Source: Synechococcales cyanobacterium M55_K2018_004
GTDB lineage: Bacteria; Cyanobacteriota; Cyanobacteriia; Elainellales; Elainellaceae
Reading direction: 5' to 3'
Length of the DNA: 60,822 nucleotides
Assembly: GCA_015295905.1 (NCBI GenBank)
Contig: DVEB01000189.1
Span: 1-60,822 of the forward strand
Below are positions 1 through 60,822 of the stretch, one piece after another. Numbering within the stretch: the stretch's first letter is position 1; every line of letters begins with the position of its first letter. The notes under the pieces are model-generated. The model was given only the letters and a program-made list of their open reading frames with translations. It was not told where the DNA came from and searched no databases. The position numbers were made by a program, and so were the translations under genes.

Positions 1-60
1 GTCGCTGCGCGCCCGTTTCACACCACGACAACCCGACTCAATAACCGACGGAGTCGGTAT
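1..60 (-). repeat. Family C inverted-repeat element, cut by window edge
   Basis: This is the terminal part of a family C element in reverse orientation. It shows the family hallmarks: a GACTC/GAGTC small hairpin around CGTCGG, the terminus ending in GGTAT, and one arm of the large internal hairpin (GTTTCACACCACGACAA). The other half lies before base 1. Other copies are at 1018-1099, 25657-25762 and 50878-50983. Confidence 0.8.
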
Positions 61-77
61 CACAACAAATCTGATGG

Positions 78-193
78 AACGTGAATTCCGAATACACTGA
101 ACCCCTCAATTTTCCCGGTGCGATGCGTACAGAAAATTGAGGGTTTTGGAGCACCGCGCCGTGCCCCAAAACCCTCTTGACTAGAACTGACGT
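78..193 (+). repeat. Family A MITE-like element (copy A1) with 5-bp target duplication
   Basis: The element begins AACGTGAATTCCG and ends GAACTGACGT. It holds two consecutive internal hairpins: CTCAATTTTC/GAAAATTGAG, and a GC-rich TTTTGG..CCAAAA arm. GATGG lies directly on both sides (73-77 and 194-198), which looks like a target-site duplication left by transposition. The element has no coding capacity. The full-length family is about 124 bp with imperfect 19-bp terminal inverted repeats. Confidence 0.8.
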
Positions 194-198
194 GATGG

Positions 199-664
199 CA
201 GGGGAATAGGGAGCACCCCTTGTCTAGGGGCATCGCTCTGTAACCAGCCGTCGGCCAGATCGGATCTGGAGAGACTCACACGCGAGAGCATGTTTCATAG
301 CGCCATCAGGGGAAGGAGCCTGCAGCCCAGTGACAGGGTTTGAAATGCTATCTTTTAAAGCGCTGACTTTCAGGCCTTCGCTCTCAAGCACTGCGCCATC
401 CTAACAAAAAGGTAGGTTACGGTGGTGCGACGTGCCACTGTTGTCTGCTGGATGAGCAAGGGGAGACCGCATTCCAAAAAAAACCGACATTCCCAGAAGG
501 ACTGCCGGTAGGTCGTGTGTTCCCTGTTGATGACTCGGCTAGAGTTGAGTCTCTTAAAGTATGGCTTGTAACATAATGCGCGATCGCGATCTTGATCATT
601 TGCCCATGTGATTGTGATCACATATCCAACAATACGTCCCCTTTCCCTTGAGGTGAACCAGACG
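199..664. other. Intergenic region, no gene recognised
   Basis: No supported gene is seen. A short CATAGCGCCATCAGG stretch near 296-310 resembles a family B terminus but is too short to call. The short open frames here lack a ribosome-binding site and family resemblance. Confidence 0.5.
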
Positions 665-772
665 ATGAAAGAAAAAAACTATTCCTGGAAGGGTAGCCCT
701 AATGCAGGTAGAGTCCTGGCTATTCTTGTAATTGTTAGCGCCATTGTCCTGTTGTTAGCAGGCTTCAACTAA
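665..772 (+). CDS. Small single-span membrane protein, 35 aa, unknown
   Basis: ATG at 665 is preceded by a GAGGTG ribosome-binding-like sequence about 14 bases upstream. The 35-residue product has a charged, polar N-terminus (MKEKNYSWKGSPNAGR) and then one hydrophobic helix of about 18 residues ending GFN. This plan is typical of tiny thylakoid or plasma-membrane subunits. It does not match the small photosystem, cytochrome b6f or NDH subunits I can recall (PsbI, J, K, L, M, N, T, X, Y, Psb30, PsaM, PsaX, PetG, PetM, PetN, NdhP). It stands alone between repeat elements. The frame could be chance, but the start, length and amphipathic layout favour a real gene. Confidence 0.5.
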   Translation: MKEKNYSWKGSPNAGRVLAILVIVSAIVLLLAGFN

Positions 773-1135
773 TCCCTCCCGAAAACCACAGGTGTCCCGG
801 AGAGTGATGTACTAATTGGTACATTCTTGCCAGACGTCTACCGGATTTCTTGCTTTTAGGTGTTCAGATTGCTCACTGTAGAGGTTCACTACAGAATTAG
901 TTGCTGCAAAAGAATCAGTTGCTGCAACCCTGCCTGCTTTTTCCCAGTAAAGTCTGTAGATGCTAGCCTGGATGAAGGATTGTTGCTTTTTCTCGGCACC
1001 TCCTTTTAGTCCTCCTGATACCAACTCCGTCGATTATTGAGTCGGGTTGTCGTGGTGTAAAACCACGACAAACTGCTACTTTACAGACGGGTTCTGTATG
1101 AGTTCAGTTACAGGCTCCTTTCAAGTCACAAATCC
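773..1135. other. Intergenic region upstream of mnmA holding a family C repeat
   Basis: Besides the family C element at 1018-1099 I see no gene or tRNA. The 36 bases between the repeat and the mnmA ATG leave little room for a separate promoter, so mnmA is probably transcribed from within or upstream of the repeat. Confidence 0.5.
1018..1099 (+). repeat. Family C inverted-repeat element (copy C2, shortened)
   Basis: It begins ATACCAACTCCGTC and ends GACGGGTTCTGTAT, which are imperfect inverted termini. It contains the small GACTC-type hairpin and the TTGTCGTGG/CCACGACAA hairpin. The GC-rich tip of the large hairpin present in C3 and C4 is missing. It ends 36 bp before the mnmA start codon and may form part of the mnmA leader. 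Confidence 0.8.
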
Positions 1136-2197
1136 ATGAGCAAAGTTGTTGTTGGGCTATCGGGCGGGGTCGATAGTTCGGTTGCCGCCGCACTTTTACA
1201 CCACCAGGGTTACGAGGTGGTGGGGTTAACCCTTTGGCTGATGAAAGGTAAAGGTCAGTGTTGCTCCGAAGGGATGGTGGACGCCGCCCGGCTCTGTGAG
1301 GAGTTAAACATCCCCCATCACATTGTAGACAGCCGCGATGTCTTCCAGGAAAACATTGTGGACTACTTGGTCAATGGCTATGGCAACGGCATCACCCCCC
1401 TACCCTGCTCCCAGTGCAATAAAGCGGTCAAATTTGGCCCTATGCTGAAGTATGCGCGGGAGGAATTGGGGATCGATCGCATCGCCACAGGTCACTATGC
1501 ACGGGTCACCCAAAACCCCAAAACGGGGCGCTATGAACTGCGTCGAGCCGTGGATCTGAATAAAGACCAGTCCTACTTCCTCTACGACTTACCCCAGGAA
1601 GTGCTGGCCCAGGTGATTTTTCCACTGGGCAACCAAACCAAAGCGGAGACGCGCCAAGTCGCAGCCCAGTTCAATCTGCACACTGCCGAGAAACCCGAAA
1701 GCCAGGATCTCTGCCTGATTGAGGCACACGGCTCGATGCGGGATTTCCTCGATAAGTACCTCGCTCCCCAAAGGGGCGACATTGTGGACCAGACTGGGAA
1801 AGTGCTGGGACAGCATGATGGCATCCATCATTACACCATTGGGCAGCGCAAAGGACTGGGGATTGCAGCGGCAGAGCCGTTGTATGTGATTGGGCTAGAT
1901 GTCGGTCGTAACCAGGTGATTGTGGGCGATCGCACCAGTGCTCATCGGATGGAATGCACCGTCCAACGGGTCAACTGGGTTTCCATACCAGAACCCAGTG
2001 CCCCCATCCGAGCGCAAGCCCAATCCCGCTACCGCTCAGCCCCTGTCAATGCCACCATCATTCCTCTGGAGAGCCAAGATGGTCACGCGCGGGTTCGCAT
2101 CACCTTCGATGAACCCCAGTTCGGCATTACCCCTGGGCAGGCGGCCGTTTGGTACGATGGCGACTTGCTCCTAGGGGGTGGCCTGATCGAACCTTAG
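1136..2197 (+). CDS. mnmA: tRNA-specific 2-thiouridylase MnmA
   Basis: This cytosolic enzyme adds sulfur to C2 of the wobble uridine in the anticodons of tRNA-Lys, -Glu and -Gln. It adenylates U34 and then transfers sulfur from a persulfide relay. The 353-residue length is normal. Visible landmarks are the N-terminal PP-loop [15 protein letters not shown] (about residues 7-21), the first catalytic cysteine in LPCSQCN (about residue 98), the second in QDLCLI (about 195), and [11 protein letters not shown] in the central domain. The start is the ATG giving [11 protein letters not shown], the standard N-terminus. The gene stands alone, with a repeat element just upstream and a strong hairpin 86 bases downstream. 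Confidence 0.97.
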
Positions 2198-2283
2198 GCA
2201 GTGTTCTCAACTCCTTAGATTCTGAATGCTCTTAGATTCTGAATGCTGTAATATCCCTAGCGATCGCAGAAGCCCCGTCAGGC

Positions 2284-2336
2284 AAGATTGCCGCTGCCAA
2301 CGCTGTCCCTTGAACAGTGTTGGCAGCGGCAATCTT
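2284..2336 (+). terminator. Long hairpin downstream of mnmA
   Basis: Two arms (2284-2306 and 2314-2336) pair over 23 bp with a single G-T wobble and a 7-base loop. The core is TTGCCGCTGCCAAC. It begins 86 bases after the mnmA stop. Only three T residues follow, so it is either a weak intrinsic terminator or a RNA 3'-end stabiliser rather than a classical terminator. Confidence 0.55.
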
Positions 2337-2706
2337 TGCACCTGAGCAATCACCATAAAAACCATAAAGAACGTCAGTTCGGCTTGAGAGGGTTTCAACC
2401 TATGCCAAATTCACATTAAAGAATTTGTGAAGCAATCCCGAAATTCCACGGAAGGCTTGGTGCTGTCATCGAAAGCGTGATCAAGCACCATTCCTTCATG
2501 CTTGGTCTGCACAATGCTTGATTCATAAGCGCCCTGCCGACCGCAGCCTGCAGGAATTGTCCTCCAATCAGGTTCTGAAGTCTCTGGCCATGCAGCGGTT
2601 CTGGCTAACATTCAACCGGGCACGAAGCTGAAGAACTGGACCTGTGGACGATCGACTGGGGCAATCATCCCAGAAAATCTCCGGAAAGGACGGTTGCTTT
2701 TGGGAG

Positions 2707-2712
2707 TATAAT
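2707..2712 (+). promoter_or_regulatory. Candidate -10 box upstream of sat
   Basis: TATAAT matches the sigma-70 -10 consensus, 121 bases upstream of the sat ATG. No convincing -35 hexamer lies 16-18 bases before it, so this is only a possible promoter element. Confidence 0.3.
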
Positions 2713-2832
2713 AATCGCTAGGCATTTTTTCTTATTGAGAAATCCAGCGCAGATTCACTCCCCCTCAAATGTGGCCTTAGTTGCCCACACTCACTGACCC
2801 GTAACTGACCCGTAGACGTACAACAGAGAGGA

Positions 2833-4017
2833 ATGACCTTGAGCCAGCACGTAGACGCGATCGCTCCCCACGGTGGGACATTGATCAACCGCATCGCAAC
2901 CCCCGAACAAAAGCAAGAATTTCTCGAAAAAGCCGCCGTCCTGCCCTGTGTGCAGCTCGACGAACGTGCTTTTTCCGACTTGGTGATGATTGCCATTGGT
3001 GGCTTCAGCCCCCTCACAGGGTTCATGGAAGAGGCCGATTACACTCGCGTCGTCAACGAGATGTACCTTGCCAATGGTTTGCCTTGGTCGATCCCGATTA
3101 CCCTATCGGTCACTGAGGCAGAGGCTGCCCCCCTCAAGGAAGGAATGTGGGTTCGCCTCAACGACGCAGCGGGTCGTTTTGTGGGCGTGCTGCAGCTGAC
3201 CCAAAAGTATCGCTACGACAAAATGCACGAAGCGTTGCACGTCTATCGCACCAACGAAGAAAAGCATCCTGGTGTAGCGGTTGTTTACCAACAGGGCGAT
3301 ATTAACCTGGCTGGCCCCGTCTGGTTGCTGGAGCGCGAACCCGACCCTCGGTTCCCAACCTATCAGATTGATCCCGTTGAATCTCGTGCCCTCTTCCGCG
3401 AAAAAGGCTGGAAAACTATTGTCGGATTTCAGACCCGCAACCCAATCCACCGTGCCCATGAATACATCATCAAATGCGCGATGGAAATTGTGGACGGTCT
3501 TTTCCTCCATCCCCTGGTTGGCGCCACCAAGGAAGATGACATCCCTGCTGATGTCCGCATGCGCTGCTACGAAATCATGCTGGAACACTACTTCCCTAAA
3601 GACCGGGTGATCCTAGCTATCAACCCCGCTGCCATGCGCTATGCTGGCCCGCGTGAGGCCATCTTTCATGCCCTAGTGCGGAAGAACTACGGTTGCACTC
3701 ACTTTATTGTCGGTCGTGACCATGCTGGCGTCGGTGACTACTATGGCACCTACGACGCCCAATATATTTTTGACGAATTCAAGCCCGAAGACCTGGGCAT
3801 CACGCCGCTCAAGTTTGAACACGCCTTCTACTGCACCCGCACCCAGTCGATGGCCACCACCAAGACTAGTCCCAGCAGTCCTGAAGAGCGGATCCACCTG
3901 TCGGGGACAAAGGTCCGTGCCCTCCTGCGCAATGGGGAACTGCCCCCCCCGGAGTTCTCTCGCCCCGAAGTCGCTGCAGAACTGGCACGAGTCATGCGAG
4001 TGCCCGCCCAGGTGTAG
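2833..4017 (+). CDS. sat: Sulfate adenylyltransferase (ATP sulfurylase)
   Basis: It makes adenosine 5'-phosphosulfate and pyrophosphate from ATP and sulfate, the first step of assimilatory sulfate reduction in the cytosol. The 394-residue product is the monofunctional single-chain form without a fused APS kinase. Motifs seen are [11 protein letters not shown] (about residues 200-210; nucleotide and sulfate site with the HxxH pair) and [12 protein letters not shown] (about 297-308). The ATG at 2833 follows an AGAGAGG ribosome-binding site and gives [15 protein letters not shown]. The gene is monocistronic by spacing, with a hairpin repeat immediately after its stop. Confidence 0.97.
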
Positions 4018-4043
4018 CCCCAGCAGCGCTGCGGCATCCAATA

Positions 4044-4090
4044 ATTTTTTGAGTGAGGGGCAGACTCCGTATGCCTCTCACTCAAAAAAT
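4044..4090. repeat. Family D hairpin (copy D1) behind sat
   Basis: Arms 4044-4057 (ATTTTTTGAGTGAG) and 4077-4090 are exact inverted copies. They are followed by CGCGGGTTAAATCAGCAACG. The same layout, an ATTTTTTGA-type hairpin plus a CGGGYYAAATCAGC tail, recurs at 51081-51127, which marks it as a dispersed repeat and not a simple terminator. Lying 27 bases after the sat stop, it could still stop transcription. Confidence 0.6.
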
Positions 4091-4165
4091 CGCGGGTTAA
4101 ATCAGCAACGCCAATTCACGTTCCGATAGGATAGGAATGTATCCTGATTGGGGAGAGAAAGCTGG

Positions 4166-5182
4166 ATGGATTTGGTTTCGCTTCAGGGCTGGCTGGATAA
4201 CGCGTCCTTTGCTGTTCTGTTTTTGACCATGCTGGTTTATTGGGGGGGAGCAGCGTTCCCTGGCGTACCCTACCTTGCTTCACTGGGCACAGCCGGAATG
4301 GCGATCGCCAACTTGATGATTGCAGCCTTGCTCAGTGCCCGCTGGATTGAGGCCGGCTATTTTCCCCTCAGCAACCTGTACGAGTCCCTCTTTTTCATTG
4401 CCTGGGGAGTCACCACCATGCATTTGGTGGCTGAACAGATGAGCCGCAGTCGCTTAGTAGGTGCTTTCACGGCTCCTGTGGCCATGGGCATCACTGCCTT
4501 TGCCGCCCTGTCTTTGCCGGCCCAGATGCAAGCCTCAGAACCTCTAGTGCCTGCACTCAAATCAAACTGGCTGATGATGCATGTCAGCGTCATGCTTCTG
4601 AGCTATGCAGCCTTGATGGTAGGAGCAGTGTTGGCGATCGCCTTCCTCATCGTCACCCGTGGACAGTCCGTCGAACTACGCGGTAGTTCCGTTGGCACAG
4701 GTGGCTTTCGGGATAGTCGCTATCGTCTGCGTCGTACCAATGAGTTAGGGGTCGAAACTCCTCAGCCTGCCTTGCAGTATTTAGCCGACGGCACAGGGGC
4801 AACCACAATTTTAGCAGCCCCACCTCAGACGGCCCAGCCGCTTCCCCTCTCTCCACAACGGCTTAACCTAGCAGATACCCTCGATAATATTAGCTATCGC
4901 ATGATTGGCCTGGGGTTTCCATTGCTGACCATTGGCATTATCGCCGGAGCAGTCTGGGCCAACGAAGCCTGGGGGTCATACTGGAGTTGGGATCCTAAGG
5001 AAACCTGGGCACTTATTACTTGGCTGGTGTTTGCGGCCTACCTGCATGCACGCATTACCAAAGGGTGGCAAGGCCGTCGTCCCGCAATCCTAGCGGCTTC
5101 AGGGTTTTTGGTAGTGTGGATTTGTTACCTGGGAGTCAACCTGTTAGGTAAAGGGTTACACAGCTACGGCTGGTTCTTCTAA
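4166..5182 (+). CDS. ccsA: Cytochrome c biogenesis protein CcsA (Ycf5; CcsB-type in some databases)
   Basis: CcsA works with Ccs1 in System II cytochrome c maturation. It moves heme to the lumenal side of thylakoid or plasma membrane and helps attach it to apocytochromes such as cytochrome f and c6. The 338-residue protein is polytopic. The tryptophan-rich heme-handling signature [13 protein letters not shown] is near residues 273-285, followed by conserved histidine contexts ([18 protein letters not shown]). A less hydrophobic segment around residues 170-235 separates the helix groups. The ATG at 4166 follows a GGGGAGA site and gives the family-typical [20 protein letters not shown]. An in-frame TTG lies at 4148. 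Confidence 0.93.
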
Positions 5183-5580
5183 AGAGCAAAGCCTGAATGA
5201 AGCCCAAATTTTTAATTTTTGAAAGTTTGGCCTCATCGTCCTTTCAAAAATTAAAAATTTGGGTTTCACTCATCTCTAATTTTGAGCCAGTCAACCCAAG
5301 CATCTTTCACAAACTCTCGACTGCTAGAGTGTCCTATCAAGATGTTTGGGAAAAACGAACCCTGTCCTAAACATCTGACAGCATTTCTCAGACTAGTGAA
5401 ATGTGGGAAGGTGAGAGCATAGGCCTGCTCGCCCCGCGCCAACTAAACCATCGACTGCTAAAAATCTCAACTTTTAAGCGATGGGCACCCTTCCCTTAAA
5501 AACTGGCAGACGGCTGAAGCAACACCTGAACACTGCCATTTTAAGCACTTCTAAACAGCGTCAACTGAGGACAGATTGCA
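5183..5580. other. Intergenic region between ccsA and the KGK gene
   Basis: It contains the long AT-rich hairpin at 5203-5263. The remaining roughly 310 bases, including the promoter region of the downstream gene, show no gene that I recognise. Confidence 0.5.
5203..5263. terminator. Perfect 23-bp AT-rich hairpin after ccsA
   Basis: Arms 5203-5225 and 5241-5263 are exact inverted copies (CCCAAATTTTTAATTTTTG and complement) around a 15-base loop. Pairing extends outward through TGAAG/TTTCA. It begins 20 bases after the ccsA stop. It can end transcription from either side, though an AT-rich repeat element of its own kind is also possible. Confidence 0.6.
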
Positions 5581-5982
5581 ATGAGTCTTGAACCAAGTTT
5601 ACTGAACGATGACGAAGTTTTATACGTCAATGCTGGGCGTGTACTCATGCCCAATGCAACCTTCAAGGTAAGTGAGTTTCTGGATGCTCTGGCTCAACTG
5701 ATCAGTGAAAATGAGCCAGAGTGGTCTGAAGATTGCGAAGGCTGGTTTTTAGATGGACTGCCCTGCGAGGTCTTGCGTTTTAACAATCAGGGGTGGCAGC
5801 GAGGCCGGGTGCGCCTGCGCCTGGAGTTTACTCCCCAGCAGCAGAAGTTGCTCAAGGAATCACCCCGACGCCCCCAGCGAGACGACCGCCCTCGTGAGAC
5901 CTATGCTCCTCGCGAAGACATCCGGGAAGATATCTATGCCCGCGATGATGTCTATTACCGCGGCATTGATGAGGACTATTGA
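5581..5982 (+). CDS. KGK-domain protein
   Basis: The 133-residue soluble protein matches the cyanobacterial KGK domain. The N-terminal half reads NDDEVLYVNAGR and VSEFLDAL. The hallmark segment GWFLDGLPCEVLRF..GWQRGRVRLRLEF (about residues 57-85) has the family K/R-G-K/R step as RGRVR. The C-terminal 45 residues are polar, rich in R, D and Y, and probably disordered. The biochemical role of KGK proteins is unknown to me. ATG at 5581 gives MSLEPSLLNDDEV. Nothing suggests an operon: about 400 bases precede it and 218 follow. Confidence 0.75.
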   Translation: MSLEPSLLNDDEVLYVNAGRVLMPNATFKVSEFLDALAQLISENEPEWSEDCEGWFLDGLPCEVLRFNNQGWQRGRVRLRLEFTPQQQKLLKESPRRPQRDDRPRETYAPREDIREDIYARDDVYYRGIDEDY

Positions 5983-6200
5983 TCCGGTCAGGATCAGGAG
6001 CAGTCAACACTACAACTTGATGTGCTGACTGCAAGGCACTGAGCAGCACGCCCCCAGGCAAAGGCTTCACTCCTGCCCCCTTGGGTCAAGCGAAGCCCTA
6101 ATTTCCTTTTTTCCGTTTTCTGGTTTCCCTTTTCCTGCTTCCCATCTGAATCAAGCAACCTCGGGTTGCCATCACACTCGTTACACACTGAGGGTCAGAG

Positions 6201-7211
6201 ATGACCAACCCACTCCCATGGACTTCGCTGCACGCCCAAGTGCATCAAACGCTGCGTCAACAACACCTGTTGTTAAAAGGCCAGCGCATCCTTATTGCAG
6301 TCTCCGGCGGAAAGGACTCCCTCTGTATGGCACAACTGCTCCTGGATCTGCAGTCTCGGTGGGAGTGGCAACTGGCGATCGCCCATTGCAATCATCGCTG
6401 GCATGCCGCTGCTGATGCGGCAGCAGACGCAGTGCGATCGCTGGCAACTGCATGGCAGATTCCTTATCACGTTGCCGTAGCAGAGCCTCCCCCCACCAGC
6501 GAAGCAGCAGCGCGAGAGTGGCGGTATCAACAACTAGGGGCGATCGCTCAAGCGGAAGGCTACGAGGTAGTCGTCACAGGCCATACGGCTAGCGATCGGG
6601 CAGAGACCCTGCTCTACAATTTGATCCGGGGCAGTGGGATTGATGGGTTGCAGGCATTAGCTTGGCAGCGATCGCTGGCTCCGGAGGTGAAACTAGTTCG
6701 CCCCTTGCTAGGGGTGACCCGGAGGGAAACGGCTCAGTTTTGCCAAGAGCGTCAACTCCAGGTCTGGGAAGACCCGACAAACCAAGACATGAGCTACGCG
6801 CGGAACCGCATCCGCCTAGAATTGCTGCCTTACCTGCAACAACACTTTAATCCTCAGATTGAGACTACTCTGGCTCAAACCGCTGAACTGTTGAGGGCTG
6901 ATGTCCATTTCCTAGAGTCTTCTGCCAACAACCTCTGGCAAGACAGCACTCTGCTCAACGTAGACCTCAGCGCCCCGCCCCGGATTAATCGCCAGGTGCT
7001 GCAACGCGCTTCACTTGCTCTGCAACGGCGTGCCCTGCGGCAATTTTTGCAACAACACCTGCCTACAAGTCCCACCTTCGCTGATGTCGAGAAGGTCGTG
7101 GCGCTCATCACAGCTCCCAACCGCAGCCAGACCGACCCTTTTCCTGGGGGCGCGATCGCCCGTGTGGAGGATGAGTGGATTGCGCTGGTGAGTTCCTCCG
7201 AAACCACTTGA
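6201..7211 (+). CDS. tilS: tRNA(Ile)-lysidine synthase TilS
   Basis: TilS joins lysine to C34 of tRNA-Ile2 using ATP. This changes its codon specificity from AUG to AUA and its identity from Met to Ile. The 336-residue protein shows the PP-loop ILIAVSGGKDSLCMAQLL near residues 30-47, the family segment VVTGHTASDRAETLLYNLIRGSG near 122-144 (metal and ATP contacts), and LVRPLLGVTR then DPTNQDMSYARNRIR near 165-205. It is shorter than enterobacterial TilS because the last C-terminal domain is missing, as is common in cyanobacteria. The ATG at 6201 gives MTNPLPWTSLHAQV. Confidence 0.95.
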   Translation: MTNPLPWTSLHAQVHQTLRQQHLLLKGQRILIAVSGGKDSLCMAQLLLDLQSRWEWQLAIAHCNHRWHAAADAAADAVRSLATAWQIPYHVAVAEPPPTSEAAAREWRYQQLGAIAQAEGYEVVVTGHTASDRAETLLYNLIRGSGIDGLQALAWQRSLAPEVKLVRPLLGVTRRETAQFCQERQLQVWEDPTNQDMSYARNRIRLELLPYLQQHFNPQIETTLAQTAELLRADVHFLESSANNLWQDSTLLNVDLSAPPRINRQVLQRASLALQRRALRQFLQQHLPTSPTFADVEKVVALITAPNRSQTDPFPGGAIARVEDEWIALVSSSETT

Positions 7212-7286
7212 CTTTTTAGGAGCGAGGAACTGCCTCACGTCTCCCCATCGAACAATCATGGGCCAGATCAGCAATGCCCCATACGC

Positions 7287-7409
7287 AACGTGACTTCCGG
7301 ATAAGCTGAAAGCCGCGATTTTCCATGCGCGGCACCCATGGAAAACGCGGGGGTTGGGGCGCCGCGCTGTGCACGGTGCCCTAAACCCCCCTCAACCAGA
7401 ATAGACGCT
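7287..7409 (+). repeat. Family A MITE-like element (copy A2)
   Basis: It begins AACGTGACTTCCGGATAAGC and ends CCAGAATAGACGCT. The first hairpin is CGATTTTCCATG/CATGGAAAACG, and the second is GGGGCGCCGCGC paired with GCACGGTGCCC (imperfect). It lies between the convergent tilS and hmpF genes. Its last two bases overlap the hmpF stop codon. Just before it, 7214-7285 holds a decayed family D-like stretch ending GGGCCAGATCAGCAATGCC. Confidence 0.75.
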
Positions 7410-9147
7410 AAGCCACTTTCGACCTGTCCTGCGTCAGGCTGAGGATGGTCTGCCGCATCTCGGCAATCGCCTGAAGTTGATAATCGCTGGCCTCCTGGAA
7501 TTGCCCCATGACGCCAGCGATCGCCTCTAGCTTGTCCTTCAGTCCTCCCAAGTCGTTTTGCATGAGGGCAAGGGTTTCCTGATAGACATTGACCTTACCC
7601 CACTGTTCGCCAGTGGCTGCCTTTTGATTTTGCAACTGCTGTTGCTGCTGTTGCAGGTCATGCCAGCGTGCCTCCTGCTCGCCGCTGCGTTGCTCCACCG
7701 TGGCCTTCAAGGGGGCTATTTGGGATTGCAAGGATTGAATCTGCTCCTGGGTCTTCTGTAATGCCTGAGCTAGATGCTGTCGGGCCGCATCCAATCGATT
7801 CAGCAGAGGGCTAAGGTCAATCACAGGTGCCTGAGGCTCGGCAACAGCAGTTCCCTGACGACGAGCAAGAATAGTTTGGTGGGCCTTAAGGACGGCTTGT
7901 CGTTCGTGGAGACTGCGCCGCTGGCCAATCAGCGTTTCGTTCAGCATACGATACCGATCTTGCTCATCGGCTAGTTCGGCCTCCATCTGCAAACGGTCGT
8001 ATTCGCTGGCTTGTTCGAGCTTTTTCTTCAGTTCGTCAATTTCCTGCTGCTGCAGGGTTAACTCCTCTTCCTGGCCCTCAACAAATCGGGAAACAGAGCT
8101 AAGCTCGTGCTCCATATCGGCCACAATTTTCTGGAGTTCTTCAATGGATTTTTGCTCCAGTGCGCCCATATCCACGCTCACGGGTAAGCCAGAAGCATCC
8201 GCCAAATAGCAGGCTTGCCGATAGACTTCTTGCTGTTGTTGAATCTGATGATTGAGTAACTCAGCATGCTCTTGCTGGACTGCAAGTGCGCTCTGGTGCG
8301 ATCGCAACTCTGCGGTCAACTGTTCTAGTTCAGCCTGCGCCTGCTTCCACTCTTGCCAGCGAGCTTGCAGTTCTCCGGTTTGGTGGCCCACCCCATCCTG
8401 CATCTGTTGAGCAGTGCTTCGTAGTTGCTCCAGGGTTTGATAGCTTTGATCCAAGCTGGCCTGCTGGCGGTTGAGGATTTCAAAGGAGAGATTAAGTTGT
8501 TCGCGGATGGCCTCTGTGGGGGCGATCGCTCCTGAAAGTCGGTTCAGCAATTCTTGCAACTGGTGAGCTTTGCCCTCATCCAACACACTGCCCTGCTGTT
8601 CAGCCTTCTGCTCCTCGAAGCGGTTCATCTCACCCCGCAGGTGTGCCCAGGCTCCCTCCAATTCGCTGCTCTTGCGCTCAAACTCCTCTTTCAAGCGGTT
8701 GAGTTCTGCTCGGCTTTCATCGATCTCTTGCTTTTGTGCCGCCAACCGCTCAAAGTCTTCCTCCATCTGTCGGAGTTGCTCCTCGCGGGCGTCCATCTCG
8801 GCTTGGCGACTGTTTAACTCCTGACTTTGAAAAATGAGCGACTCTTTCCACTGCTCAATTTCCTCTTCCTGGGTTTTAAACTTCTCCTGCAACCGGGAAA
8901 AGTTTTGCAAAATGCTGACCAGTTGCCGCCCTGCCTCGTTGTGACGCTGGATTTGACGACCTGCACTCAACTCAACCATGACCAGCGCCCCAGCATTGTA
9001 GGGCACATCGTCAGGAGCGGGCACAACCTCTTCTCCCGGCACAGCGCTCCAGCTACTTTCAGATCGCTGGCAGGCCAACAGCCGAAACTCTGCCTTACCG
9101 GGTCCAATCACCCCTTTCCGTCTCTGAACTTCCGCTAGATACAGCAC
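7408..9147 (-). CDS. hmpF: Pilus motility taxis protein HmpF (coiled coil)
   Basis: HmpF is the filamentous-cyanobacterial coiled-coil protein needed for type IV pilus-driven gliding; it works with the Hmp chemosensory array at the cell poles. The 579-residue product starts with a conserved globular head (LYLAEVQRRKGVIG.. AEFRLLACQR.. LVMVELSAGRQIQRHNEAGR, about residues 1-85). It continues as nearly uninterrupted Q/E/L-rich heptads to the C-terminus. There is no signal peptide or membrane span. The start is GTG at 9145-9147, giving the family-typical MLYLAEVQ. It diverges from hmpA across 918 bp, which fits joint control. Its TAG stop overlaps the end of repeat A2. Confidence 0.85.
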   Translation of the reverse strand: MLYLAEVQRRKGVIGPGKAEFRLLACQRSESSWSAVPGEEVVPAPDDVPYNAGALVMVELSAGRQIQRHNEAGRQLVSILQNFSRLQEKFKTQEEEIEQWKESLIFQSQELNSRQAEMDAREEQLRQMEEDFERLAAQKQEIDESRAELNRLKEEFERKSSELEGAWAHLRGEMNRFEEQKAEQQGSVLDEGKAHQLQELLNRLSGAIAPTEAIREQLNLSFEILNRQQASLDQSYQTLEQLRSTAQQMQDGVGHQTGELQARWQEWKQAQAELEQLTAELRSHQSALAVQQEHAELLNHQIQQQQEVYRQACYLADASGLPVSVDMGALEQKSIEELQKIVADMEHELSSVSRFVEGQEEELTLQQQEIDELKKKLEQASEYDRLQMEAELADEQDRYRMLNETLIGQRRSLHERQAVLKAHQTILARRQGTAVAEPQAPVIDLSPLLNRLDAARQHLAQALQKTQEQIQSLQSQIAPLKATVEQRSGEQEARWHDLQQQQQQLQNQKAATGEQWGKVNVYQETLALMQNDLGGLKDKLEAIAGVMGQFQEASDYQLQAIAEMRQTILSLTQDRSKVA

Positions 9148-10065
9148 GCCGATTAACCTCTTCTGTCTCTATGCTCAACCCAGTGTTAAACGCAGTTGCT
9201 TCCAAAAGCAAGGTCTTCTAGGTGAGAAGGCAGCTTTCAGAAGCTTGATTGGTCAGTTTCAGGGTTGTCTCACCAGTCGAACCAGTTGGGTTCAGCCCAA
9301 TTCAACAGACCTAATGCTCCAGGAACGTTTCTGAACAAATTCCCGGCCTGCCCATCTTGATATTCTAGACATGGGAACGAGTCTTCAATCCAGAATTCCC
9401 CAAACCAGTCAGACCCATTCACCAAAACAACGCCAATCTATTTGCTTGCTTTAGATTATTCTTGCTGACGCACCACCTGCTAACACAGCACCAGTGGCGC
9501 ATTACCACGGCGGGGATGGCCTTGCCCAATGACACCTGCGTTCGCTTAGATCGGCCTTTCAGCTTTAGACTTTACAGCATAAGCATATCGGATTGGGCGT
9601 AGCTCAAATTCCCCAAGGACAGACGAAAGTCGCCTGACCTCAAGGCAGCTTGAGCAGCAAACCCCCATTCACTGTAGCATTATCAACCTGAGACTGTCGG
9701 TTGGAGGTTACAGTTCTATGAGTGGGTGCGGCGTTGTAGGCAGACGGGGGGGCTGATCTCAGCAATGAATTTTGGGATGAGAACGCATTCCGTTTGTCTC
9801 TCATCTCAAAACTCACATCAAAATTCACACTTAGATTAGAGATGAGGCAACACTTAATGTATCAGCTAATGTATCAGCTAATTTATCGGCGGGATCTGAG
9901 CAAACGTTTGTGAGGCAATTCCGTAATTTTGTCGATTACCTGTCTAATTCAGGGCAGGAGGGGGGCATCCTTAAGCATGGATACCTCAGTCCAAATGTAT
10001 TGGGTCGAGCGATCGCCCCTCCCCCCACCCGCCCTCAGTGGTTTTAGGAGAAAACACACAACCTC
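9148..10065. promoter_or_regulatory. Long divergent control region between hmpF and hmpA
   Basis: These 918 bases carry no supported gene and must hold the promoters of both arms of the taxis locus. Visible structure includes a hairpin at 9770-9811 (TTTTGGGATGAGA/TCTCATCTCAAAA, one wobble) and three tandem copies of a TAATGTATCAGC-like 12-mer at about 9855-9890. I could not place exact promoters. Confidence 0.5.
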
Positions 10066-11379
10066 ATGCAGGGGAAGTTGAACGAAATTGACATCCGCAG
10101 CATCCTTCAGTTGATTGAGTTGGGTCAACGAACGGGGGAGTTGTTTGTGGAAGCGCATGCCACTCCCTCCAGCGAAGTCGGGAGTGGTCTGGGCCTTGGC
10201 AGCCACCTCCATCGCGTTTGGGGGCGTTCAGCCAAACCCCTGCAAGAGCAGTCATGGTTTGTTTTCTTCTTGAATGGGCAGATCATCTACGCAGGCGATA
10301 CAGGGGGGAATCTGGCTCGTCTGCAAGACTACTTAAAACGCTATAACCTGGAGCAAAGCCTTAGCCCTGCCCAAATTTCTCCGGCGATCGCCACCACCAA
10401 CGCACCAGAATATGGCCACCTCTGGGCCTTGCTAGAACAGCACATCCTCACACCAGCCCAGGGTCGCAGCATCATTCAAGGCATGGTGCAAGAAACCTTG
10501 TTTGACTTGTTAGATCTGCACCAGGGGTCCTTTATTTTTGAGTTGGGAACACCCCTCGCTCCCCAACTGACCACCTTCGAGATCGCTCCACGGGTCACCA
10601 AAGCCATGCAGCAAGTGCAGGCCTGGAAGCAACTGCACCCGCTGATCCAGTCTCCAGAGCAGTGTCCGGCGATCGCCAATCCCACCGCTTTGCGGGAAAA
10701 CCTGCATGCCCGTGCCTTTGCCGCCTTCGAGAAATGGGTTGATGGCAAAACCTCGATCCGTCGCATCGCCCGTTACCTGCACCGCGACATTTTGACAGTC
10801 GCTCGTGCCCTCCTGCCCTATGTGCAACAGGGGCAGGTGCAACTGCTCAACCCTGACCCCCAAGCGACTCGTCCAACCCCCTTGGCCCTAGCCCAGTCCG
10901 ACCGTCCTCCTCGTATCGTCTGTATTGACGATGGGCTGGCAGTCCGTAAGGCCGTTGAAGAGATTCTCAGCAGTCATGGCTATGAAGCCACATCGATCAG
11001 CAACCCGCTGCGGGCACTCAGTCTCGTCTTTCAACTGCACCCCGACCTCATCCTGTGCGACATTTCCATGCCAGAACTGGACGGTTACGAGATTTGTGCC
11101 ATGCTGCGTAAATCCACAGCGTTTCGTCAGACTCCGATTGTCATGCTCACGGGGCGGGACGGCTTCATCGATCGGGTGCGAGCCAGGATGGTCGGCGCCA
11201 CAGACTACCTGACTAAACCCTTTGGCGAAGGAGAACTGCTCACACTGGTGGCCCGCTATGTCGGAGAAGGCAACCCGGAGCACCCCCCGCCTGACCTCCA
11301 ACTAGAGACAGCCGTTGAGGATGAATTCACTCCGCAGACTCCTTCAGAATCATCGACATCTCCCCTTTCATCAGGATGA
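10066..11379 (+). CDS. hmpA: PatA/PixG-like response regulator (PATAN + receiver)
   Basis: This is an output response regulator of the taxis locus. The N-terminal PATAN/DUF4388 domain (about residues 1-115, MQGKLNEIDIRSILQLIELG) is followed by a helical region and a C-terminal CheY-like receiver (about 284-400). The receiver has acidic pocket IDDG, phosphoacceptor aspartate in LILCDISMPELDG, conserved threonine in MLTGRD and lysine in YLTKPF. A short disordered tail ends the 437-residue protein. PATAN receivers bind and regulate type IV pilus motor components in Synechocystis phototaxis; this role is inferred here. It is the first gene of the plus-strand taxis cluster, 130 bp before hmpB. Confidence 0.85.
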   Translation: MQGKLNEIDIRSILQLIELGQRTGELFVEAHATPSSEVGSGLGLGSHLHRVWGRSAKPLQEQSWFVFFLNGQIIYAGDTGGNLARLQDYLKRYNLEQSLSPAQISPAIATTNAPEYGHLWALLEQHILTPAQGRSIIQGMVQETLFDLLDLHQGSFIFELGTPLAPQLTTFEIAPRVTKAMQQVQAWKQLHPLIQSPEQCPAIANPTALRENLHARAFAAFEKWVDGKTSIRRIARYLHRDILTVARALLPYVQQGQVQLLNPDPQATRPTPLALAQSDRPPRIVCIDDGLAVRKAVEEILSSHGYEATSISNPLRALSLVFQLHPDLILCDISMPELDGYEICAMLRKSTAFRQTPIVMLTGRDGFIDRVRARMVGATDYLTKPFGEGELLTLVARYVGEGNPEHPPPDLQLETAVEDEFTPQTPSESSTSPLSSG

Positions 11380-11509
11380 CCCATTTCTGGAAGATGCTGT
11401 TAATTTAATCATTAATATAGTTGGTATTTTAAGTTTTAGAATTAGCGAGCAGGATTCAGTCCACCGTTCCCGCCACCAAAATTGCCATTCTCTATTCAGT
11501 AAGGAAGTC

Positions 11510-11875
11510 ATGAGCAGAGTTCTAGTCGTGGAAGATAGCGTCACTCAACGAGAGATGATTACCGACCTGCTCAAAGGAAGTGGGTTGGATGTAACAGTCG
11601 CAAGTGATGGAGTAGAAGCCTTGGAACAAATTGCAGGCAAATCTCCTGACTTGGTGGTACTGGATATTGTCATGCCCCGCATGAATGGCTACGAAGTTTG
11701 TCGGCAAATTAAGGCAAACCCTAAAACACAAAACATTCCTGTGGTAATGTGCTCCTCAAAAGGGGAAGAATTTGATCGGTATTGGGGGATGAAACAGGGA
11801 GCCGATGCCTATATTGCTAAACCATTTCAACCCACAGAACTGGTGGGTACTGTGAAGCAACTACTGCGAGGATAG
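11510..11875 (+). CDS. hmpB: CheY-like response regulator of the taxis locus
   Basis: A stand-alone receiver of 121 residues (PilH/PixH type) with acidic residues in VVEDS, phosphoacceptor aspartate in LVVLDIVMPRMNGYE, serine in the T/S position (VMCSSKG) and conserved lysine in YIAKPFQP. It probably takes phosphate from the CheA HmpE, either as a diffusible output or as a phosphate sink. ATG at 11510 has an AAGGAA ribosome-binding site just upstream and gives MSRVLVVEDSVTQ. The 130 bases before it are unusually AT-rich (TTAATTTAATCATTAATATAG), so an internal promoter is possible. The CheW gene follows after 10 bases. Confidence 0.92.
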   Translation: MSRVLVVEDSVTQREMITDLLKGSGLDVTVASDGVEALEQIAGKSPDLVVLDIVMPRMNGYEVCRQIKANPKTQNIPVVMCSSKGEEFDRYWGMKQGADAYIAKPFQPTELVGTVKQLLRG

Positions 11876-11885
11876 GTTCAAGATA

Positions 11886-12416
11886 ATGATTGGTAATCCG
11901 GATTTCTTAACAGGTCGAGGGCAAGATCAAGCGCCCGAGTTTCAGGAATTGGACAGTCCTGAAGGTGAGCTTCATTTGCGATTTTACGTCTCCTCAGGAG
12001 ATGAATTTGCCTTACCTGCAACTGGAATCCGTGAGGTCATTTCTCCTTCCCCTGACCGAATTACACCGATTCCCAACGTCTCCCCTCTCTTACTAGGAAC
12101 GCTGAATGTGCGTGGTCGCGTCATCTGGGTTGCAGACTTGGGCCAATTTCTGGGTGACTCAACCCCCCTCAGCACCGATCGCCCTGAAATCTCAGTCATC
12201 GCTGTAGAAGATCAAGACACTATGCTAGGTCTGGCGGTAGACCGAATTGTGGGGATGGAATGGTTAGATGTGGAAGAGGTACAAATGCCATCTAATGTCC
12301 CCGATAGCATGGCTCCATTTCTGCGGGGAGAGTGGTTTTTAAAAGAGGAAAAAGGTCGTTTCTTGAGGCTGCTAGACCAAGTGGCGATTCTCCGCTCCGC
12401 GCGGTGGGCGGCCTAG
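11886..12416 (+). CDS. hmpC: CheW-like coupling protein
   Basis: This 176-residue cytoplasmic adaptor of the CheW/PixI family links the chemoreceptor HmpD to the CheA kinase. After a polar N-terminus of about 25 residues, the fold is visible as LRFYVSSGDEFALPATGIREVI, then TPIPNVSPLLLGTLNVRGRVIWVADLG (about 56-86), the most conserved CheW stretch, then LAVDRIVGMEWLDVEEVQ. ATG at 11886 starts 10 bases after the hmpB stop, so the genes are almost certainly cotranscribed; the receptor gene follows after 58 bases. Confidence 0.92.
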   Translation: MIGNPDFLTGRGQDQAPEFQELDSPEGELHLRFYVSSGDEFALPATGIREVISPSPDRITPIPNVSPLLLGTLNVRGRVIWVADLGQFLGDSTPLSTDRPEISVIAVEDQDTMLGLAVDRIVGMEWLDVEEVQMPSNVPDSMAPFLRGEWFLKEEKGRFLRLLDQVAILRSARWAA

Positions 12417-12474
12417 GCATACTGAAAGCTCGTACTGAAAGCATATTCTGAACAGGCACAGCAGGAGAAGGCAA

Positions 12475-15348
12475 ATGGGCATCGGGACTGAATACGCAAG
12501 CGAATACCAGAAGGCAGAGCGGGCTTACATGCAGGGCAAGTATGAGGAAGCCGCCACGATCATCGATCGGCTTTTGGAGCAACATCCAGATGACCCCAGC
12601 GTGCGACTCCTCTGTGGGCATATCTATTGTTATGGCCTGCAGCAGTATGCGATCGCCCAGGAACAATACCAGCAAGTCCTCCACCTGACGACTGACTCAG
12701 ACTATGTTGACTATGCTAACAACGGCCTCTCTGATGTCCGCCAATACTTGGCAGCCGAGGAAATGAATGGAGAGTCTGCCTTCGCTGACATTGATGGCGA
12801 TTTTGTCAGCACATCAGACACCCCCATGATGTTTGAGGACTCCAGTGCCGCCGCATCCCCAGGAGAACAAGATTTCTCCTTTGAAGACCTCGACCTCAGC
12901 GACTTCAGCGACAACCTAGACGAAGCCACCGGAGACACCTTTGACAACCCCTTCGCCATGCCGGAGGCGAGCTTTGAAGCAACTCCATCGCATGCGTTTG
13001 AGACTCCCCAGGATCCTTTCACAGTCGATCCAGATGCTTCTGCCTACGCCGATCCGTTCGCCATCCCAGATTCATCTCAGGCAAATCCCTTTGCAGTTGA
13101 TGCCGCAGAGATGGAGCGGGTCTTTGACGACAACACCTTTGACGACGACACCTTTGACGATAATACCTTCGACGAGGCCCCCAATCATGGCGCCCTAGCA
13201 GATCATCCTTTCAGCGATGGTGGGCATGGAGAATTGGCGGCAACCGATCATTTGCCAGAACCTCCCTTTGATCTACCAGCAACACCTGCTGCTCCCAATC
13301 GCATCCCTGCCGAGGAAGATACGCTTTTCATGATGCCAGAGGCTGGGTTTGAGGAGGCCAACTTTGCCGCCGCCTTTGATGAGACTGGATACGAGTCTGA
13401 GTACCAGACTTCGCCTCAGTTTGATGAGTTCAACGACATCAACACCACTGACCCTAACTCCGATAGATACCAAGCAGACGGCTTCACAGCCACCAACTTC
13501 AACCCGTCTAACAGTGGTTTTAATCTAGATGACTTTGACGGACTGGCTGACTTTTCCACCAGTGAAGACCCGCGCGTCGCAGTTTCCGGTGGTCAGAGCG
13601 ATTACTTAGACGATGACTTTGAAGGGTTCGACGACCTGGGTAGTCTGCCCGACTTTGATATGGCTGACCATTCGGCGGGCTTTACTAGTCCATCGATGGG
13701 CGGGATGGATTTCGGCTCTACGGGCATGTCTCGCAGTTCCATGACTTCCACCAGTGATATCGGCTTCGACTTCAGTGAAGGAGTTGATCAGTCTGTTATT
13801 AACGAGGACGAGATCTTCAGTATTTCCGGCACTTCTGAGTCGCTGCCACTGTTTACTCAGGCGGAAAGTCGCACCAGTGAACCAGATGTCACCGTAGAAC
13901 AGGGAGCGCTTGCCTTTGTGGAAAATGCGCCCCTCAACACCAAGCAGTTCTGGGTCGCTGGAGCAACGGGTATCCTTTCTGCCCTGATAGTAGCAGCCGT
14001 GAACTTTGGCTTTACCTATCACGCCTCCCGCAATGCGCCGCAAGCTCAACGGGCTGCTGTGGTGGAACATTTACGCACCTCAGGCTGGGTGATGAGTGGA
14101 GCTTCTGGTGTGGTTAGCTTTCTGGCAGCCTACCTGCTGGGGGGAATTGTCACCCGCCAGATCAAGCGGGCAACGACAGACCTGCAAAATCAGTTTGATG
14201 CCGTTTCCCAGGGCAATTTGAGTGCACGTGCAACCGTTTATTCTGAAGACGAATTTGGGCAACTGGCAGCAGGCTTTAACCAAATGGCACGGGTTATCCT
14301 GACCACCACTAGCGAAGCCCAGCGCAAGGCAGAGGAGCAGGAACAGGCAAAAGAAGATTTGCAGCGGCAGGTGATTCGCCTGTTGGACGATGTGGAGGGG
14401 GCCGCCCGCGGTGACTTGACGGTACAAGCCGAGGTCACTGCGGACGTACTCGGTGCCGTCGCTGACTCCTTCAACCTGACTATCCAGAACCTGCGAGAGA
14501 TCGTCCTTCAGGTGAAGGAGGCTGCGCGACAGGTGAGCAAGAGTTCTGCTGAAAACGAGATCTTTGCGCGATCGCTCTCCTCTGATGCCCTCCGTCAGGC
14601 TGAGGAACTAGCGGTGACGCTCAACTCCGTCCAGGTGATGACGGATTCGATTCAGCGGGTAGCCGAAAGCGCCCGCGAAGCAGAAGAGGTGGCTCGTTCT
14701 GCGTCGGCAACGGCCCTGAAGGGAGGTGAAGCAGTTGAACGCACAGTGTCGGGTATTTTAGAAATCCGCGAAACCGTGGCGGAAACCACCCGCAAGGTGA
14801 AGCGTCTGGCGGAGTCTTCCCAGGAAATTTCCAAGATCGTCGCCCTCATCTCCCAGATTGCTTCCCGCACCAACCTGCTGGCCTTGAACGCTAGTATTGA
14901 AGCGGCAAGAGCGGGTGAAGCCGGACGGGGGTTTGCCATTGTGGCGGATGAAGTGCGTCAGTTGGCAGACCGGGCTGCTAAAGCGTCGAAGGAAATCGAA
15001 CAGATCGTCTTACAAATCCAGAGTGAGACGGGTTCTGTGATGACTGCGATGGAGGAAGGCACGCAGCAGGTGATTGAAGGGACGCGACTCGCAGAACAAG
15101 CCAAGCGATCGCTCGAAGACATCATTCAAGTGTCAAACCGCATCGACGTGCTGGTACGCTCCATCACGGCCGACACCGTAGAGCAGACCGAGACCTCCCG
15201 TGCGGTGGCGCAGGTGATGCAGTCCGTCGAGTTGACGGCGCAGGAAACCTCCCAGGAAGCACAGCGCGTCTCTGGCTCCCTGCAAAACCTCGTAGGAGTT
15301 GCACGTGACCTGCTGAACTCCGTCGAACGATTCCGAGTTGAAAAGTAA
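12475..15348 (+). CDS. hmpD: Chemoreceptor (methyl-accepting protein), PilJ/HmpD type, with TPR and acidic N-terminus
   Basis: Receptor of the taxis array, 957 residues. Residues about 10-90 look like tetratricopeptide repeats ([31 protein letters not shown]). About 95-480 form a long acidic, low-complexity linker with repeated PF motifs ([24 protein letters not shown]) and a triplicated DxTFDD. Two membrane helices follow (about 491-515 and 538-560) with only some 22 residues between them, so there is no periplasmic sensor domain. Then come HAMP (about 560-615) and the signalling coiled coil with tip [23 protein letters not shown] 12475 follows AGGAGAAGGC. Without an outside domain, input probably comes from the cytoplasm, the membrane or the pilus. 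Confidence 0.9.
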
Positions 15349-15410
15349 AACGACTTTCTAGGGAACGCTATCCCTAATCCTAAGCCCCACCTATTGAGAG
15401 GAGCACCGTG

Positions 15411-18400
15411 ATGCTGTCGGAACAACAACAACGGATCTTGGGCTACTTCATCGAAGAGGCGAAAGACCACCTGAATACCATCGAGCAGGGATTGTTGAGC
15501 CTCCAGAGCACCATTGAAGACCCAGAGATGGTGAGTGAGGTGTTCCGGGCCGCCCACTCGGTCAAGGGTGGGGCCGCGATGTTGGGCCTCAACAGCATCC
15601 AGCATACTGCCCACCGCCTGGAGGACTACTTCAAAGTCCTGAAGGAATGCACCGTGCGCGTGGACCAAACGTTGGAAACCCACCTCCTGGAAGTGTTTGA
15701 TGCCCTCAAAGAGTTGCTTGAACAACTCCAGGGGCCGTTTGGCCTGACGGAAGATAAAGCGTCAGAGGTGATGGCAGGGGTTGAACCTGTTTTTCAGGCC
15801 CTTAACCAACATCTCGGAGAACTGGTCAGCCAATCGGGCGGCACTCCTCCAGACGATGTCGAGTTGGCTGCGCCAGCGACGGCCACCGTCGGGGCAGAGC
15901 AGCCCACCATCGTGCAGCCAGAACCTGCCGTCGTCGAAGCAAGTGCGCTCCAACTGGTGTTCAAGAGCGATGTTCCAGCGCGCCTACGCGAGATGTTGCA
16001 ACTGTTCAAGCGCCCAGAACAACCCGAAATTCGCCAGCAGCTAGTGTCTCTGTGTGAGTCTTTGGGACGAGCGGGAGAACCGTTTGAACTGAGCAACTGG
16101 GTCAACCTGCTGCACCAAGCACGACGGGTGATTGCCTCCCCCGACCACAGCTTCCGCACCCTGGCTCCCGTTTTGATTAAGGAAATTAAGCAGGCGCAAG
16201 AACTGGTGCTGGCAGGGCGAGAGACTGAGATTTCTCCTAGCGAGACGTTGCGATCGCTGCTTCCGGCTGAACCCAACGTCTCAGAGGCTGACCTAGCAAC
16301 AGATGCTGACTTGGCGGATCTGTTTGGCGGAGGCCTAGAGGAACCTGCTCTGCTAGATCTGTCCCTATTGGAACAGGGCGATCGCATAGATGCAACTGAA
16401 GCCGCCGATGTGTTTCAAACCTCAGTGGACGAATTGACGGTGGTCGATCAAAGCACCTTTGTCCAGGCCGAGGCTGACGGGCTAGACTTCGACAATCTCT
16501 TCTCGGCGGCCTCAGCCCAAGATGAAACCGCAGCGGCTGATCTGGGCTTCCTCAGCGGTTGGGATGAAGTCCCGTCTTTTGAGGAGGATCTCCGCAACGG
16601 CCCAGAAGTAGGAATGGCAGAACTCAACAGTCTCGCGGATCTGTTTGAGGGGGAAATGCCCGACTTGGGTTTGAGCTGGCAGGAAGAAGAAATCCTCTTT
16701 GAAGCGTCAGATGAACCCACCGAAGGACCTGACCTCCAAGTTGCAAACGATTTTTCAGACCTGTTTTTTGAATCTGACTTGGCTGATGCCTCTGTCCTTG
16801 AGGATGCCACACCCGATGATGAAGACCTGTCGGGCTTGTTTAACCAGGTTGAACAACTGACCGGAGGCACTGACCTTGCCCCCACGACCTTTGCCGATGA
16901 TGATGACCTGGCCGATCTGGATGCAGAGTTTCTGGGAGCGCTGCCAGAAATTCCGGTAGAAGCGCCAGATCCTGACGAGTTCGCCCAATTTTTTGCCACC
17001 CCGTCTGGTGAAGAGCCTGTGGTTGCACCGTTTGAGGCTGCTGACCCAGCAGACTTCGCCCAGTTCTTTGGGGAACCACCTACCAGTCCCGCAGCAGACG
17101 CCGCTGCCGTATCCGCCATTCCTGCTCCCGATGGTGAGAATTTTTCAGGAGTTGGGATGGAAGACTTACCAGGTGTGACCGACGCGGAAGACCAGTTTAG
17201 TCACCTGGGTGAGTTCTTCGCTGAGCTGGATGAAGCAGAACTGGTTGCCACTGAAGACTCAGACGGCCTTGACGCAGAAGTAGCAGAACTAGAAGCCTTG
17301 GAAGTGCCAGACTCCATGACTTCAGCAGAAGGGGCGATCGCCAGTTTCGACCCCACGGTTGATATTGTTTCCTCCTTTGGTTTTGAGGAAGACTTAGACG
17401 AACAGGATAGGCTCTCCCTGGCAGACTCCTCGTTCCTCAGTCAGGCTGGGCAGGATACTGCTGCACCGGAAGACTCATCGCCTGAACGCTTTGCTGCAGA
17501 AGCAATCGATCCGGCAATAGGGGCTGATGCCTCCCCCCCGGAACCCGCTCCAGCAGAGGCTCCTCCGGTGACCTGGATGGATGCGCTCGACTCGGACGCT
17601 GGGCTGGCCAGTATGGAACCTGCACCTGCCCAGTGGGACACTCCCGCAAATCTGCCAGATGATGTCACCTCAGACCTCTGGGCCGATGCCAGCGAGTCTA
17701 CCTTCGACCTGCTGGATCTGGAACCCGACCAGACGGAAAATCTGGTTGATCTGGTGGGGCTAGTGGCGCCAGAGGAAACTCAGACCGATGATACCGATGA
17801 TGCTAATCGCTCCTACGATGCTGTTTCATCTACCACCGCATCGCCAGAAGCACCCACGGACGATTTCTTTGCAGGAAATGACAGCCCATCTGCCGCTGAG
17901 TCCCTGTCGTCAACCCAGGACATCGAGGATTTGCTGGGCATCGGCCGCGAATCGGACTCAACCTCTGATTATTTCAGTGGGTTGGAGTCTGGGGATGCCC
18001 CATCTTCCGCAGCGAACCTCACCCTGGAGAATGAAGCAGACTTTGAGTCTTCCTTTGAAATCAGCGACTCCTTTGAAGGCAGCGGTTCCTTTGAAAGCAC
18101 TGCTGACCTTGATGTAGCCTCCGATGAGCAAGCTGCGCTTGAGACAGAATCAGTTCTGGATCAACTGGATGCACTCTTGGGTGAAACAGAATCCCTAGAT
18201 CCGGGAGGAGAAACGGCAGACCTAACAGCAGCCAGCCTGGATGAGTTGGATGCCTTGCTGGGGCAAGTGGATGAAGACGTGACAGATATGGCACTGGCTA
18301 CCGGTGCAGCCACGTTCGATGAGCCATCCTCGGTGGCTGCTGCACCAGATTTTGAAAACCTGGAAAGCCTTCTGAGCGACGACCTATCCGATCTTGACGA

Positions 18401-20690
18401 GCCTCCCCTCGTGCTCGAACCCGAAGCATCGATATCAGACGATTTCCTGGACCTGGAATCAATGCTGGCCGAAGCAGAAGTGACTGAGGCTGCCCCCCCT
18501 TCCTCGGTTGAGCAGCTCCCACCAGCAGATGACTTTTCCGACCTGGAGGCATTACTGGAAAATCAACCGACGGCTAGCTCGCCTACCGATTCTGCAACGA
18601 CGGAAGCACTCGCCAGTGATGATGAATTTGATGACTTGGAGCGGTTGCTAGAGAATGCTGACCAGACGCTCGGTGGCACACCCACCAGTCGGATCAATCG
18701 TGGCCCTGCAACCCAGGGGCGTCGTCCCTCCCGTCCGGGAGTGCTGACGGATCAGACCATGCGAGTCTCGGTCAAGAACCTAGACAACCTCAACAACCTA
18801 GTGGGGGAACTAGTGGTTAACCGCAACAGCCTGGAGCAGGCTGAGGAGCGGCTGCGGCAATTCCTGGATAACCTGCTCTACCAGGTGCAGCAACTCAGCG
18901 ATGTGGGGCAGCGGATGCGGGATCTATACGAGCGATCGCTGTTGGAAAGTTCTCTGCTCTCTAGCCGCCGGACCTACCAGGTGGCGACAAACGGCGTGCC
19001 CAGTGCTGCCCAAACCCATGCTACAGGGATGAGCTTCGACGCCCTAGAGATGGATCGCTTCACGGGCTTCCATACGCTCTCTCAGGAGATGATCGAACTG
19101 ATCGTGCGAGTGCGGGAGTCGGCCTCTGACATCGACTTTGTGGTGGATGAGACAGATCAGATTACGCGCAACTTCCGCCAGATCACGACCCAACTCCAAG
19201 AGGGGCTGACCCGTTCTCGCATGGTGCCCTTTGCCCAGACTGCCGACCGACTGCCGCGGGCTGTCCGCGATATTTCGCTGCGCTGTGGCAAGCAGGCAGA
19301 ACTCACCATCGAGGGGCGCGAGACGCTGATCGACAAGATGATTCTGGAACAGCTCTATGACCCCATGACTCACCTGGTCAACAATGCCATTACCCACGGC
19401 ATTGAGACTCCCGAAGAAAGGGTGGCCCTGGGTAAACCACCAGTGGGTAAGATCACAGTCCGTACCTTCCACCAAGGCAACCAGACGGTGATCTCCGTCA
19501 TGGATGACGGCGCTGGAATTGACCCTGAACGAGTGAAGGCAAAGGCGCTGGAAAAGGGGCTGATCACGCCGGAAGAAGCCAAAACCATGTCGCGGCTCGA
19601 TGTGTACGACCTGCTGTTCCACCACGGCTTTAGTACCCGCGATCGCGCCGATGACTTTGCTGGACGCGGCGTGGGCATGGACGTAGTACGCACCAGCCTG
19701 AACGAGATTCGGGGGTCTATCAGTATTGATTCTGCCGTGGGTCGAGGCACCACCTTCACTATCCGGCTTCCCCTTACCCTGAGTATCTCGAAGGCGCTCT
19801 GCTGCATCAGTAATCGGGCGCGCATCGCCTTCCCCATGGATGGGGTTGAGGATATGCTAGACATCCCGCGCGATCGCATCCAGACGATGGAAGACGGTCG
19901 CTCCTGCATTCAGTGGCACGACACCATTTTGCCTTTCCAGCACCTCTCTGACCTCCTGAAACACAACCGCAGCCTAGGGCGTGGCAGCGTCTACGGGGGG
20001 AATCAGGAGGATGACATCGTTTCTGTGGTGGTGCTGCGGAGCAATGCAGGCAGCTTCCTCGCACTCCAGGTGGACCAAGTGTTGGGCGAGCAGGAGATTG
20101 TGATTAAACAACTAGAAGGCCCTGTGCCCAAGCCGATTGGAATTGCTGGTGCCACCGTCCTAGGGGATGGTCGCATCATGCCGATCGCCGATGTGCTGGA
20201 ACTGATTGACCTGTCCATGGGTCGCCTCCGTCGCGAATCGGGTAGCGCTCTGTGGGACAAGGGCGAAGAGGTTCCTGTAGAACCCATCGAGACCAAGAGC
20301 GAACCAACCGTGCTCATCGTAGACGACTCCATCACGGTGCGCGAACTCCTCTCGATGTCCTTCAACAAGGTGGGATATCGCGTAGAACAGGCCCGCGATG
20401 GCCAGGAAGCCTGGGAGAAACTACGTTCTGGTCTGCCCTGCGACTTGGTCTTCTGCGACATCGAGATGCCACGTATGGATGGTCTGGAACTGCTCTCGCG
20501 GATGCAGAAAGATCCCCATCTTAACCATCTGCCCATCGCCATGCTGACCTCGCGCGGTGCAGACCGTCATCGTCAGATGGCCATCCAGCTCGGGGCAAAG
20601 GGCTACTTTACCAAGCCCTACCTAGAGGAAGCTCTGCTAGATGCAGCACAACGGATGCTGAAGGGCGAAGTGCTGGTCAGTTCGAGTTGA
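15411..20690 (+). CDS. hmpE: CheA-type hybrid histidine kinase, PilL/HmpE type, with giant acidic linker
   Basis: Central kinase of the taxis system, 1759 residues. HPt is N-terminal, with histidine about 49 in AAHSVKGGA. A helical domain (about 180-290) follows. Then comes a strongly acidic linker of about 800 residues (about 300-1110) with recurring DLxxLF and DLExLLE-like motifs. The dimerisation and ATPase core (about 1115-1470) has N-box DPMTHLVNNAITHGIE and DDGAGI and GRGVGMDVVR motifs. A CheW-like domain (about 1480-1615) and a C-terminal receiver (about 1630-1755, aspartate in LVFCDIEMPRMDG) complete it. ATG 15411 follows GAGGAG; in-frame GTG at 15408 is an alternative. The next gene begins 7 bases after its stop. 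Confidence 0.93.
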   Translation: MLSEQQQRILGYFIEEAKDHLNTIEQGLLSLQSTIEDPEMVSEVFRAAHSVKGGAAMLGLNSIQHTAHRLEDYFKVLKECTVRVDQTLETHLLEVFDALKELLEQLQGPFGLTEDKASEVMAGVEPVFQALNQHLGELVSQSGGTPPDDVELAAPATATVGAEQPTIVQPEPAVVEASALQLVFKSDVPARLREMLQLFKRPEQPEIRQQLVSLCESLGRAGEPFELSNWVNLLHQARRVIASPDHSFRTLAPVLIKEIKQAQELVLAGRETEISPSETLRSLLPAEPNVSEADLATDADLADLFGGGLEEPALLDLSLLEQGDRIDATEAADVFQTSVDELTVVDQSTFVQAEADGLDFDNLFSAASAQDETAAADLGFLSGWDEVPSFEEDLRNGPEVGMAELNSLADLFEGEMPDLGLSWQEEEILFEASDEPTEGPDLQVANDFSDLFFESDLADASVLEDATPDDEDLSGLFNQVEQLTGGTDLAPTTFADDDDLADLDAEFLGALPEIPVEAPDPDEFAQFFATPSGEEPVVAPFEAADPADFAQFFGEPPTSPAADAAAVSAIPAPDGENFSGVGMEDLPGVTDAEDQFSHLGEFFAELDEAELVATEDSDGLDAEVAELEALEVPDSMTSAEGAIASFDPTVDIVSSFGFEEDLDEQDRLSLADSSFLSQAGQDTAAPEDSSPERFAAEAIDPAIGADASPPEPAPAEAPPVTWMDALDSDAGLASMEPAPAQWDTPANLPDDVTSDLWADASESTFDLLDLEPDQTENLVDLVGLVAPEETQTDDTDDANRSYDAVSSTTASPEAPTDDFFAGNDSPSAAESLSSTQDIEDLLGIGRESDSTSDYFSGLESGDAPSSAANLTLENEADFESSFEISDSFEGSGSFESTADLDVASDEQAALETESVLDQLDALLGETESLDPGGETADLTAASLDELDALLGQVDEDVTDMALATGAATFDEPSSVAAAPDFENLESLLSDDLSDLDEPPLVLEPEASISDDFLDLESMLAEAEVTEAAPPSSVEQLPPADDFSDLEALLENQPTASSPTDSATTEALASDDEFDDLERLLENADQTLGGTPTSRINRGPATQGRRPSRPGVLTDQTMRVSVKNLDNLNNLVGELVVNRNSLEQAEERLRQFLDNLLYQVQQLSDVGQRMRDLYERSLLESSLLSSRRTYQVATNGVPSAAQTHATGMSFDALEMDRFTGFHTLSQEMIELIVRVRESASDIDFVVDETDQITRNFRQITTQLQEGLTRSRMVPFAQTADRLPRAVRDISLRCGKQAELTIEGRETLIDKMILEQLYDPMTHLVNNAITHGIETPEERVALGKPPVGKITVRTFHQGNQTVISVMDDGAGIDPERVKAKALEKGLITPEEAKTMSRLDVYDLLFHHGFSTRDRADDFAGRGVGMDVVRTSLNEIRGSISIDSAVGRGTTFTIRLPLTLSISKALCCISNRARIAFPMDGVEDMLDIPRDRIQTMEDGRSCIQWHDTILPFQHLSDLLKHNRSLGRGSVYGGNQEDDIVSVVVLRSNAGSFLALQVDQVLGEQEIVIKQLEGPVPKPIGIAGATVLGDGRIMPIADVLELIDLSMGRLRRESGSALWDKGEEVPVEPIETKSEPTVLIVDDSITVRELLSMSFNKVGYRVEQARDGQEAWEKLRSGLPCDLVFCDIEMPRMDGLELLSRMQKDPHLNHLPIAMLTSRGADRHRQMAIQLGAKGYFTKPYLEEALLDAAQRMLKGEVLVSSS

Positions 20691-20697
20691 GTCCTCT

Positions 20698-22077
20698 ATG
20701 TTTCAGGCCACCCGTCAACGGCTAGCACTCTGGTACACGACGGTCACCGCAATTCTGCTGCTGTTGTTTGCGAGTGGGTTTTACCTCTACGTCCGCTCGA
20801 CGCTGATCGAGCGGATTGATGATACTCTCAGTCATGTGGTGGAGGTAGTGGGGCGATCGCTCGTCATTGAACCGGCCCCTGCCACCTCCGATAGCCCCCC
20901 GCGGCTGAACTTGGATGCCAGCTTTCGCGATAATGCAGAATCCGTTGAAGACGACCACATCGATCTGGAATGGTTTGATGCCAACGGCAACCTAGTTTGG
21001 TCTACCTTCTCCGCTCCCCTGGATGTGCCGTTACACCCCAACAGTGATGGCGAGACGGTGGAGGCTCACTTCCAGGGAACTAGCACTCTGGCCGTAGACT
21101 CACCTAACTACCAGCCTCCCGACAGCTTCACCCTGCGGCAGGTGACCCAACGTGTTGAGGTGGGAGGGCAGGTGTTGGGCTACCTGCGGGTGAGTCATCC
21201 CTGGTTTGAGGTGACCAAGCCCACTCGTCAACTGATCCGCGATCTGGCGCTAGGGACTGTTCTTATGGTGGCAGCAGTGGCCGCAATTGGGTGGTTCTTG
21301 TCAGGACTGGCGATCGCCCCGGTGCGCGACTCCTATCAGCGACTCAAACAGTTTACTGCCGATGCTTCCCACGAGCTGCGAAACCCGATTGCCGTGATCC
21401 AAACCAATGTGCAGGTCGCCCTAGAAGACCCCGACCCCGACCCTCAAGTCCAGCGAGACCAACTCCGGCTGGTGGAACGGCTGACGCGTCGGTTGGGGCG
21501 CCTCGTGGATGACCTGCTCTTCCTAGCACGGCAAGACAGCGGCATGATCCAAATGCAGAGCGATCGCCTCGACCTCAAAGAACTCCTAACCGAGGTGGTG
21601 GAAGAGCAGGCTGCGATTGCCCTCGACCGCAATCAACACCTCTCGCTCACGGTGGACGAGGACTGTCAGTCCTTTGCAGTTATGGGCGATCGTGACCAAC
21701 TGACACGCCTGTTCACCAATTTGATCAGCAATGCCCTGCAATATACCCCAGCCGATGGACAGATCCGAGTGACGCTGCATCGGCTCAAGCAGTCGGGCCA
21801 CACTGCTTTTCAAGTGCGCGTGCAGGACACAGGCATCGGCATCCCCGAAGAGTCCCTCCCCTACCTATTTGACCGCTTCTACCGGGTTGACCCTGCCCGC
21901 ACCCACGCAGGAGCAATCAACAGCAAGTCCGCTGTCACGGGATCGGGGTTGGGGTTGGCGATTGCCAAGGTGATCACCGAAAACCACCAGGGGACAATCC
22001 AGGTGGAAAGCACCACTGGCCAAGGGACAACTCTGATCGTGACTCTGCCTGTAACGCGGCCAGAAGGCAGCGGGTAG
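20698..22077 (+). CDS. Membrane sensor histidine kinase linked to the taxis operon
   Basis: A classical HisKA sensor kinase of 459 residues. TM1 is about residues 14-30. An extracytoplasmic domain of about 145 residues follows, then TM2 (about 180-203), a short HAMP-like stretch, HisKA with FTADASHELRNPIAVIQT (H-box), and a HATPase domain (N-box LISNALQYTP; DTGIGIP; GSGLGLAIAKVI). It starts 7 bases after hmpE, so it is most likely the last gene of the taxis transcript. No partner OmpR-type regulator lies beside it. It may feed a signal into the taxis system or act on a regulator elsewhere; the sequence does not decide. Confidence 0.88.
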   Translation: MFQATRQRLALWYTTVTAILLLLFASGFYLYVRSTLIERIDDTLSHVVEVVGRSLVIEPAPATSDSPPRLNLDASFRDNAESVEDDHIDLEWFDANGNLVWSTFSAPLDVPLHPNSDGETVEAHFQGTSTLAVDSPNYQPPDSFTLRQVTQRVEVGGQVLGYLRVSHPWFEVTKPTRQLIRDLALGTVLMVAAVAAIGWFLSGLAIAPVRDSYQRLKQFTADASHELRNPIAVIQTNVQVALEDPDPDPQVQRDQLRLVERLTRRLGRLVDDLLFLARQDSGMIQMQSDRLDLKELLTEVVEEQAAIALDRNQHLSLTVDEDCQSFAVMGDRDQLTRLFTNLISNALQYTPADGQIRVTLHRLKQSGHTAFQVRVQDTGIGIPEESLPYLFDRFYRVDPARTHAGAINSKSAVTGSGLGLAIAKVITENHQGTIQVESTTGQGTTLIVTLPVTRPEGSG

Positions 22078-22160
22078 GATGACTACCAGCCTATGGACTC
22101 ATGCCAATTTGCCTCCAGAAATACCCACCTGCGCCATAGCACACTGCAAGCGGCTCTTAT

Positions 22161-22386
22161 GGCGCTATGCGCTCATGCAAAAAAAACACGAATTTGGGAT
22201 AAGCTGAAACCCTTGCTGTTCCGTGCGTGTCGCGCACGGAACAGCAAGGGTTTTGGGACACCGCACCCGGTGCAGTGCCCCAAAACCCTCCTAACTAAAA
22301 CTGACCTTAAAACGCTTTTTGTGGGAACCCCCGATGAGCAGGGGTTCCCACAAAAACGTTGTCCTAACCTAGGCGTGTAGGGCTAT
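22161..22386 (-). repeat. Family B element (copy B2) split by an inserted family A element
   Basis: The outer parts (22161-22184 and 22309-22386) match family B copies at 52848-52946 and 30696-30794 in reverse orientation. They include the GGCGCTATGCGCTCATG terminus, the GTGGGAACCCC/GGGGTTCCCAC hairpin, and GTCCTAACCTAGGCGTGTAG. A family A element fills the gap. The GH57 gene on the minus strand ends inside B2, which supplies its last codons and stop. Confidence 0.8.
22185..22308 (+). repeat. Family A MITE-like element (copy A3) nested in family B
   Basis: It begins AACACGAATTTGGGATAAGC and ends CTAAAACTGACCTT. The first hairpin is CCTTGCTGTTCCGTGCG with its exact complement; the second is a GGGTTTTGGGACACCGC-type arm. 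It is flanked on both sides by family B sequence, so it arrived after the B element. Confidence 0.82.
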
Positions 22387-25072
22387 GGGAGACCATTTCT
22401 AAACTCGATGTTTCGATCGCCAATTTTTGGCCCAGGCGTAGCAGGGGCAGCCATACTCCCCCATTTACTGAACCAGTTAGGTCTACTTTCACAGCAGCAG
22501 TCTGCTGAGGAGTCAGCGATCGCACAACCTTGTGGTAGAGTTCCTGGGCGCGATCGAGGGCCAAATTCAAGTTGAGTTGATAGCCCAGATCGATGAGGTG
22601 TTCAATAGCCTCTACACCTTCCTGTAGATACGCCGGATCGAGCGCTTGCAGCAATTGCCAGAGCCAGCGCAGAATCAAGCGTTCCAGAGTTTGTTGAATT
22701 TGCGGAGTGCGGATGTGGCAGCGGAGCAGCGTTGCTTCTCTGGCGATCGCGTCTAGCTCTGCCCGGTAGCCGTGGCAAAGTTCTGGTTTTTCTGGGGGAA
22801 AGTCACTGGCCTCACGCTCTAGGGCTTGCAAGGTCGTGAGCAGACGATGGGCGATCGCTACCTCTGCAGCCACCTGTAATTCCTGCGGCACTTCTAGCTC
22901 ATCCCGGTGGAAGGCCATCAAGACACCATAGTTGTCGCGGTAGACCTGAGAATAGAGTTGATCCAAGCGAGTCAGGGTTTCCTGACTAAGCAACCGCATG
23001 ATATGGTGCCGCTCTTCCGGGAAAAGATCTTGCAAACTGTAGGACTGATCCCCAAACACGCGATTCATGGCGAGGATCATCTGAGCAGCACTAGCAAGTT
23101 TAAGCGGCTCAAACAAACTGTCTTTGAGTTGCGTATAGACTCGTCGCCCTGCAAAGGGCTGCACACAACAGTGAAAATCCCAACCCCCCAGATGCAGCAC
23201 GGCGAACATCAGGTGTTGCTGCTCCCGCGTGATCTCTGAAGTCAGGTGCAGTTGTCCGACGGCCAGCGTCAGTGCGCCAATGCGCTGCAATTGATAGTCG
23301 TCACGAACGGCAGCATAGCAATAGAGCCGCTGTTCTTGAGCATAACTGTGAAACAGCGAACTGATGGCATAGTGCGCTGCCACCTGAGCAAAACTAACGC
23401 GGGCAGGAGCAACCAGTTGTCGATAGATCTCTGCCCCGTTGCCCCATGTCTCGACGTTACTGGGGATCAGCGCCAACCGCTTGAGGAAGGCTCGCTCCAG
23501 ATTGATCCCAGCAATTTCTTCCGCCAATTCGAGGGCACGGGAGGCGTAGCGCAGAATTTGTGTCCCTTCTGGACGAGATACCTCCTCAAAGAACCAACCA
23601 CAACTGGTGTACATCAACAGAGTGTGGCGCTGCATTTCCAGCAAGCGGAGGGCATCAACTTTGGCTCCGTTGCTGAGTTTACGTACCTGGTGGGCAGCCA
23701 AAAAGCGGTTGACGTTTGTGAGCGAGCGATCGCCCACCACCTGAATATACTCATCTCGCGCCTTCCAGGGATCCTTAAAGAAGTCTTTGCCATGGCTTTC
23801 GTAAATGTCAATCAGGCGATCGCGCAGCCAGTCGAGCGCATCCCGCAGGGGTCGCCGCCACTTTTGGTGCCAGCCCCCGCCGCCGCCACAACCGCAGTCG
23901 TCTTGCCAGCGGTTTACCCCGTGGGAGCAACTCCAGGCCGTCACTGGTTTTAGCTCCACCTCCCAAGTAGGTGGATTGAAACTGAGGTAATGGGCAAAGT
24001 TTGTTACCATCCAACCGCGCTGGGCAAATTCCTGGGTAAAGGCGTAGGCCAGTGCTTTTTCGGTGCCACCCTTGTGGTGCCCAAAGGTCTCGCCATCGGT
24101 AGCCACCGAGATCAGTTGAGCCTGCCGGTGATCCCCACGCACCGCCTGGCCTAACCGTGAGGCCAACATCTGGGAACTGCACAGAGCATCGCTAAAACCC
24201 ATGTCACGGGAGATGGGGCCGTCATAGAAAAAGATATCGATGTAGGGGAGTTCCACATCGGGGCACTCCCCTACGGAAGCGCTAGCAGTAGCACTAGAAT
24301 CTTCAGCAGCTTGACGGGGTTTGAGATAGCAGCGATAGGGCTGAATGGGATCAATCTGACTGCCACCAACTTCAATCCACTGAGGATTGGGCTGCTGCGG
24401 GGTGGGAATCGGTCGGCAACGCTGCGCTTGGGAGGGGGCCAGGATAATGAAGCGAATTCCCTCAGCAACAAGGGCTTCCAGAGTGGCATAGTCCACAGCA
24501 GTTTCAGCCAACCACATCCCTTCAGGATCGCGCCCAAACCGCCGTTTGAAGTCGGCTTTCCCCCAGCGAATCTGGGTGTACTTGTCCCGTTGATTGGCTA
24601 GAGGCATGATGATGTGGTTGTAGACCTGAGCGATCGCATTTCCATGTCCTTCCAGCCGCTCACAACTCTTGCGGTCTGCCTCCAAAATCCGTTGGTAAAC
24701 TTCGGGATCGTACTGCTCTAGCCAGCTCATCAGCGTCGGGCCAATGTTAAAGCTGAGGTACTCGTAGTTATTCACGATCCCCACTAGTTCGCCACGGTCG
24801 TTCAGCACACGGGCAAAGGCATTGGGACGATAACACTCGTGGTGGATCCGCTCATTCCAGTCGTGATAGGGAGAAGCACTGGGCTGTCGTTCCACTGCAT
24901 TCAGGTAGGGATTTTCGCGGGGGGGCTGGTAGAAATGGCCGTGAATTGTAATGTAGACCCCGGTGGTGCTGCGTGGTGGAGCAGGCTGGGGATCACTGCT
25001 GGTCGAGCAGGCTGGAAACGGGGTGGGAGTGAGGGTTGCCAAGGGGCGGTCAGACGGCTCAGGGAGAATCAT
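22364..25072 (-). CDS. Glycoside hydrolase family 57 protein with DUF3536
   Basis: This 902-residue alpha-glucan-active enzyme (alpha-amylase/amylopullulanase-like family) probably acts in the cytosol on glycogen or related glucans. GH57 landmarks are ITIHGHFYQPPRENPYL (about residues 41-57), then GMWLAETAVDYATLEAL with the likely nucleophile glutamate, FFYDGPISRDMGFS, and DGETFGHHKGGTEKAL. The C-terminal half is helical DUF3536. ATG at 25072 has AAGGAA upstream; in-frame TTG at 25195 would add 41 unconserved residues. The last codons (HSPTRLG and stop) come from repeat B2. The substrate cannot be read from sequence; GH57 annotations vary widely. Confidence 0.88.
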   Translation of the reverse strand: MILPEPSDRPLATLTPTPFPACSTSSDPQPAPPRSTTGVYITIHGHFYQPPRENPYLNAVERQPSASPYHDWNERIHHECYRPNAFARVLNDRGELVGIVNNYEYLSFNIGPTLMSWLEQYDPEVYQRILEADRKSCERLEGHGNAIAQVYNHIIMPLANQRDKYTQIRWGKADFKRRFGRDPEGMWLAETAVDYATLEALVAEGIRFIILAPSQAQRCRPIPTPQQPNPQWIEVGGSQIDPIQPYRCYLKPRQAAEDSSATASASVGECPDVELPYIDIFFYDGPISRDMGFSDALCSSQMLASRLGQAVRGDHRQAQLISVATDGETFGHHKGGTEKALAYAFTQEFAQRGWMVTNFAHYLSFNPPTWEVELKPVTAWSCSHGVNRWQDDCGCGGGGGWHQKWRRPLRDALDWLRDRLIDIYESHGKDFFKDPWKARDEYIQVVGDRSLTNVNRFLAAHQVRKLSNGAKVDALRLLEMQRHTLLMYTSCGWFFEEVSRPEGTQILRYASRALELAEEIAGINLERAFLKRLALIPSNVETWGNGAEIYRQLVAPARVSFAQVAAHYAISSLFHSYAQEQRLYCYAAVRDDYQLQRIGALTLAVGQLHLTSEITREQQHLMFAVLHLGGWDFHCCVQPFAGRRVYTQLKDSLFEPLKLASAAQMILAMNRVFGDQSYSLQDLFPEERHHIMRLLSQETLTRLDQLYSQVYRDNYGVLMAFHRDELEVPQELQVAAEVAIAHRLLTTLQALEREASDFPPEKPELCHGYRAELDAIAREATLLRCHIRTPQIQQTLERLILRWLWQLLQALDPAYLQEGVEAIEHLIDLGYQLNLNLALDRAQELYHKVVRSLTPQQTAAVKVDLTGSVNGGVWLPLLRLGQKLAIETSSLEMVSHSPTRLG

Positions 25073-25881
25073 GCAGTTCCTTAAAAAAACAGGACAAGTC
25101 AAAGAAATGAGTGTGTGGGGCAGATGCAATCCATCGCACAGACGCAAGCGTGGTGAGGCACTATTTTGAGGCCCACCAACCGTCCGGTGTCTCAACCGGG
25201 AAACCTAGGGTTTAGTCGACAATTCTGGGCAGACACTGGGCGCTTTTCCACTTCCAACGCACGCCTTAGTCCACTACTGTGGCGAAAATCTACTGACCAT
25301 TCCGAAGATGGGGTGCAAAGCACTCTCAGCTTGGGCAGTGAACTGGAGCGATCGCCTACCAAATGTGAATCTTGCCGGATGGTGAATCTTGCTAGATGCC
25401 AGATGGTGAACCGTACCAGATGACTACCAGATGATAAGTACAGTAAAGCTTCAGCACCAGTCACCATCGTATCGCACCTAAATATCTTCCAAATCTTCCA
25501 TAATGTGAACAAGTACTACTGCGATGTAAACAAGTGCTACAACACCTGAAGCATTGTTGGAACACGGGCCGTCTGGGTTAGAGCAAGACAATGCAGGGGG
25601 CGTGTTTCCCTACCAGGTTCCACCGCCACACCTTGTCTTCACCCCCTGTGGTTGTGATACCGACTCCGTCGGTTATTGAGTCGGCTTGTTGTAGTGTGAA
25701 ACGGGCGCTGCGCACCCGTTTCACACTACAACAAGCCGCTACTTTGTAGACGGATTTCGTATGATAAGGAAGAACCGACTCATAAAAAACCGTCTTCCAG
25801 TTGGTGCCTGGGTGTATGGCACTTCCCAAAAGACGGACAGACTTCGCGTTTTCTAACCAGGGTGATGCATCCGGCCAAGGG
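25073..25881. other. Intergenic region with family C repeat
   Basis: This is upstream of the GH57 gene and downstream of the TPR gene. It holds the family C element at 25657-25762 and short imperfect direct repeats of an ATGGTGAATCTTGC / CCAGATG type at about 25375-25435. No gene is supported. Confidence 0.5.
25657..25762 (+). repeat. Family C inverted-repeat element (copy C3, full length)
   Basis: It begins ATACCGACTCCGTC and ends GACGGATTTCGTAT, forming imperfect terminal inverted repeats. Internal parts are a GACTC..GAGTC hairpin, then a long stem TTGTTGTAGTGTGAAACGGG paired with its exact inverse around GCGCTGCGC. Its length of 106 bp matches C4 at 50878-50983. Confidence 0.85.
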
Positions 25882-26658
25882 TTAGCCGAGTAGTTCTGCC
25901 ATCCAGTTCTCAATCTGGAGACGCAGGCGAGCAGCATGGCCTGCAATGGTGGCGCTGGGGACCGCGAGGGACGCCAGGGCACGATGATAATCTGCGATCG
26001 CACAGTTCCAGTCGCCGCACAGATGATACGTGCGTCCTCGCTCTGCATAGACATGGCTGACCAGACGGTTAAGCGCCAAAGCACAGTCAAAGCTTTCGAT
26101 TGCCCGATCCCACATCTCTAACTCGCGGCAGGTAATCCCTTGGTTGATCCAAGCACGGATGTTGGTGGGGTTCAGATCAAGCGCCATGTCATAGTCGAGA
26201 ATGGCTTCCAGAAACATTTTTTGGGAAGCATAGTAGTTGGCCCGATTGTTGTAAGCACTGTCGAGGGTGGGGTTGAGCGCCAGAGCCAGATTGTAATCTG
26301 CGATCGCCTGCTCCATCTGTCCATGCTGGAAGTACACTAGCCCCCGGTTGTTGTAGTCGCGGGCACTCTGGGGGTTAAGGTTGAGCAACTGGGTGAACAG
26401 GGCGATCGCCTCCGTGAATTGGCCTTCCTGAGCAGCCAGCAAAGCCTGACGGCGCAGCAGCGTTTCCCGCTCTGATGGACTGAGGACTGACTCAACCATG
26501 TTTTGGGGCGTTGCGATCGTCCTAGCAGTTTTTCCCTGCTTGGGTTGCCAGCGCTTGCTGGGTTTGCCCGCAGAGCGCTCTATCACTGAAACAGAGCGAC
26601 TCGAACGAGTGGAAGACGAATTTCGACCTGGACGACTGGAAGAGGAACGCGAATTCAT
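25882..26658 (-). CDS. Tetratricopeptide repeat protein
   Basis: The 258-residue product begins with a serine/arginine-rich, probably disordered tail of about 55 residues. At least four consecutive 34-residue TPR units follow from about residue 65 to 225 (AIALFTQLLNLNPQSARDYNNRG; AIADYNLALALNPTLDSAYNNR; AILDYDMALDLNPTNIRAWINQG; AIESFDCALALN). There is no signal peptide or membrane helix. TPRs mediate protein-protein contacts; the partner is unknown. The gene stands alone, diverging from the hypothetical gene at 27091. Confidence 0.8.
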   Translation of the reverse strand: MNSRSSSSRPGRNSSSTRSSRSVSVIERSAGKPSKRWQPKQGKTARTIATPQNMVESVLSPSERETLLRRQALLAAQEGQFTEAIALFTQLLNLNPQSARDYNNRGLVYFQHGQMEQAIADYNLALALNPTLDSAYNNRANYYASQKMFLEAILDYDMALDLNPTNIRAWINQGITCRELEMWDRAIESFDCALALNRLVSHVYAERGRTYHLCGDWNCAIADYHRALASLAVPSATIAGHAARLRLQIENWMAELLG

Positions 26659-27090
26659 GACACCCTCACAAGGTATTGCCGACGGTGAAAAAAGGCTTCG
26701 GTTTTAGTATCAAGAGTTCTCCTGGGGGGCAGAATAAACTCTGTGTCACTTGCTAATGTGTCTTACTGTCAGCCTGGGCGTGAGGTTGAAAGTACGGAAT
26801 TCTGGCACTGGGCCAACGCCCACCTTTTTTCCTTCACTCTCCCAAAAACCGACGTAAATGATTGATACTCCAGCCCTTTTTGCACTTTTAGTCTCTACAA
26901 ACCAGATCCGTAGAATTCCTGAGAGATTTCTGAAGTGATATGAACTTTTACGAGCAAGTGAGAAATCCCTGATTTTTCAACTGCATCTGAAATTTCCCAA
27001 AACACACACAAGCTACAATGCAGAAGCACGCTTCAAAGACAATAGCAATTCTGCATTCATCAACAATCTTTGAAACCTTGGGAAACACTC
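26659..27090. promoter_or_regulatory. Divergent promoter region between TPR gene and conserved hypothetical
   Basis: These 432 bases are AT-rich towards the right end and must hold both divergent promoters. No hairpin repeat family is present, unlike most other gaps in the window, and I could not assign hexamers with confidence. Confidence 0.4.
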
Positions 27091-27555
27091 ATGGGAACCC
27101 TTCACCCCCTCTCAACCAGTCCCGATATTGCCGCAGAAGACTACCTTGTGGTGGGTCTGGCTACCTGTTTCGTTAAAGATGTGGGAGAACTCCAGCCAGT
27201 CAGCATCATCGAACCCATTCCCTCGGCTGCCCTGGAGGCGATCGCCAAGGGCATCCCCACCTCCTACGAACGGGTCTCTGCCACAACGGTGGGGGACGTT
27301 TTGCAGAATGGCCAGCCCCAACTTGTTCCGGGTTTTCCTACCGATGCCCACTTTTGCGATGAGTTTGCGCTCCGGGCGATCGCTGCTGCCCGCACCTACA
27401 AGGCTCGTCCTACGGCTCAGGCCATCGTCCCTATCGGCACCACTCGGACAGACTTCAATTTCTCTACCGAGCGCAAACGGATCCTCAATGCAGAGCGACT
27501 GGTCAAAGCGGAGGACAATGTTAAACAACACTCCTACACACACCAAGTCCTGTAA
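27091..27555 (+). CDS. Conserved hypothetical protein, cyanobacterial type
   Basis: The 154-residue soluble protein starts MGTLHPLSTSPDIAAEDYLVVGLATCFVKD and has a conserved-looking core (IIEPIPSAALEAIAKGIPTSY, GFPTDAHFCDEFALRAIAAARTYKA). No signal peptide or membrane helix is seen, and I cannot name a domain. ATG 27091 is preferred to an in-frame TTG at 27070. The glutathione S-transferase gene starts within about 12 bases of its stop, so the two are probably cotranscribed. Confidence 0.7.
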   Translation: MGTLHPLSTSPDIAAEDYLVVGLATCFVKDVGELQPVSIIEPIPSAALEAIAKGIPTSYERVSATTVGDVLQNGQPQLVPGFPTDAHFCDEFALRAIAAARTYKARPTAQAIVPIGTTRTDFNFSTERKRILNAERLVKAEDNVKQHSYTHQVL

Positions 27556-27567
27556 GCCGTGACGCCC

Positions 27568-28128
27568 ATGCTGAAACTTTACGGTGGTGCCCGTAGCCGC
27601 GCTGCCATCGTGCAGTGGTACCTAGAAGAAGCTGCAATTCCCTACGAATTTGTCCTGCTTGATATGCAGGCTGGGGAACATCGTCAACCAGAATTCCTGG
27701 CAATTAACCCAATGGGAAAGGTGCCCGCCATTGTGGATGGAGATTTCATCCTATGGGAGTCAGGGGCGATCTTGCTCTACCTAGCTGAGAAGTACGGGCA
27801 TGATGTGCCAACACTGGAGGCTAGGGCACACGCTGCCCAGTGGATCTTGTTCGCCAATGCCACGCTAGGGCCAGCTGTTGGCAACGAGGCCATTCGCGAT
27901 CGCGAGTTACCTCGCCTACTGGCTCCGCTCGACCAACGTTTGAGCGATCTTCCTTTTCTGTTGGGCGATCACTTTACGGTAGCAGATGTGGCAGTGGGTG
28001 CCCTACTGGCCTACCTGCCGCTGATGTTTCAGGTGAGCTATGCAGACTACCCCGCGATTACAGCTTACTTGCAGCGACTCAGTGAACGCCCCGCTTTCCA
28101 AAAGGCGATCGCTGGCCGTAAGGCATAG
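27568..28128 (+). CDS. Glutathione S-transferase family protein
   Basis: The 186-residue cytosolic protein has the GST layout. An N-terminal thioredoxin-like domain (LKLYGGARSRAAIVQWYLEEAAIPYEFVLLD) carries the cis-proline signature NPMGKVPAI and the glutathione-binding WESGAILLYLAEKYG (E-S pair) near residues 46-72. A helical C-terminal domain follows, with LLGDHFTVADVAVGALLAYL. It likely conjugates or reduces substrates with glutathione; the specific substrate is unknown. Start choice is ATG 27568 (MLKLYGG); GTG 27559 is an alternative. It follows the hypothetical gene closely. Confidence 0.88.
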   Translation: MLKLYGGARSRAAIVQWYLEEAAIPYEFVLLDMQAGEHRQPEFLAINPMGKVPAIVDGDFILWESGAILLYLAEKYGHDVPTLEARAHAAQWILFANATLGPAVGNEAIRDRELPRLLAPLDQRLSDLPFLLGDHFTVADVAVGALLAYLPLMFQVSYADYPAITAYLQRLSERPAFQKAIAGRKA

Positions 28129-28287
28129 ACCTGTCATTAAGGCCTAGACCTGCCATTAACGCCAAATCGACTCGTGTAGCGCTTCCCGGTCACCAAGGTA
28201 TAGGTGCAGGGACTTTGCTTAGGGGGCTTAGGGGCTTAGCCCTCCCTGCCTTGGCCGCATAGACAACCCTCTCAAGCGATTCAAAAA

Positions 28288-28313
28288 GGGAAGCATCGTT
28301 TGCAATGCTTCCC
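28288..28313. terminator. Bidirectional hairpin between GST gene and psbK
   Basis: GGGAAGCAT (28288-28296) and ATGCTTCCC (28305-28313) pair perfectly over 9 bp with an 8-base loop. AAAAA precedes the left arm, giving a U tract for minus-strand transcripts. It sits between the convergent GST and psbK genes. It fits best as the psbK terminator. Confidence 0.55.
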
Positions 28314-28380
28314 CTACAAACCCCAATGATTTAGATTTAATTCGCCTGAATTTGCCCTATTAAGCCCAGACAGGAGAGAC

Positions 28381-28518
28381 TTAACGAAAACCAACTGCTG
28401 CTTGCCAAACAAATGCTAACAACAAGAAGAAGACTGGAATAATCGGCAGAACATCCACCAAGGGATCAAAGAACTGATAAGCTTCAGGCAGTTTTGCCAA
28501 CAAAAGTACTGCTTCCAT
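28381..28518 (-). CDS. psbK: Photosystem II reaction centre protein K
   Basis: PsbK is a single-span subunit of the photosystem II core, near CP43 and PsbZ, needed for stable dimers and plastoquinone binding. The 45-residue precursor reads [17 protein letters not shown], then [22 protein letters not shown] and AAVGFR. The mature protein normally begins at the lysine in KLPEAY after removal of a short leader, and the span [17 protein letters not shown] is the family hallmark. The sequence is complete. It is monocistronic, with convergent GST on one side and repeats on the other. Confidence 0.96.
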
Positions 28519-28717
28519 GAACCGATCGCTCCAACACAGTTTTCATAATTGCTGCATATCTTAACATAAGTAGCAACTCATTCATCAAAATGATTTCTCT
28601 TGCTAGGCGCACAGCACCTTGCCTAAAATTACAAACTTTCAAGCTCTATCAAGCTCTATAGGGTTGGTGCTAGATAGAGCTACTGGCAGTGATGGGATCC
28701 CAGCCCCCACCACTCAA

Positions 28718-28778
28718 CCTCTTAACCAACGGGATCTTGTGCTGCATGACTGTCTCTCATCAATATAAAAACCGCTAT
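28718..28778 (+). repeat. Family E repeat (copy E1)
   Basis: A 61-bp segment beginning CCTCTTAACCAACGGGATC and ending AAAACCGCTAT recurs at 50594-50654 with six differences. Both copies touch a family A element: here E1 directly precedes A4, there E2 replaces the 3' end of A10. It may be a variant end of family A. Confidence 0.7.
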
Positions 28779-28857
28779 AACGTGAATTCGGGATAAGCTG
28801 CAATCCTCGCTTTTCCGAGCGCGGTGCCCCAAAACCCTCTTAACCAGAACTGACGTT
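28779..28857 (+). repeat. Family A element with internal deletion (copy A4)
   Basis: It has both termini (AACGTGAATTCGGGATAAGC and CTTAACCAGAACTGACGTT). Only 79 bp remain because one arm of each of the two internal hairpins is missing. It illustrates decay by deletion between hairpins. Confidence 0.75.
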
Positions 28858-29065
28858 AAACGGTGTCGCCTTAAACTTCTCTGGTAATTTTCTCGAAAAT
28901 CGCGATCTTCCTTCTAAAATCCTAAAAGTCTTGCTTGTTCTGCTTCGGCTACCGCAGTAGCAGCAAGGCAAATCACACTGATGCTCAGAGATCACTCTCT
29001 GTCCGCGTTGCAGTCCCCGCCGATCCCTGTCGGACACAACCATCCATTCTCGCATCCTTACCCTT

Positions 29066-30625
29066 ATGCCCTTTCCCCGATCCAGTGGTGTTCTTCTGCA
29101 CCCCACTTGCCTGCCCAGTCACTATGGCATTGGTGACCTGGGTGCTTCGGCTTACCAGTTTGTTGATTTTCTTGAAGCCGCTGACCAGCAGATCTGGCAG
29201 ATCCTCCCCTTAGGCCCAACTGGGCATGGGAATTCGCCCTATATGTGCTATTCAGCGATGGCAGGGAACCCGCTCTTGATCAGCCCAGACGTGTTGCTGG
29301 AGGAGGGCCTCTTAACACCATCTGACCTGGAATCTGTGCCCGATTTTCCCTGGGATTTTGTCAATTTTGAGTGGGTTATCCAGTGGAAGATGCCGCTGTT
29401 GCTTAAGGCTGCCGATCGCTTCCAGGAGACAGCATCGATTGAGCAACGACAGGCGTTTGATACCTTCTGTGCCAGTCGGGTTTATTGGCTAAGTGACTAT
29501 GCCTTGTTTATGGCGCTTAAGGGAGTCCACCAAGGAGCGAGCTGGCATCAGTGGGACAAGGCGATCGCCAACCGGGACCCCGCAGCGCTAGAACACTGGC
29601 ACAGTAAGTTACGGCACGAAATTTACCAACAACAGTTTTTGCAGTACGAATTTTTTCGGCAGTGGTCACGCCTAAAAGATTACGCCAACGAAGTTGGCAT
29701 CCAGATCATGGGCGATATCCCGATCTACGTCGCCCACGACAGTGCTGATGTCTGGGCATTTCCTGAGCTCTTTCATCTTGACCCCGAAACGGGCGAAGCG
29801 GCCTTGATGGCCGGTGTGCCTCCCGATTACTTCAGCGAAACGGGCCAGCTTTGGGGCAATCCCATCTATCGCTGGGAAACAATGAAAAAAACTGGCTTTG
29901 AGTGGTGGCTAGAACGGTTTAAGTCAATTCTGGATCTGGTTGATCTGGTGCGAATCGACCACTTCCGTGGATTTGCGGCTTACTGGGCTGTCCCAGAAGG
30001 AGAAACCACTGCCGTCAACGGCGAATGGCGCGAAGCACCAGGCAAGGAGTTTTTCCAGGTCTTGCAGCACGAGCTTGGTCGCTTGCCGATTATTGCAGAG
30101 GATCTGGGAGTCATCACCCCCGATGTTGAGGAATTGCGGGACCAGTTCAACTTCCCTGGTATGAAGGTGCTGCATTTTGCCTTTGGCAGCGGCACAGATA
30201 ATCCATTTCTGCCGTTTAATTACGACCGCAATGCAATCGTTTATACTGGCACCCACGACAATGACACAACGCAAGGCTGGTTTCAGCAGCTCTCTGACTG
30301 GGAACGGGGCCGTTTAATGGACTACTTAGGTTGCACAACGGGAGCGGGCATCCACTGGGACCTGATCCGTCTGGCAATGGGCAGCGTTGCCAATCAAGCC
30401 ATCTTTCCCCTACAGGATTTGATGGGACTCGGCAGCGATGCCCGCATGAATTTTCCTGGCGTCGCTACCGGCAACTGGGGGTGGCGCTATCGACCAGATA
30501 TGATGACCCAGGAAATCTGCGATCGCCTCCGCCATCTCACACACCTCTACGGTCGTGCTATGCACAACCGCCCCCGACACCCCCAGCCCGAGCCGCGTGA
30601 GGAAACCCCGGATGCCCCCACCTAA
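29066..30625 (+). CDS. malQ: 4-alpha-glucanotransferase (amylomaltase, GH77)
   Basis: MalQ transfers alpha-1,4-glucan segments between maltooligosaccharides in glycogen turnover, in the cytosol. The 519-residue protein matches the bacterial family in length. Motifs seen are LPTCLPSHYGIGDLG near the N-terminus, IQIMGDIPIYVAHDSADVW, VRIDHFRGF (nucleophile aspartate, about residue 296), IIAEDLGVITPDV (acid/base glutamate, about 343) and YTGTHDNDTTQGW. The last 20 residues are polar and proline-rich. It stands alone; a family A hairpin just after the stop, with a TTTT tract, would serve as terminator. With the GH57 gene it suggests glycogen metabolism in this region. Confidence 0.95.
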   Translation: MPFPRSSGVLLHPTCLPSHYGIGDLGASAYQFVDFLEAADQQIWQILPLGPTGHGNSPYMCYSAMAGNPLLISPDVLLEEGLLTPSDLESVPDFPWDFVNFEWVIQWKMPLLLKAADRFQETASIEQRQAFDTFCASRVYWLSDYALFMALKGVHQGASWHQWDKAIANRDPAALEHWHSKLRHEIYQQQFLQYEFFRQWSRLKDYANEVGIQIMGDIPIYVAHDSADVWAFPELFHLDPETGEAALMAGVPPDYFSETGQLWGNPIYRWETMKKTGFEWWLERFKSILDLVDLVRIDHFRGFAAYWAVPEGETTAVNGEWREAPGKEFFQVLQHELGRLPIIAEDLGVITPDVEELRDQFNFPGMKVLHFAFGSGTDNPFLPFNYDRNAIVYTGTHDNDTTQGWFQQLSDWERGRLMDYLGCTTGAGIHWDLIRLAMGSVANQAIFPLQDLMGLGSDARMNFPGVATGNWGWRYRPDMMTQEICDRLRHLTHLYGRAMHNRPRHPQPEPREETPDAPT

Positions 30626-30640
30626 GCAACATGAAGTCTG

Positions 30641-30694
30641 GATCAGCAAGGGTTTTGGGGTACCGCGCATGGCGCGGCGCCCCAAAACCCTTTT
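30641..30694 (+). repeat. Half family A element (copy A5), probable malQ terminator
   Basis: Only the second hairpin of family A remains. The arms AAGGGTTTTGGGG and CCCCAAAACCCTT pair around a GC-rich centre and are followed by TTTA. It starts 15 bases after the malQ stop, so it probably acts as a terminator. A family B element begins directly at its right end. Confidence 0.65.
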
Positions 30695-30695
30695 A

Positions 30696-30794
30696 TAGCG
30701 CTACGCGCATAGGTTAGGACAAAGCCTTTTGTGGGAAACCCTGCGGCGCAGGGTTTCCCACAAAAGGCACTTTACATCATGAGTGCGTAGCGCC
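30696..30794 (+). repeat. Family B element (copy B3, full length)
   Basis: It begins TAGCGCTACGCGCATAGG and ends GAGTGCGTAGCGCC, with imperfect terminal inverted repeats. The central hairpin is CTTTTGTGGGAAACCCTGC and its complement. It is nearly the same length and sequence as B1 at 52848-52946. Confidence 0.82.
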
Positions 30795-30834
30795 ATCAAA
30801 CCACACGAAACGCCCAAAACGAGAATTGCTGACT

Positions 30835-31677
30835 CTACGGGGCATTGGGGGTCGCAAGACGAGCAGCCTGCTGGTCACCCTCGGCTGAGAAGGTCACTTC
30901 CTTGACTCGACCTGGCTCACCCATCGGTTGGGGTTGTCCTTCATTAACCGTCAACATGACACCGCCAGCGTTGCCTGCCCGGATGGTAATTTGCCTGTCT
31001 GCACTCCAAGAACGCTCCGTGCCTGCTTCCATCACTTCTTCAAATTCAGTGTTGCCGTCCACAACAACCCGCATCCAGGAGCGCTCTGTCACCTGAATGG
31101 AAACTCTCACTGGCTTATCGGCAACCGGGCTGGGGGAAGGAGAGGCGATCGCAGCAGTCGTTGCTGGCGTTGGTTGCACACTCCCAGGTGTGGCTAGAGG
31201 GGTAGGGCTTAAACGCGGAGAGGGAACGGTCACCGTCGGAGTTGGCAGTTGGCTAGTAGTGGCAACAGAGCGGCTCAGCAGGTAAGACAGGCCACCAATC
31301 GCAGCCATAATCAGCACCAGATATGCAGCATAGAGGTGCATCGGACGCAGTTGGGCTGCCGGAGAGTCCTTCCAAGAGGGCTGCACTGCTTGCATATCCA
31401 ATTTCGTCGGAAATGCCTCTGCATACGCCTGACCATCAACCCCCAGAGCCGTTGCATAGCGTTTGATAAACCCCTGGATGTAAACCGGTTCGGGGAGCTT
31501 ACTCAGTTGCCCATCCTCGATTGCCTGCAAGAGGCGAGGCTGGATCATGGTTTTGGTCGCAATGTGCTCAAGCGTGAGCATCTGGTCTTCACGAAGTTGA
31601 CGCAGTTGAGCGCCAATCTCGCCCAGTCTCTTGATCTGCTCTTGCTCCAGTGGGGAAGTCCCATTATTCATAAGCAT
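30835..31677 (-). CDS. RodZ-like helix-turn-helix membrane protein (HTH_25 / DUF4115)
   Basis: The 280-residue protein has an N-terminal helix-turn-helix of the RodZ kind (IGAQLRQLREDQMLTLEHIATKTMIQPRLLQAIEDGQLSKLPEPVYIQGFIKRYA, about residues 21-75). One membrane span (about 113-133) follows, then a proline/threonine/serine-rich linker and a C-terminal beta-rich DUF4115 domain (VSIQVTERSWMRVVVDG) outside the membrane. RodZ links MreB to the cell envelope; that role is inferred. Two adjacent ATGs (31677 and 31671) are possible starts. No close operon partner: rluB lies 240 bases beyond its start on the same strand. Confidence 0.82.
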   Translation of the reverse strand: MLMNNGTSPLEQEQIKRLGEIGAQLRQLREDQMLTLEHIATKTMIQPRLLQAIEDGQLSKLPEPVYIQGFIKRYATALGVDGQAYAEAFPTKLDMQAVQPSWKDSPAAQLRPMHLYAAYLVLIMAAIGGLSYLLSRSVATTSQLPTPTVTVPSPRLSPTPLATPGSVQPTPATTAAIASPSPSPVADKPVRVSIQVTERSWMRVVVDGNTEFEEVMEAGTERSWSADRQITIRAGNAGGVMLTVNEGQPQPMGEPGRVKEVTFSAEGDQQAARLATPNAP

Positions 31678-31916
31678 TCACCCTCACTCACTTCACTCCT
31701 CGCATCATCAAGGGAACTTGGGAAAATCACACGATAACCAACGTCAAATCAAACACCGTCGAATCACAAATCACAAGATATTAAATCTCAGCTAGAGCTC
31801 TCTGGGAATTTGGGGACATTCATGACGTTGCTCTCCAGCATCACAATGCCCTTGGCAGCACGGCTGCTGGCACATCAGCCGCCCTTTCGCCGTAGCCCCA
31901 GAGAATCCCCTCACAG

Positions 31917-32678
31917 TTAATTGGAGGTCATTTTTGGGACTGGAGTACACCTCTGGGTCTTCAAAAAGTTTACTTCCTCCTGGGTAAGCGATCGCACCTT
32001 TCCTGTGGGTAAACCGTTAAGAACAATTGGCCCGATCGCAATGCGATGCAGAGCTAGCACGGGATGCCCCAGTTGAGTGGCGACCCGACGAATTTGTCGG
32101 TTGCGCCCTTCCTGCAAGACAACTTCCAAATAGGTGCGGTCTGCCTTTTGCGCCACCACCTCAACCTGTGCCGGTAGAGTTAGCCGGTCATCCAGCATGA
32201 CCCCTTTGCGCCACTGGTGCAAGACTTGGGGGGAGGGGTGCCCCTCGACCCAGACCCGGTAGGTTTTGGGAACCTGGTGGGAGGGATGGGTCAAGGCATA
32301 GGTGAGGTCACCATCGTTGGTCAACAGCAGGGCACCTGTTGAATTGGCATCTAGACGACCGACGGGATGCAGCCCGTTATCTTGCCGAAGTTTTTCAGGG
32401 AGTAAGTGCAGGACGGTTGGCCGACCCCAGGGATCAGCGCAGGTTGAAACCACGCCCAGGGGCTTGTTTAGCAGCAGGTAGAGTGGCTCAGGACGACTCA
32501 GTGATGTCATCTGCCGACCATCGACCTCAATGCGATCGCAAGTCGGATCGGCCTTTTGGCCTAGTTGCTGCACCACTTCGCCATTGACCCGGACGCGCCC
32601 CGCCAAAATGAGTTGTTCCGCCTGACGACGGGAGGCAACCCCCCATTGGGACAGAATTTTTTGCAGGCGTTCTTCCAT
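31917..32678 (-). CDS. rluB: 23S rRNA pseudouridine synthase, RsuA/RluB family
   Basis: It isomerises a uridine in rRNA to pseudouridine. The 253-residue product has an N-terminal S4 RNA-binding domain (MEERLQKILSQWGVASRRQAEQLILAGRVRVNG, residues 1-33) and the RsuA/RluB/E/F catalytic domain with the aspartate in HPVGRLDANSTGALLLTNDG (about residue 105). The S4 fusion and length favour RluB over RluE, but the exact target uridine cannot be told from sequence. ATG at 32678 gives a normal S4 start. Confidence 0.88.
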   Translation of the reverse strand: MEERLQKILSQWGVASRRQAEQLILAGRVRVNGEVVQQLGQKADPTCDRIEVDGRQMTSLSRPEPLYLLLNKPLGVVSTCADPWGRPTVLHLLPEKLRQDNGLHPVGRLDANSTGALLLTNDGDLTYALTHPSHQVPKTYRVWVEGHPSPQVLHQWRKGVMLDDRLTLPAQVEVVAQKADRTYLEVVLQEGRNRQIRRVATQLGHPVLALHRIAIGPIVLNGLPTGKVRSLTQEEVNFLKTQRCTPVPKMTSN

Positions 32679-33038
32679 AAGGAAAGCGAAGCTTGAACTA
32701 GTTCAAACGGCCAGCACCATCGGCTGATGGCAGTGGCTGGGGGACCGTGGTGGGTCAGTCAACGGGCATTCAGTAGGACGGCTCAGCTAAACTGAGCTCG
32801 AATAAGGCAGAGCGTTGACTAAGACAGCCACTCAGACAGTATCCGCAAGACGGCGTCAGCTCCGACTAAGCAAACTGTGGAACACTACCCACAATCCTCG
32901 ATTTTCCGTGCGCAACACACAAAAAGCCAAGGCTTTCAGCTTAGCTCGAATTCACATCGAGCACAGTGACCGACAAGTCGATACCTCTATACAAAATTTT
33001 ACAGGACAGCTTGTTGCGATCGCTGCTCCAGTAAACAA
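32679..33038. other. Intergenic region with decayed family A fragment
   Basis: A reversed, degenerate family A half lies at about 32895-32956 (TCGATTTTCCGTGCGCAAC then CTTTCAGCTTAGCTCGAATTC). An open frame of 75 codons crosses it but has no conserved features. Nothing else is recognised. Confidence 0.5.
32895..32956 (-). repeat. Degenerate family A fragment
   Basis: The reverse complement matches the left half of family A: GTGAATTCGAGCTAAGCTGAAAG, then a hairpin arm ending GCGCACGGAAAATCGAGG. The second hairpin and right terminus are missing. Confidence 0.6.
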
Positions 33039-34421
33039 TTAGCGAAACAGAGGCAGAAACAACCGCACCCACGCCCCCCCTGTTTCAGGATGGTTTTGGG
33101 CAGAGACCTGCCCTTGGTGTGCTTCGACAATTTGCCGCACAATTGCCAACCCCAACCCACTGCTACTACTCCGCTGCAAATCAGGAGGATCAGAACGAAC
33201 CTCAGGCGAGGATTTCAAGCGGGAATTTGCCAACCCAGTCGCCCTTGACGAGGGGGAGAGAGCAGTGCCTGCCGAACGCATCCGTGCTGGATCAGCCCGA
33301 AAGAAGCGGTCAAACACATGGGGCAAGGCATGCTCTGGAAAACCGGGACCTGCATCGATGACATCCAGAACGACCTGGGGCAATGGGCTGTCTTCAGTCG
33401 TAGTCATGTCTAGTGCCACCCAGATAGTCTGCTCCACTGGACTGTACTTGATGCTATTGTCGAGCAGATTGATCAACACACGGTAGAGGCGGGGTTCATC
33501 GACTTCGACCAACAACTCTGTCGGCCCCTGATAGCTGAGGTGGAGGTTTTTCTTACAGGCAAGGGGTTCTAAACTGAGCCACGCCGACTGGATCAGTTCC
33601 GGCAGGTTGACCGTTTTGCGCTTGAGGCACTGGGTGGCATCCCGATCCAGGTGGGCCAGTTCTAGCAGATCCTGCACCAAGTTGCTGAGGCGAATCGTTT
33701 CACTGATGAGGCGGTCAACCCATCCCTGCAACGGAGGCTCTAGCCGACTGTGTAGTGTCTCTGCCACAAGGCGAATCGAAGTCAGAGGAGTCTTCAGTTC
33801 ATGCGCCACATCCGAAGCCCAGCGATCGCGCTGTTGCATCAGGGTAATGGCCTCCTGCCGGTTCTCAATGAAAATGCCAATGCCGCCGTCATGCAGGGGA
33901 AATGCCATCGCCCGCAGCACCTGACTGGGTTGTTTCGACAGCAACGAGGGGTCAGGGCTGACAGGGTAAAACGTCCAGTCCTTCTGCTGGATTTTCTGCT
34001 CGTCGCGCGCCTGTTCAATCAGGTCATCTAGTTCGTAGGAACGAACTAGTTCCAGCAGGAGACGCGGCGACGCACCCGGTGCCACCCCCATCCCCAACAA
34101 CTGACGGGCGTGAGGATTGCACCAAACCAAACGGTTTTCATCATCGACCTGTAAATAGCCAATGGGAGCAACGTCCAAAATTCGCTGAAAGGTTTCAATC
34201 TCCTGTTGCAATTGGCGATGGAGTTGCTGCTGTCGCGTCACTGCCATTGCCAGTTGAGAGGTGGAGGAGAGGGAGGATTCTTCCACATAAGCCCGCAGTT
34301 CGTGCAGCAACCGACGAATGCGCTTGTTCAAGTGCGATCGCTGCCAAACTAGGAGTAGCAGGCCACAGCCAAACCCAACACCTACTCCGATGACCAAGAT
34401 TGCAACTTGCCCCGCAAGCAC
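33039..34421 (-). CDS. sphS: PAS sensor histidine kinase SphS (phosphate sensing)
   Basis: SphS is the cyanobacterial PhoR counterpart, which phosphorylates SphR when phosphate is scarce. The 460-residue protein has one N-terminal membrane helix (about residues 4-26) and a coiled stretch. A PAS domain follows (FQRILDVAPIGYLQVDDENRLVWCNPHARQLLGM, about 78-112), then HisKA (WASDVAHELKTPLTSIRLVAETL, H about 210) and HATPase with DAGPGFPEHALPHVFDRFF and SSSGLGLAIVRQIVEAHQG. The start is GTG at 34419-34421. It follows sphR by 60 bases on the same strand, so the two form an operon with the regulator first. Confidence 0.9.
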   Translation of the reverse strand: MLAGQVAILVIGVGVGFGCGLLLLVWQRSHLNKRIRRLLHELRAYVEESSLSSTSQLAMAVTRQQQLHRQLQQEIETFQRILDVAPIGYLQVDDENRLVWCNPHARQLLGMGVAPGASPRLLLELVRSYELDDLIEQARDEQKIQQKDWTFYPVSPDPSLLSKQPSQVLRAMAFPLHDGGIGIFIENRQEAITLMQQRDRWASDVAHELKTPLTSIRLVAETLHSRLEPPLQGWVDRLISETIRLSNLVQDLLELAHLDRDATQCLKRKTVNLPELIQSAWLSLEPLACKKNLHLSYQGPTELLVEVDEPRLYRVLINLLDNSIKYSPVEQTIWVALDMTTTEDSPLPQVVLDVIDAGPGFPEHALPHVFDRFFRADPARMRSAGTALSPSSRATGLANSRLKSSPEVRSDPPDLQRSSSSGLGLAIVRQIVEAHQGQVSAQNHPETGGAWVRLFLPLFR

Positions 34422-34481
34422 TGATGCTCCCCTCCAGCTACCCGCTGCTCGTACTTCTCCGGGGAATAAATGCGATCGCCC

Positions 34482-35282
34482 CTACCCAAAACGATACCCA
34501 AAGCCCCGGACGGTTGTCAGGTATTCAGGATGACTGGGGTCAGTCTCAAGTTTTTCCCGTAGCCAGCGAATGTGGACATCGACTGTTTTGCTGTCGCCCA
34601 TGAAGTCTGGCCCCCAGACTCGCTCGATCAGCTGCTCCCGCGACCAAACGCGCCGGGGATGGCTCATAAACAGTTCTAGGATACGAAATTCCTTGGGTGA
34701 CAGGTTGATTTCACTCCCCCGCACCGTAACCCGGCATTCTTGTGGGAAGAGGGTGATGTCTTGAAATTTGAGGGTGTGTTCTGCCATTGGAGGCTGGGCG
34801 TGACGGTGACGCCGGAGCAGCGCCCGACAGCGAGCCACCAATTCGCGCATCCCGAAAGGCTTGGTCAGATAATCATCAGCCCCAACTTCTAGACCCACGA
34901 CTCGATCCGTCTCACTGCCCTTAGCGCTCAGCATCAAGATGGGAACGCTATTCCCCTGATGACGAATGAGCCGACACAGGTCAAGACCATTTACATAGGG
35001 CAACATCAGATCCAGAATGATCAAATCCAGACAGGGGAAGCTGCCCTTCTCCGCCTCTTCAGTTTTGCAAATCAGGTCAAGGGCTTCTCGACCATCTTCG
35101 GCGGTCAGCACATCATACCCTTCTTCTACCAGCGCCAGACTCACCGTTTCCCGGATGAGTTCTTCATCTTCAACTAACAGCACTCGCCCCAGCTTGATGT
35201 CTTGCTGAGCAGACCGCGTTGCTTCAAGAGTTATCGGCATATCGTTCAGTTGTTGGGCTGAATCGTGTTGGGTTGGATCCAT
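34482..35282 (-). CDS. sphR: OmpR-family response regulator SphR
   Basis: Partner of SphS that controls phosphate-starvation genes by binding their promoters. The 266-residue protein has an unusually long N-terminal lead (about 30 residues), a receiver (VLLVEDEELIRETVSLALVEEGY; phosphoacceptor in LIILDLMLPYVNG, about residue 90; lysine in DYLTKPFG) and a C-terminal winged helix ending TTVRGFGYRFG. Start ATG 35282 is used; an internal ATG at 35240 (MPITLEATRSAQQ) could be the true one. A 16-bp tandem repeat lies about 200 bases upstream. Confidence 0.92.
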   Translation of the reverse strand: MDPTQHDSAQQLNDMPITLEATRSAQQDIKLGRVLLVEDEELIRETVSLALVEEGYDVLTAEDGREALDLICKTEEAEKGSFPCLDLIILDLMLPYVNGLDLCRLIRHQGNSVPILMLSAKGSETDRVVGLEVGADDYLTKPFGMRELVARCRALLRRHRHAQPPMAEHTLKFQDITLFPQECRVTVRGSEINLSPKEFRILELFMSHPRRVWSREQLIERVWGPDFMGDSKTVDVHIRWLREKLETDPSHPEYLTTVRGFGYRFG

Positions 35283-35478
35283 CGTTCACGCTGATTCTAC
35301 CAAAGGAATGGACATTCCCCTTCTTGCGAAGGGGCAACGTACTGTTTTTTCAGATAGTTTCTAGATTTCTAAGTACTCTGATTAGTCATCGATTGGTCAT
35401 CTATGTGAGCGCCATCTAATGCCTCAAAGCCTTGTGGGACAGTGTTTTACGGCGATGCCTAACCACACCCTATAACGG

Positions 35479-35542
35479 GGTTTGACAACGCGACGGTTTG
35501 ACAACGTGATGGTTTGACAACGTGATGGTTTGACAAGGTAGT
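35479..35542. repeat. Four tandem 16-bp units containing TTTGACA, upstream of sphR
   Basis: Units of the form GGTTTGACAACGTGAT lie end to end at 35479-35494, 35495-35510, 35511-35526 and 35527-35542. The middle two are identical and the outer ones carry a few changes. They lie between the small hypothetical gene and sphR, about 200 bases upstream of the sphR start. Each contains TTGACA, the consensus -35 hexamer, on the plus strand. Confidence 0.85.
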
Positions 35543-35560
35543 TGACGAATGTCTGATGAC

Positions 35561-35896
35561 CTAACTTTGTCCACAACAACGGTTATCGATGCCGAGGCTT
35601 TGCAGCAGCAGATCACTGACGGCATTGGCCACAGCAAATTCGCTATAGAAGCTCTTTGAAAAGTCGAACCCCTGCATCTCTGTGACGATCGCAATCACTA
35701 GAGAACCGAGGTCATTTTCACCTTCGAGCCGTTGTCGGACGTAGACCTGAGCGGCCCGGTGGGCAATCTCTCTATTGACTTGTTCGGGGATAAATTCGGT
35801 GTCTAGCCAGGCGTGGAGAGCAGCTTGCAGCCATTCCCCTTCCTGTTGTGCGTTTTCAGCGGGGGGTAGGGTAATCGCTTGGATGGGGTCAGCCAT
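35561..35896 (-). CDS. Conserved hypothetical protein
   Basis: The 111-residue soluble, mildly acidic, helical protein starts MADPIQAITLPPAENAQQEGEWLQ and contains LHAWLDTEFIPEQVNREIAHRAAQVYVRQRLEGENDLGSLVIAIVTEMQ. No domain is recognised and no membrane segment is present. It diverges from aat. The high helix content and regular codon use make it likely real. Confidence 0.65.
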   Translation of the reverse strand: MADPIQAITLPPAENAQQEGEWLQAALHAWLDTEFIPEQVNREIAHRAAQVYVRQRLEGENDLGSLVIAIVTEMQGFDFSKSFYSEFAVANAVSDLLLQSLGIDNRCCGQS

Positions 35897-36070
35897 AGGC
35901 AGCAGCGTAGGACGATGGAAAGCAGGGCTTGGGCTTGGGGATCAGTCAATCCTAGAGGTCAGTCTACAGAGGGTGGAATGATTCAGTCAGGGCAATGATT
36001 TTGATTTACTAGCAATAATGGTGCCACAGGGTTGGCGATCGCAAACCTGTCCGCCGGAAGTTTTGTGAGG

Positions 36071-36652
36071 ATGCCTGTGTTTGACATCGATGCGATTATC
36101 CGGGGCTATGCCCAGGGCTATTTTTTAATGGCCGATGAGGAGGGACATAGCCTGGGCTGGTATTCCAGCAATCAACGCACGCTGATCCCCCTAGACGACC
36201 GCTTCCGGTTTCCGCGATCGCTCCGTCGTGTCCTCAATCAAGGCAAATTTACTGTTGCGGTGGATCGGGACTTTCGGGCCGTTGTGGAGGGCTGTGCCAA
36301 CCGGGAAGAGACCTGGATCTCGGCAGAACTTAAGGCGATTTATTGGCAGCTGCACTTAGCGGGTTGGGCGCACAGTTTTGAGACGTGGCAGGGCGATCAA
36401 CTGGCCGGAGGGATTTTGGGGATCGTCATCGGTGGAGCATTTATCGGAGAGTCTATGTTCTTCCGCATCCCGGACGGGTCGAAAGTGGCCATGGTGAAAC
36501 TGGTGGAACGGTTGCGATCGCGCCAGTTCGTTTTGTTCGACGCCCAGATGATGAACCCCCACCTAGCAAGATTTGGAGCCTACGTCGTTAGTGACCAGGA
36601 GTATCAAAGCCTACTCAAACAAGCGCTCAGCCAACACTGCACCTTAGAGTGA
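36071..36652 (+). CDS. aat: Leucyl/phenylalanyl-tRNA-protein transferase
   Basis: Aat transfers Leu or Phe from aminoacyl-tRNA to the N-terminal Arg or Lys of proteins, marking them for ClpAP/ClpS degradation (N-end rule). The 193-residue product has the short-form N-terminus ([22 protein letters not shown]) seen in cyanobacteria. It also shows [17 protein letters not shown]-like [29 protein letters not shown], and [11 protein letters not shown] with [18 protein letters not shown] 36071 follows a GTGAGG site. An upstream in-frame TTG at 36032 is less likely. Family A repeat A6 lies 16 bases after the stop. Confidence 0.92.
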
Positions 36653-36668
36653 CATTCATCTCATGCCT

Positions 36669-36797
36669 AACGTCACGTGAATTCGGGATAAGCTGAAACC
36701 CTTGCTGTTCCGTGCGCGACGCGCACGGAACAGCAAAAGTTTTGGAGCACCGCGCGGTGCGCGGTGCTCCAAAACCTGCTGCACTAGAACTGGCGTT
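36669..36797 (+). repeat. Family A MITE-like element (copy A6)
   Basis: It begins AACGTCACGTGAATTCGGG, with five extra bases at the left end as in A11, and ends CTAGAACTGGCGTT. The first stem is CTTGCTGTTCCGTGCGCG and its complement, and the second is TTTTGGAGCACCGCGC and its complement. It is complete and lies between aat and ftsX. Confidence 0.82.
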
Positions 36798-36887
36798 TGA
36801 TAGGCGCATGTGAAGCCCGCATCCACCAGAAGGCGCTGCTCAGGTTTATCTCAATGCTGAGTCCTCTGTTTTGAGGCACGGCTGACG

Positions 36888-37790
36888 TTACCGCAGGGCA
36901 AACTTTCGCACCGCAAATAAACTGCCCACAAATCCCACAGATACGCCCAGACCTAACAAGGCTAGGGGCAACAGCAGCGACTTTTCGGGGCTGAGTTGGA
37001 ACCCTTGCGCCAGGAACTGAATAAAGTCGGCCTGTTGCGCCAGCAGCCCCCCGACAAATTCTTGGATGCCAAGAATCATGCCCCAGGAGATCACCGCACC
37101 CACCACGCCAAAGGCGACCCCCTGGAGGACAAAAGGCAAGTAGATCCAGGTATTGGTCGCACCCACTAGTTGCATGACCTCGATCTCACGGCGGCGGGCC
37201 ATCACAATCAACCGAATGGTGGTGGTAATAACGGCGATCGCCGTCAGCGAAAGCATGGTCGTAATCACCAGACTGACCCAGTTCAACCCCTGGTTCAGTT
37301 GAGCAATCCGCTGCACCGCCTCATCCACGTACTGCACTTGGTCTACGCCTTCCATCTGCCCCAGTTTCTCTGCCAGCGGCGATACCTGCTCAGAACTGCG
37401 GGCCTTCACCTTCAACTCATCCACCAGCGGATTCCCGTTTAACTGCTCCGTCGCTCCCCTAATATCCGAAATCCCCAACTCATTGACCAACTCCTGCCAT
37501 GCCACCTCCTTGGAGATGGAAACCACCTCGGTCACCTCCGGAATCCTGGCGACTAGGGGTTGTAGCGTCTCTGCCTGAACTCCCGTCTCCAAAAACACCG
37601 AGATCTCAAGCTGACTGCCAAACTGTCCTAACAGCCCCTCCAACTGCCAGGATGACTGGAGGCTGAGGCCAAACAGGAACAGCAACACTGTGACAGTACT
37701 AACGGCAGCCCAGTTCATCCAGCCGCCACGTCGTAGTCCCAGCAGGGTTTCGCGTAGGAGGTAGTCAGATTTGGTGAGGAAGGTGAGCAT
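36888..37790 (-). CDS. ftsX: FtsX-like permease, cell-division ABC transporter
   Basis: FtsX pairs with the ATPase FtsE at the division septum and activates peptidoglycan hydrolases. The 300-residue protein shows a cytoplasmic N-terminus (LTKSDYLLRETLLGLRRGGWMNWAAV), a first membrane span (about 27-47) and an external domain (about 48-165; SISKEVAWQELVNELG). Three spans in the C-terminal half follow, with the FtsX-family junction MARRREIEVMQLVGATNTWIYLPFVLQG. No ftsE is adjacent. The start is ATG 37790; GTG 37826 would add 12 residues. It is transcribed alone. Confidence 0.9.
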   Translation of the reverse strand: MLTFLTKSDYLLRETLLGLRRGGWMNWAAVSTVTVLLFLFGLSLQSSWQLEGLLGQFGSQLEISVFLETGVQAETLQPLVARIPEVTEVVSISKEVAWQELVNELGISDIRGATEQLNGNPLVDELKVKARSSEQVSPLAEKLGQMEGVDQVQYVDEAVQRIAQLNQGLNWVSLVITTMLSLTAIAVITTTIRLIVMARRREIEVMQLVGATNTWIYLPFVLQGVAFGVVGAVISWGMILGIQEFVGGLLAQQADFIQFLAQGFQLSPEKSLLLPLALLGLGVSVGFVGSLFAVRKFALR

Positions 37791-37900
37791 GGGTGGGTGG
37801 GGTGAGTGGGGTGAGAGATTTGCCACTAGAGCATGGCCCCACTGTAGTAAGCGTTACGGCTAGTGCCTAACACCTCGTGGAGGGTTTATCTATTCATGCC

Positions 37901-37983
37901 AGTCCGTTTACGGGAATTGGAGGGGTTTGGAGCACTGCGCCCGGCTCGGTTGTTCCAAACCCCTGCCAATCCGAATTGACGTT
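37901..37983 (+). repeat. Partial family A element (copy A7)
   Basis: It keeps the right terminus (CCGAATTGACGTT) and one hairpin, GGGGTTTGGAGCACTGCG paired imperfectly with GTTGTTCCAAACCCC. It lacks the first hairpin. It lies between the divergent ftsX and def genes. Confidence 0.6.
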
Positions 37984-38106
37984 CCATTAGGGCCTTTCAA
38001 GCCACTAGGTCTTTTCAACAAGTAGGTCTTTTCAAACGAGTATGGGCATGATTCATTAAGATGGAAGTATAGACAAAATTTGACACACTCCGCCCTTGTT
38101 CGTGCC

Positions 38107-38685
38107 ATGACCTCACCCATTTTGGTTGAAAAGAAGAAACTCGCTAAGCCGCCGTTAGAGATGCATTACTTGGGCGATCGCGTTTTGCGCCAGCCAGCCA
38201 AACGGGTCAGCAAAGTGGATGACGAAATTCGCGAGTTGGCGAAGCAAATGCTTCAGACCATGTATAGCGAAGATGGTATCGGGTTAGCCGCTCCCCAGGT
38301 GGGGGTTAACAAACAGTTGCTAGTGGTCGATATTGCGCTGGACAAGCCTAACGTTCCACCCTACATCCTGATCAACCCCACCCTGACCTGGACCAGCCAG
38401 AAGACCTGTGTGATCCAAGAAGGGTGTCTCAGCATTCCTGGCGTATTTCTCGATGTTACCCGGCCCGACACGATTGAAGTGACCTACAAGGACGAGTGGG
38501 GCCGCCCCAAAAAGTTAAAGACCGATGGGCTACTGGCACGGGTGATTCTGCACGAAATGGATCACCTGAACGGTGTGATGTTTGTCGATCGGGTCGAGAA
38601 TACCCTGGCGCTCAACCAAGAATTGACCAAGAATGGTTTCTCAGTGCAGGCGGTGAAGCCCATTCAAGCTGATGTACCGGCCTGA
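38107..38685 (+). CDS. def: Peptide deformylase 1
   Basis: Removes the N-formyl group from nascent proteins, a metalloenzyme step needed before methionine removal. The 192-residue product carries all three signatures: GIGLAAPQVG (about 58-67), EGCLSIPG (about 101-108) with the metal cysteine, and HEMDHLNG (about 148-155) with the two metal histidines. ATG 38107 gives MTSPILVEKKK. A second paralogue lies at 53244. An 18-bp tandem duplication covers its stop codon. Confidence 0.95.
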   Translation: MTSPILVEKKKLAKPPLEMHYLGDRVLRQPAKRVSKVDDEIRELAKQMLQTMYSEDGIGLAAPQVGVNKQLLVVDIALDKPNVPPYILINPTLTWTSQKTCVIQEGCLSIPGVFLDVTRPDTIEVTYKDEWGRPKKLKTDGLLARVILHEMDHLNGVMFVDRVENTLALNQELTKNGFSVQAVKPIQADVPA

Positions 38686-38714
38686 CAGCATTGTCCGGCC
38701 TGACAGCATTGTGT
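38680..38714 (+). repeat. 18-bp tandem duplication over the def stop codon
   Basis: CCGGCCTGACAGCATTGT occurs twice in a row. The first copy contains the TGA stop of def and the second lies in the 3' untranslated DNA. It is a simple slippage-type duplication. Confidence 0.8.
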
Positions 38715-38821
38715 AGCGTTAAGAGAAGCGCGGCAGAGCCTCACTTCCCTGAGAAGCAAGCGTTCGTAAATCGTAGGCGATACAAAATCCTTAGTGTGAC
38801 CGCATATTTTGGCGAGAGGTG

Positions 38822-39025
38822 ATGGCTGTGACCCCGAAGAGTGGCGTGTTATTGGGTGCTTCCTGTGTTGCAGCGATCGCTGCTGTAGGTTCTGTGTTTG
38901 AACTGTCCTCTGGTAGTCCTCAATTGGGTGGCCCGACGACAGGAGTGATTCTTGCCCTCAGCATTCCCTTGACGGCATTGTGCTTCTACTGGGCAGTGCA
39001 AGATGCACGGGCAAACCAGCAGTAA
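38822..39025 (+). CDS. Small two-span membrane protein, unknown
   Basis: The 67-residue product has two hydrophobic stretches (GVLLGASCVAAIAAVGSVFEL, about 9-29; TTGVILALSIPLTALCFYWAV, about 40-60) joined by a short glycine-rich loop, and a polar C-terminus (DARANQQ). ATG 38822 lies 4 bases after a GCGAGAGG ribosome-binding site; GTG 38819 is possible. It ends 21 bases before the FHA-PrsW gene, so the two are probably cotranscribed. I do not recognise a family. Confidence 0.65.
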   Translation: MAVTPKSGVLLGASCVAAIAAVGSVFELSSGSPQLGGPTTGVILALSIPLTALCFYWAVQDARANQQ

Positions 39026-39046
39026 ATTGGGAGTGCTTCCCCTGCC

Positions 39047-40384
39047 ATGCATGGCTCCTCTCCCCAAACCGCTTTTCTGAGACTCCGAGCCATCGATGCA
39101 ACCCGCCAGAGCGATCTACTCTACGCTCTGCCCGTTGCTGGAGAAGTCCTGTTGGGGCGTGATCCCCGCTGTGAAATTGTGCTGGACTCGCACCAGTACA
39201 CCAGTGTTTCACGGCAACACGCGAAGGTTTGTGCGCTGGTGGGGCAGCCCTGGGTCTGGCAGGTGTGCGACCTGGAGAGCACCAACGGCACTTTCTTGAA
39301 TGGCCGTCCTGTGCAGGGGTGTGCAGTATTGCAACCGGGCGATCGCCTGGTGCTGGGAAAACGTGGGCCAGAATTTATCTTCGAAGTGCAGTCGGCCCAA
39401 CCTTTGCCGGATGAACCCATCAGCACCCTTTCCCCAACGGGGAGACCCGAAGCGGGAAGTAGCGAGAGCGTCAGCCTCAGTCTACTGTTTCCCATTGTTT
39501 CTACGGGGCGAGACTTGGTGCGGAAGGCATACTTGCTGCCGGGGCTGGTCACGGTCTCCTTCGTGGTCTTGATGTTTGTTGCGGTGGGCAATCCTCCCAT
39601 CTTCAACCTGCTGGTGGCGCTCTATTTGTCGGGGGGAGCCTTTTACTTTATTTACCAGCTCTGCGGCAAGCACAAACCTTGGTGGCTGCTGCTGGGATCA
39701 GCTTTGATGACAATAGGCCTGCTGCTGAGTCCGGCGATCAATGGTTTCATCTGGTTCTTTCGGGAAGTGCTGCCAGGATCGATGCCGCCACCGGGTTCTC
39801 CGCCCCTAGTGGTTTTCCTGCGGATGTTCTTTGGGGCCGGGTTAATGGAAGAACTGCTCAAGGCTGTGCCCGTCCTGGTGGCCTACTGGCTGGGCACTAA
39901 GGCGCGATCGCCCCTACGAGAGCAAATTGGGGTTTGGGAGCCGCTAGATGGCATTTTGCTGGGAACCGCTTCTGCGGTTGGGTTTACGCTGGTGGAAACC
40001 TTGGGGCAATACGTCCCTAGCTTCATCAATGACATCAGCCAGGAGATGGGGCAGGGAGTGGGGCAAGTCTCTGGCCTACATCTGCTGATCGCACGTATTC
40101 TGGGGTCCATTGCCGGACATCTGGCCTACAGTGGCTACCTAGGCTACTTCATTGGCCTGAGTGTGCTGAAGCCGGGGAAGCGCTGGCAAATTTTGACCGT
40201 GGGGTACTTGACAACCTCTGCCTTGCATGCCCTATGGAACGTCAGCGGACTCATCCACCTGTTTGCGTTGGCGTTGGTGGGGGGGCTTTCCTACGCCTTT
40301 CTGACGGCAGCAATCTTAAAGGCACGCGCCCTGTCTCCGACGCGATCGCGCAACTTTGCCACTCGCTTCTCAAAACTCCCGTAG
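39047..40384 (+). CDS. FHA domain fused to PrsW-type intramembrane protease
   Basis: The 445-residue protein has an N-terminal forkhead-associated domain (about 30-115; LLGRDPRCEIVL, SRQHAK, STNGTFLNGR), which binds phosphothreonine peptides. After a polar linker comes a polytopic membrane domain (about 155-435) with PrsW signatures: MEELLKAVPV (catalytic-site glutamates about 268-269), a glutamate in GFTLVETLG, and histidines in AGHLAYSG and SALHALWN. PrsW proteases cleave anti-sigma factors in other bacteria. This architecture suggests phospho-dependent proteolysis at the membrane, which is inference. No sigma or anti-sigma gene is adjacent. Confidence 0.85.
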   Translation: MHGSSPQTAFLRLRAIDATRQSDLLYALPVAGEVLLGRDPRCEIVLDSHQYTSVSRQHAKVCALVGQPWVWQVCDLESTNGTFLNGRPVQGCAVLQPGDRLVLGKRGPEFIFEVQSAQPLPDEPISTLSPTGRPEAGSSESVSLSLLFPIVSTGRDLVRKAYLLPGLVTVSFVVLMFVAVGNPPIFNLLVALYLSGGAFYFIYQLCGKHKPWWLLLGSALMTIGLLLSPAINGFIWFFREVLPGSMPPPGSPPLVVFLRMFFGAGLMEELLKAVPVLVAYWLGTKARSPLREQIGVWEPLDGILLGTASAVGFTLVETLGQYVPSFINDISQEMGQGVGQVSGLHLLIARILGSIAGHLAYSGYLGYFIGLSVLKPGKRWQILTVGYLTTSALHALWNVSGLIHLFALALVGGLSYAFLTAAILKARALSPTRSRNFATRFSKLP

Positions 40385-40400
40385 CGGCAAGAGTCGTGTC

Positions 40401-41027
40401 CTAAGACTCGGATTCTGGTAGCTGGGCGATCGCGTAACGGGCGATCGCCAGACTCAGACGGGCCTGTTCAATGCTGGAAAGCTCCTCCCATGCCACCGGA
40501 CGAATGGACTGAAGCGCCCCTTCGACCACATTCTCCTCCGCAGGGCCACGCATAGCATAGGCGAAGGGCCGAGCAAACACGGCTAGGTCTTCTGCACCCC
40601 ACTCCGGTAGAAACTCCTGCACGCACATGACCAGTTGATCGGTCATAGAGAGGTTGTGAGCTACAGACTGTTGTGCTCGCTGCACGATGGTTTCTAGAAA
40701 ACGATGGGGAATGCGCTGAGTCAGATTGTGGAACAGTTCGCCACTAAAGAACTGGGCAAGACTGGAGGCAGAAGCAGGCTGAAGCTCCGCCCAAGCTTGG
40801 TCAAGCTGTTGCGAGAGCGCCCCCACGTAGGGAGCATAATCGGCATCTGTCCAACCTAACGCGATCACTTCCTGCTCCAGCGCCTCAAAGTAGGCCGTCG
40901 TTTCTGCTTCCATGGGGTTCCAGGGATAGGGAGACGTTTCAACCCCTTGCAGAATATCGTGCAGTAGCTCAAGTTCGGCTTGAGCCTGAAAAGGAGGCAG
41001 GAATGAACGGTTAGAATCGCTAGACAT
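40401..41027 (-). CDS. Conserved hypothetical protein, 208 aa
   Basis: Soluble, acidic and mainly helical. It starts MSSDSNRSFLPPFQAQAELELLHDILQGVE and includes a repeated aromatic-proline motif (SPYPWNPMEAETTAYFEALE). There is no signal peptide or membrane segment, and I cannot name a domain. ATG 41027 is preceded by AGGAGA. It converges with the FHA-PrsW gene; the two stops are about 16 bases apart. Confidence 0.7.
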   Translation of the reverse strand: MSSDSNRSFLPPFQAQAELELLHDILQGVETSPYPWNPMEAETTAYFEALEQEVIALGWTDADYAPYVGALSQQLDQAWAELQPASASSLAQFFSGELFHNLTQRIPHRFLETIVQRAQQSVAHNLSMTDQLVMCVQEFLPEWGAEDLAVFARPFAYAMRGPAEENVVEGALQSIRPVAWEELSSIEQARLSLAIARYAIAQLPESES

Positions 41028-41355
41028 TGAAAGGTTTCTCCTGAATGCGCCGGTAAAGCAATTTCGCTAGGTTTAGCTACAGAGGCGAGTGTGGCAGTTC
41101 CGCAATTGGTTGAGAAATTATTGGGTGAACCAGTGGCATGAATCGATCGGATGACTCCAATCACCCATTAACGTGAATTCTCGGCCTGCAAGCCCTTGCT
41201 AGCCTAGGATAAATCGAAATCCCGACGACTATGACAGTTGCGAGACTGGTTGATGGTGCAGTTGTGCAGTAGCACGCCCACACGTTCGAGCAGTTGTTTG
41301 GCCAGCCTTCTCTAGCATGAGGTGTGGTAGGCATGGCGCACCACACCTCAAAATC
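41028..41355. other. Intergenic region with an aroH hairpin and a family A stub
   Basis: Between the start of the 208-aa gene and the aroH stop. It carries a family A left-end stub at about 41170-41205 (AACGTGAATTCTCGG) and a hairpin (41318-41328 with 41340-41350, TGAGGTGTGGT and complement) directly after aroH. Confidence 0.6.
41318..41350 (-). terminator. Hairpin after aroH
   Basis: TGAGGTGTGGT and ACCACACCTCA pair over 11 bp around an 11-base loop, beginning 6 bases beyond the aroH stop on the minus strand. No long U tract follows, so termination strength is uncertain. Confidence 0.5.
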
Positions 41356-41745
41356 TCAACTCTTCAGGGTGACTGGGGCCATACTCCAATCAGGCCGGAG
41401 CATCTTGGCACCATTCAGGTAGGGGTGGCGGATCTCTGTCCTAACCGGAAGATTGATGTGGATAAGGAAGCGAATGCAGCGCTCTAGGCTGCCCTCGACG
41501 TGCATCTGTTGGACATCGAGGAGCGGCACATTTTCCCAGTGGGGGCGTTCACGGGCGATCGCCGCCGGGAAAATTGCATCTAGGTCGCGGGTGACAGAAA
41601 AGGTCACACTGATAATGTCGTTCGGGTCAATCGGGTTCAATCGTTCCAGCTCATCCAATAGTTCTGTAACGGCCTCCCGAATCGCTTCCTTGGTATTTGC
41701 TGAGGCAGTCGTTGCCCCTCGAATTGCCCGAACTTGCCAACCCAC
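41356..41745 (-). CDS. aroH: Chorismate mutase, AroH type
   Basis: It converts chorismate to prephenate in phenylalanine and tyrosine synthesis. The 129-residue product is the monofunctional AroH fold as in Bacillus. The visible pattern is VRAIRGATTASANTKEAIREAVTELLDEL, then ISVTFSVTRDLDAIFPA with active-site arginine context, MHVEGSLERCIRFLIHIN, and a C-terminal tail (HPYLNGAKMLRPD). The start is GTG at 41743-41745 behind a strong GGAGG site. It stands alone. Confidence 0.92.
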   Translation of the reverse strand: MGWQVRAIRGATTASANTKEAIREAVTELLDELERLNPIDPNDIISVTFSVTRDLDAIFPAAIARERPHWENVPLLDVQQMHVEGSLERCIRFLIHINLPVRTEIRHPYLNGAKMLRPDWSMAPVTLKS

Positions 41746-42189
41746 GTTTCCAATCCTCCAAACGTCGTTTATTCAATGGTTTATTCAATCAAGTTAGAGC
41801 CAATCTTAGCGTTGATTGCTGAGTTGCCCCCAAAGCGCACCCCACATCGCCAGAATGCCCCTGCCTCCTCGGGCGCCATCTTTCATTAACAATCTTTCAT
41901 TAACAATCTTTCACGTAACACTGTCATAGCAGCCTTTCACGAAAACTTGCAGCACCCAGCTCGTCGTTTAAGCCCTTCCAGACTTGGTGGATCAGCAGCG
42001 GCGTAAAGTGCCTGAAGATCTTAACGTTGTGTCGAGGTGCGGCATACCTCCACACAACGTTAAAGCGAACTGTCGTTGACAGAGATGGTCCCCAGGAGTA
42101 GCTCTTCCTGTCACCTCTCCACCATACGACCAGGAACGCCGCAATTTTTCAAAGTCACGATATCTTTTCAAAAAGTCTCCAGGCAAGGC
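41746..42189. other. Intergenic region upstream of aroH with a 14-bp tandem repeat
   Basis: Two full copies of ATCTTTCATTAACA (41878-41891 and 41892-41905) and part of a third make a short direct repeat. An inverted pair CAACGTT/AACGTTG lies at about 42020-42065. No gene is supported. Confidence 0.5.
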
Positions 42190-43032
42190 TTAAGGACGAT
42201 ACATCCACAGAGGTAAACCGTTGGTTGACAGTTCAAATTCTATCCACTCTGACATCCCCGGTAGCCGATGTTCTAGATAGTTCTCCAGCAGGCTGCGCTG
42301 GCTACTGCTGCCCAACAATCGATTGAACAAGGGCTTTTTTTCTTCCAGCGTAAAGCAGGGAGTTTTGTCCGGGTCAAGCCCCACTAGTTCTGCTGCCCAC
42401 CGACGAGCATCCTCCTCGGTGCCCAACCGATCGACCACTCCCATCTCTAGCGCCTGTTGCCCAGTGAAGATACGCCCATCAGCAAAGCTCTTAACCGTTT
42501 CTACGGCAAGATTACGGGCTTCGGCAACTGTCTGCACAAACTGGTTGTAGCTGGTGTCGATCAGCTCTTGCAAGATGTGTTGTTCAGGTTCAGTTAGCTC
42601 CCGGTCGAAGGCCAAGATATCTTTGTAGGGGCCAGATTTAATCACCTTAAAGGAGACTCCCACCTTGTCGAGCAGTCGCTCCAGATTGTTGCCCCGCAAA
42701 ATCACACCAATGCTGCCGGTCACTGTACCGGGATTAGCAACGATGTGTTCTGCTCCCATGCCGATATATACGCCACCAGACGCCGAAAGATTGCCAAAGC
42801 TAGCGACAATCTTTACCTTTTCGCGCAGTCGCTTGAGGGCTGAGTAAATTTCCTGCGAATCGCCTACAGTTCCACCAGGGCTGTCAATCCGCAACAAAAG
42901 GGCTGGAAACTTCCGTTCTTCTACCGTCTTCAAGGCTTCCAGGACTCGCTTTCTCGTGGCTCCGGCGATCGCCCCCACAATTTCAATGCGTGCAATTTGC
43001 TTGCGAGGCGATTTTTTGAAAAACCAAACCAT
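42190..43032 (-). CDS. sppA: Signal peptide peptidase SppA, short form
   Basis: A serine/lysine protease of family S49 that degrades cleaved signal peptides and membrane-linked proteins. The 280-residue form has one catalytic domain. The N-terminal membrane anchor is weak (MVWFFKKSPRKQIARIEIVGAI). The core includes RIDSPGGTVGDSQEIY, SFGNLSASGGVYIGMGAEHIVANPGTVTGSIGV (nucleophile serine about 86) and KVIKSGPYKD (catalytic lysine). GRIFTGQQALEMGVVDRLG follows. Cyanobacteria use an SppA in phycobilisome breakdown under light or nutrient stress; a role like that is possible here but not shown. Confidence 0.92.
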   Translation of the reverse strand: MVWFFKKSPRKQIARIEIVGAIAGATRKRVLEALKTVEERKFPALLLRIDSPGGTVGDSQEIYSALKRLREKVKIVASFGNLSASGGVYIGMGAEHIVANPGTVTGSIGVILRGNNLERLLDKVGVSFKVIKSGPYKDILAFDRELTEPEQHILQELIDTSYNQFVQTVAEARNLAVETVKSFADGRIFTGQQALEMGVVDRLGTEEDARRWAAELVGLDPDKTPCFTLEEKKPLFNRLLGSSSQRSLLENYLEHRLPGMSEWIEFELSTNGLPLWMYRP

Positions 43033-43368
43033 GTCTGTTCGTAGTTGCCCAAGTATTCAAGAAATGTTTGAGTCTCAGTCCATGCCAAATCTGTCTCAAC
43101 CTCAAGGGGAAAAAGCACGTCGCACACGTTTTCGCTTGAGGATTAGGACTTGAGGTTTGGAACATTTTAGGTGCGAGAAGCACGCCTGAAATATTCCATC
43201 TTTTTTGATCTACTGAGTCTATTCTTTAGTTTGCCTCATCAGAGGGGAGAGTGTCGGAGTTTTCCAGCGGCACTGCTATAGAGCGATCGCCAACGAGACT
43301 CGCCAACCGCAGGGTGGAGGCAAACGAGCGGGAACAGCGCCTGCTTGAACAGGAAGCACCAGCAAAGC
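43033..43368. other. Intergenic region before the amino acid transporter genes
   Basis: These 336 bases lie downstream of the ABC ATPase gene and upstream of sppA. I see no dispersed repeat element and no supported gene. They must hold the sppA promoter. Confidence 0.4.
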
Positions 43369-44148
43369 CTACAAAATTTGAGAGAGGAACTTTTGAGTCC
43401 GCTCTTCCTTGGGGTGGTTGAAGAAAACATCGGGGGTCCCCTCTTCCACCAGCAGACCATCCGCCATCAGCACTACCCGGTCGGCCACCTCTCGCGCAAA
43501 GCCAACCTCATGAGTCACACACACCATGGTCATCCCAGACTGCGCCAGGGTCCGCATCACATCCAACACCTCCCGCACCATTTCAGGATCAAGGGCAGAG
43601 GTGGGTTCATCGAATAGCATGATTTTGGGTTGCATGGCCAGGGCACGGGCGATCGCCACCCGCTGCTGCTGCCCACCAGACAGTTGACCAGGAAATTTCT
43701 TAGCCTGCTCCAGAATGCCTACCCGCTCCAGCAGTTGTAGCGCCACTTCTTCAGCTTTGGCCTTGGGCCAGCGACGCACCCAGATGGGAGCCAGGGTAAC
43801 ATTTTGCAGTACCGTTAGGTGAGGAAACAGATTGAACTGCTGAAACACCATTCCCACTTCCCGACGGATAGCATCAATATTCTTGAGGTCATGGGAGAGG
43901 TGAATCCCGTCAATAATAATTCGCCCTTTCTGGTATGCTTCCAGGGCGTTAAAGGTACGAATGAAGGTGGATTTTCCTGACCCTGACGGTCCCATCACCA
44001 CAACCACCTCCCCCTTTTTGACCGTCAGACTCACACCCCGCAACACATGGAAGTTATTGTCGTACCACTTCTCCACGTTCTCTGCGATGATGACATCTTC
44101 GGTGCTGGCAGACTCTACCGCTGCGCCATTACTGTAGATCTGAGTCAT
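43369..44148 (-). CDS. Polar amino acid ABC transporter ATPase (AapP/BztD-like)
   Basis: The ATPase subunit of a polar amino acid importer energises the two permeases encoded upstream. The 259-residue product has Walker [10 protein letters not shown] (about 48-56), Q-loop [16 protein letters not shown] signature [16 protein letters not shown], Walker [14 protein letters not shown] and an H-loop in VTHEVGFA. The start is ATG 44148 ([13 protein letters not shown]). A 433-bp gap separates it from the upstream permease, so it may have its own promoter. In Anabaena the corresponding N-II system uses a distant ATPase gene (bgtA). Confidence 0.93.
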
Positions 44149-44581
44149 AGGTTGTGCTCTTCTGGGAGTCTGAATTGATGGGAGTCTAAAGGAATTGGGT
44201 AAGCCGGGAGCAACGTGTCGATGCAAGCAAACTGTTCCGAGGGAATTGCTATTCCGAAAGGGTTGCTACAGCAGTTTTCACATTTATGCATTTAATTTAT
44301 GCATTTATGAGAAACAGTCACATAGCACAAGATCCTGCTGGTTCAGGAGTTGAGCAGTGTAGTCACAGACTACACCACTGCAAACAGCTATATGCAGTGA
44401 CGCACTGCGTCCATAGATTCTTCTGGGGATAGAGATGAATCTTGATAGATACTTGCATCTTAACCTTAAGAAATCCCAATCTATCATCAATGCTTCATAA
44501 CACTTACAACTGTTAAATCGACAACAGTTGTGTGGCTGATTCTCGGGCTTGTGGCGGGCGATCGCCCTCTAAACTGACTCC
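44149..44581. other. Intergenic gap inside the amino acid transporter cluster
   Basis: This gap splits the ATPase gene from its permeases. It contains a small hairpin (TGTAGTC..GACTACA, about 44354-44371) and AT-rich stretches. A separate promoter for the ATPase gene is likely but cannot be pinned down. Confidence 0.45.
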
Positions 44582-45847
44582 TCAAGTGCCACCCACCTCT
44601 CTCTGCTGCACCTCTGCCCCAGCAATTGCCACCGGACGGTACTCAGCACTCAACGCCCTTTCTAGACGGCGACTACCCACCGACATGGCATAACAACTGA
44701 CCCAATAGATGATGCCGATAAACAGGTAAACCTCACCCCGACGACCTAGAAACAACGGGTTTGCCAGGACGGTATTTGCCATGCTCAGTAGTTCCTGAAC
44801 ATCGACTAGGTAGAGCAACGTGGTGTCCTGGAACAAGCTAATGAACTGGCCCACAATGGCAGGAATCGAGATCTTCAACGCCTGCGGCAGCACAATGAGA
44901 GCCGTGGTTAGAAAAGGATTGAGACCCAACGCCTGCGATGCCTCCGTCTGACCTCTGGGGATGGCTTGCAATCCCCCCCGCACATTTTCTGCCAGATAGG
45001 CGGCGCTAAACATGGCCAGCACAAAAATCGCCCGGATCAGGTTATTGGGTGTGGGAGACCCCACAGGAAGAAAGTCGGGGAAAATAAACTTCCCGAAAAA
45101 CAACCAGGCAATCAACGGCACGCCCCGCACCACCTCAATGAAGGCCGTGCAGAGCCAGCGCACGATGGGCAAGTCGCTGCGTCGTCCTAGGGCCAGCAAC
45201 ACCCCTGCCGGAAAACACAGCACAATGCTGGAAACAGCCATAAACACAGTCAGCACAAACCCACCCCAGTCATTACTGGAAACGGGCTTCAGGCCAAACC
45301 CACCGGCCAACAACCACAAACTCAAAACATAAGCCAGCACCCACCCCGCAGGCCACCACTGGGAAACCTTCGGCGCGGTCTGGGTCAGCCAGCGCCCACA
45401 CCATGCTCCTGCCGCCAACAGCACCAGAAAGGACAGGAGGATGACATGGTTGCGCGGATGTATGGGCAGCAGCATAGTGGCAATTGCCCCGATCGCAAAC
45501 CCAATCACAATTCTGCGTGAAAATAAACGGGTCGCCGCGTGTGCCAGGATGCCCCAGGTCATGCCTGAAATGACCACCATCATGCCAAACAGTGTCCACA
45601 TCCGCCAGCGCTGGGCAGCAGGATAACGTCCCGTGAAGAATAGCCCCATATTTTTGGGGATAACGTCCCATTTCGCTTCGGTCAGCGCCCACTGAGAAAA
45701 GTCAAGCGCCATTCCCGAGAGGATGGCAACGATTAGCACGGTTAGCAGGGTGTTAAACCAACTGCTAAACAAATTCTTACGCACCCAGGCGATCGCGCCA
45801 GTTTGGGCAACGGGTGGGGGAGACGTGGAGGGGAAGGTGGTGGTCAT
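44582..45847 (-). CDS. natH: Polar amino acid ABC transporter permease (AapM/BztC/NatH-like)
   Basis: A 421-residue membrane protein of the long permease type found in general amino acid importers. Several N-terminal hydrophobic segments precede the conserved inner-membrane-permease domain (about 200-405). That domain has IVRWLCTAFIEVVRGVPLIAWLFFG and the EAA-like loop AYLAENVRGGLQAIPRGQTEASQALGLNPFLTTALIVLPQALKISIP, which docks to the ATPase. ATG 45847. It follows natG after 107 bases on the same strand. Likely substrates are acidic and neutral or basic amino acids, as for its relatives. Confidence 0.9.
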   Translation of the reverse strand: MTTTFPSTSPPPVAQTGAIAWVRKNLFSSWFNTLLTVLIVAILSGMALDFSQWALTEAKWDVIPKNMGLFFTGRYPAAQRWRMWTLFGMMVVISGMTWGILAHAATRLFSRRIVIGFAIGAIATMLLPIHPRNHVILLSFLVLLAAGAWCGRWLTQTAPKVSQWWPAGWVLAYVLSLWLLAGGFGLKPVSSNDWGGFVLTVFMAVSSIVLCFPAGVLLALGRRSDLPIVRWLCTAFIEVVRGVPLIAWLFFGKFIFPDFLPVGSPTPNNLIRAIFVLAMFSAAYLAENVRGGLQAIPRGQTEASQALGLNPFLTTALIVLPQALKISIPAIVGQFISLFQDTTLLYLVDVQELLSMANTVLANPLFLGRRGEVYLFIGIIYWVSCYAMSVGSRRLERALSAEYRPVAIAGAEVQQREVGGT

Positions 45848-45954
45848 GGAGTGGGAAGAGGAGGAAAGAGGGGAGGAAGGATGGCCAACGCTGCACCTAA
45901 ATCCTGCAAGGGGACAAGAAATTCGTTTGAGACGCTCGGCTTTGGATTTGCACC

Positions 45955-47130
45955 CTAACGTTCCTTGAACTGCACCAGACGGTTGATCTGGTTCATCACT
46001 AAGGAAATCACCAGGTTAAGGATGAGGTAGGTGGCGGCGATGATAATGACCAGCTCAACCGAACGGCCTGTCTGGTTGAGAGAGGTGGCCGCTACAGAGA
46101 AGACATCGGGATATCCGACTGCCAGCGCTAGACTAGAGTTTTTCGCCAGGTTCATGTATTGGCTGTTCAGGGAAGGCAGAATGACCCGCAATGCCTGGGG
46201 CAGCACTACCAACTGCATCACTAGGCCAGAGTGAAGTCCGAGCGATCGCGCGGCTTCCCACTGGCCTTTGGAAACAGACTGGATGCCGCCGCGCACAATC
46301 TCAGCAATGAAAGCACCTGTGTAGAAGACCAGACCAAATAACAAACCACCCAACTCCGACGAGAAGCGGGCACCACCCGTCACTTGGCCCGGTTGCGTCG
46401 ATTGGGGAATTTCCCAGCCCAGGCCAAAAATTAGAATGATTAACGACACAATCCCAATGCCGATCAGGGCCAGCATTTGGGGACGCCCCGAAGCCCCCCG
46501 TTCCACCATCCGCTTCGTACGCCAGTTCCACAGCAGGACAGCAGCGATCGCTCCCATCACCAGGGCGAGTAGGCTCAACCACAGCATGGGAGAGTTGCGC
46601 GGCCAAGGCATATAAATACCCGCCTTACTGAGGTAGAAGGCATTTAGCAGGCTAATCTGCTCGTCGGGCTTGGGCAGGCTGAGAAAAACAATGAAATACC
46701 AGAAAATCAGTTGCAGCAGCAGCGGGATATTGCGAACAATCTCGACATAGACACGGCTGAGCTGCCGCAGCAGCCAGTTTTGCGAGAAGCTGGCAATGCC
46801 TGCGAGAGTCCCCACTAGCGTCGTCAGCACAAACCCCAACAGTACCACCCGCAGGGTATTCAACAAACCCACGAACAGGGCTTTGAGATAGCTATCGTTA
46901 GTCGTGTAGGGAATCAGGGTTTCGCCAATGTTGAAGCTGGCAGCCTGAGTCAGAAATCGGTACGTGAACTGCGTCCCACGCCGTGCCCAGTTTGCCATCA
47001 AGTTCCCCAGCAGCGTCCAGGCCAACAGCGCCACCAACACCAAGGCAAGCACCTGTAAAGCAATCCGCCAAAATCGCTGGTCGCGCCAAAGAGGAACCTT
47101 CTCTTCGCTGTCACCCGTTGGGAACGTCAT
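45955..47130 (-). CDS. natG: Polar amino acid ABC transporter permease (AapQ/BztB/NatG-like)
   Basis: The first of the two permeases, 391 residues. Residues about 20-40 form the first span. The permease domain covers about 90-380 and includes SRVYVEIVRNIPLLLQLIFWYF and the cytoplasmic loop AFIAEIVRGGIQSVSKGQWEAARSLGLHSGLVMQLVVLPQALRVILP that contacts the ATPase. ATG 47130. It lies 153 bp downstream of the binding-protein gene, with a strong palindrome in that gap that probably sets relative expression. Confidence 0.9.
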   Translation of the reverse strand: MTFPTGDSEEKVPLWRDQRFWRIALQVLALVLVALLAWTLLGNLMANWARRGTQFTYRFLTQAASFNIGETLIPYTTNDSYLKALFVGLLNTLRVVLLGFVLTTLVGTLAGIASFSQNWLLRQLSRVYVEIVRNIPLLLQLIFWYFIVFLSLPKPDEQISLLNAFYLSKAGIYMPWPRNSPMLWLSLLALVMGAIAAVLLWNWRTKRMVERGASGRPQMLALIGIGIVSLIILIFGLGWEIPQSTQPGQVTGGARFSSELGGLLFGLVFYTGAFIAEIVRGGIQSVSKGQWEAARSLGLHSGLVMQLVVLPQALRVILPSLNSQYMNLAKNSSLALAVGYPDVFSVAATSLNQTGRSVELVIIIAATYLILNLVISLVMNQINRLVQFKER

Positions 47131-47228
47131 AGGGAAGTAAAAAAAGTGCTTTGCATCTAAGCGATCGCCCCACTGGTCAGGGCATGGGGGCGTAGGAACA
47201 ATTGACCGAAATGCGGACTAGAGTCTGG

Positions 47229-47268
47229 AGGTTTTGCGGGAGGGGCGATCGCTCCTCCCGCAAAACCT
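47229..47268. terminator. 40-bp palindrome centred on HIP1 between natF and natG
   Basis: The arms AGGTTTTGCGGGAGG and CCTCCCGCAAAACCT flank GGCGATCGCT, giving an uninterrupted inverted repeat with one G-T wobble. It lies 16 bases after the natF stop on the minus strand. It is well placed to partly stop transcription, or to protect the 3' end of the binding-protein mRNA, so that the binding protein is made in excess over the permeases. Confidence 0.6.
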
Positions 47269-47283
47269 TCTCGCTGCGTCGCC

Positions 47284-48399
47284 TTAACGGAACGGAGGCG
47301 AGTACATCAAACCTCCCTTTGTCCACAAGTTATTCAGGCCACGGTCGAGCTTCAGCGTCGAATTTGCACCCACGTTGCGATCGTAAATTTCGCCGTAGTT
47401 ACCCACAACCTTAATGACATTCACCATAAAGTCGTTAGTGACCCCAAGCTGAGTCCCCAAGTCGCCCTCTGCGCCGAGGAAACGCTTCACAGCCGGATCT
47501 TGAGTACTGCTCAGCACCTGGTCTACATTGGCCTGCGTGATTTCAAACTCTTCAGCCTGCATGAGCCCGTAGGTGACCCATTCAATAATCTGGAACAGGC
47601 GCGCATCATTGTTGACCGTCAGCGGCCCAAGGGGTTCCTTCGACATCACCACATCCATAAGGACATAGTCATCTGGATTGGGGAGTGTGGTACGCCGTGC
47701 CGCCAATTGCGAACGGTCGGAAGTCGCCGCATCACAACGGCCTTCAGCCAAGGCTGCATACACCCCATCAGAGTCCTGGAACTTGACCTCGTTGTACTGA
47801 ACACCCGCTTTCCGCATCTGGTCTGCCAGGTTTAACTCCGTCGTGGTTCCCGTTTCAACGCAGATGGATTTACCAGCAAGGTCTTCCAGCTTCGAAGCAT
47901 TCAGGGATTTTTTCACCAGCATCCCCTGACCATCGTAGAAGGTGGTGGGAGCGAAGGCAAAGTTGTTCCCACCAGGGGCGCTGCGGGAGATCGTCCAGGT
48001 GGTATTGCGGGAGAGCATGTCCACTTCACCGCTGGCCAGCGCCGGGAAGCGGGCTGTAGAGTCCAGATTACGATACTCAATCTTGTCGTCGATGGTTGCC
48101 GGGTCAGACACATCGAAGATGGCGGCTGCCACTGCCCGGCAGATATCAACATCCAGACCGGAGTATTTCCCTTCAGAATCCACAAAACTGAAGCCTGGGA
48201 TAGTTCCTTCTACGCCGCAGATCAGCTTGCCTCGTGACTTGATCGTGTCCAGGCGACTGGGCGAGGTTGCCGCCGCACCCCCTGCCGGAGAAGCACCCGG
48301 AGACGCTGCCGTGCCAGTATCAGTTGGCGCTGGTGAACAGGCGGACAGAGCTGCGACGGAGAGCGTCGCGGCTGCCAACATCAAACCCCACTTACGCAT
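47284..48399 (-). CDS. natF: Amino acid ABC transporter substrate-binding lipoprotein (AapJ/BztA/NatF-like)
   Basis: Periplasmic capture component of the importer, 371 residues. The N-terminus MRKWGLMLAAATLSVAALSAC is a lipoprotein signal with lipobox LSAC and lipid-bearing cysteine at about 21. A low-complexity A/G/S/P/T linker follows (about 22-47). The SBP family 3 fold follows: RGKLICGVEGTIPGFSFVDSEGKYSGLDVDICRAVAAAIF, then TTWTISRSA, SICVETGTTTELNLADQ and EGRCDAATSDRSQLAARR. ATG 48399 is chosen because it directly gives the signal peptide; in-frame ATGs up to 48444 are unlikely. It is the first gene of the transporter cluster. Confidence 0.92.
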   Translation of the reverse strand: MRKWGLMLAAATLSVAALSACSPAPTDTGTAASPGASPAGGAAATSPSRLDTIKSRGKLICGVEGTIPGFSFVDSEGKYSGLDVDICRAVAAAIFDVSDPATIDDKIEYRNLDSTARFPALASGEVDMLSRNTTWTISRSAPGGNNFAFAPTTFYDGQGMLVKKSLNASKLEDLAGKSICVETGTTTELNLADQMRKAGVQYNEVKFQDSDGVYAALAEGRCDAATSDRSQLAARRTTLPNPDDYVLMDVVMSKEPLGPLTVNNDARLFQIIEWVTYGLMQAEEFEITQANVDQVLSSTQDPAVKRFLGAEGDLGTQLGVTNDFMVNVIKVVGNYGEIYDRNVGANSTLKLDRGLNNLWTKGGLMYSPPFR

Positions 48400-48905
48400 A
48401 GATTTTTCACTCACTCTAGTAAAACAACATTTTTTTCTCATCAAGGCGGCGCTGTGTCAATCGCTAAGGGCTAGAGAACTAGCTTTGACAACGGATCGTC
48501 GTAACCTTCCTCTAGGAAACTCGGCTGCCCTCAAGCACCCCAAAAGCCAGGTGTTGGATGCAGCAGCGAGCGTGGATCGAGCAAGCTCTTTCCGAGAAAC
48601 AACACCCCCCTTAGGGCCAACGCCAAGTGCATTGGATGAGAGCGTAGCACTACCCAACGCCGTCAAGAATCTGCAAACCTGGTTGAATGCAGCCTTGCCC
48701 AACGGAACAGACATGACTATCTCTGCATCTCAGAGATAGGAACGGGTTTTCCAGGGATTGGTAGTGCCGCTCCTAGGCAAAATCTCCTTGCATTTGCAAA
48801 CCTGCTGAAAACACCCAGCCGAATCGCTCTTGGCAAGAGATTCTGTCACCATCGGGAATGGAAAAAAAGAGCTTGACCAGAATTACAACTTAGGACATTT
48901 TTAAC

Positions 48906-48945
48906 AGTCTACTGCTTTGGGTTTTCTGTTTGTAGCAGAGCGTAC
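48906..48945 (-). promoter_or_regulatory. Candidate NtcA-activated promoter for natFG
   Basis: On the minus strand the sequence reads GTA-CGCTCTGC-TAC (48945-48932). After 20 bases comes TAGACT (48911-48906). This fits the cyanobacterial NtcA class II pattern GTA-N8-TAC-N20-24-TA-N3-T. It faces natF, about 500 bases upstream of its start. The match is exact but such patterns also occur by chance. Confidence 0.45.
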
Positions 48946-49121
48946 ATTTTCTAGAGAAGCCAATGAAATGGGGTCGTACATGACTCATTGCGCTGCGGAG
49001 GCAGGCGGATTGTTTCGGAACTGAGATTTGGCACCGCAAATAATCAGCGCTGCGAAACGCCCTCTCGGAGTGCATTTCGCAGCGCATTCAGTGAAATTCG
49101 CTCAACCTCCAATGAGAGATT

Positions 49122-49245
49122 AACGTCAGCTCGGGGTAAGAGGGTTTTGGGATACTGCGCTGTACGCAGTATCCCAAAACCCTTGATGTTCCGTGCGTAC
49201 CGCACACGGAACATCAAGGGTTTCAGCCTATCCCAAATGCACGTT
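49122..49245 (-). repeat. Family A MITE-like element (copy A9) with 5-bp target duplication
   Basis: It is complete and reversed. It begins AACGTCAGCTCGGGGTAAG and ends CCCAAATGCACGTT, and both internal hairpins are intact. AGATT is directly repeated at 49117-49121 and 49246-49250, which is good evidence of a transposition-type insertion with a 5-bp target duplication. Confidence 0.88.
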
Positions 49246-49272
49246 AGATTACCAATCAATGCCTGGAGGGTG

Positions 49273-49485
49273 CTAGCAACGATTTTCTGCGAGTTCGCGA
49301 ATGAGGGGCAGGTGGGAACGAATGTAGTCACTCAGGGTGTTGAATTCAGAGTGATTCAGCAATCGCCCCCGATAAAACTGCCCTGCCAGCCATTGCACCA
49401 GGCTAGAGTCATCTAGGTTGAGTAACAGGGAGGACTGGGTGTCGTCCACCAGAGACCAAAGTTGGCGCAGCATCAGAGGAGTCAT
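49273..49485 (-). CDS. Small conserved-looking hypothetical protein
   Basis: The 70-residue acidic helical product reads MTPLMLRQLWSLVDDTQSSLLLNLDD..LVQWLAGQFYRGRLLNHSEFNTLSDYIRSHLPLIREL. ATG 49485 is preceded by GAGGG at about 5 bases, a good ribosome-binding site. There is no membrane helix. The family is not recognised; the site and amphipathic pattern support a real gene. Confidence 0.6.
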   Translation of the reverse strand: MTPLMLRQLWSLVDDTQSSLLLNLDDSSLVQWLAGQFYRGRLLNHSEFNTLSDYIRSHLPLIRELAENRC

Positions 49486-50006
49486 ACTACCCTCGACTTC
49501 AGAATTTCTTTATGTTTTACCCTGTTTTTGGCTGCACTAGATCCTGTCTCACACAAGATGACACATGTTTTATGATTTTCTTAACACTCTGCTGAATAAG
49601 TTGATGTGGTTAAGTCACGGCAGCAGTGTGATTAAGTAACTATTAATTCTCGGTCGCTGATTGCTTGCCAGCTTGAACGGGAATTGCTTTGTGGCAGTAA
49701 CGATAATCAATTGCACAGCAACCGTTAGGCAGGATTTTTATGATATCAGCGAACTGGTGCTCCTAGAGAATTTCTTCGGTGATGCAAGAGTGACGAGTAT
49801 GAATTGATTAGGCAAAGGTTTCGTCTCCTGGAGTGATGGTTGAGGCATAGGAGGCTAGGAGTATTGAAAAGGAGTATTGCAAAATGGTGAGTGCAGCACA
49901 ATAGTAGTTCACCAAGTATGGCATCCCAATCCAGCCTCCCAGCGCAGCACAGATCTCAAAGCAGATCCCAGAACGGTAGTTCTCCAGCGACATCAACAAC
50001 GGCACC
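49486..50006. other. Intergenic region, no gene recognised
   Basis: These 521 bases are AT-rich and without dispersed repeats. A 66-codon reverse frame at 49808-50008 shares its start position with the divergent gene and is not credited. Confidence 0.45.
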
Positions 50007-50417
50007 ATGAATCAGATTGATTGGGCGATCGCCATTAGCCTGTGGCTGGTAGCAACTGTGATCGCCATCATCAACGGCTACGTGGGAGATACCTACATTG
50101 CTCGTCTGTACGGACTCTACCCTGCTCATCTGTATAAGACACTGGGTGCAGTCCTGGCAGTCATGTTGGTCGCATGGCTACACGCCCGACAAACGCAAGG
50201 CGGTCATTGGTATGCTGCTGCCCTGGAGGTAGGGGCAATCTGGGTCACCCTCTCGATTATGTTTCGCTTTGTCGTCGGGCGCTTTATTTTTGGCAACTCT
50301 TGGCGCAAGCTCTGGTCTGACTATTATTTCTGGCGAGGTCGCCTATGGGTCTGGGTGCTGATGGCAGAGGCGATCGCCCCACCATTGATGGGTTGGTTCG
50401 TGAATCATGCTGGATAA
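50007..50417 (+). CDS. Four-span membrane protein of unknown function
   Basis: The 136-residue product has four hydrophobic segments (about 7-25, 43-61, 70-93 and 108-128) with short loops and positively charged turns such as FIFGNSWRKLW. Tryptophan and tyrosine are frequent. I do not recognise a family. ATG 50007 gives MNQIDWAIAISLWLVATV. The repeat-rich island to the right gives no operon context. Confidence 0.65.
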   Translation: MNQIDWAIAISLWLVATVIAIINGYVGDTYIARLYGLYPAHLYKTLGAVLAVMLVAWLHARQTQGGHWYAAALEVGAIWVTLSIMFRFVVGRFIFGNSWRKLWSDYYFWRGRLWVWVLMAEAIAPPLMGWFVNHAG

Positions 50418-50431
50418 AAAATAGTTGTATG

Positions 50432-50488
50432 GGGCTATGCGCTCATGATGCAAAACGCGTTGTCCTAAGCTATGCGTGTAGCCCTACA
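50432..50488 (-). repeat. Family B element lacking its central hairpin (copy B4)
   Basis: Outer parts GGCTATGCGCTCATGATGC and TTGTCCTAAGCTATGCGTG match B1 and B2, but the GGGAAnCCC hairpin between them is deleted. This leaves about 57 bp. Confidence 0.65.
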
Positions 50489-50492
50489 GTGA

Positions 50493-50605
50493 ATGTGAAT
50501 TCTGGATCAGCTGAAACCCTCGATTTTCCGTACGCGTCGCGCGCGGAAAATCGAGGGTTTTGAGGCACTGCGCCCGGCGCAGTGCCCCAAAGCCCTCTTA
50601 ACCAG
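50493..50605 (+). repeat. Family A element (copy A10) continued by family E
   Basis: It begins AATGTGAATTCTGGATCAGC. Hairpins CCTCGATTTTCCGTACGCG and TTTTGAGGCACTGCGC are both present. Where the usual right end GAACTGACGTT should stand, the sequence continues into family E (50594-50654). Confidence 0.78.
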
Positions 50606-50654
50606 CGGGGTCTTGTGCTGCGTGCCTGTCCCTCATCAATATGAAAACCGCTAT
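50594..50654 (+). repeat. Family E repeat (copy E2)
   Basis: A 61-bp match, with six differences, to 28718-28778. It overlaps the end of A10 at CCTCTTAACCAG, which suggests that E is an alternative right extension of family A. Confidence 0.7.
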
Positions 50655-50877
50655 ACAGCTACAAATTGTCCTAAAAAGTCCTAAAAGAAAGGAGAGCAAA
50701 GATTGCTCTCAACACCACTAGGGGAAGTTAGTGGGCGGAGGAATTGCTCTCCTTTAGCATTCATTCACCTGTGACATTTAACGTATCAAGTCAATTTGTC
50801 ATTGCAATGATGTCTAGATGAACTTGATGTGACAAATTGACACCAGCCACCATCTGGTTCACATCGATTTCCCTCTT

Positions 50878-50983
50878 ATACCGACTCCGTCGGCTATTGA
50901 GTCGATTTGTTGTGGGGTAAAACGTGCGCTACGCGCACGTTTTACCCCACAACAAACTGCTACTTTACAGCCGGATTCCGTAT
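50878..50983 (+). repeat. Family C inverted-repeat element (copy C4, full length)
   Basis: It begins ATACCGACTCCGTC and ends GCCGGATTCCGTAT. The long stem TTGTTGTGGGGTAAAACGTG pairs with its exact inverse around a CGCTACGCG tip. The length of 106 bp equals C3. Confidence 0.85.
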
Positions 50984-51080
50984 TAGGCGGCTTTTCGGCG
51001 GCAAAGGCAAAGCCCCCGCTTGCAAACAATCCCTGTTGCAACCGATCTGAACCTGTTGGGCGTTGCTTATCCAACTAACG

Positions 51081-51127
51081 ATTTTTTGATGAGGAGGCGT
51101 GCGCCGCACACCTCCCCATCAAAAAAT
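51081..51127. repeat. Family D hairpin (copy D2)
   Basis: ATTTTTTGATGAGGAGG pairs with CCTCCCCATCAAAAAAT (one bulge) around GCGTGCGCCGCAC. The tail CACGGGCCAAATCAGCCATA matches the tail behind D1 at 4091-4112. Confidence 0.65.
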
Positions 51128-51391
51128 CACGGGCCAAATCAGCCATACCACCTGTCGAACGGACCGGCTCACTGACATAGCCCTGCGATAGACCTGTCAC
51201 CCCAAAGACAAATTCGTTTTCTAGAGTAGAAAGTGTTGAAATACTCCTCACTCCATTTCCGCAGGGGCAGTTTCACGCTCGCCCCTGACGGATTTTCTCT
51301 CACCCCTGCGCTGGGTATGGTGCAGGATAGTGCAGACTTCGATGTGATCTTGAAGGACAATACTCCAGTGACTAGGTTGAAAGATTCCGCA

Positions 51392-52636
51392 ATGAACGGA
51401 CAGCAAGCTGCCTGGAAGCAGCCACTTATCTACTTATCCTTACTACTCGTAGGTGCTGGGACTGCTGTGGTGGGCGATCGCCTCTCAAACGCTTCCCCCA
51501 GCTTCAACGCCCAGACAGGCGTCCAGCCTGCCCTGGTGCAAGCTCCTGTGGCACAGGTTCCGAACTTGACACCAGGCGGCACGACGGGAGCGCTCTTGAG
51601 CGATGCTAGCCCCAACTTTATCTCAGCAGCGGTGCAAAAAGTTGGCCCTGCCGTAGTCCGTATCAACGCCTCCCGCACAGTCACCACGAGAATCCCCGAT
51701 GAATTCAACAGTCCCTTCTTCCGCCGCTTCTTTGGTGGTGGCGAAGGGCTGCCCATGCCACCCTCTCAACGAGTACAGCGTGGCACAGGGTCCGGGTTTA
51801 TCTTCGATTCCAATGGCCTCATCCTCACCAATGCCCACGTTGTGAATGGTGCAGACCGAGTTTCCGTCGTTCTGAAAGACGGTCGCACTCTAGAGGGCAA
51901 GGTGGTCGGTGAGGACCGAGCCACCGATGTGGCAGTGGTGAAGGTCGAAGCTCAAAATTTGCCCACCATTACCCTGGGTAACTCTGATGAACTAAGACCC
52001 GGTGAATGGGCGATCGCCATTGGTAACCCGCTTGGCCTCGACAACACTGTCACCGCCGGAATCATCAGCGCTACTGGACGCAGCAGTGCCCAGATTGGGA
52101 TCCCCGACCGGCGGGCCAACTTCATTCAGACCGATGCTGCCATCAACCCCGGTAACTCAGGCGGCCCCCTGCTAAACGAACGGGGTGAGGTGATTGGCAT
52201 GAATACTGCTATCATTGGCGATGCTCAAGGCCTAGGTTTCGCAATCCCGATCAACACAGCCAAGCGCATTGCAGATCAACTGCTGACCACCGGACGGGTT
52301 GACCACCCCTACCTGGGCGTGAGAATGGCTGACCTAACTCCCGAACTGCGTCAGGAAATCAACAATGATCCGAATAGCGGCATGTCAGTCCAGGCCGACC
52401 AAGGTGTCCTGATTGTGCAGGTTGTCCCCAACTCTCCGGCAGCCAATGCAGGACTGCGATCGGGCGACGTAGTCCTCAAGGTGGGGGGACAGGCTGTCAC
52501 CAAGTCTGAGGATGTCCAGAAAATCGTCGAGCAGAGCCAGATTGGACGTGATCTGCCGGTTGAGGTCTCCCGCGAGGGGCGATCTCTGACGATCAATGTT
52601 CAACTTGGTCGGCTCCCCACTCCTGCGGATAATTGA
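51392..52636 (+). CDS. hhoA: HtrA-type serine protease (HhoA-like)
   Basis: A trypsin-fold protease of the Deg/HtrA family for periplasmic or lumenal protein quality control. The 414-residue protein has an N-terminal signal anchor (about 8-30), a variable A/P/Q-rich segment, and the protease domain with histidine in LTNAHVV, aspartate in RATDVAVVKV and serine in NPGNSGGPLL. A single PDZ domain follows (about 310-405; QVVPNSPAANAGLRSGDVVLKVGG). Start ATG 51392 gives MNGQQAAWKQPLIYLSLLL. The open frame extends upstream to 51233 without features. HhoA, HhoB and HtrA paralogues are not separable with certainty here. Confidence 0.9.
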   Translation: MNGQQAAWKQPLIYLSLLLVGAGTAVVGDRLSNASPSFNAQTGVQPALVQAPVAQVPNLTPGGTTGALLSDASPNFISAAVQKVGPAVVRINASRTVTTRIPDEFNSPFFRRFFGGGEGLPMPPSQRVQRGTGSGFIFDSNGLILTNAHVVNGADRVSVVLKDGRTLEGKVVGEDRATDVAVVKVEAQNLPTITLGNSDELRPGEWAIAIGNPLGLDNTVTAGIISATGRSSAQIGIPDRRANFIQTDAAINPGNSGGPLLNERGEVIGMNTAIIGDAQGLGFAIPINTAKRIADQLLTTGRVDHPYLGVRMADLTPELRQEINNDPNSGMSVQADQGVLIVQVVPNSPAANAGLRSGDVVLKVGGQAVTKSEDVQKIVEQSQIGRDLPVEVSREGRSLTINVQLGRLPTPADN

Positions 52637-53243
52637 GGCTTGCTGGCCTAAAATTGCGGCTCAATCGTGCCAATGCCCTTGGATACAGACATCTCAGGGG
52701 CGTTGGCACCTCAGAGCAGCCTTGTGAAGTACGCTGCACCGACGTTTCGCAGCCGGTTGAGTTGTATCAATCGTCCATAGCGCAGCGGCGTCACCCCCAA
52801 GGATGAAAGCCCATTCTTTAAACCGAGATCACACCATCCGGCTTTGATAGCGCTACACGCATAGGTTAGGACAAGGCGTTTTGTGGGAAGCCCCGCGGCG
52901 CGGGGCTTCCCACAAAACGTGTCTCATATCATGAGCGCATAGCGCCTTACCATGCAAAATTCAACATGGCATCCGATCACTCCACGCCCCAGTGATCCTG
53001 ACCAGTGATCCTGAAATCTAAAGGGAAATTTATTTTTTGGTGCCCCCTGAGCAGACACAATTTGTACTCATTTGGCAAATCAAGCAGGGCAGCGCCACAC
53101 GCTTGCTTCGCTCCAAAAACAACGTTACGTTACGGTGACACGCTGTATAGGAGATCACAGGATTTTACGCTATTGTGCGGTTAGAGGACGTGTCAGGTTT
53201 GTGCAGTGGCACGCCCTACCCACGATGCATAAAGTGAGGACGT
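52637..53243. other. Intergenic region with family B element
   Basis: It holds the complete family B copy B1 (52848-52946). The remaining DNA shows no gene or RNA that I recognise, apart from the promoter region of the second def. Confidence 0.5.
52848..52946 (+). repeat. Family B element (copy B1, full length)
   Basis: It begins TAGCGCTACACGCATAGG and ends GAGCGCATAGCGCC. The perfect central hairpin has arms CGTTTTGTGGGAAGCCCCG and its complement. It serves as the reference copy for recognising B2 and B4. Confidence 0.85.
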
Positions 53244-53786
53244 ATGGCAGAACTTCGAGACATTGCTCAACTGGGCGATCCAATCCTCCGCCAGACTGCC
53301 CAACCGATCTACCACGTTCAGGAAGAATGGGTGCAGCGTTTAAGTGAGGATTTGCTGGCGACCCTGGTCCATGCCAACGCAGTGGGGATTGCAGCCCCTC
53401 AAGTTGGGCTGTTATATCGGCTGCTGGTTGTGGCTTCGCGTCCCAACCCCCGCTATCCAACCGCCCCCGAAATGGCTCCCATTGTCATGATTAACCCCCA
53501 CCTGATCAGTCACAGCGATGAGATTGTGGAAGATTGGGAAGGGTGTTTGAGCATTCCAGGGCTGCGGGGCCTGGTGCCACGTTATCGTGAGATCGAAGTG
53601 GAGTTTACCAGCCCCGATGCCAAGCTTCAGCGCATGGTCATGAGGGATTTTGTGGCACGGGTCTTCCAACACGAATTTGACCATCTTGGCGGCACTGTTT
53701 TTCTGGATCGGATGAACAGCCTACACGACATGATGACCGACCAGGAGTACCTGAAACGGATTGTGGCTCACCCAGCAGAGATGTAA
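53244..53786 (+). CDS. def: Peptide deformylase 2
   Basis: A second peptide deformylase, 180 residues. All three signatures are present: GIAAPQVG (about 50-57), EGCLSIPG (about 97-104) and HEFDHLGG (about 141-148). It differs strongly from the copy at 38107, for example in the region before motif 2 (RPNPRYPTAPEMAPIVMINPHLI), which is closer to type 1A/mitochondrial-like PDFs. Its ATG gives MAELRDIAQLGDPILRQ. Two PDFs are common in cyanobacteria; substrate sharing, such as preference for photosystem II proteins, is possible but not visible here. Confidence 0.94.
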   Translation: MAELRDIAQLGDPILRQTAQPIYHVQEEWVQRLSEDLLATLVHANAVGIAAPQVGLLYRLLVVASRPNPRYPTAPEMAPIVMINPHLISHSDEIVEDWEGCLSIPGLRGLVPRYREIEVEFTSPDAKLQRMVMRDFVARVFQHEFDHLGGTVFLDRMNSLHDMMTDQEYLKRIVAHPAEM

Positions 53787-53914
53787 GCAGTGTGTCTCCC
53801 TCTCAGGAAACAACTATTGCTAGACGTGCTAAGTCAGCTAACCTGGGCGATCGCGCTAGATCGGAGTGTCTCACTTTCGGGAAACGACTGTTGCTGGACG
53901 TGAGAAAGTTGGGA

Positions 53915-54700
53915 TTAGAAAAGCTTCAGCAGGCCACGCATCAGCATATACAGCGTCATGCCTAGCAGAAACAGCCGAAACAGTCGGTTGACCGTGCGAT
54001 CGCTCAGCCTAGGCAGCAGCCGACTGCCTAGTTGAGCGCCCAGGATGCCGCCACCCCCTAGGCAGAGGCCAGGGATCCACAGGACGTTTTGGTTCAGGCT
54101 GTGTTGCACAAGTCCGGAGGCAGCGATCGCCACAATCGCCCCCAAACTGGTTCTCACTGCTGACTTAATGGGTTCCCCCAGAAACAGCATTTGCAGTGGC
54201 ACCATAACCATGCCGCCTCCCACACCAAACAATCCTGCCAGCCCTCCTGCCAACGTGCCGATCGCAGCGATTGCCCAGAGTTGGTCAGTCCGGCGGGCGG
54301 GTGGAGACAGAGCCATTGATTTTTGCTGAAGCTGCTGCTTCAGCACCATCAGGTAGAGTGTGAGCACCAGAAACCCCGCAAAGGCAATGGAAAGAGCAGC
54401 ATCGGGAAGGCGATCGCCCAGCCATGCCCCTGCCTGAGCCGTCACAATGCCAAACAGGGCTAACCCTAGCGCCGTCCTCCAGTCCAATACCCCCATCTGA
54501 AGGTTCTGCCAACTGCCCGAAACAGCACTGAGGAATACTGCCACCAGACTGGTTGCAGTGGCTTCTACTAGCGGCACACCCAGGACGGTGAGAGCAGGCA
54601 CCATCAACAGCCCCCCACCGATCCCCAAGAGAGCCGCCAGCACCCCAGTCACAACTCCCAGGACAATCAGCACAGCCCAACTGAAGGATTGATCAAGCAT
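53915..54700 (-). CDS. TauE/SafE family permease
   Basis: The 261-residue polytopic protein has about eight membrane segments in two homologous halves. Each half opens with the family glycine motif: GVLAALLGIGGGLLMVPAL near the N-terminus and AGLFGVGGGMVMVPL in the middle. Members export or import sulfur-containing organic anions (sulfite, sulfoacetate, taurine) or other anions; the substrate here is unknown. ATG 54700 is preferred. An in-frame GTG at 54724 would use bases of the adjacent A11 repeat. Confidence 0.85.
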   Translation of the reverse strand: MLDQSFSWAVLIVLGVVTGVLAALLGIGGGLLMVPALTVLGVPLVEATATSLVAVFLSAVSGSWQNLQMGVLDWRTALGLALFGIVTAQAGAWLGDRLPDAALSIAFAGFLVLTLYLMVLKQQLQQKSMALSPPARRTDQLWAIAAIGTLAGGLAGLFGVGGGMVMVPLQMLFLGEPIKSAVRTSLGAIVAIAASGLVQHSLNQNVLWIPGLCLGGGGILGAQLGSRLLPRLSDRTVNRLFRLFLLGMTLYMLMRGLLKLF

Positions 54701-54716
54701 GCCATTGGAATTGGAT

Positions 54717-54845
54717 AACGTCACGTCAGTTCTGGTTAAGAAGGTTTTGGGGCACCGCGCCTAGCGCGGTGCCCCACAACCCTCAATGTTCCGTGCGCGG
54801 CGCGCCCAGAACATTGAGGGTTTAAGCCTATCCCGAATTCACGTT
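54717..54845 (-). repeat. Family A MITE-like element (copy A11)
   Basis: It is complete, with ends AACGTCACGTCAGTTCTGG and CCCGAATTCACGTT. The two stems are TTTTGGGGCACCGCGCC and CCTCAATGTTCCGTGCGCG with complements. It sits in the gap between the TauE-like gene and the CSP41 gene. As in A6 the AACGTC end has five extra bases. Confidence 0.83.
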
Positions 54846-54875
54846 ATCACACGGCTGTTGAGTGGGAAGGGTGAG

Positions 54876-55808
54876 TTAGCGTTTGAGGATTTCTTCATCC
54901 GTGGAAAAATCGACCTGCCGCAGGTGTCTGCCCGTCGCCAGGTAATCGTTCTGAAAGGAGTCTTTGAGACCAGAGATTAGGTCAAAATCGGGTTTCCAGT
55001 TCAGATCCATCATCGCCTTATGGATATCGGTAAAGAAGTGCTGCGTCCGCAGCGGAAAAGCCTTACGTTTGCCAAAGTCAAACTGTTTGGGGTCATAGTG
55101 AACTAGCTTGAGCGCATCCGGGTCTTTGCCAGCCGCGATCGCACAGGCTTTTGCTAACCCGTCGAAGGTGACATAGCGATCGCCTGCCACGTTGTAAATT
55201 TGTCCAACGGCTCTGGAATTTCCCAGCACGCGGGTCATGGCCACCGCCAAGTCGTAGACATGCCCCAACTGGGTGATGTGTTGACCGTGACCAGGAATAG
55301 GAAGGGGGCGATCGCGCACAATCCGGTCAAAAAACCAGGCTTCCACATCGTTATAGTTGTGCGGGCCGTAGATGTAGACGGGGCGGATCGAGGTATAGGG
55401 CAACCCATGCCCCGCCAAGTAGGACTCAGTTTCGTATTTCCCCTTATGGCGGCTATTGGGATCGACGGGATCTCCCTCAACGTGGGGCGGTTGATCAGTT
55501 TTGAGGTATACCCCCGCAGAACTGACGTAGACAAAGTGCTGGATTCGTCCCTTAAAGATGTCTGCCAGGGGTTGAGTGTCGCTCAGTTCGCGTCCATTGT
55601 TGTCGAAGATGGCATTGAAGGATTCCCCCGCAAGCGCCTCATAAAGCTGGTTGGGATCAGTGCGATCGCCCACAATCGTCCGCACGCCTGCCACAGGAGC
55701 GGGATGATTGCCTCGGTTAAACAGCACCACTTCATGGCCCTGTTGCACCAACAACTTTGTTAGGAATACTCCGATGAACCGGGTTCCCCCCATCACCAAA
55801 ACCTTCAT
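54876..55808 (-). CDS. CSP41-like atypical SDR (NAD-dependent epimerase/dehydratase family)
   Basis: The 310-residue protein has a Rossmann start VLVMGGTRFIGVFLTKLL (GxxGxxG-like) and the extended-SDR region YVSSAGVYLK, GPHNYNDVEAWFFDRI and GQIYNVAGDRYVTFDGLAKACA. It is most like the cyanobacterial and plastid CSP41 proteins, which bind and stabilise or cleave RNA stem-loops and associate with ribosomes and RNA polymerase. An ordinary sugar epimerase role cannot be excluded. ATG 55808 begins MKVLVMGGTRF. Confidence 0.82.
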   Translation of the reverse strand: MKVLVMGGTRFIGVFLTKLLVQQGHEVVLFNRGNHPAPVAGVRTIVGDRTDPNQLYEALAGESFNAIFDNNGRELSDTQPLADIFKGRIQHFVYVSSAGVYLKTDQPPHVEGDPVDPNSRHKGKYETESYLAGHGLPYTSIRPVYIYGPHNYNDVEAWFFDRIVRDRPLPIPGHGQHITQLGHVYDLAVAMTRVLGNSRAVGQIYNVAGDRYVTFDGLAKACAIAAGKDPDALKLVHYDPKQFDFGKRKAFPLRTQHFFTDIHKAMMDLNWKPDFDLISGLKDSFQNDYLATGRHLRQVDFSTDEEILKR

Positions 55809-55858
55809 AGTCTGGTCTTTCTCGCTGCGCTTGTACCCTATCACAAAACCTTGCTAAT

Positions 55859-55983
55859 AACGTCAGTTCAGGTTAAGAGGGTTTGGGGGCGCCGCGCATC
55901 GCACAGTGTCCCAAAACCCTTTGCTTTTTCCAACGCGGCACGCCGGGAAAAGCAAAGGGTTCAGCTTAACCTGAACTAACGTT
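55859..55983 (-). repeat. Family A MITE-like element (copy A12)
   Basis: It begins AACGTCAGTTCAGG and ends CCTGAACTAACGTT, so its terminal inverted repeats are near-perfect. One stem is CCCTTTGCTTTTTCC with its inverse; the other, GGGTTTGGGGGCGCCGCGC, is partly decayed. It lies upstream of the CSP41 gene and downstream of surE. Confidence 0.8.
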
Positions 55984-56011
55984 GGAATTAGCATCCTGTT
56001 GCCAATCGACC

Positions 56012-56047
56012 AACGCTCTACAAAACGCTCTACAAAACGCTCTACAA
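56012..56047. repeat. Three 12-bp tandem copies over the surE stop codon
   Basis: AACGCTCTACAA occurs three times in a row at 56012-56023, 56024-56035 and 56036-56047. On the minus strand each unit contains TTGTAG; the one nearest the gene provides the surE TAG stop. Confidence 0.85.
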
Positions 56048-56719
56048 ACGGATCTGGGTGACGGCGATGTTGCCTGAAAAACAGACCTCGACATCGGCTC
56101 CAGGGGTGCGGGCGCGATCGCCATAGTTACCGACATAGCGGAAAGCATCGCCCTGCACTTCGTAGGCAATCGGCAACGGTTGGACGCAAAGGGAACAGAA
56201 GACAATCTCTGGCTCCGGAGCACCGGCTTCGAGATGGGGAAGATTGACATTCCAGTAGGTACCTGGCTCAGCGGGGTGCCCCAACAGCTTATCTAGGACT
56301 CGTGCCGTCCGTTGGGCCGCAATTTCCCAATCTATGGGGCGACGACGATGGATGTAATGGGAGACAGCAATTCCTGTCACGCCGTGCAAAGCCGCTTCAC
56401 GCGCCGCTGCCACCGTTCCCGAAATGTAGACATCGGCCCCTAAGTTCCCTCCTGCGTTAATCCCAGAGACCACCAGATCCGCGCCAGGACACAGGTGAGT
56501 GAGGGCAAGCCGGGTGCAATCTGCCGGGGTTCCAGCGATCGCAAATGCCTGTTCAGAACGACGTTCGACCTGAATGGGGCGATCGCAGGTAACCTGGTGC
56601 CCACAGCCCGATACATGAGTCTGGGGCGCAACAATGGTGCCACGTTCACCTAGGGCTTGCCACAGCGCCCATATCCCCGGTGCATCAATACCGTCATCAT
56701 TCGTCAAGACAATCCTCAT
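56042..56719 (-). CDS. surE: 5'/3'-nucleotidase SurE
   Basis: SurE is a metal-dependent nucleoside monophosphate phosphatase linked to stationary-phase survival. The 225-residue product has LTNDDGIDAPG (about 4-14; metal aspartates), a serine in the middle region (VSGINAGGNLGADVYISGTVAAAREAALHG, about 84-113) and the C-terminal beta segment. It starts at ATG 56719, 13 bases after the secreted-protein gene upstream, so the two are probably cotranscribed with the SRPBCC gene. The tandem repeat touches its last codons. Confidence 0.93.
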   Translation of the reverse strand: MRIVLTNDDGIDAPGIWALWQALGERGTIVAPQTHVSGCGHQVTCDRPIQVERRSEQAFAIAGTPADCTRLALTHLCPGADLVVSGINAGGNLGADVYISGTVAAAREAALHGVTGIAVSHYIHRRRPIDWEIAAQRTARVLDKLLGHPAEPGTYWNVNLPHLEAGAPEPEIVFCSLCVQPLPIAYEVQGDAFRYVGNYGDRARTPGADVEVCFSGNIAVTQIRL

Positions 56720-56732
56720 CAGCGTGCTCTCA

Positions 56733-57527
56733 TCAGCGTGGTCTGCCGCTCCCGGGCACAACCTCCTGTGTCACCCCCGACTCCTGGATACAAATGGCAT
56801 ACAACTGGAGAGAACTGAGTTCGGGAATCTGAGTTCTAGCCTGTTCAATGGTCGTGCCAGGAGGGTTACAAAAGCTGCGCACCACCCGGTCATACTGCTG
56901 CGGCGTGCCTAACAGTCCAGTCACTCCATTGGGATCCCGCAACACGGGAACCAATCGGCTGACAACGGCTTCGGTCAAAACCGCTGTCGAGGGTGAGTTC
57001 GGACTGGATACCAGTTGACTCTGAGTAATAGCAGTCTGGATTGTGTTGCGTAAGACAGTCATCCCTTCGGAGTTTGAGATGAACATCCGTAACATTTCAG
57101 GGGTGAGGCGGGGGTCAGACTGCATGACCGCCCGGAAGCCCACCAAACTACTGGCCGTCAAAATATCAGAAACCGTTTCGACGTAGGTGCGGTGGGTGAT
57201 CTGCGCCTCTGGCCTCCCATCTCCACAGATCACAGGGGTGTCAGGCGCAGCTTGGGGGGAAAGATTCACCTTGCCTCGCTCCCAGCAGGCATTCACAATA
57301 GACTGAATTTGGGGAGAAAACATCCCGCCTAAGCGCTGCATGGCCGGGCTACTAGCACTGGGACGATTAGAAGGCGAGCGGCTTGCAGGGGCCTGCTGAG
57401 GGGTAGCATCCGTGGCCTGTGCCTGCAACAACCGTGGTGTGGGAAGCCCAAGGCTGACAACCGGAACTAGCAACAAACCGAAACTGACGCGACGGCCAAG
57501 CGTCAACAGGTCACAAGGTGTTGGCAT
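56733..57527 (-). CDS. Secreted protein of unknown function
   Basis: The 264-residue product has an N-terminal signal-type segment (VSFGLLLVPVVSLGLPTPRLLQAQA, about 14-38) and a low-complexity A/P/S linker. The mature part is a mixed helical domain with cysteines spaced as in NACWERGKVN, PVICGDGRP, RSFCNPPGT and YAICIQESG. Four cysteines could form disulfides. No family is recognised. Start ATG 57527 gives the signal peptide. It lies between the SRPBCC gene (29 bases upstream) and surE (13 bases downstream) on one strand. Confidence 0.7.
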   Translation of the reverse strand: MPTPCDLLTLGRRVSFGLLLVPVVSLGLPTPRLLQAQATDATPQQAPASRSPSNRPSASSPAMQRLGGMFSPQIQSIVNACWERGKVNLSPQAAPDTPVICGDGRPEAQITHRTYVETVSDILTASSLVGFRAVMQSDPRLTPEMLRMFISNSEGMTVLRNTIQTAITQSQLVSSPNSPSTAVLTEAVVSRLVPVLRDPNGVTGLLGTPQQYDRVVRSFCNPPGTTIEQARTQIPELSSLQLYAICIQESGVTQEVVPGSGRPR

Positions 57528-57556
57528 AACAAGAAGGAAAAACAACAGCAACGACG

Positions 57557-58120
57557 TTAGCTGCAAAGCACTTGTCGCATCCTTTGCATATTAGCGGGTA
57601 AATCGAGCCGCATGGCCTGTTGGACGAAAGGAGTTGGCATAGGAATCAGGGGAGTGGCGCGCACCGTGTAACTCAAAAGCGTTCCCTGCTGCCATTCCAC
57701 CAGTTGCAGATCGGCTGAAAAATCAGAGAAACTCCCTTCCTCCAGCCGAAATTGGATGTGGTCAACCCCATCCATTTGGTATAGCTCTCGGACCCGCAGA
57801 ATCACTTCAACCTGGACTGTCAGGAACAGAAAACTCTTGCTAGCGGCCTGCAAAAGACGTTTTTCAAGCCGACTACTACTGAGCACTTCACTGCGGGTCA
57901 CATTGGGGAAAAAATCAACCCAGCGGGGGTAGTTGCTCAACTCGCTCCAGACTCGCTCCCTGGACTGGGGGACATGCATCTGAGCCGTAACACACCCTCC
58001 CCAAGTGGAATGGGGCTGGGTCTGGAGCAGAATTTCCCCCTTGAGCAGGCGGCTAGATTCTACAGGGTTGGCGATCGCGGCGAAGGAGGCATGGCGATCG
58101 GAAGCAATGGTTTGGGTCAT
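57557..58120 (-). CDS. SRPBCC (START-like) family protein
   Basis: The 187-residue product has the helix-grip polyketide-cyclase-like fold. After an N-terminal lead of about 40 residues come VTAQMHVPQSRERVWSELSNYPRWVDFFPNVTRSEVL (the typical first helix and strand), FRLEEGSFSDFSADLQLVEWQQGTLLSYTV and a C-terminal helix (PTPFVQQAMRLDLPANMQRMR). Such proteins bind lipids or other hydrophobic ligands. The ligand is unknown. It heads the likely operon with the secreted protein and surE. Confidence 0.82.
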   Translation of the reverse strand: MTQTIASDRHASFAAIANPVESSRLLKGEILLQTQPHSTWGGCVTAQMHVPQSRERVWSELSNYPRWVDFFPNVTRSEVLSSSRLEKRLLQAASKSFLFLTVQVEVILRVRELYQMDGVDHIQFRLEEGSFSDFSADLQLVEWQQGTLLSYTVRATPLIPMPTPFVQQAMRLDLPANMQRMRQVLCS

Positions 58121-58531
58121 GAGCTAAGACAGGTAAATGAAGGGACACCCTGATGGGTCGAGTTGTCTGATGAGCGGGAAATAGGGAAGCTCTTGACTGC
58201 TAAAGATCAATGACTCTAAAGATTCAGTAGCTAAAGAGATCGATAGCTAAAGGGATGCATGACTGCAAATCTGGTCAATCCTGTTATGACACGGGTCAAA
58301 TTAAGAGAATTCGTAGAGCAAGTAAAGATTTTGGTAAGTTCAATTTAATTGGACTGTAATTTTGCCGACAAGTCTGCTGTCCACATTACCAGTTCCCTTC
58401 CTTTGCGTGGCACAATTTACCCTGGCACAGTCAATCTGTATGCTGGTCATCCACCTGGCTAAAGTAGATAGGTGTTATTGATCTGAACGTCTGTCAATGT
58501 CATCTTCATTGCGTTGCGGGAGTCTCTTCTT
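58121..58531. other. Intergenic region with CTAAAG-type short repeats
   Basis: Between the divergent SRPBCC and small-membrane-protein genes. Short imperfect copies of GCTAAAGA-type words lie at about 58195-58260. No gene or dispersed repeat is seen. Confidence 0.4.
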
Positions 58532-58732
58532 GTGGGTCGATCGCCCAACTTAGCAATCTTGATTTTTCTTTACGTTGCTGGCATCTTGCTAGTGATGATG
58601 GCCATTGTGCTGTTGCTCCAAGCCTTTGGTGTGTTGACCAATTTGCCGCGGCAAGCCATCTGGGCGCTAGTACTGCTGGCGATTGGTTCTGGCATTCTCG
58701 CAGGGGTGCGTAGCCGTCGAGGTTCTTGGTAG
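58532..58732 (+). CDS. Small two-span membrane protein (first of a pair)
   Basis: The 66-residue product has hydrophobic spans about residues 6-29 (LAILIFLYVAGILLVMMAIVLLLQ) and 42-59 (IWALVLLAIGSGILAGV), ending in basic RSRRGSW. GTG 58532 stands 9 bases after CGGGAG; TTG 58514 is an alternative. The second tiny membrane protein starts 13 bases downstream. No family is recognised. Confidence 0.6.
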   Translation: MGRSPNLAILIFLYVAGILLVMMAIVLLLQAFGVLTNLPRQAIWALVLLAIGSGILAGVRSRRGSW

Positions 58733-58744
58733 TGCAGGGAGCGC

Positions 58745-58921
58745 ATGATGAGACCTGAAACAACAGTCTTTCTGGGAATTTTGGGTGTAACCATTGCCGT
58801 CTGGGTGCTGCGTGGCATTGGTCTGCTCACGTTTATCCCTGGTGGGATTCTCTGGATCCTGCTGTTTCTTACCATTGGTGCTGGGGTGGTCGATACGCTG
58901 CAACGAACGAAGCGGTGGTAA
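58745..58921 (+). CDS. Small two-span membrane protein (second of a pair)
   Basis: The 58-residue product begins MMRPETTVFLGILGVTIAVW. It has two short hydrophobic spans (about 8-25 and 28-48, with LTFIPGGILWILLFLTIG) and a basic C-terminus (QRTKRW). It lies 13 bases after the first small gene and 110 bases before thiD, so the three may form one transcript. No family is recognised. Confidence 0.55.
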   Translation: MMRPETTVFLGILGVTIAVWVLRGIGLLTFIPGGILWILLFLTIGAGVVDTLQRTKRW

Positions 58922-59031
58922 CTCCCATCTCCAACTCCAGATGGTTCCCACAGTCGAAGTGGGCACGGAGTAGCCCAAAACTCCCAACTCACACGGCTTA
59001 ATCCCCGTCCCAAACGTTTTTTTCTGGTGCT

Positions 59032-59844
59032 ATGTCCCCAATCCGCAATTCCACTATTCCCGTTGCCCTCACAATCGCCGGTTCCGATAGCGGCGGTGGT
59101 GCAGGCATACAGGCCGACCTACGCACCTTTGCATTCCACAAGGTGCATGGCACGTCTGCCCTGACCTGCATTACGGCTCAAAATACCCAAGGGGTGACAC
59201 GGGTCGATGCGCTCTCACCAGAAGCGGTGGTCGCCCAAGTCAAGGCGGTGGTTGAGGACATTGGGGTACAGGCCGTGAAAACGGGGATGTTGCTCAACCA
59301 GGCGATCATCACAGCGATCGCCCGCCAAGCCGCAGAACTGCACCTGCCCAATCTAGTAGTCGATCCGGTGATGGTCTCGCGGACGGGGGCACAACTCATT
59401 GCCGATGAGGCGATCGCCACATTGCAACAGCAGCTCATCCCACTAGCGGTGTTGCTCACCCCCAACCGCTACGAAGCCCAGATCCTGGCAGGACGAGAAA
59501 TCCTGACGCTGGAGGATATGAAGGATGCGGCCCAGAAAATTTTGCAACTCGGCAGTCAGGCAGTTTTGGTCAAGGGGGGTGGGATGCCCGGCGAACTGCG
59601 GGGGGTGGATGTCTTGGCCATGGGCGATCGCCTCGAAGTATTGCAAACTGAGACCATTGACACCCAGGACACCCATGGCACCGGCTGTACGCTATCCGCT
59701 GCGATTGCTGCGAACTTGGCGCGGGGGATTGACCTATTTACAGCAGTTCAGCTTGCGAAAACCTATGTCACTTGTGCCCTTCAGCACGCCCTGCGCATCG
59801 GGCAGGGGCAAGGGCCAGTGGGCCATTTTTTCCCACTCCTGTAG
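59032..59844 (+). CDS. thiD: Hydroxymethylpyrimidine/phosphomethylpyrimidine kinase
   Basis: ThiD phosphorylates the pyrimidine moiety twice in thiamine synthesis. The 270-residue product has [22 protein letters not shown] (about 12-33; substrate-binding glycine loop), [10 protein letters not shown] (about 121-130), [13 protein letters not shown], and the PfkB-type anion-hole motif [20 protein letters not shown] (about 213-232) with the catalytic aspartate region. No thiE domain is fused. No TPP-type leader is recognised before it. The start is ATG 59032. Confidence 0.95.
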
Positions 59845-59923
59845 GGTTCTGCGGCATAGGGTTATCATCCCTCAACCCCTGTCCCTCTCCAGCCTTTGAT
59901 CACCACAGCAGCGTGTGCTGCAA

Positions 59924-60376
59924 TTAGTCCCGTTTGAGTGCTCGCAAGTGCATCACCAGCGCCCGCAACCCCAGCAGATAACTATCTGCTCCGAAGCCGC
60001 TGATCTGCCCAACAGCCACAGGGGCAATGTAGGAATGGTGACGAAAGCTCTCGCGCCGATGAATATTACTCAGGTGTACCTCAACGGTAGGAATCGCAAC
60101 ACCAGCGATCGCATCCCGCAGAGCAACACTAGTATGAGTGTAAGCCCCTGGATTAATCAAAATTCCCTGATATAGTCCAAGTGCAGCTTGAATAGCATCA
60201 ATCAAACTACCCTCATGGTTTGACTGAAGAATCTTGACTGTCACTTCAAGCTCTTTCGCTTCGCTCTCCAACGAAGTGTTAATATCCGCCAGCGTCAAAG
60301 AACCATACACTCCAGGTTCGCGTAGACCTAGAAGGTTTAGGTTCGGGCCGTGCAGTACCAAAATGCTCAGAGGCAT
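59924..60376 (-). CDS. aroQ: 3-Dehydroquinate dehydratase, type II
   Basis: Third step of the shikimate pathway: 3-dehydroquinate to 3-dehydroshikimate. The 150-residue product is complete: [19 protein letters not shown] (about 7-25; tyrosine base), [31 protein letters not shown] (about 72-90) and [28 protein letters not shown] (about 98-125; histidine and arginine site). It follows a 45-residue gene by 19 bases, and the two are probably cotranscribed. Confidence 0.95.
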
Positions 60377-60395
60377 TTAATCCACTACAAAAGTA

Positions 60396-60533
60396 CTAAC
60401 GACGGCGGTCGCGATCATGCACTGGGATGGGAATTGGCTCTGGCTCTGGCTCAGCCTCAGGACCCAGGAGGGCTTCAATCAACTTGCGTCCCCACTCCTT
60501 TAGCTTTTCCAGTACCTTCTCAATGTAATCCAT
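60396..60533 (-). CDS. Small hypothetical protein upstream of aroQ
   Basis: The 45-residue product has a basic/acidic amphipathic helix (MDYIEKVLEKLKEWGRKLIEA, then LLGPE), then a proline/glutamate stretch (AEPEPEPIPIPV) and a basic end (HDRDRRR). ATG 60533 follows AAGGAG by 9 bases. It ends 19 bases before aroQ. It is too short for most gene finders, but the ribosome-binding site and layout support it. Confidence 0.6.
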   Translation of the reverse strand: MDYIEKVLEKLKEWGRKLIEALLGPEAEPEPEPIPIPVHDRDRRR

Positions 60534-60768
60534 TAGCCAGATAGCTCCTTTGATTCAGCCCTGGAGCCTTACCGCAGCATTTAGGTATCGATCATGCCCG
60601 GTTCAGCAAAGCGCAGGTCTATCCTATTTCTAGATCATAACGAAACATTCTGTGAAGTCAACGGTTGTTACAGTGGTTCGCAAAAAATGACTAGGGAAAA
60701 TTACAGAGAATCGGTAAACCTTCTCCACGTTAACGTCAGTTCGGGTTACAAGGCTACACCCATAGGTT

Positions 60769-60822
60769 AACGTGAATTCGGGATAAGCTGAAACCCTTAC
60801 TGTTCCGTGCGCGTTGCGCACG
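60769..60822 (+). repeat. Family A element running off the window end (copy A13)
   Basis: It begins AACGTGAATTCGGGATAAGC and continues into the first hairpin arm CCTTACTGTTCCGTGCGCG. Directly before it are a reversed family A end (60730-60750, AACGTCAGTTCGGGTTA) and a 17-base piece of family B (GGCTACACCCATAGGTT), so the spot is a mosaic of repeats. Confidence 0.8.

Follow-up and report, generated by a model that had tools for sequence, protein, structure and literature searches.

In many cyanobacteria an HmpE/PilL-type CheA directs pilus-driven movement. The acidic linker of the one in Synechococcales cyanobacterium M55_K2018_004 ends, as comparison with its relatives shows, in a conserved array of short hydrophobic motifs adjoining the kinase core. 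The chances are about even that this linker serves as a docking tether, whose array catches a pathway partner beside the kinase, most likely HmpA/PilG, in place of the P2 domain. The gene lies in a stretch of 60,822 nucleotides (hereafter the window; Table 1) and encodes the sole CheA of its own genome. A Pfam scan placed HPt at residues 10-108, H-kinase_dim at 1116-1172, HATPase at 1320-1457, CheW at 1464-1601 and REC at 1635-1747; the HPt carries HSxKG, and P3-P4-P5 and a C-terminal REC are present, which is the make-up of an HmpE/PilL-type kinase. The kinase core is 59-88% identical to orthologues and 36-41% identical to the paralogues used. The surrounding gene order, a divergent HmpF-like gene and then PATAN-REC, CheY, CheW, MCP and CheA, matches the reference hmp locus (Npun_R5959/F5960-F5964) tabulated previously (PMC10581220). 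The known counterparts are HmpE of Nostoc punctiforme and PilL (Hik36-Hik43, tax3) of Synechocystis, the likeness being that of an orthologous kinase in an operon of divergent hmpF and hmpA-E.

Table 1. Features of the hmp locus and of the HmpE linker in the window (positions are those of the whole stretch)
Feature	Positions	Strand	Remarks
HmpF-like coiled-coil protein, divergent	7408..9147	-	assigned from gene order, which is as in Npun_R5959/F5960-F5964
HmpA/PilG, PATAN (DUF4388) + REC	10066..11379	+	proposed main partner; genome's only PATAN protein
HmpB/PilH, CheY-like receiver	11513..11875	+	domain scan
HmpC, CheW	11886..12416	+	domain scan
HmpD, MCP	12475..15348	+	cytoplasmic N-terminal TPR and own acidic linker
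HmpE/PilL-type CheA	15408..20690	+	1760 aa, GTG start; HPt, helical d2, acidic linker, P3-P4-P5, REC
d2, conserved four-helix bundle, residues 176-275	15933..16232	+	possibly HPt-like fold, without phospho-His; AlphaFold2 pLDDT 93-98
Acidic disordered linker, residues ~276-1105	16233..18722 (approx.)	+	831 aa
DADLADLF, first hydrophobic motif past d2	16302..16325	+	loosely conserved; variants in many orthologues; AlphaFold2 helix 293-307
LDFDNLFS, lineage-specific	16482..16505	+	AlphaFold2 helix 361-370
Block 1, GPEVGMAELNSLADLFEGEMPDLGLSWQEEE	16599..16691	+	single near-universal motif; AlphaFold2 helix 403-414
Block 2, NDFSDLFF (consensus DFSDLLF)	16746..16769	+	usually 38-51 aa past block 1
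Block 3, DEDLSGLFN	16818..16844	+	partly conserved
EFAQFF, DFAQFF, LGEFF motifs	16974..17228	+	not conserved
Array copy 1, VLDQLDALLG	18153..18182	+
Array copy 2, SLDELDALLG	18234..18263	+	closest to FliM EIDALL
Array copy 3, DFENLESLLS	18348..18377	+
Array copy 4, DFLDLESMLA	18441..18470	+	AlphaFold2 helix
Array copy 5, DFSDLEALLE	18531..18560	+	AlphaFold2 helix
Array copy 6, DEFDDLERLLENADQTLGG	18621..18677	+	near-universal last copy; ~33 aa ahead of kinase; AlphaFold2 helix

A sequence-only reading of the window had described an acidic linker of about 800 residues in this CheA, bearing two sets of evenly spaced motifs and taken as a whole for a docking array, possibly for several receivers or pilus-pole partners, that replaces P2. 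The linker was found as described, with 26% D+E and 1.4% K+R (0.259 and 0.014), a negative FoldIndex over its full length and predicted disorder; all of the quoted motifs are present, and no P2 family was recognised between the HPt and the kinase core (Pfam scan, E 0.01). The array itself is confined to the last ~200 residues: the last motif set is a genuine array, while the first-half motifs form only a few distinct conserved blocks. Within the last 190 linker residues there are six copies of F/L-x-x-L-[DE]-x-L-L, 27-38 aa apart (residues 917, 944, 982, 1013, 1043 and 1074), so that the even spacing holds as a rough regularity, with gaps of 27, 38, 31, 30 and 31 aa, and not exactly. The six copies are the sole matches above 6 bits to the motif matrix in all frames of the window, in which the motif occurs 6 times against 0.11 in shuffles, and six of the top seven profile matches in the organism's own genome fall in HmpE. 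The copies are alike in protein and not in DNA; recent duplication of the DNA was rejected because no tandem repeat was found over the array and the same codon is used at 44% of shared residues, against 34% expected.

Among relatives, 164 copies yield the consensus D-[DE]-F-x-D-L-[DE]-x-L-L. The strict motif occurs 119 times in 46 orthologous linkers against 1.2 in shuffles and in none of 15 paralogous CheAs, and 114 non-redundant linkers from cyanobacteria hold 328 instances of the core F..[LIM][DE].[LIM][LIM], where shuffles give 5.7; since such counts share descent and are not independent, the claim of an array rests on how the array region differs from shuffled sequence, from the remainder of its own linker and from paralogues. 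At least one core copy lies in the last 450 aa of 110 of the 114 linkers, and in linkers of at least 500 aa nearly all core copies (298/304) fall in the 250 aa adjoining the kinase. The last copy lies at a median of 31 aa from the start of the kinase core (IQR 29-33) and the second at 68.5 aa in the same 114 linkers, the gap between copies has a median of 31 aa (IQR 27-38), and the number of core copies per linker varies from 0 to 6 by that pattern. The motifs are thus conserved, and it is not merely the length and charge of the linker that homologues retain. In 60 relatives the array profile matches HmpE almost alone, and most of the isolated matches elsewhere belong to folded proteins, PBP1a and SbcC among them; a hub motif common to many proteins was rejected on this ground.

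Of the first-half motifs, LADLF is the centre of a block of ~30 residues (block 1), GPEVGxAELN[ST]LADLFEGExPxLxxxWQEEE, which is present in 92 of 115 non-redundant HmpE proteins, those without it being mostly truncated, split or very distant. The block 1 profile recovers the present protein with E 1.9e-23 and matches almost HmpE alone. FSDLF (block 2) is conserved in position in 75 of these 92 proteins against 2.0 expected, and DLSGLF (block 3) in 42 of 92 against 0.9. FDNLF, EFAQFF, DFAQFF and LGEFF showed no conservation of position among orthologues, and motifs of the [DE]FxxFF type number 17 against 6.9 expected in 46 linkers; DLADLF, FDNLF, EFAQFF, DFAQFF and LGEFF are at best kept loosely or in particular lineages.

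Structure prediction agrees with a disordered tail in which short helices coincide with the motifs. In an AlphaFold2 model of residues 1001-1760 (41 homologues) the linker tail has a pLDDT of ~30-36, and its helices 14-21, 44-50 and 74-88 (model numbering) correspond exactly to copies 4, 5 and 6. In a second model (residues 1-438, 42 homologues) the HPt and d2 are confident, and linker helices lie at DLADLF (293-307), FDNLF (361-370) and block 1 (403-414, pLDDT 76), and a further short helix spans 318-323. The most plausible reading of such conserved short helices, set in disorder that is itself conserved, is that they are docking motifs. Between P1 and P3, all that is folded is predicted to be helical. 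HPt proteins head the structural look-up for d2 with Z up to 10.5, which is below the caution level of ~13 for helical bundles; no conserved, phospho-accepting His was found in d2 among relatives, and Cys216 is kept in 95%. One divergent locus, L043, gave two blast matches to d2.

The preferred explanation is that the array motifs, (D/E)-F-x-D-L-(D/E)-x-L-L, would be disordered when free and fold into short amphipathic helices once bound, capturing beside the kinase a pathway partner that is most likely the PATAN-receiver response regulator HmpA/PilG. The array would thereby take over the role of the absent P2 by keeping the receiver locally concentrated for the HPt to phosphorylate, and block 1 (GPEVG..LADLF..W.EE) may be a second, different docking site. 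Docking of a partner is suggested because it is the kinase, and not the HPt, from which the array stays at a constant distance, and because the array follows the kinase half where the gene is split: in the Chroococcales type the array copies remain on the kinase half, with a last copy of the DEFKDLE[AK]LLE type. Several split kinase halves also hold a block-1-like segment, and where the split kinase half measures 1096 aa, 276 aa of it form the disordered tail. HmpE-type kinase halves without an HPt (split pilL) occur in L168, L171, L175, L182, L185-L188, L190 and L205; in L168, L171, L175 and L182 a further receiver-like match lies directly past the end of the kinase, so that some carry two RECs.

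Published two-hybrid data on Hik43 (PilL-C), the kinase half of Synechocystis, also argue for docking of a partner. Hik43 binds Rre6/PilG (HmpA) and Hik36; it still binds both after loss of its C-terminal 614 aa and binds neither after loss of its N-terminal 360 aa (Kera et al. 2020, PMC7656254), the piece that would hold the array region. The purpose of the contact with Rre6 was left open there. No binding to Rre7/PilH (HmpB) was seen (PMC7656254), which speaks against the earlier idea that several receivers dock on the linker. By our analysis, the 360-aa piece probably comprises the disordered tail and part of the dimerisation domain; because the deletion took the dimerisation domain too, the site may lie in that domain, and for the same reason we only infer that the array replaces P2. 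Likewise, we infer that binding occurs at the motifs themselves, chiefly with HmpA as ligand, and that phosphotransfer is affected. Co-occurrence did not single out HmpB as an obvious partner either: genomes with short linkers are without a close HmpB and/or HmpA, yet L043 has both and no strict motif, and divergence confounds the comparison.

A receiver as the ligand is further suggested by the likeness of the array core to the FliM/FliY peptide EIDALL, whose binding site is the alpha4/alpha5 groove of CheY (PMC9126983). Both are short acidic amphipathic helices with the core [ED]-[IL]-D-A-L-L, as compared by eye and by pattern, and [DEQ][IL][DE]ALL occurs 131 times against 1.8 expected in 114 linkers, with ELDALL as copy 2 of the window. 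HmpE differs in having several copies, in an extra Phe three residues ahead of the conserved Leu and in its placement inside CheA, unlike the N-terminus of FliM/FliY in the flagellar switch. The Hmp receivers keep Y106, K109, F111 and L116 of the FliM face of CheY and have K91, K92, I95 and K119 changed (4 of ~10 kept), and because only part of this face is retained a FliM-like binding mode is not assured; a PDB profile search with the array motif gave no match. The region shares with the CheY-docking P2 of CheA its place between HPt and dimerisation domain and its proposed job; however, P2 is one folded domain, and HmpE has a possibly HPt-like bundle and a disordered motif array instead, with no P2 family detected. 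CheZ-type phosphatase helices have the form DxxxQ, with Gln four residues past the catalytic Asp. Such a helix was rejected for the array, since the Gln position is Leu, Met or Ile in 98% of copies. In domain layout, CheA3 of Rhodobacter sphaeroides also has a P1 followed by a long non-canonical region before P5, and it is reported to act as a phosphatase toward CheY6 (PMC6829392); unlike HmpE, it is without a kinase core, which is on CheA4.

A bolder and distinctly tentative extension is that a disordered arm with a variable number of FliM-like receiver-binding helices replaced P2, and that the peptide with which the kinase captures its response regulator is of the type used by the flagellar switch for output, copy number tuning the capture; the tail of an FHA-cyclase (F.DLD.FL) could be a competitor for this receiver and so tie the pathway to cAMP. 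Motility of Synechocystis depends on cAMP and cya1 (PMC7656254). An FHA-class III cyclase of the same genome (L063:1080-2060, contig C127) has the extreme C-terminus FADLDALLSQTTG, and an F.DLD.FL-like tail is kept in its orthologues (30 checked). A partner common to this tail and HmpE is conceivable, and the tail may be merely the end of the fold.

The rival to which we give most weight, although we rate it clearly below docking of HmpA, is that the array docks a non-receiver, either the N-terminal TPR of HmpD or the separate HPt half, and holds together kinase and receptor or the two kinase halves. Binding of short acidic peptides is a classical trait of TPRs, and the HmpD TPR is present in 100 of 101 loci. 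The two loci lacking strict motif B (L043 and L044) have the most diverged TPRs, leaving aside the fragmentary L159, which was excluded from the comparison for want of a usable HmpE linker or HmpD N-terminus; this co-occurrence is suggestive, but the kinases of L043 and L044 also rank with the most diverged, and the association may simply reflect divergence. The N-terminal piece of Hik43 is required for binding of Hik36, the HPt half, as well (PMC7656254).

Somewhat less probable is an action in cis, with the motifs holding HmpE inhibited or ordered, mainly through the last copy, by binding to its C-terminal REC or to the kinase core. The near exclusiveness of the motifs to HmpE and the fixed position of the last copy (IQR 29-33 aa) despite variable copy number would fit this, but a lock would not need tandem copies, and AlphaFold2 with 41 homologues gave no confident docked state, the motifs being placed confidently neither on the kinase nor on its own REC (pTM 0.39). 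It is unlikely that the linker is a sticker-and-spacer region through which HmpE clusters at the pilus poles by weak multivalent contacts, with no defined ligand per motif: its length, acidity and many short hydrophobic motifs, and tandem-repeat expansion in some relatives, such as L022, L034 and L039, are in keeping with such a region, but the strict consensus, the fixed last copy and the unique block 1 argue for specific recognition. That the motifs are a chance by-product of an acidic, Leu/Phe-rich linker is highly improbable. Composition alone favours such words, and loose patterns are enriched just ~2-fold (523 vs 264), but the strict and core motifs far exceed their shuffles and are located at one end. 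Chance is ruled out for blocks 1 and 2 and for the last motif set; it may hold for EFAQFF, DFAQFF, LGEFF and FDNLF.

The array and block 1 provide short candidate sites for receiver and HPt docking, and they offer a possible account of the published, unexplained contact between Hik43 and PilG. They also suggest that, in bacterial kinases, arrayed short linear motifs may stand in for a folded docking domain. HmpE-type CheA was present in 228 of 291 Cyanobacteriia genomes sampled (kinases were counted, not motifs). The open papers searched did not describe these linker motifs; subscription papers may mention them earlier.

Several minor observations were made on the same proteins and locus. The HmpE linkers of some relatives (L022, L034, L039 and L003) contain long recent tandem expansions, for example ELDFGLDLTEEPES, SPSLEDDFFAEEAIAS and DLDAFNLDAEAEPESQETADED, in proteins of up to about 2700 aa. 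HmpD has repeats and F/L motifs in its own acidic linker, ahead of the membrane segment. Long antisense ORFs over the CheA gene (15794-16387, 16448-17119 and 19044-20542, all on the minus strand) are probably a by-product of codon composition. Moreover, a membrane histidine kinase (HisKA and HATPase; 20698-22077, plus strand) starts 8 bases past HmpE and may be co-transcribed with it.
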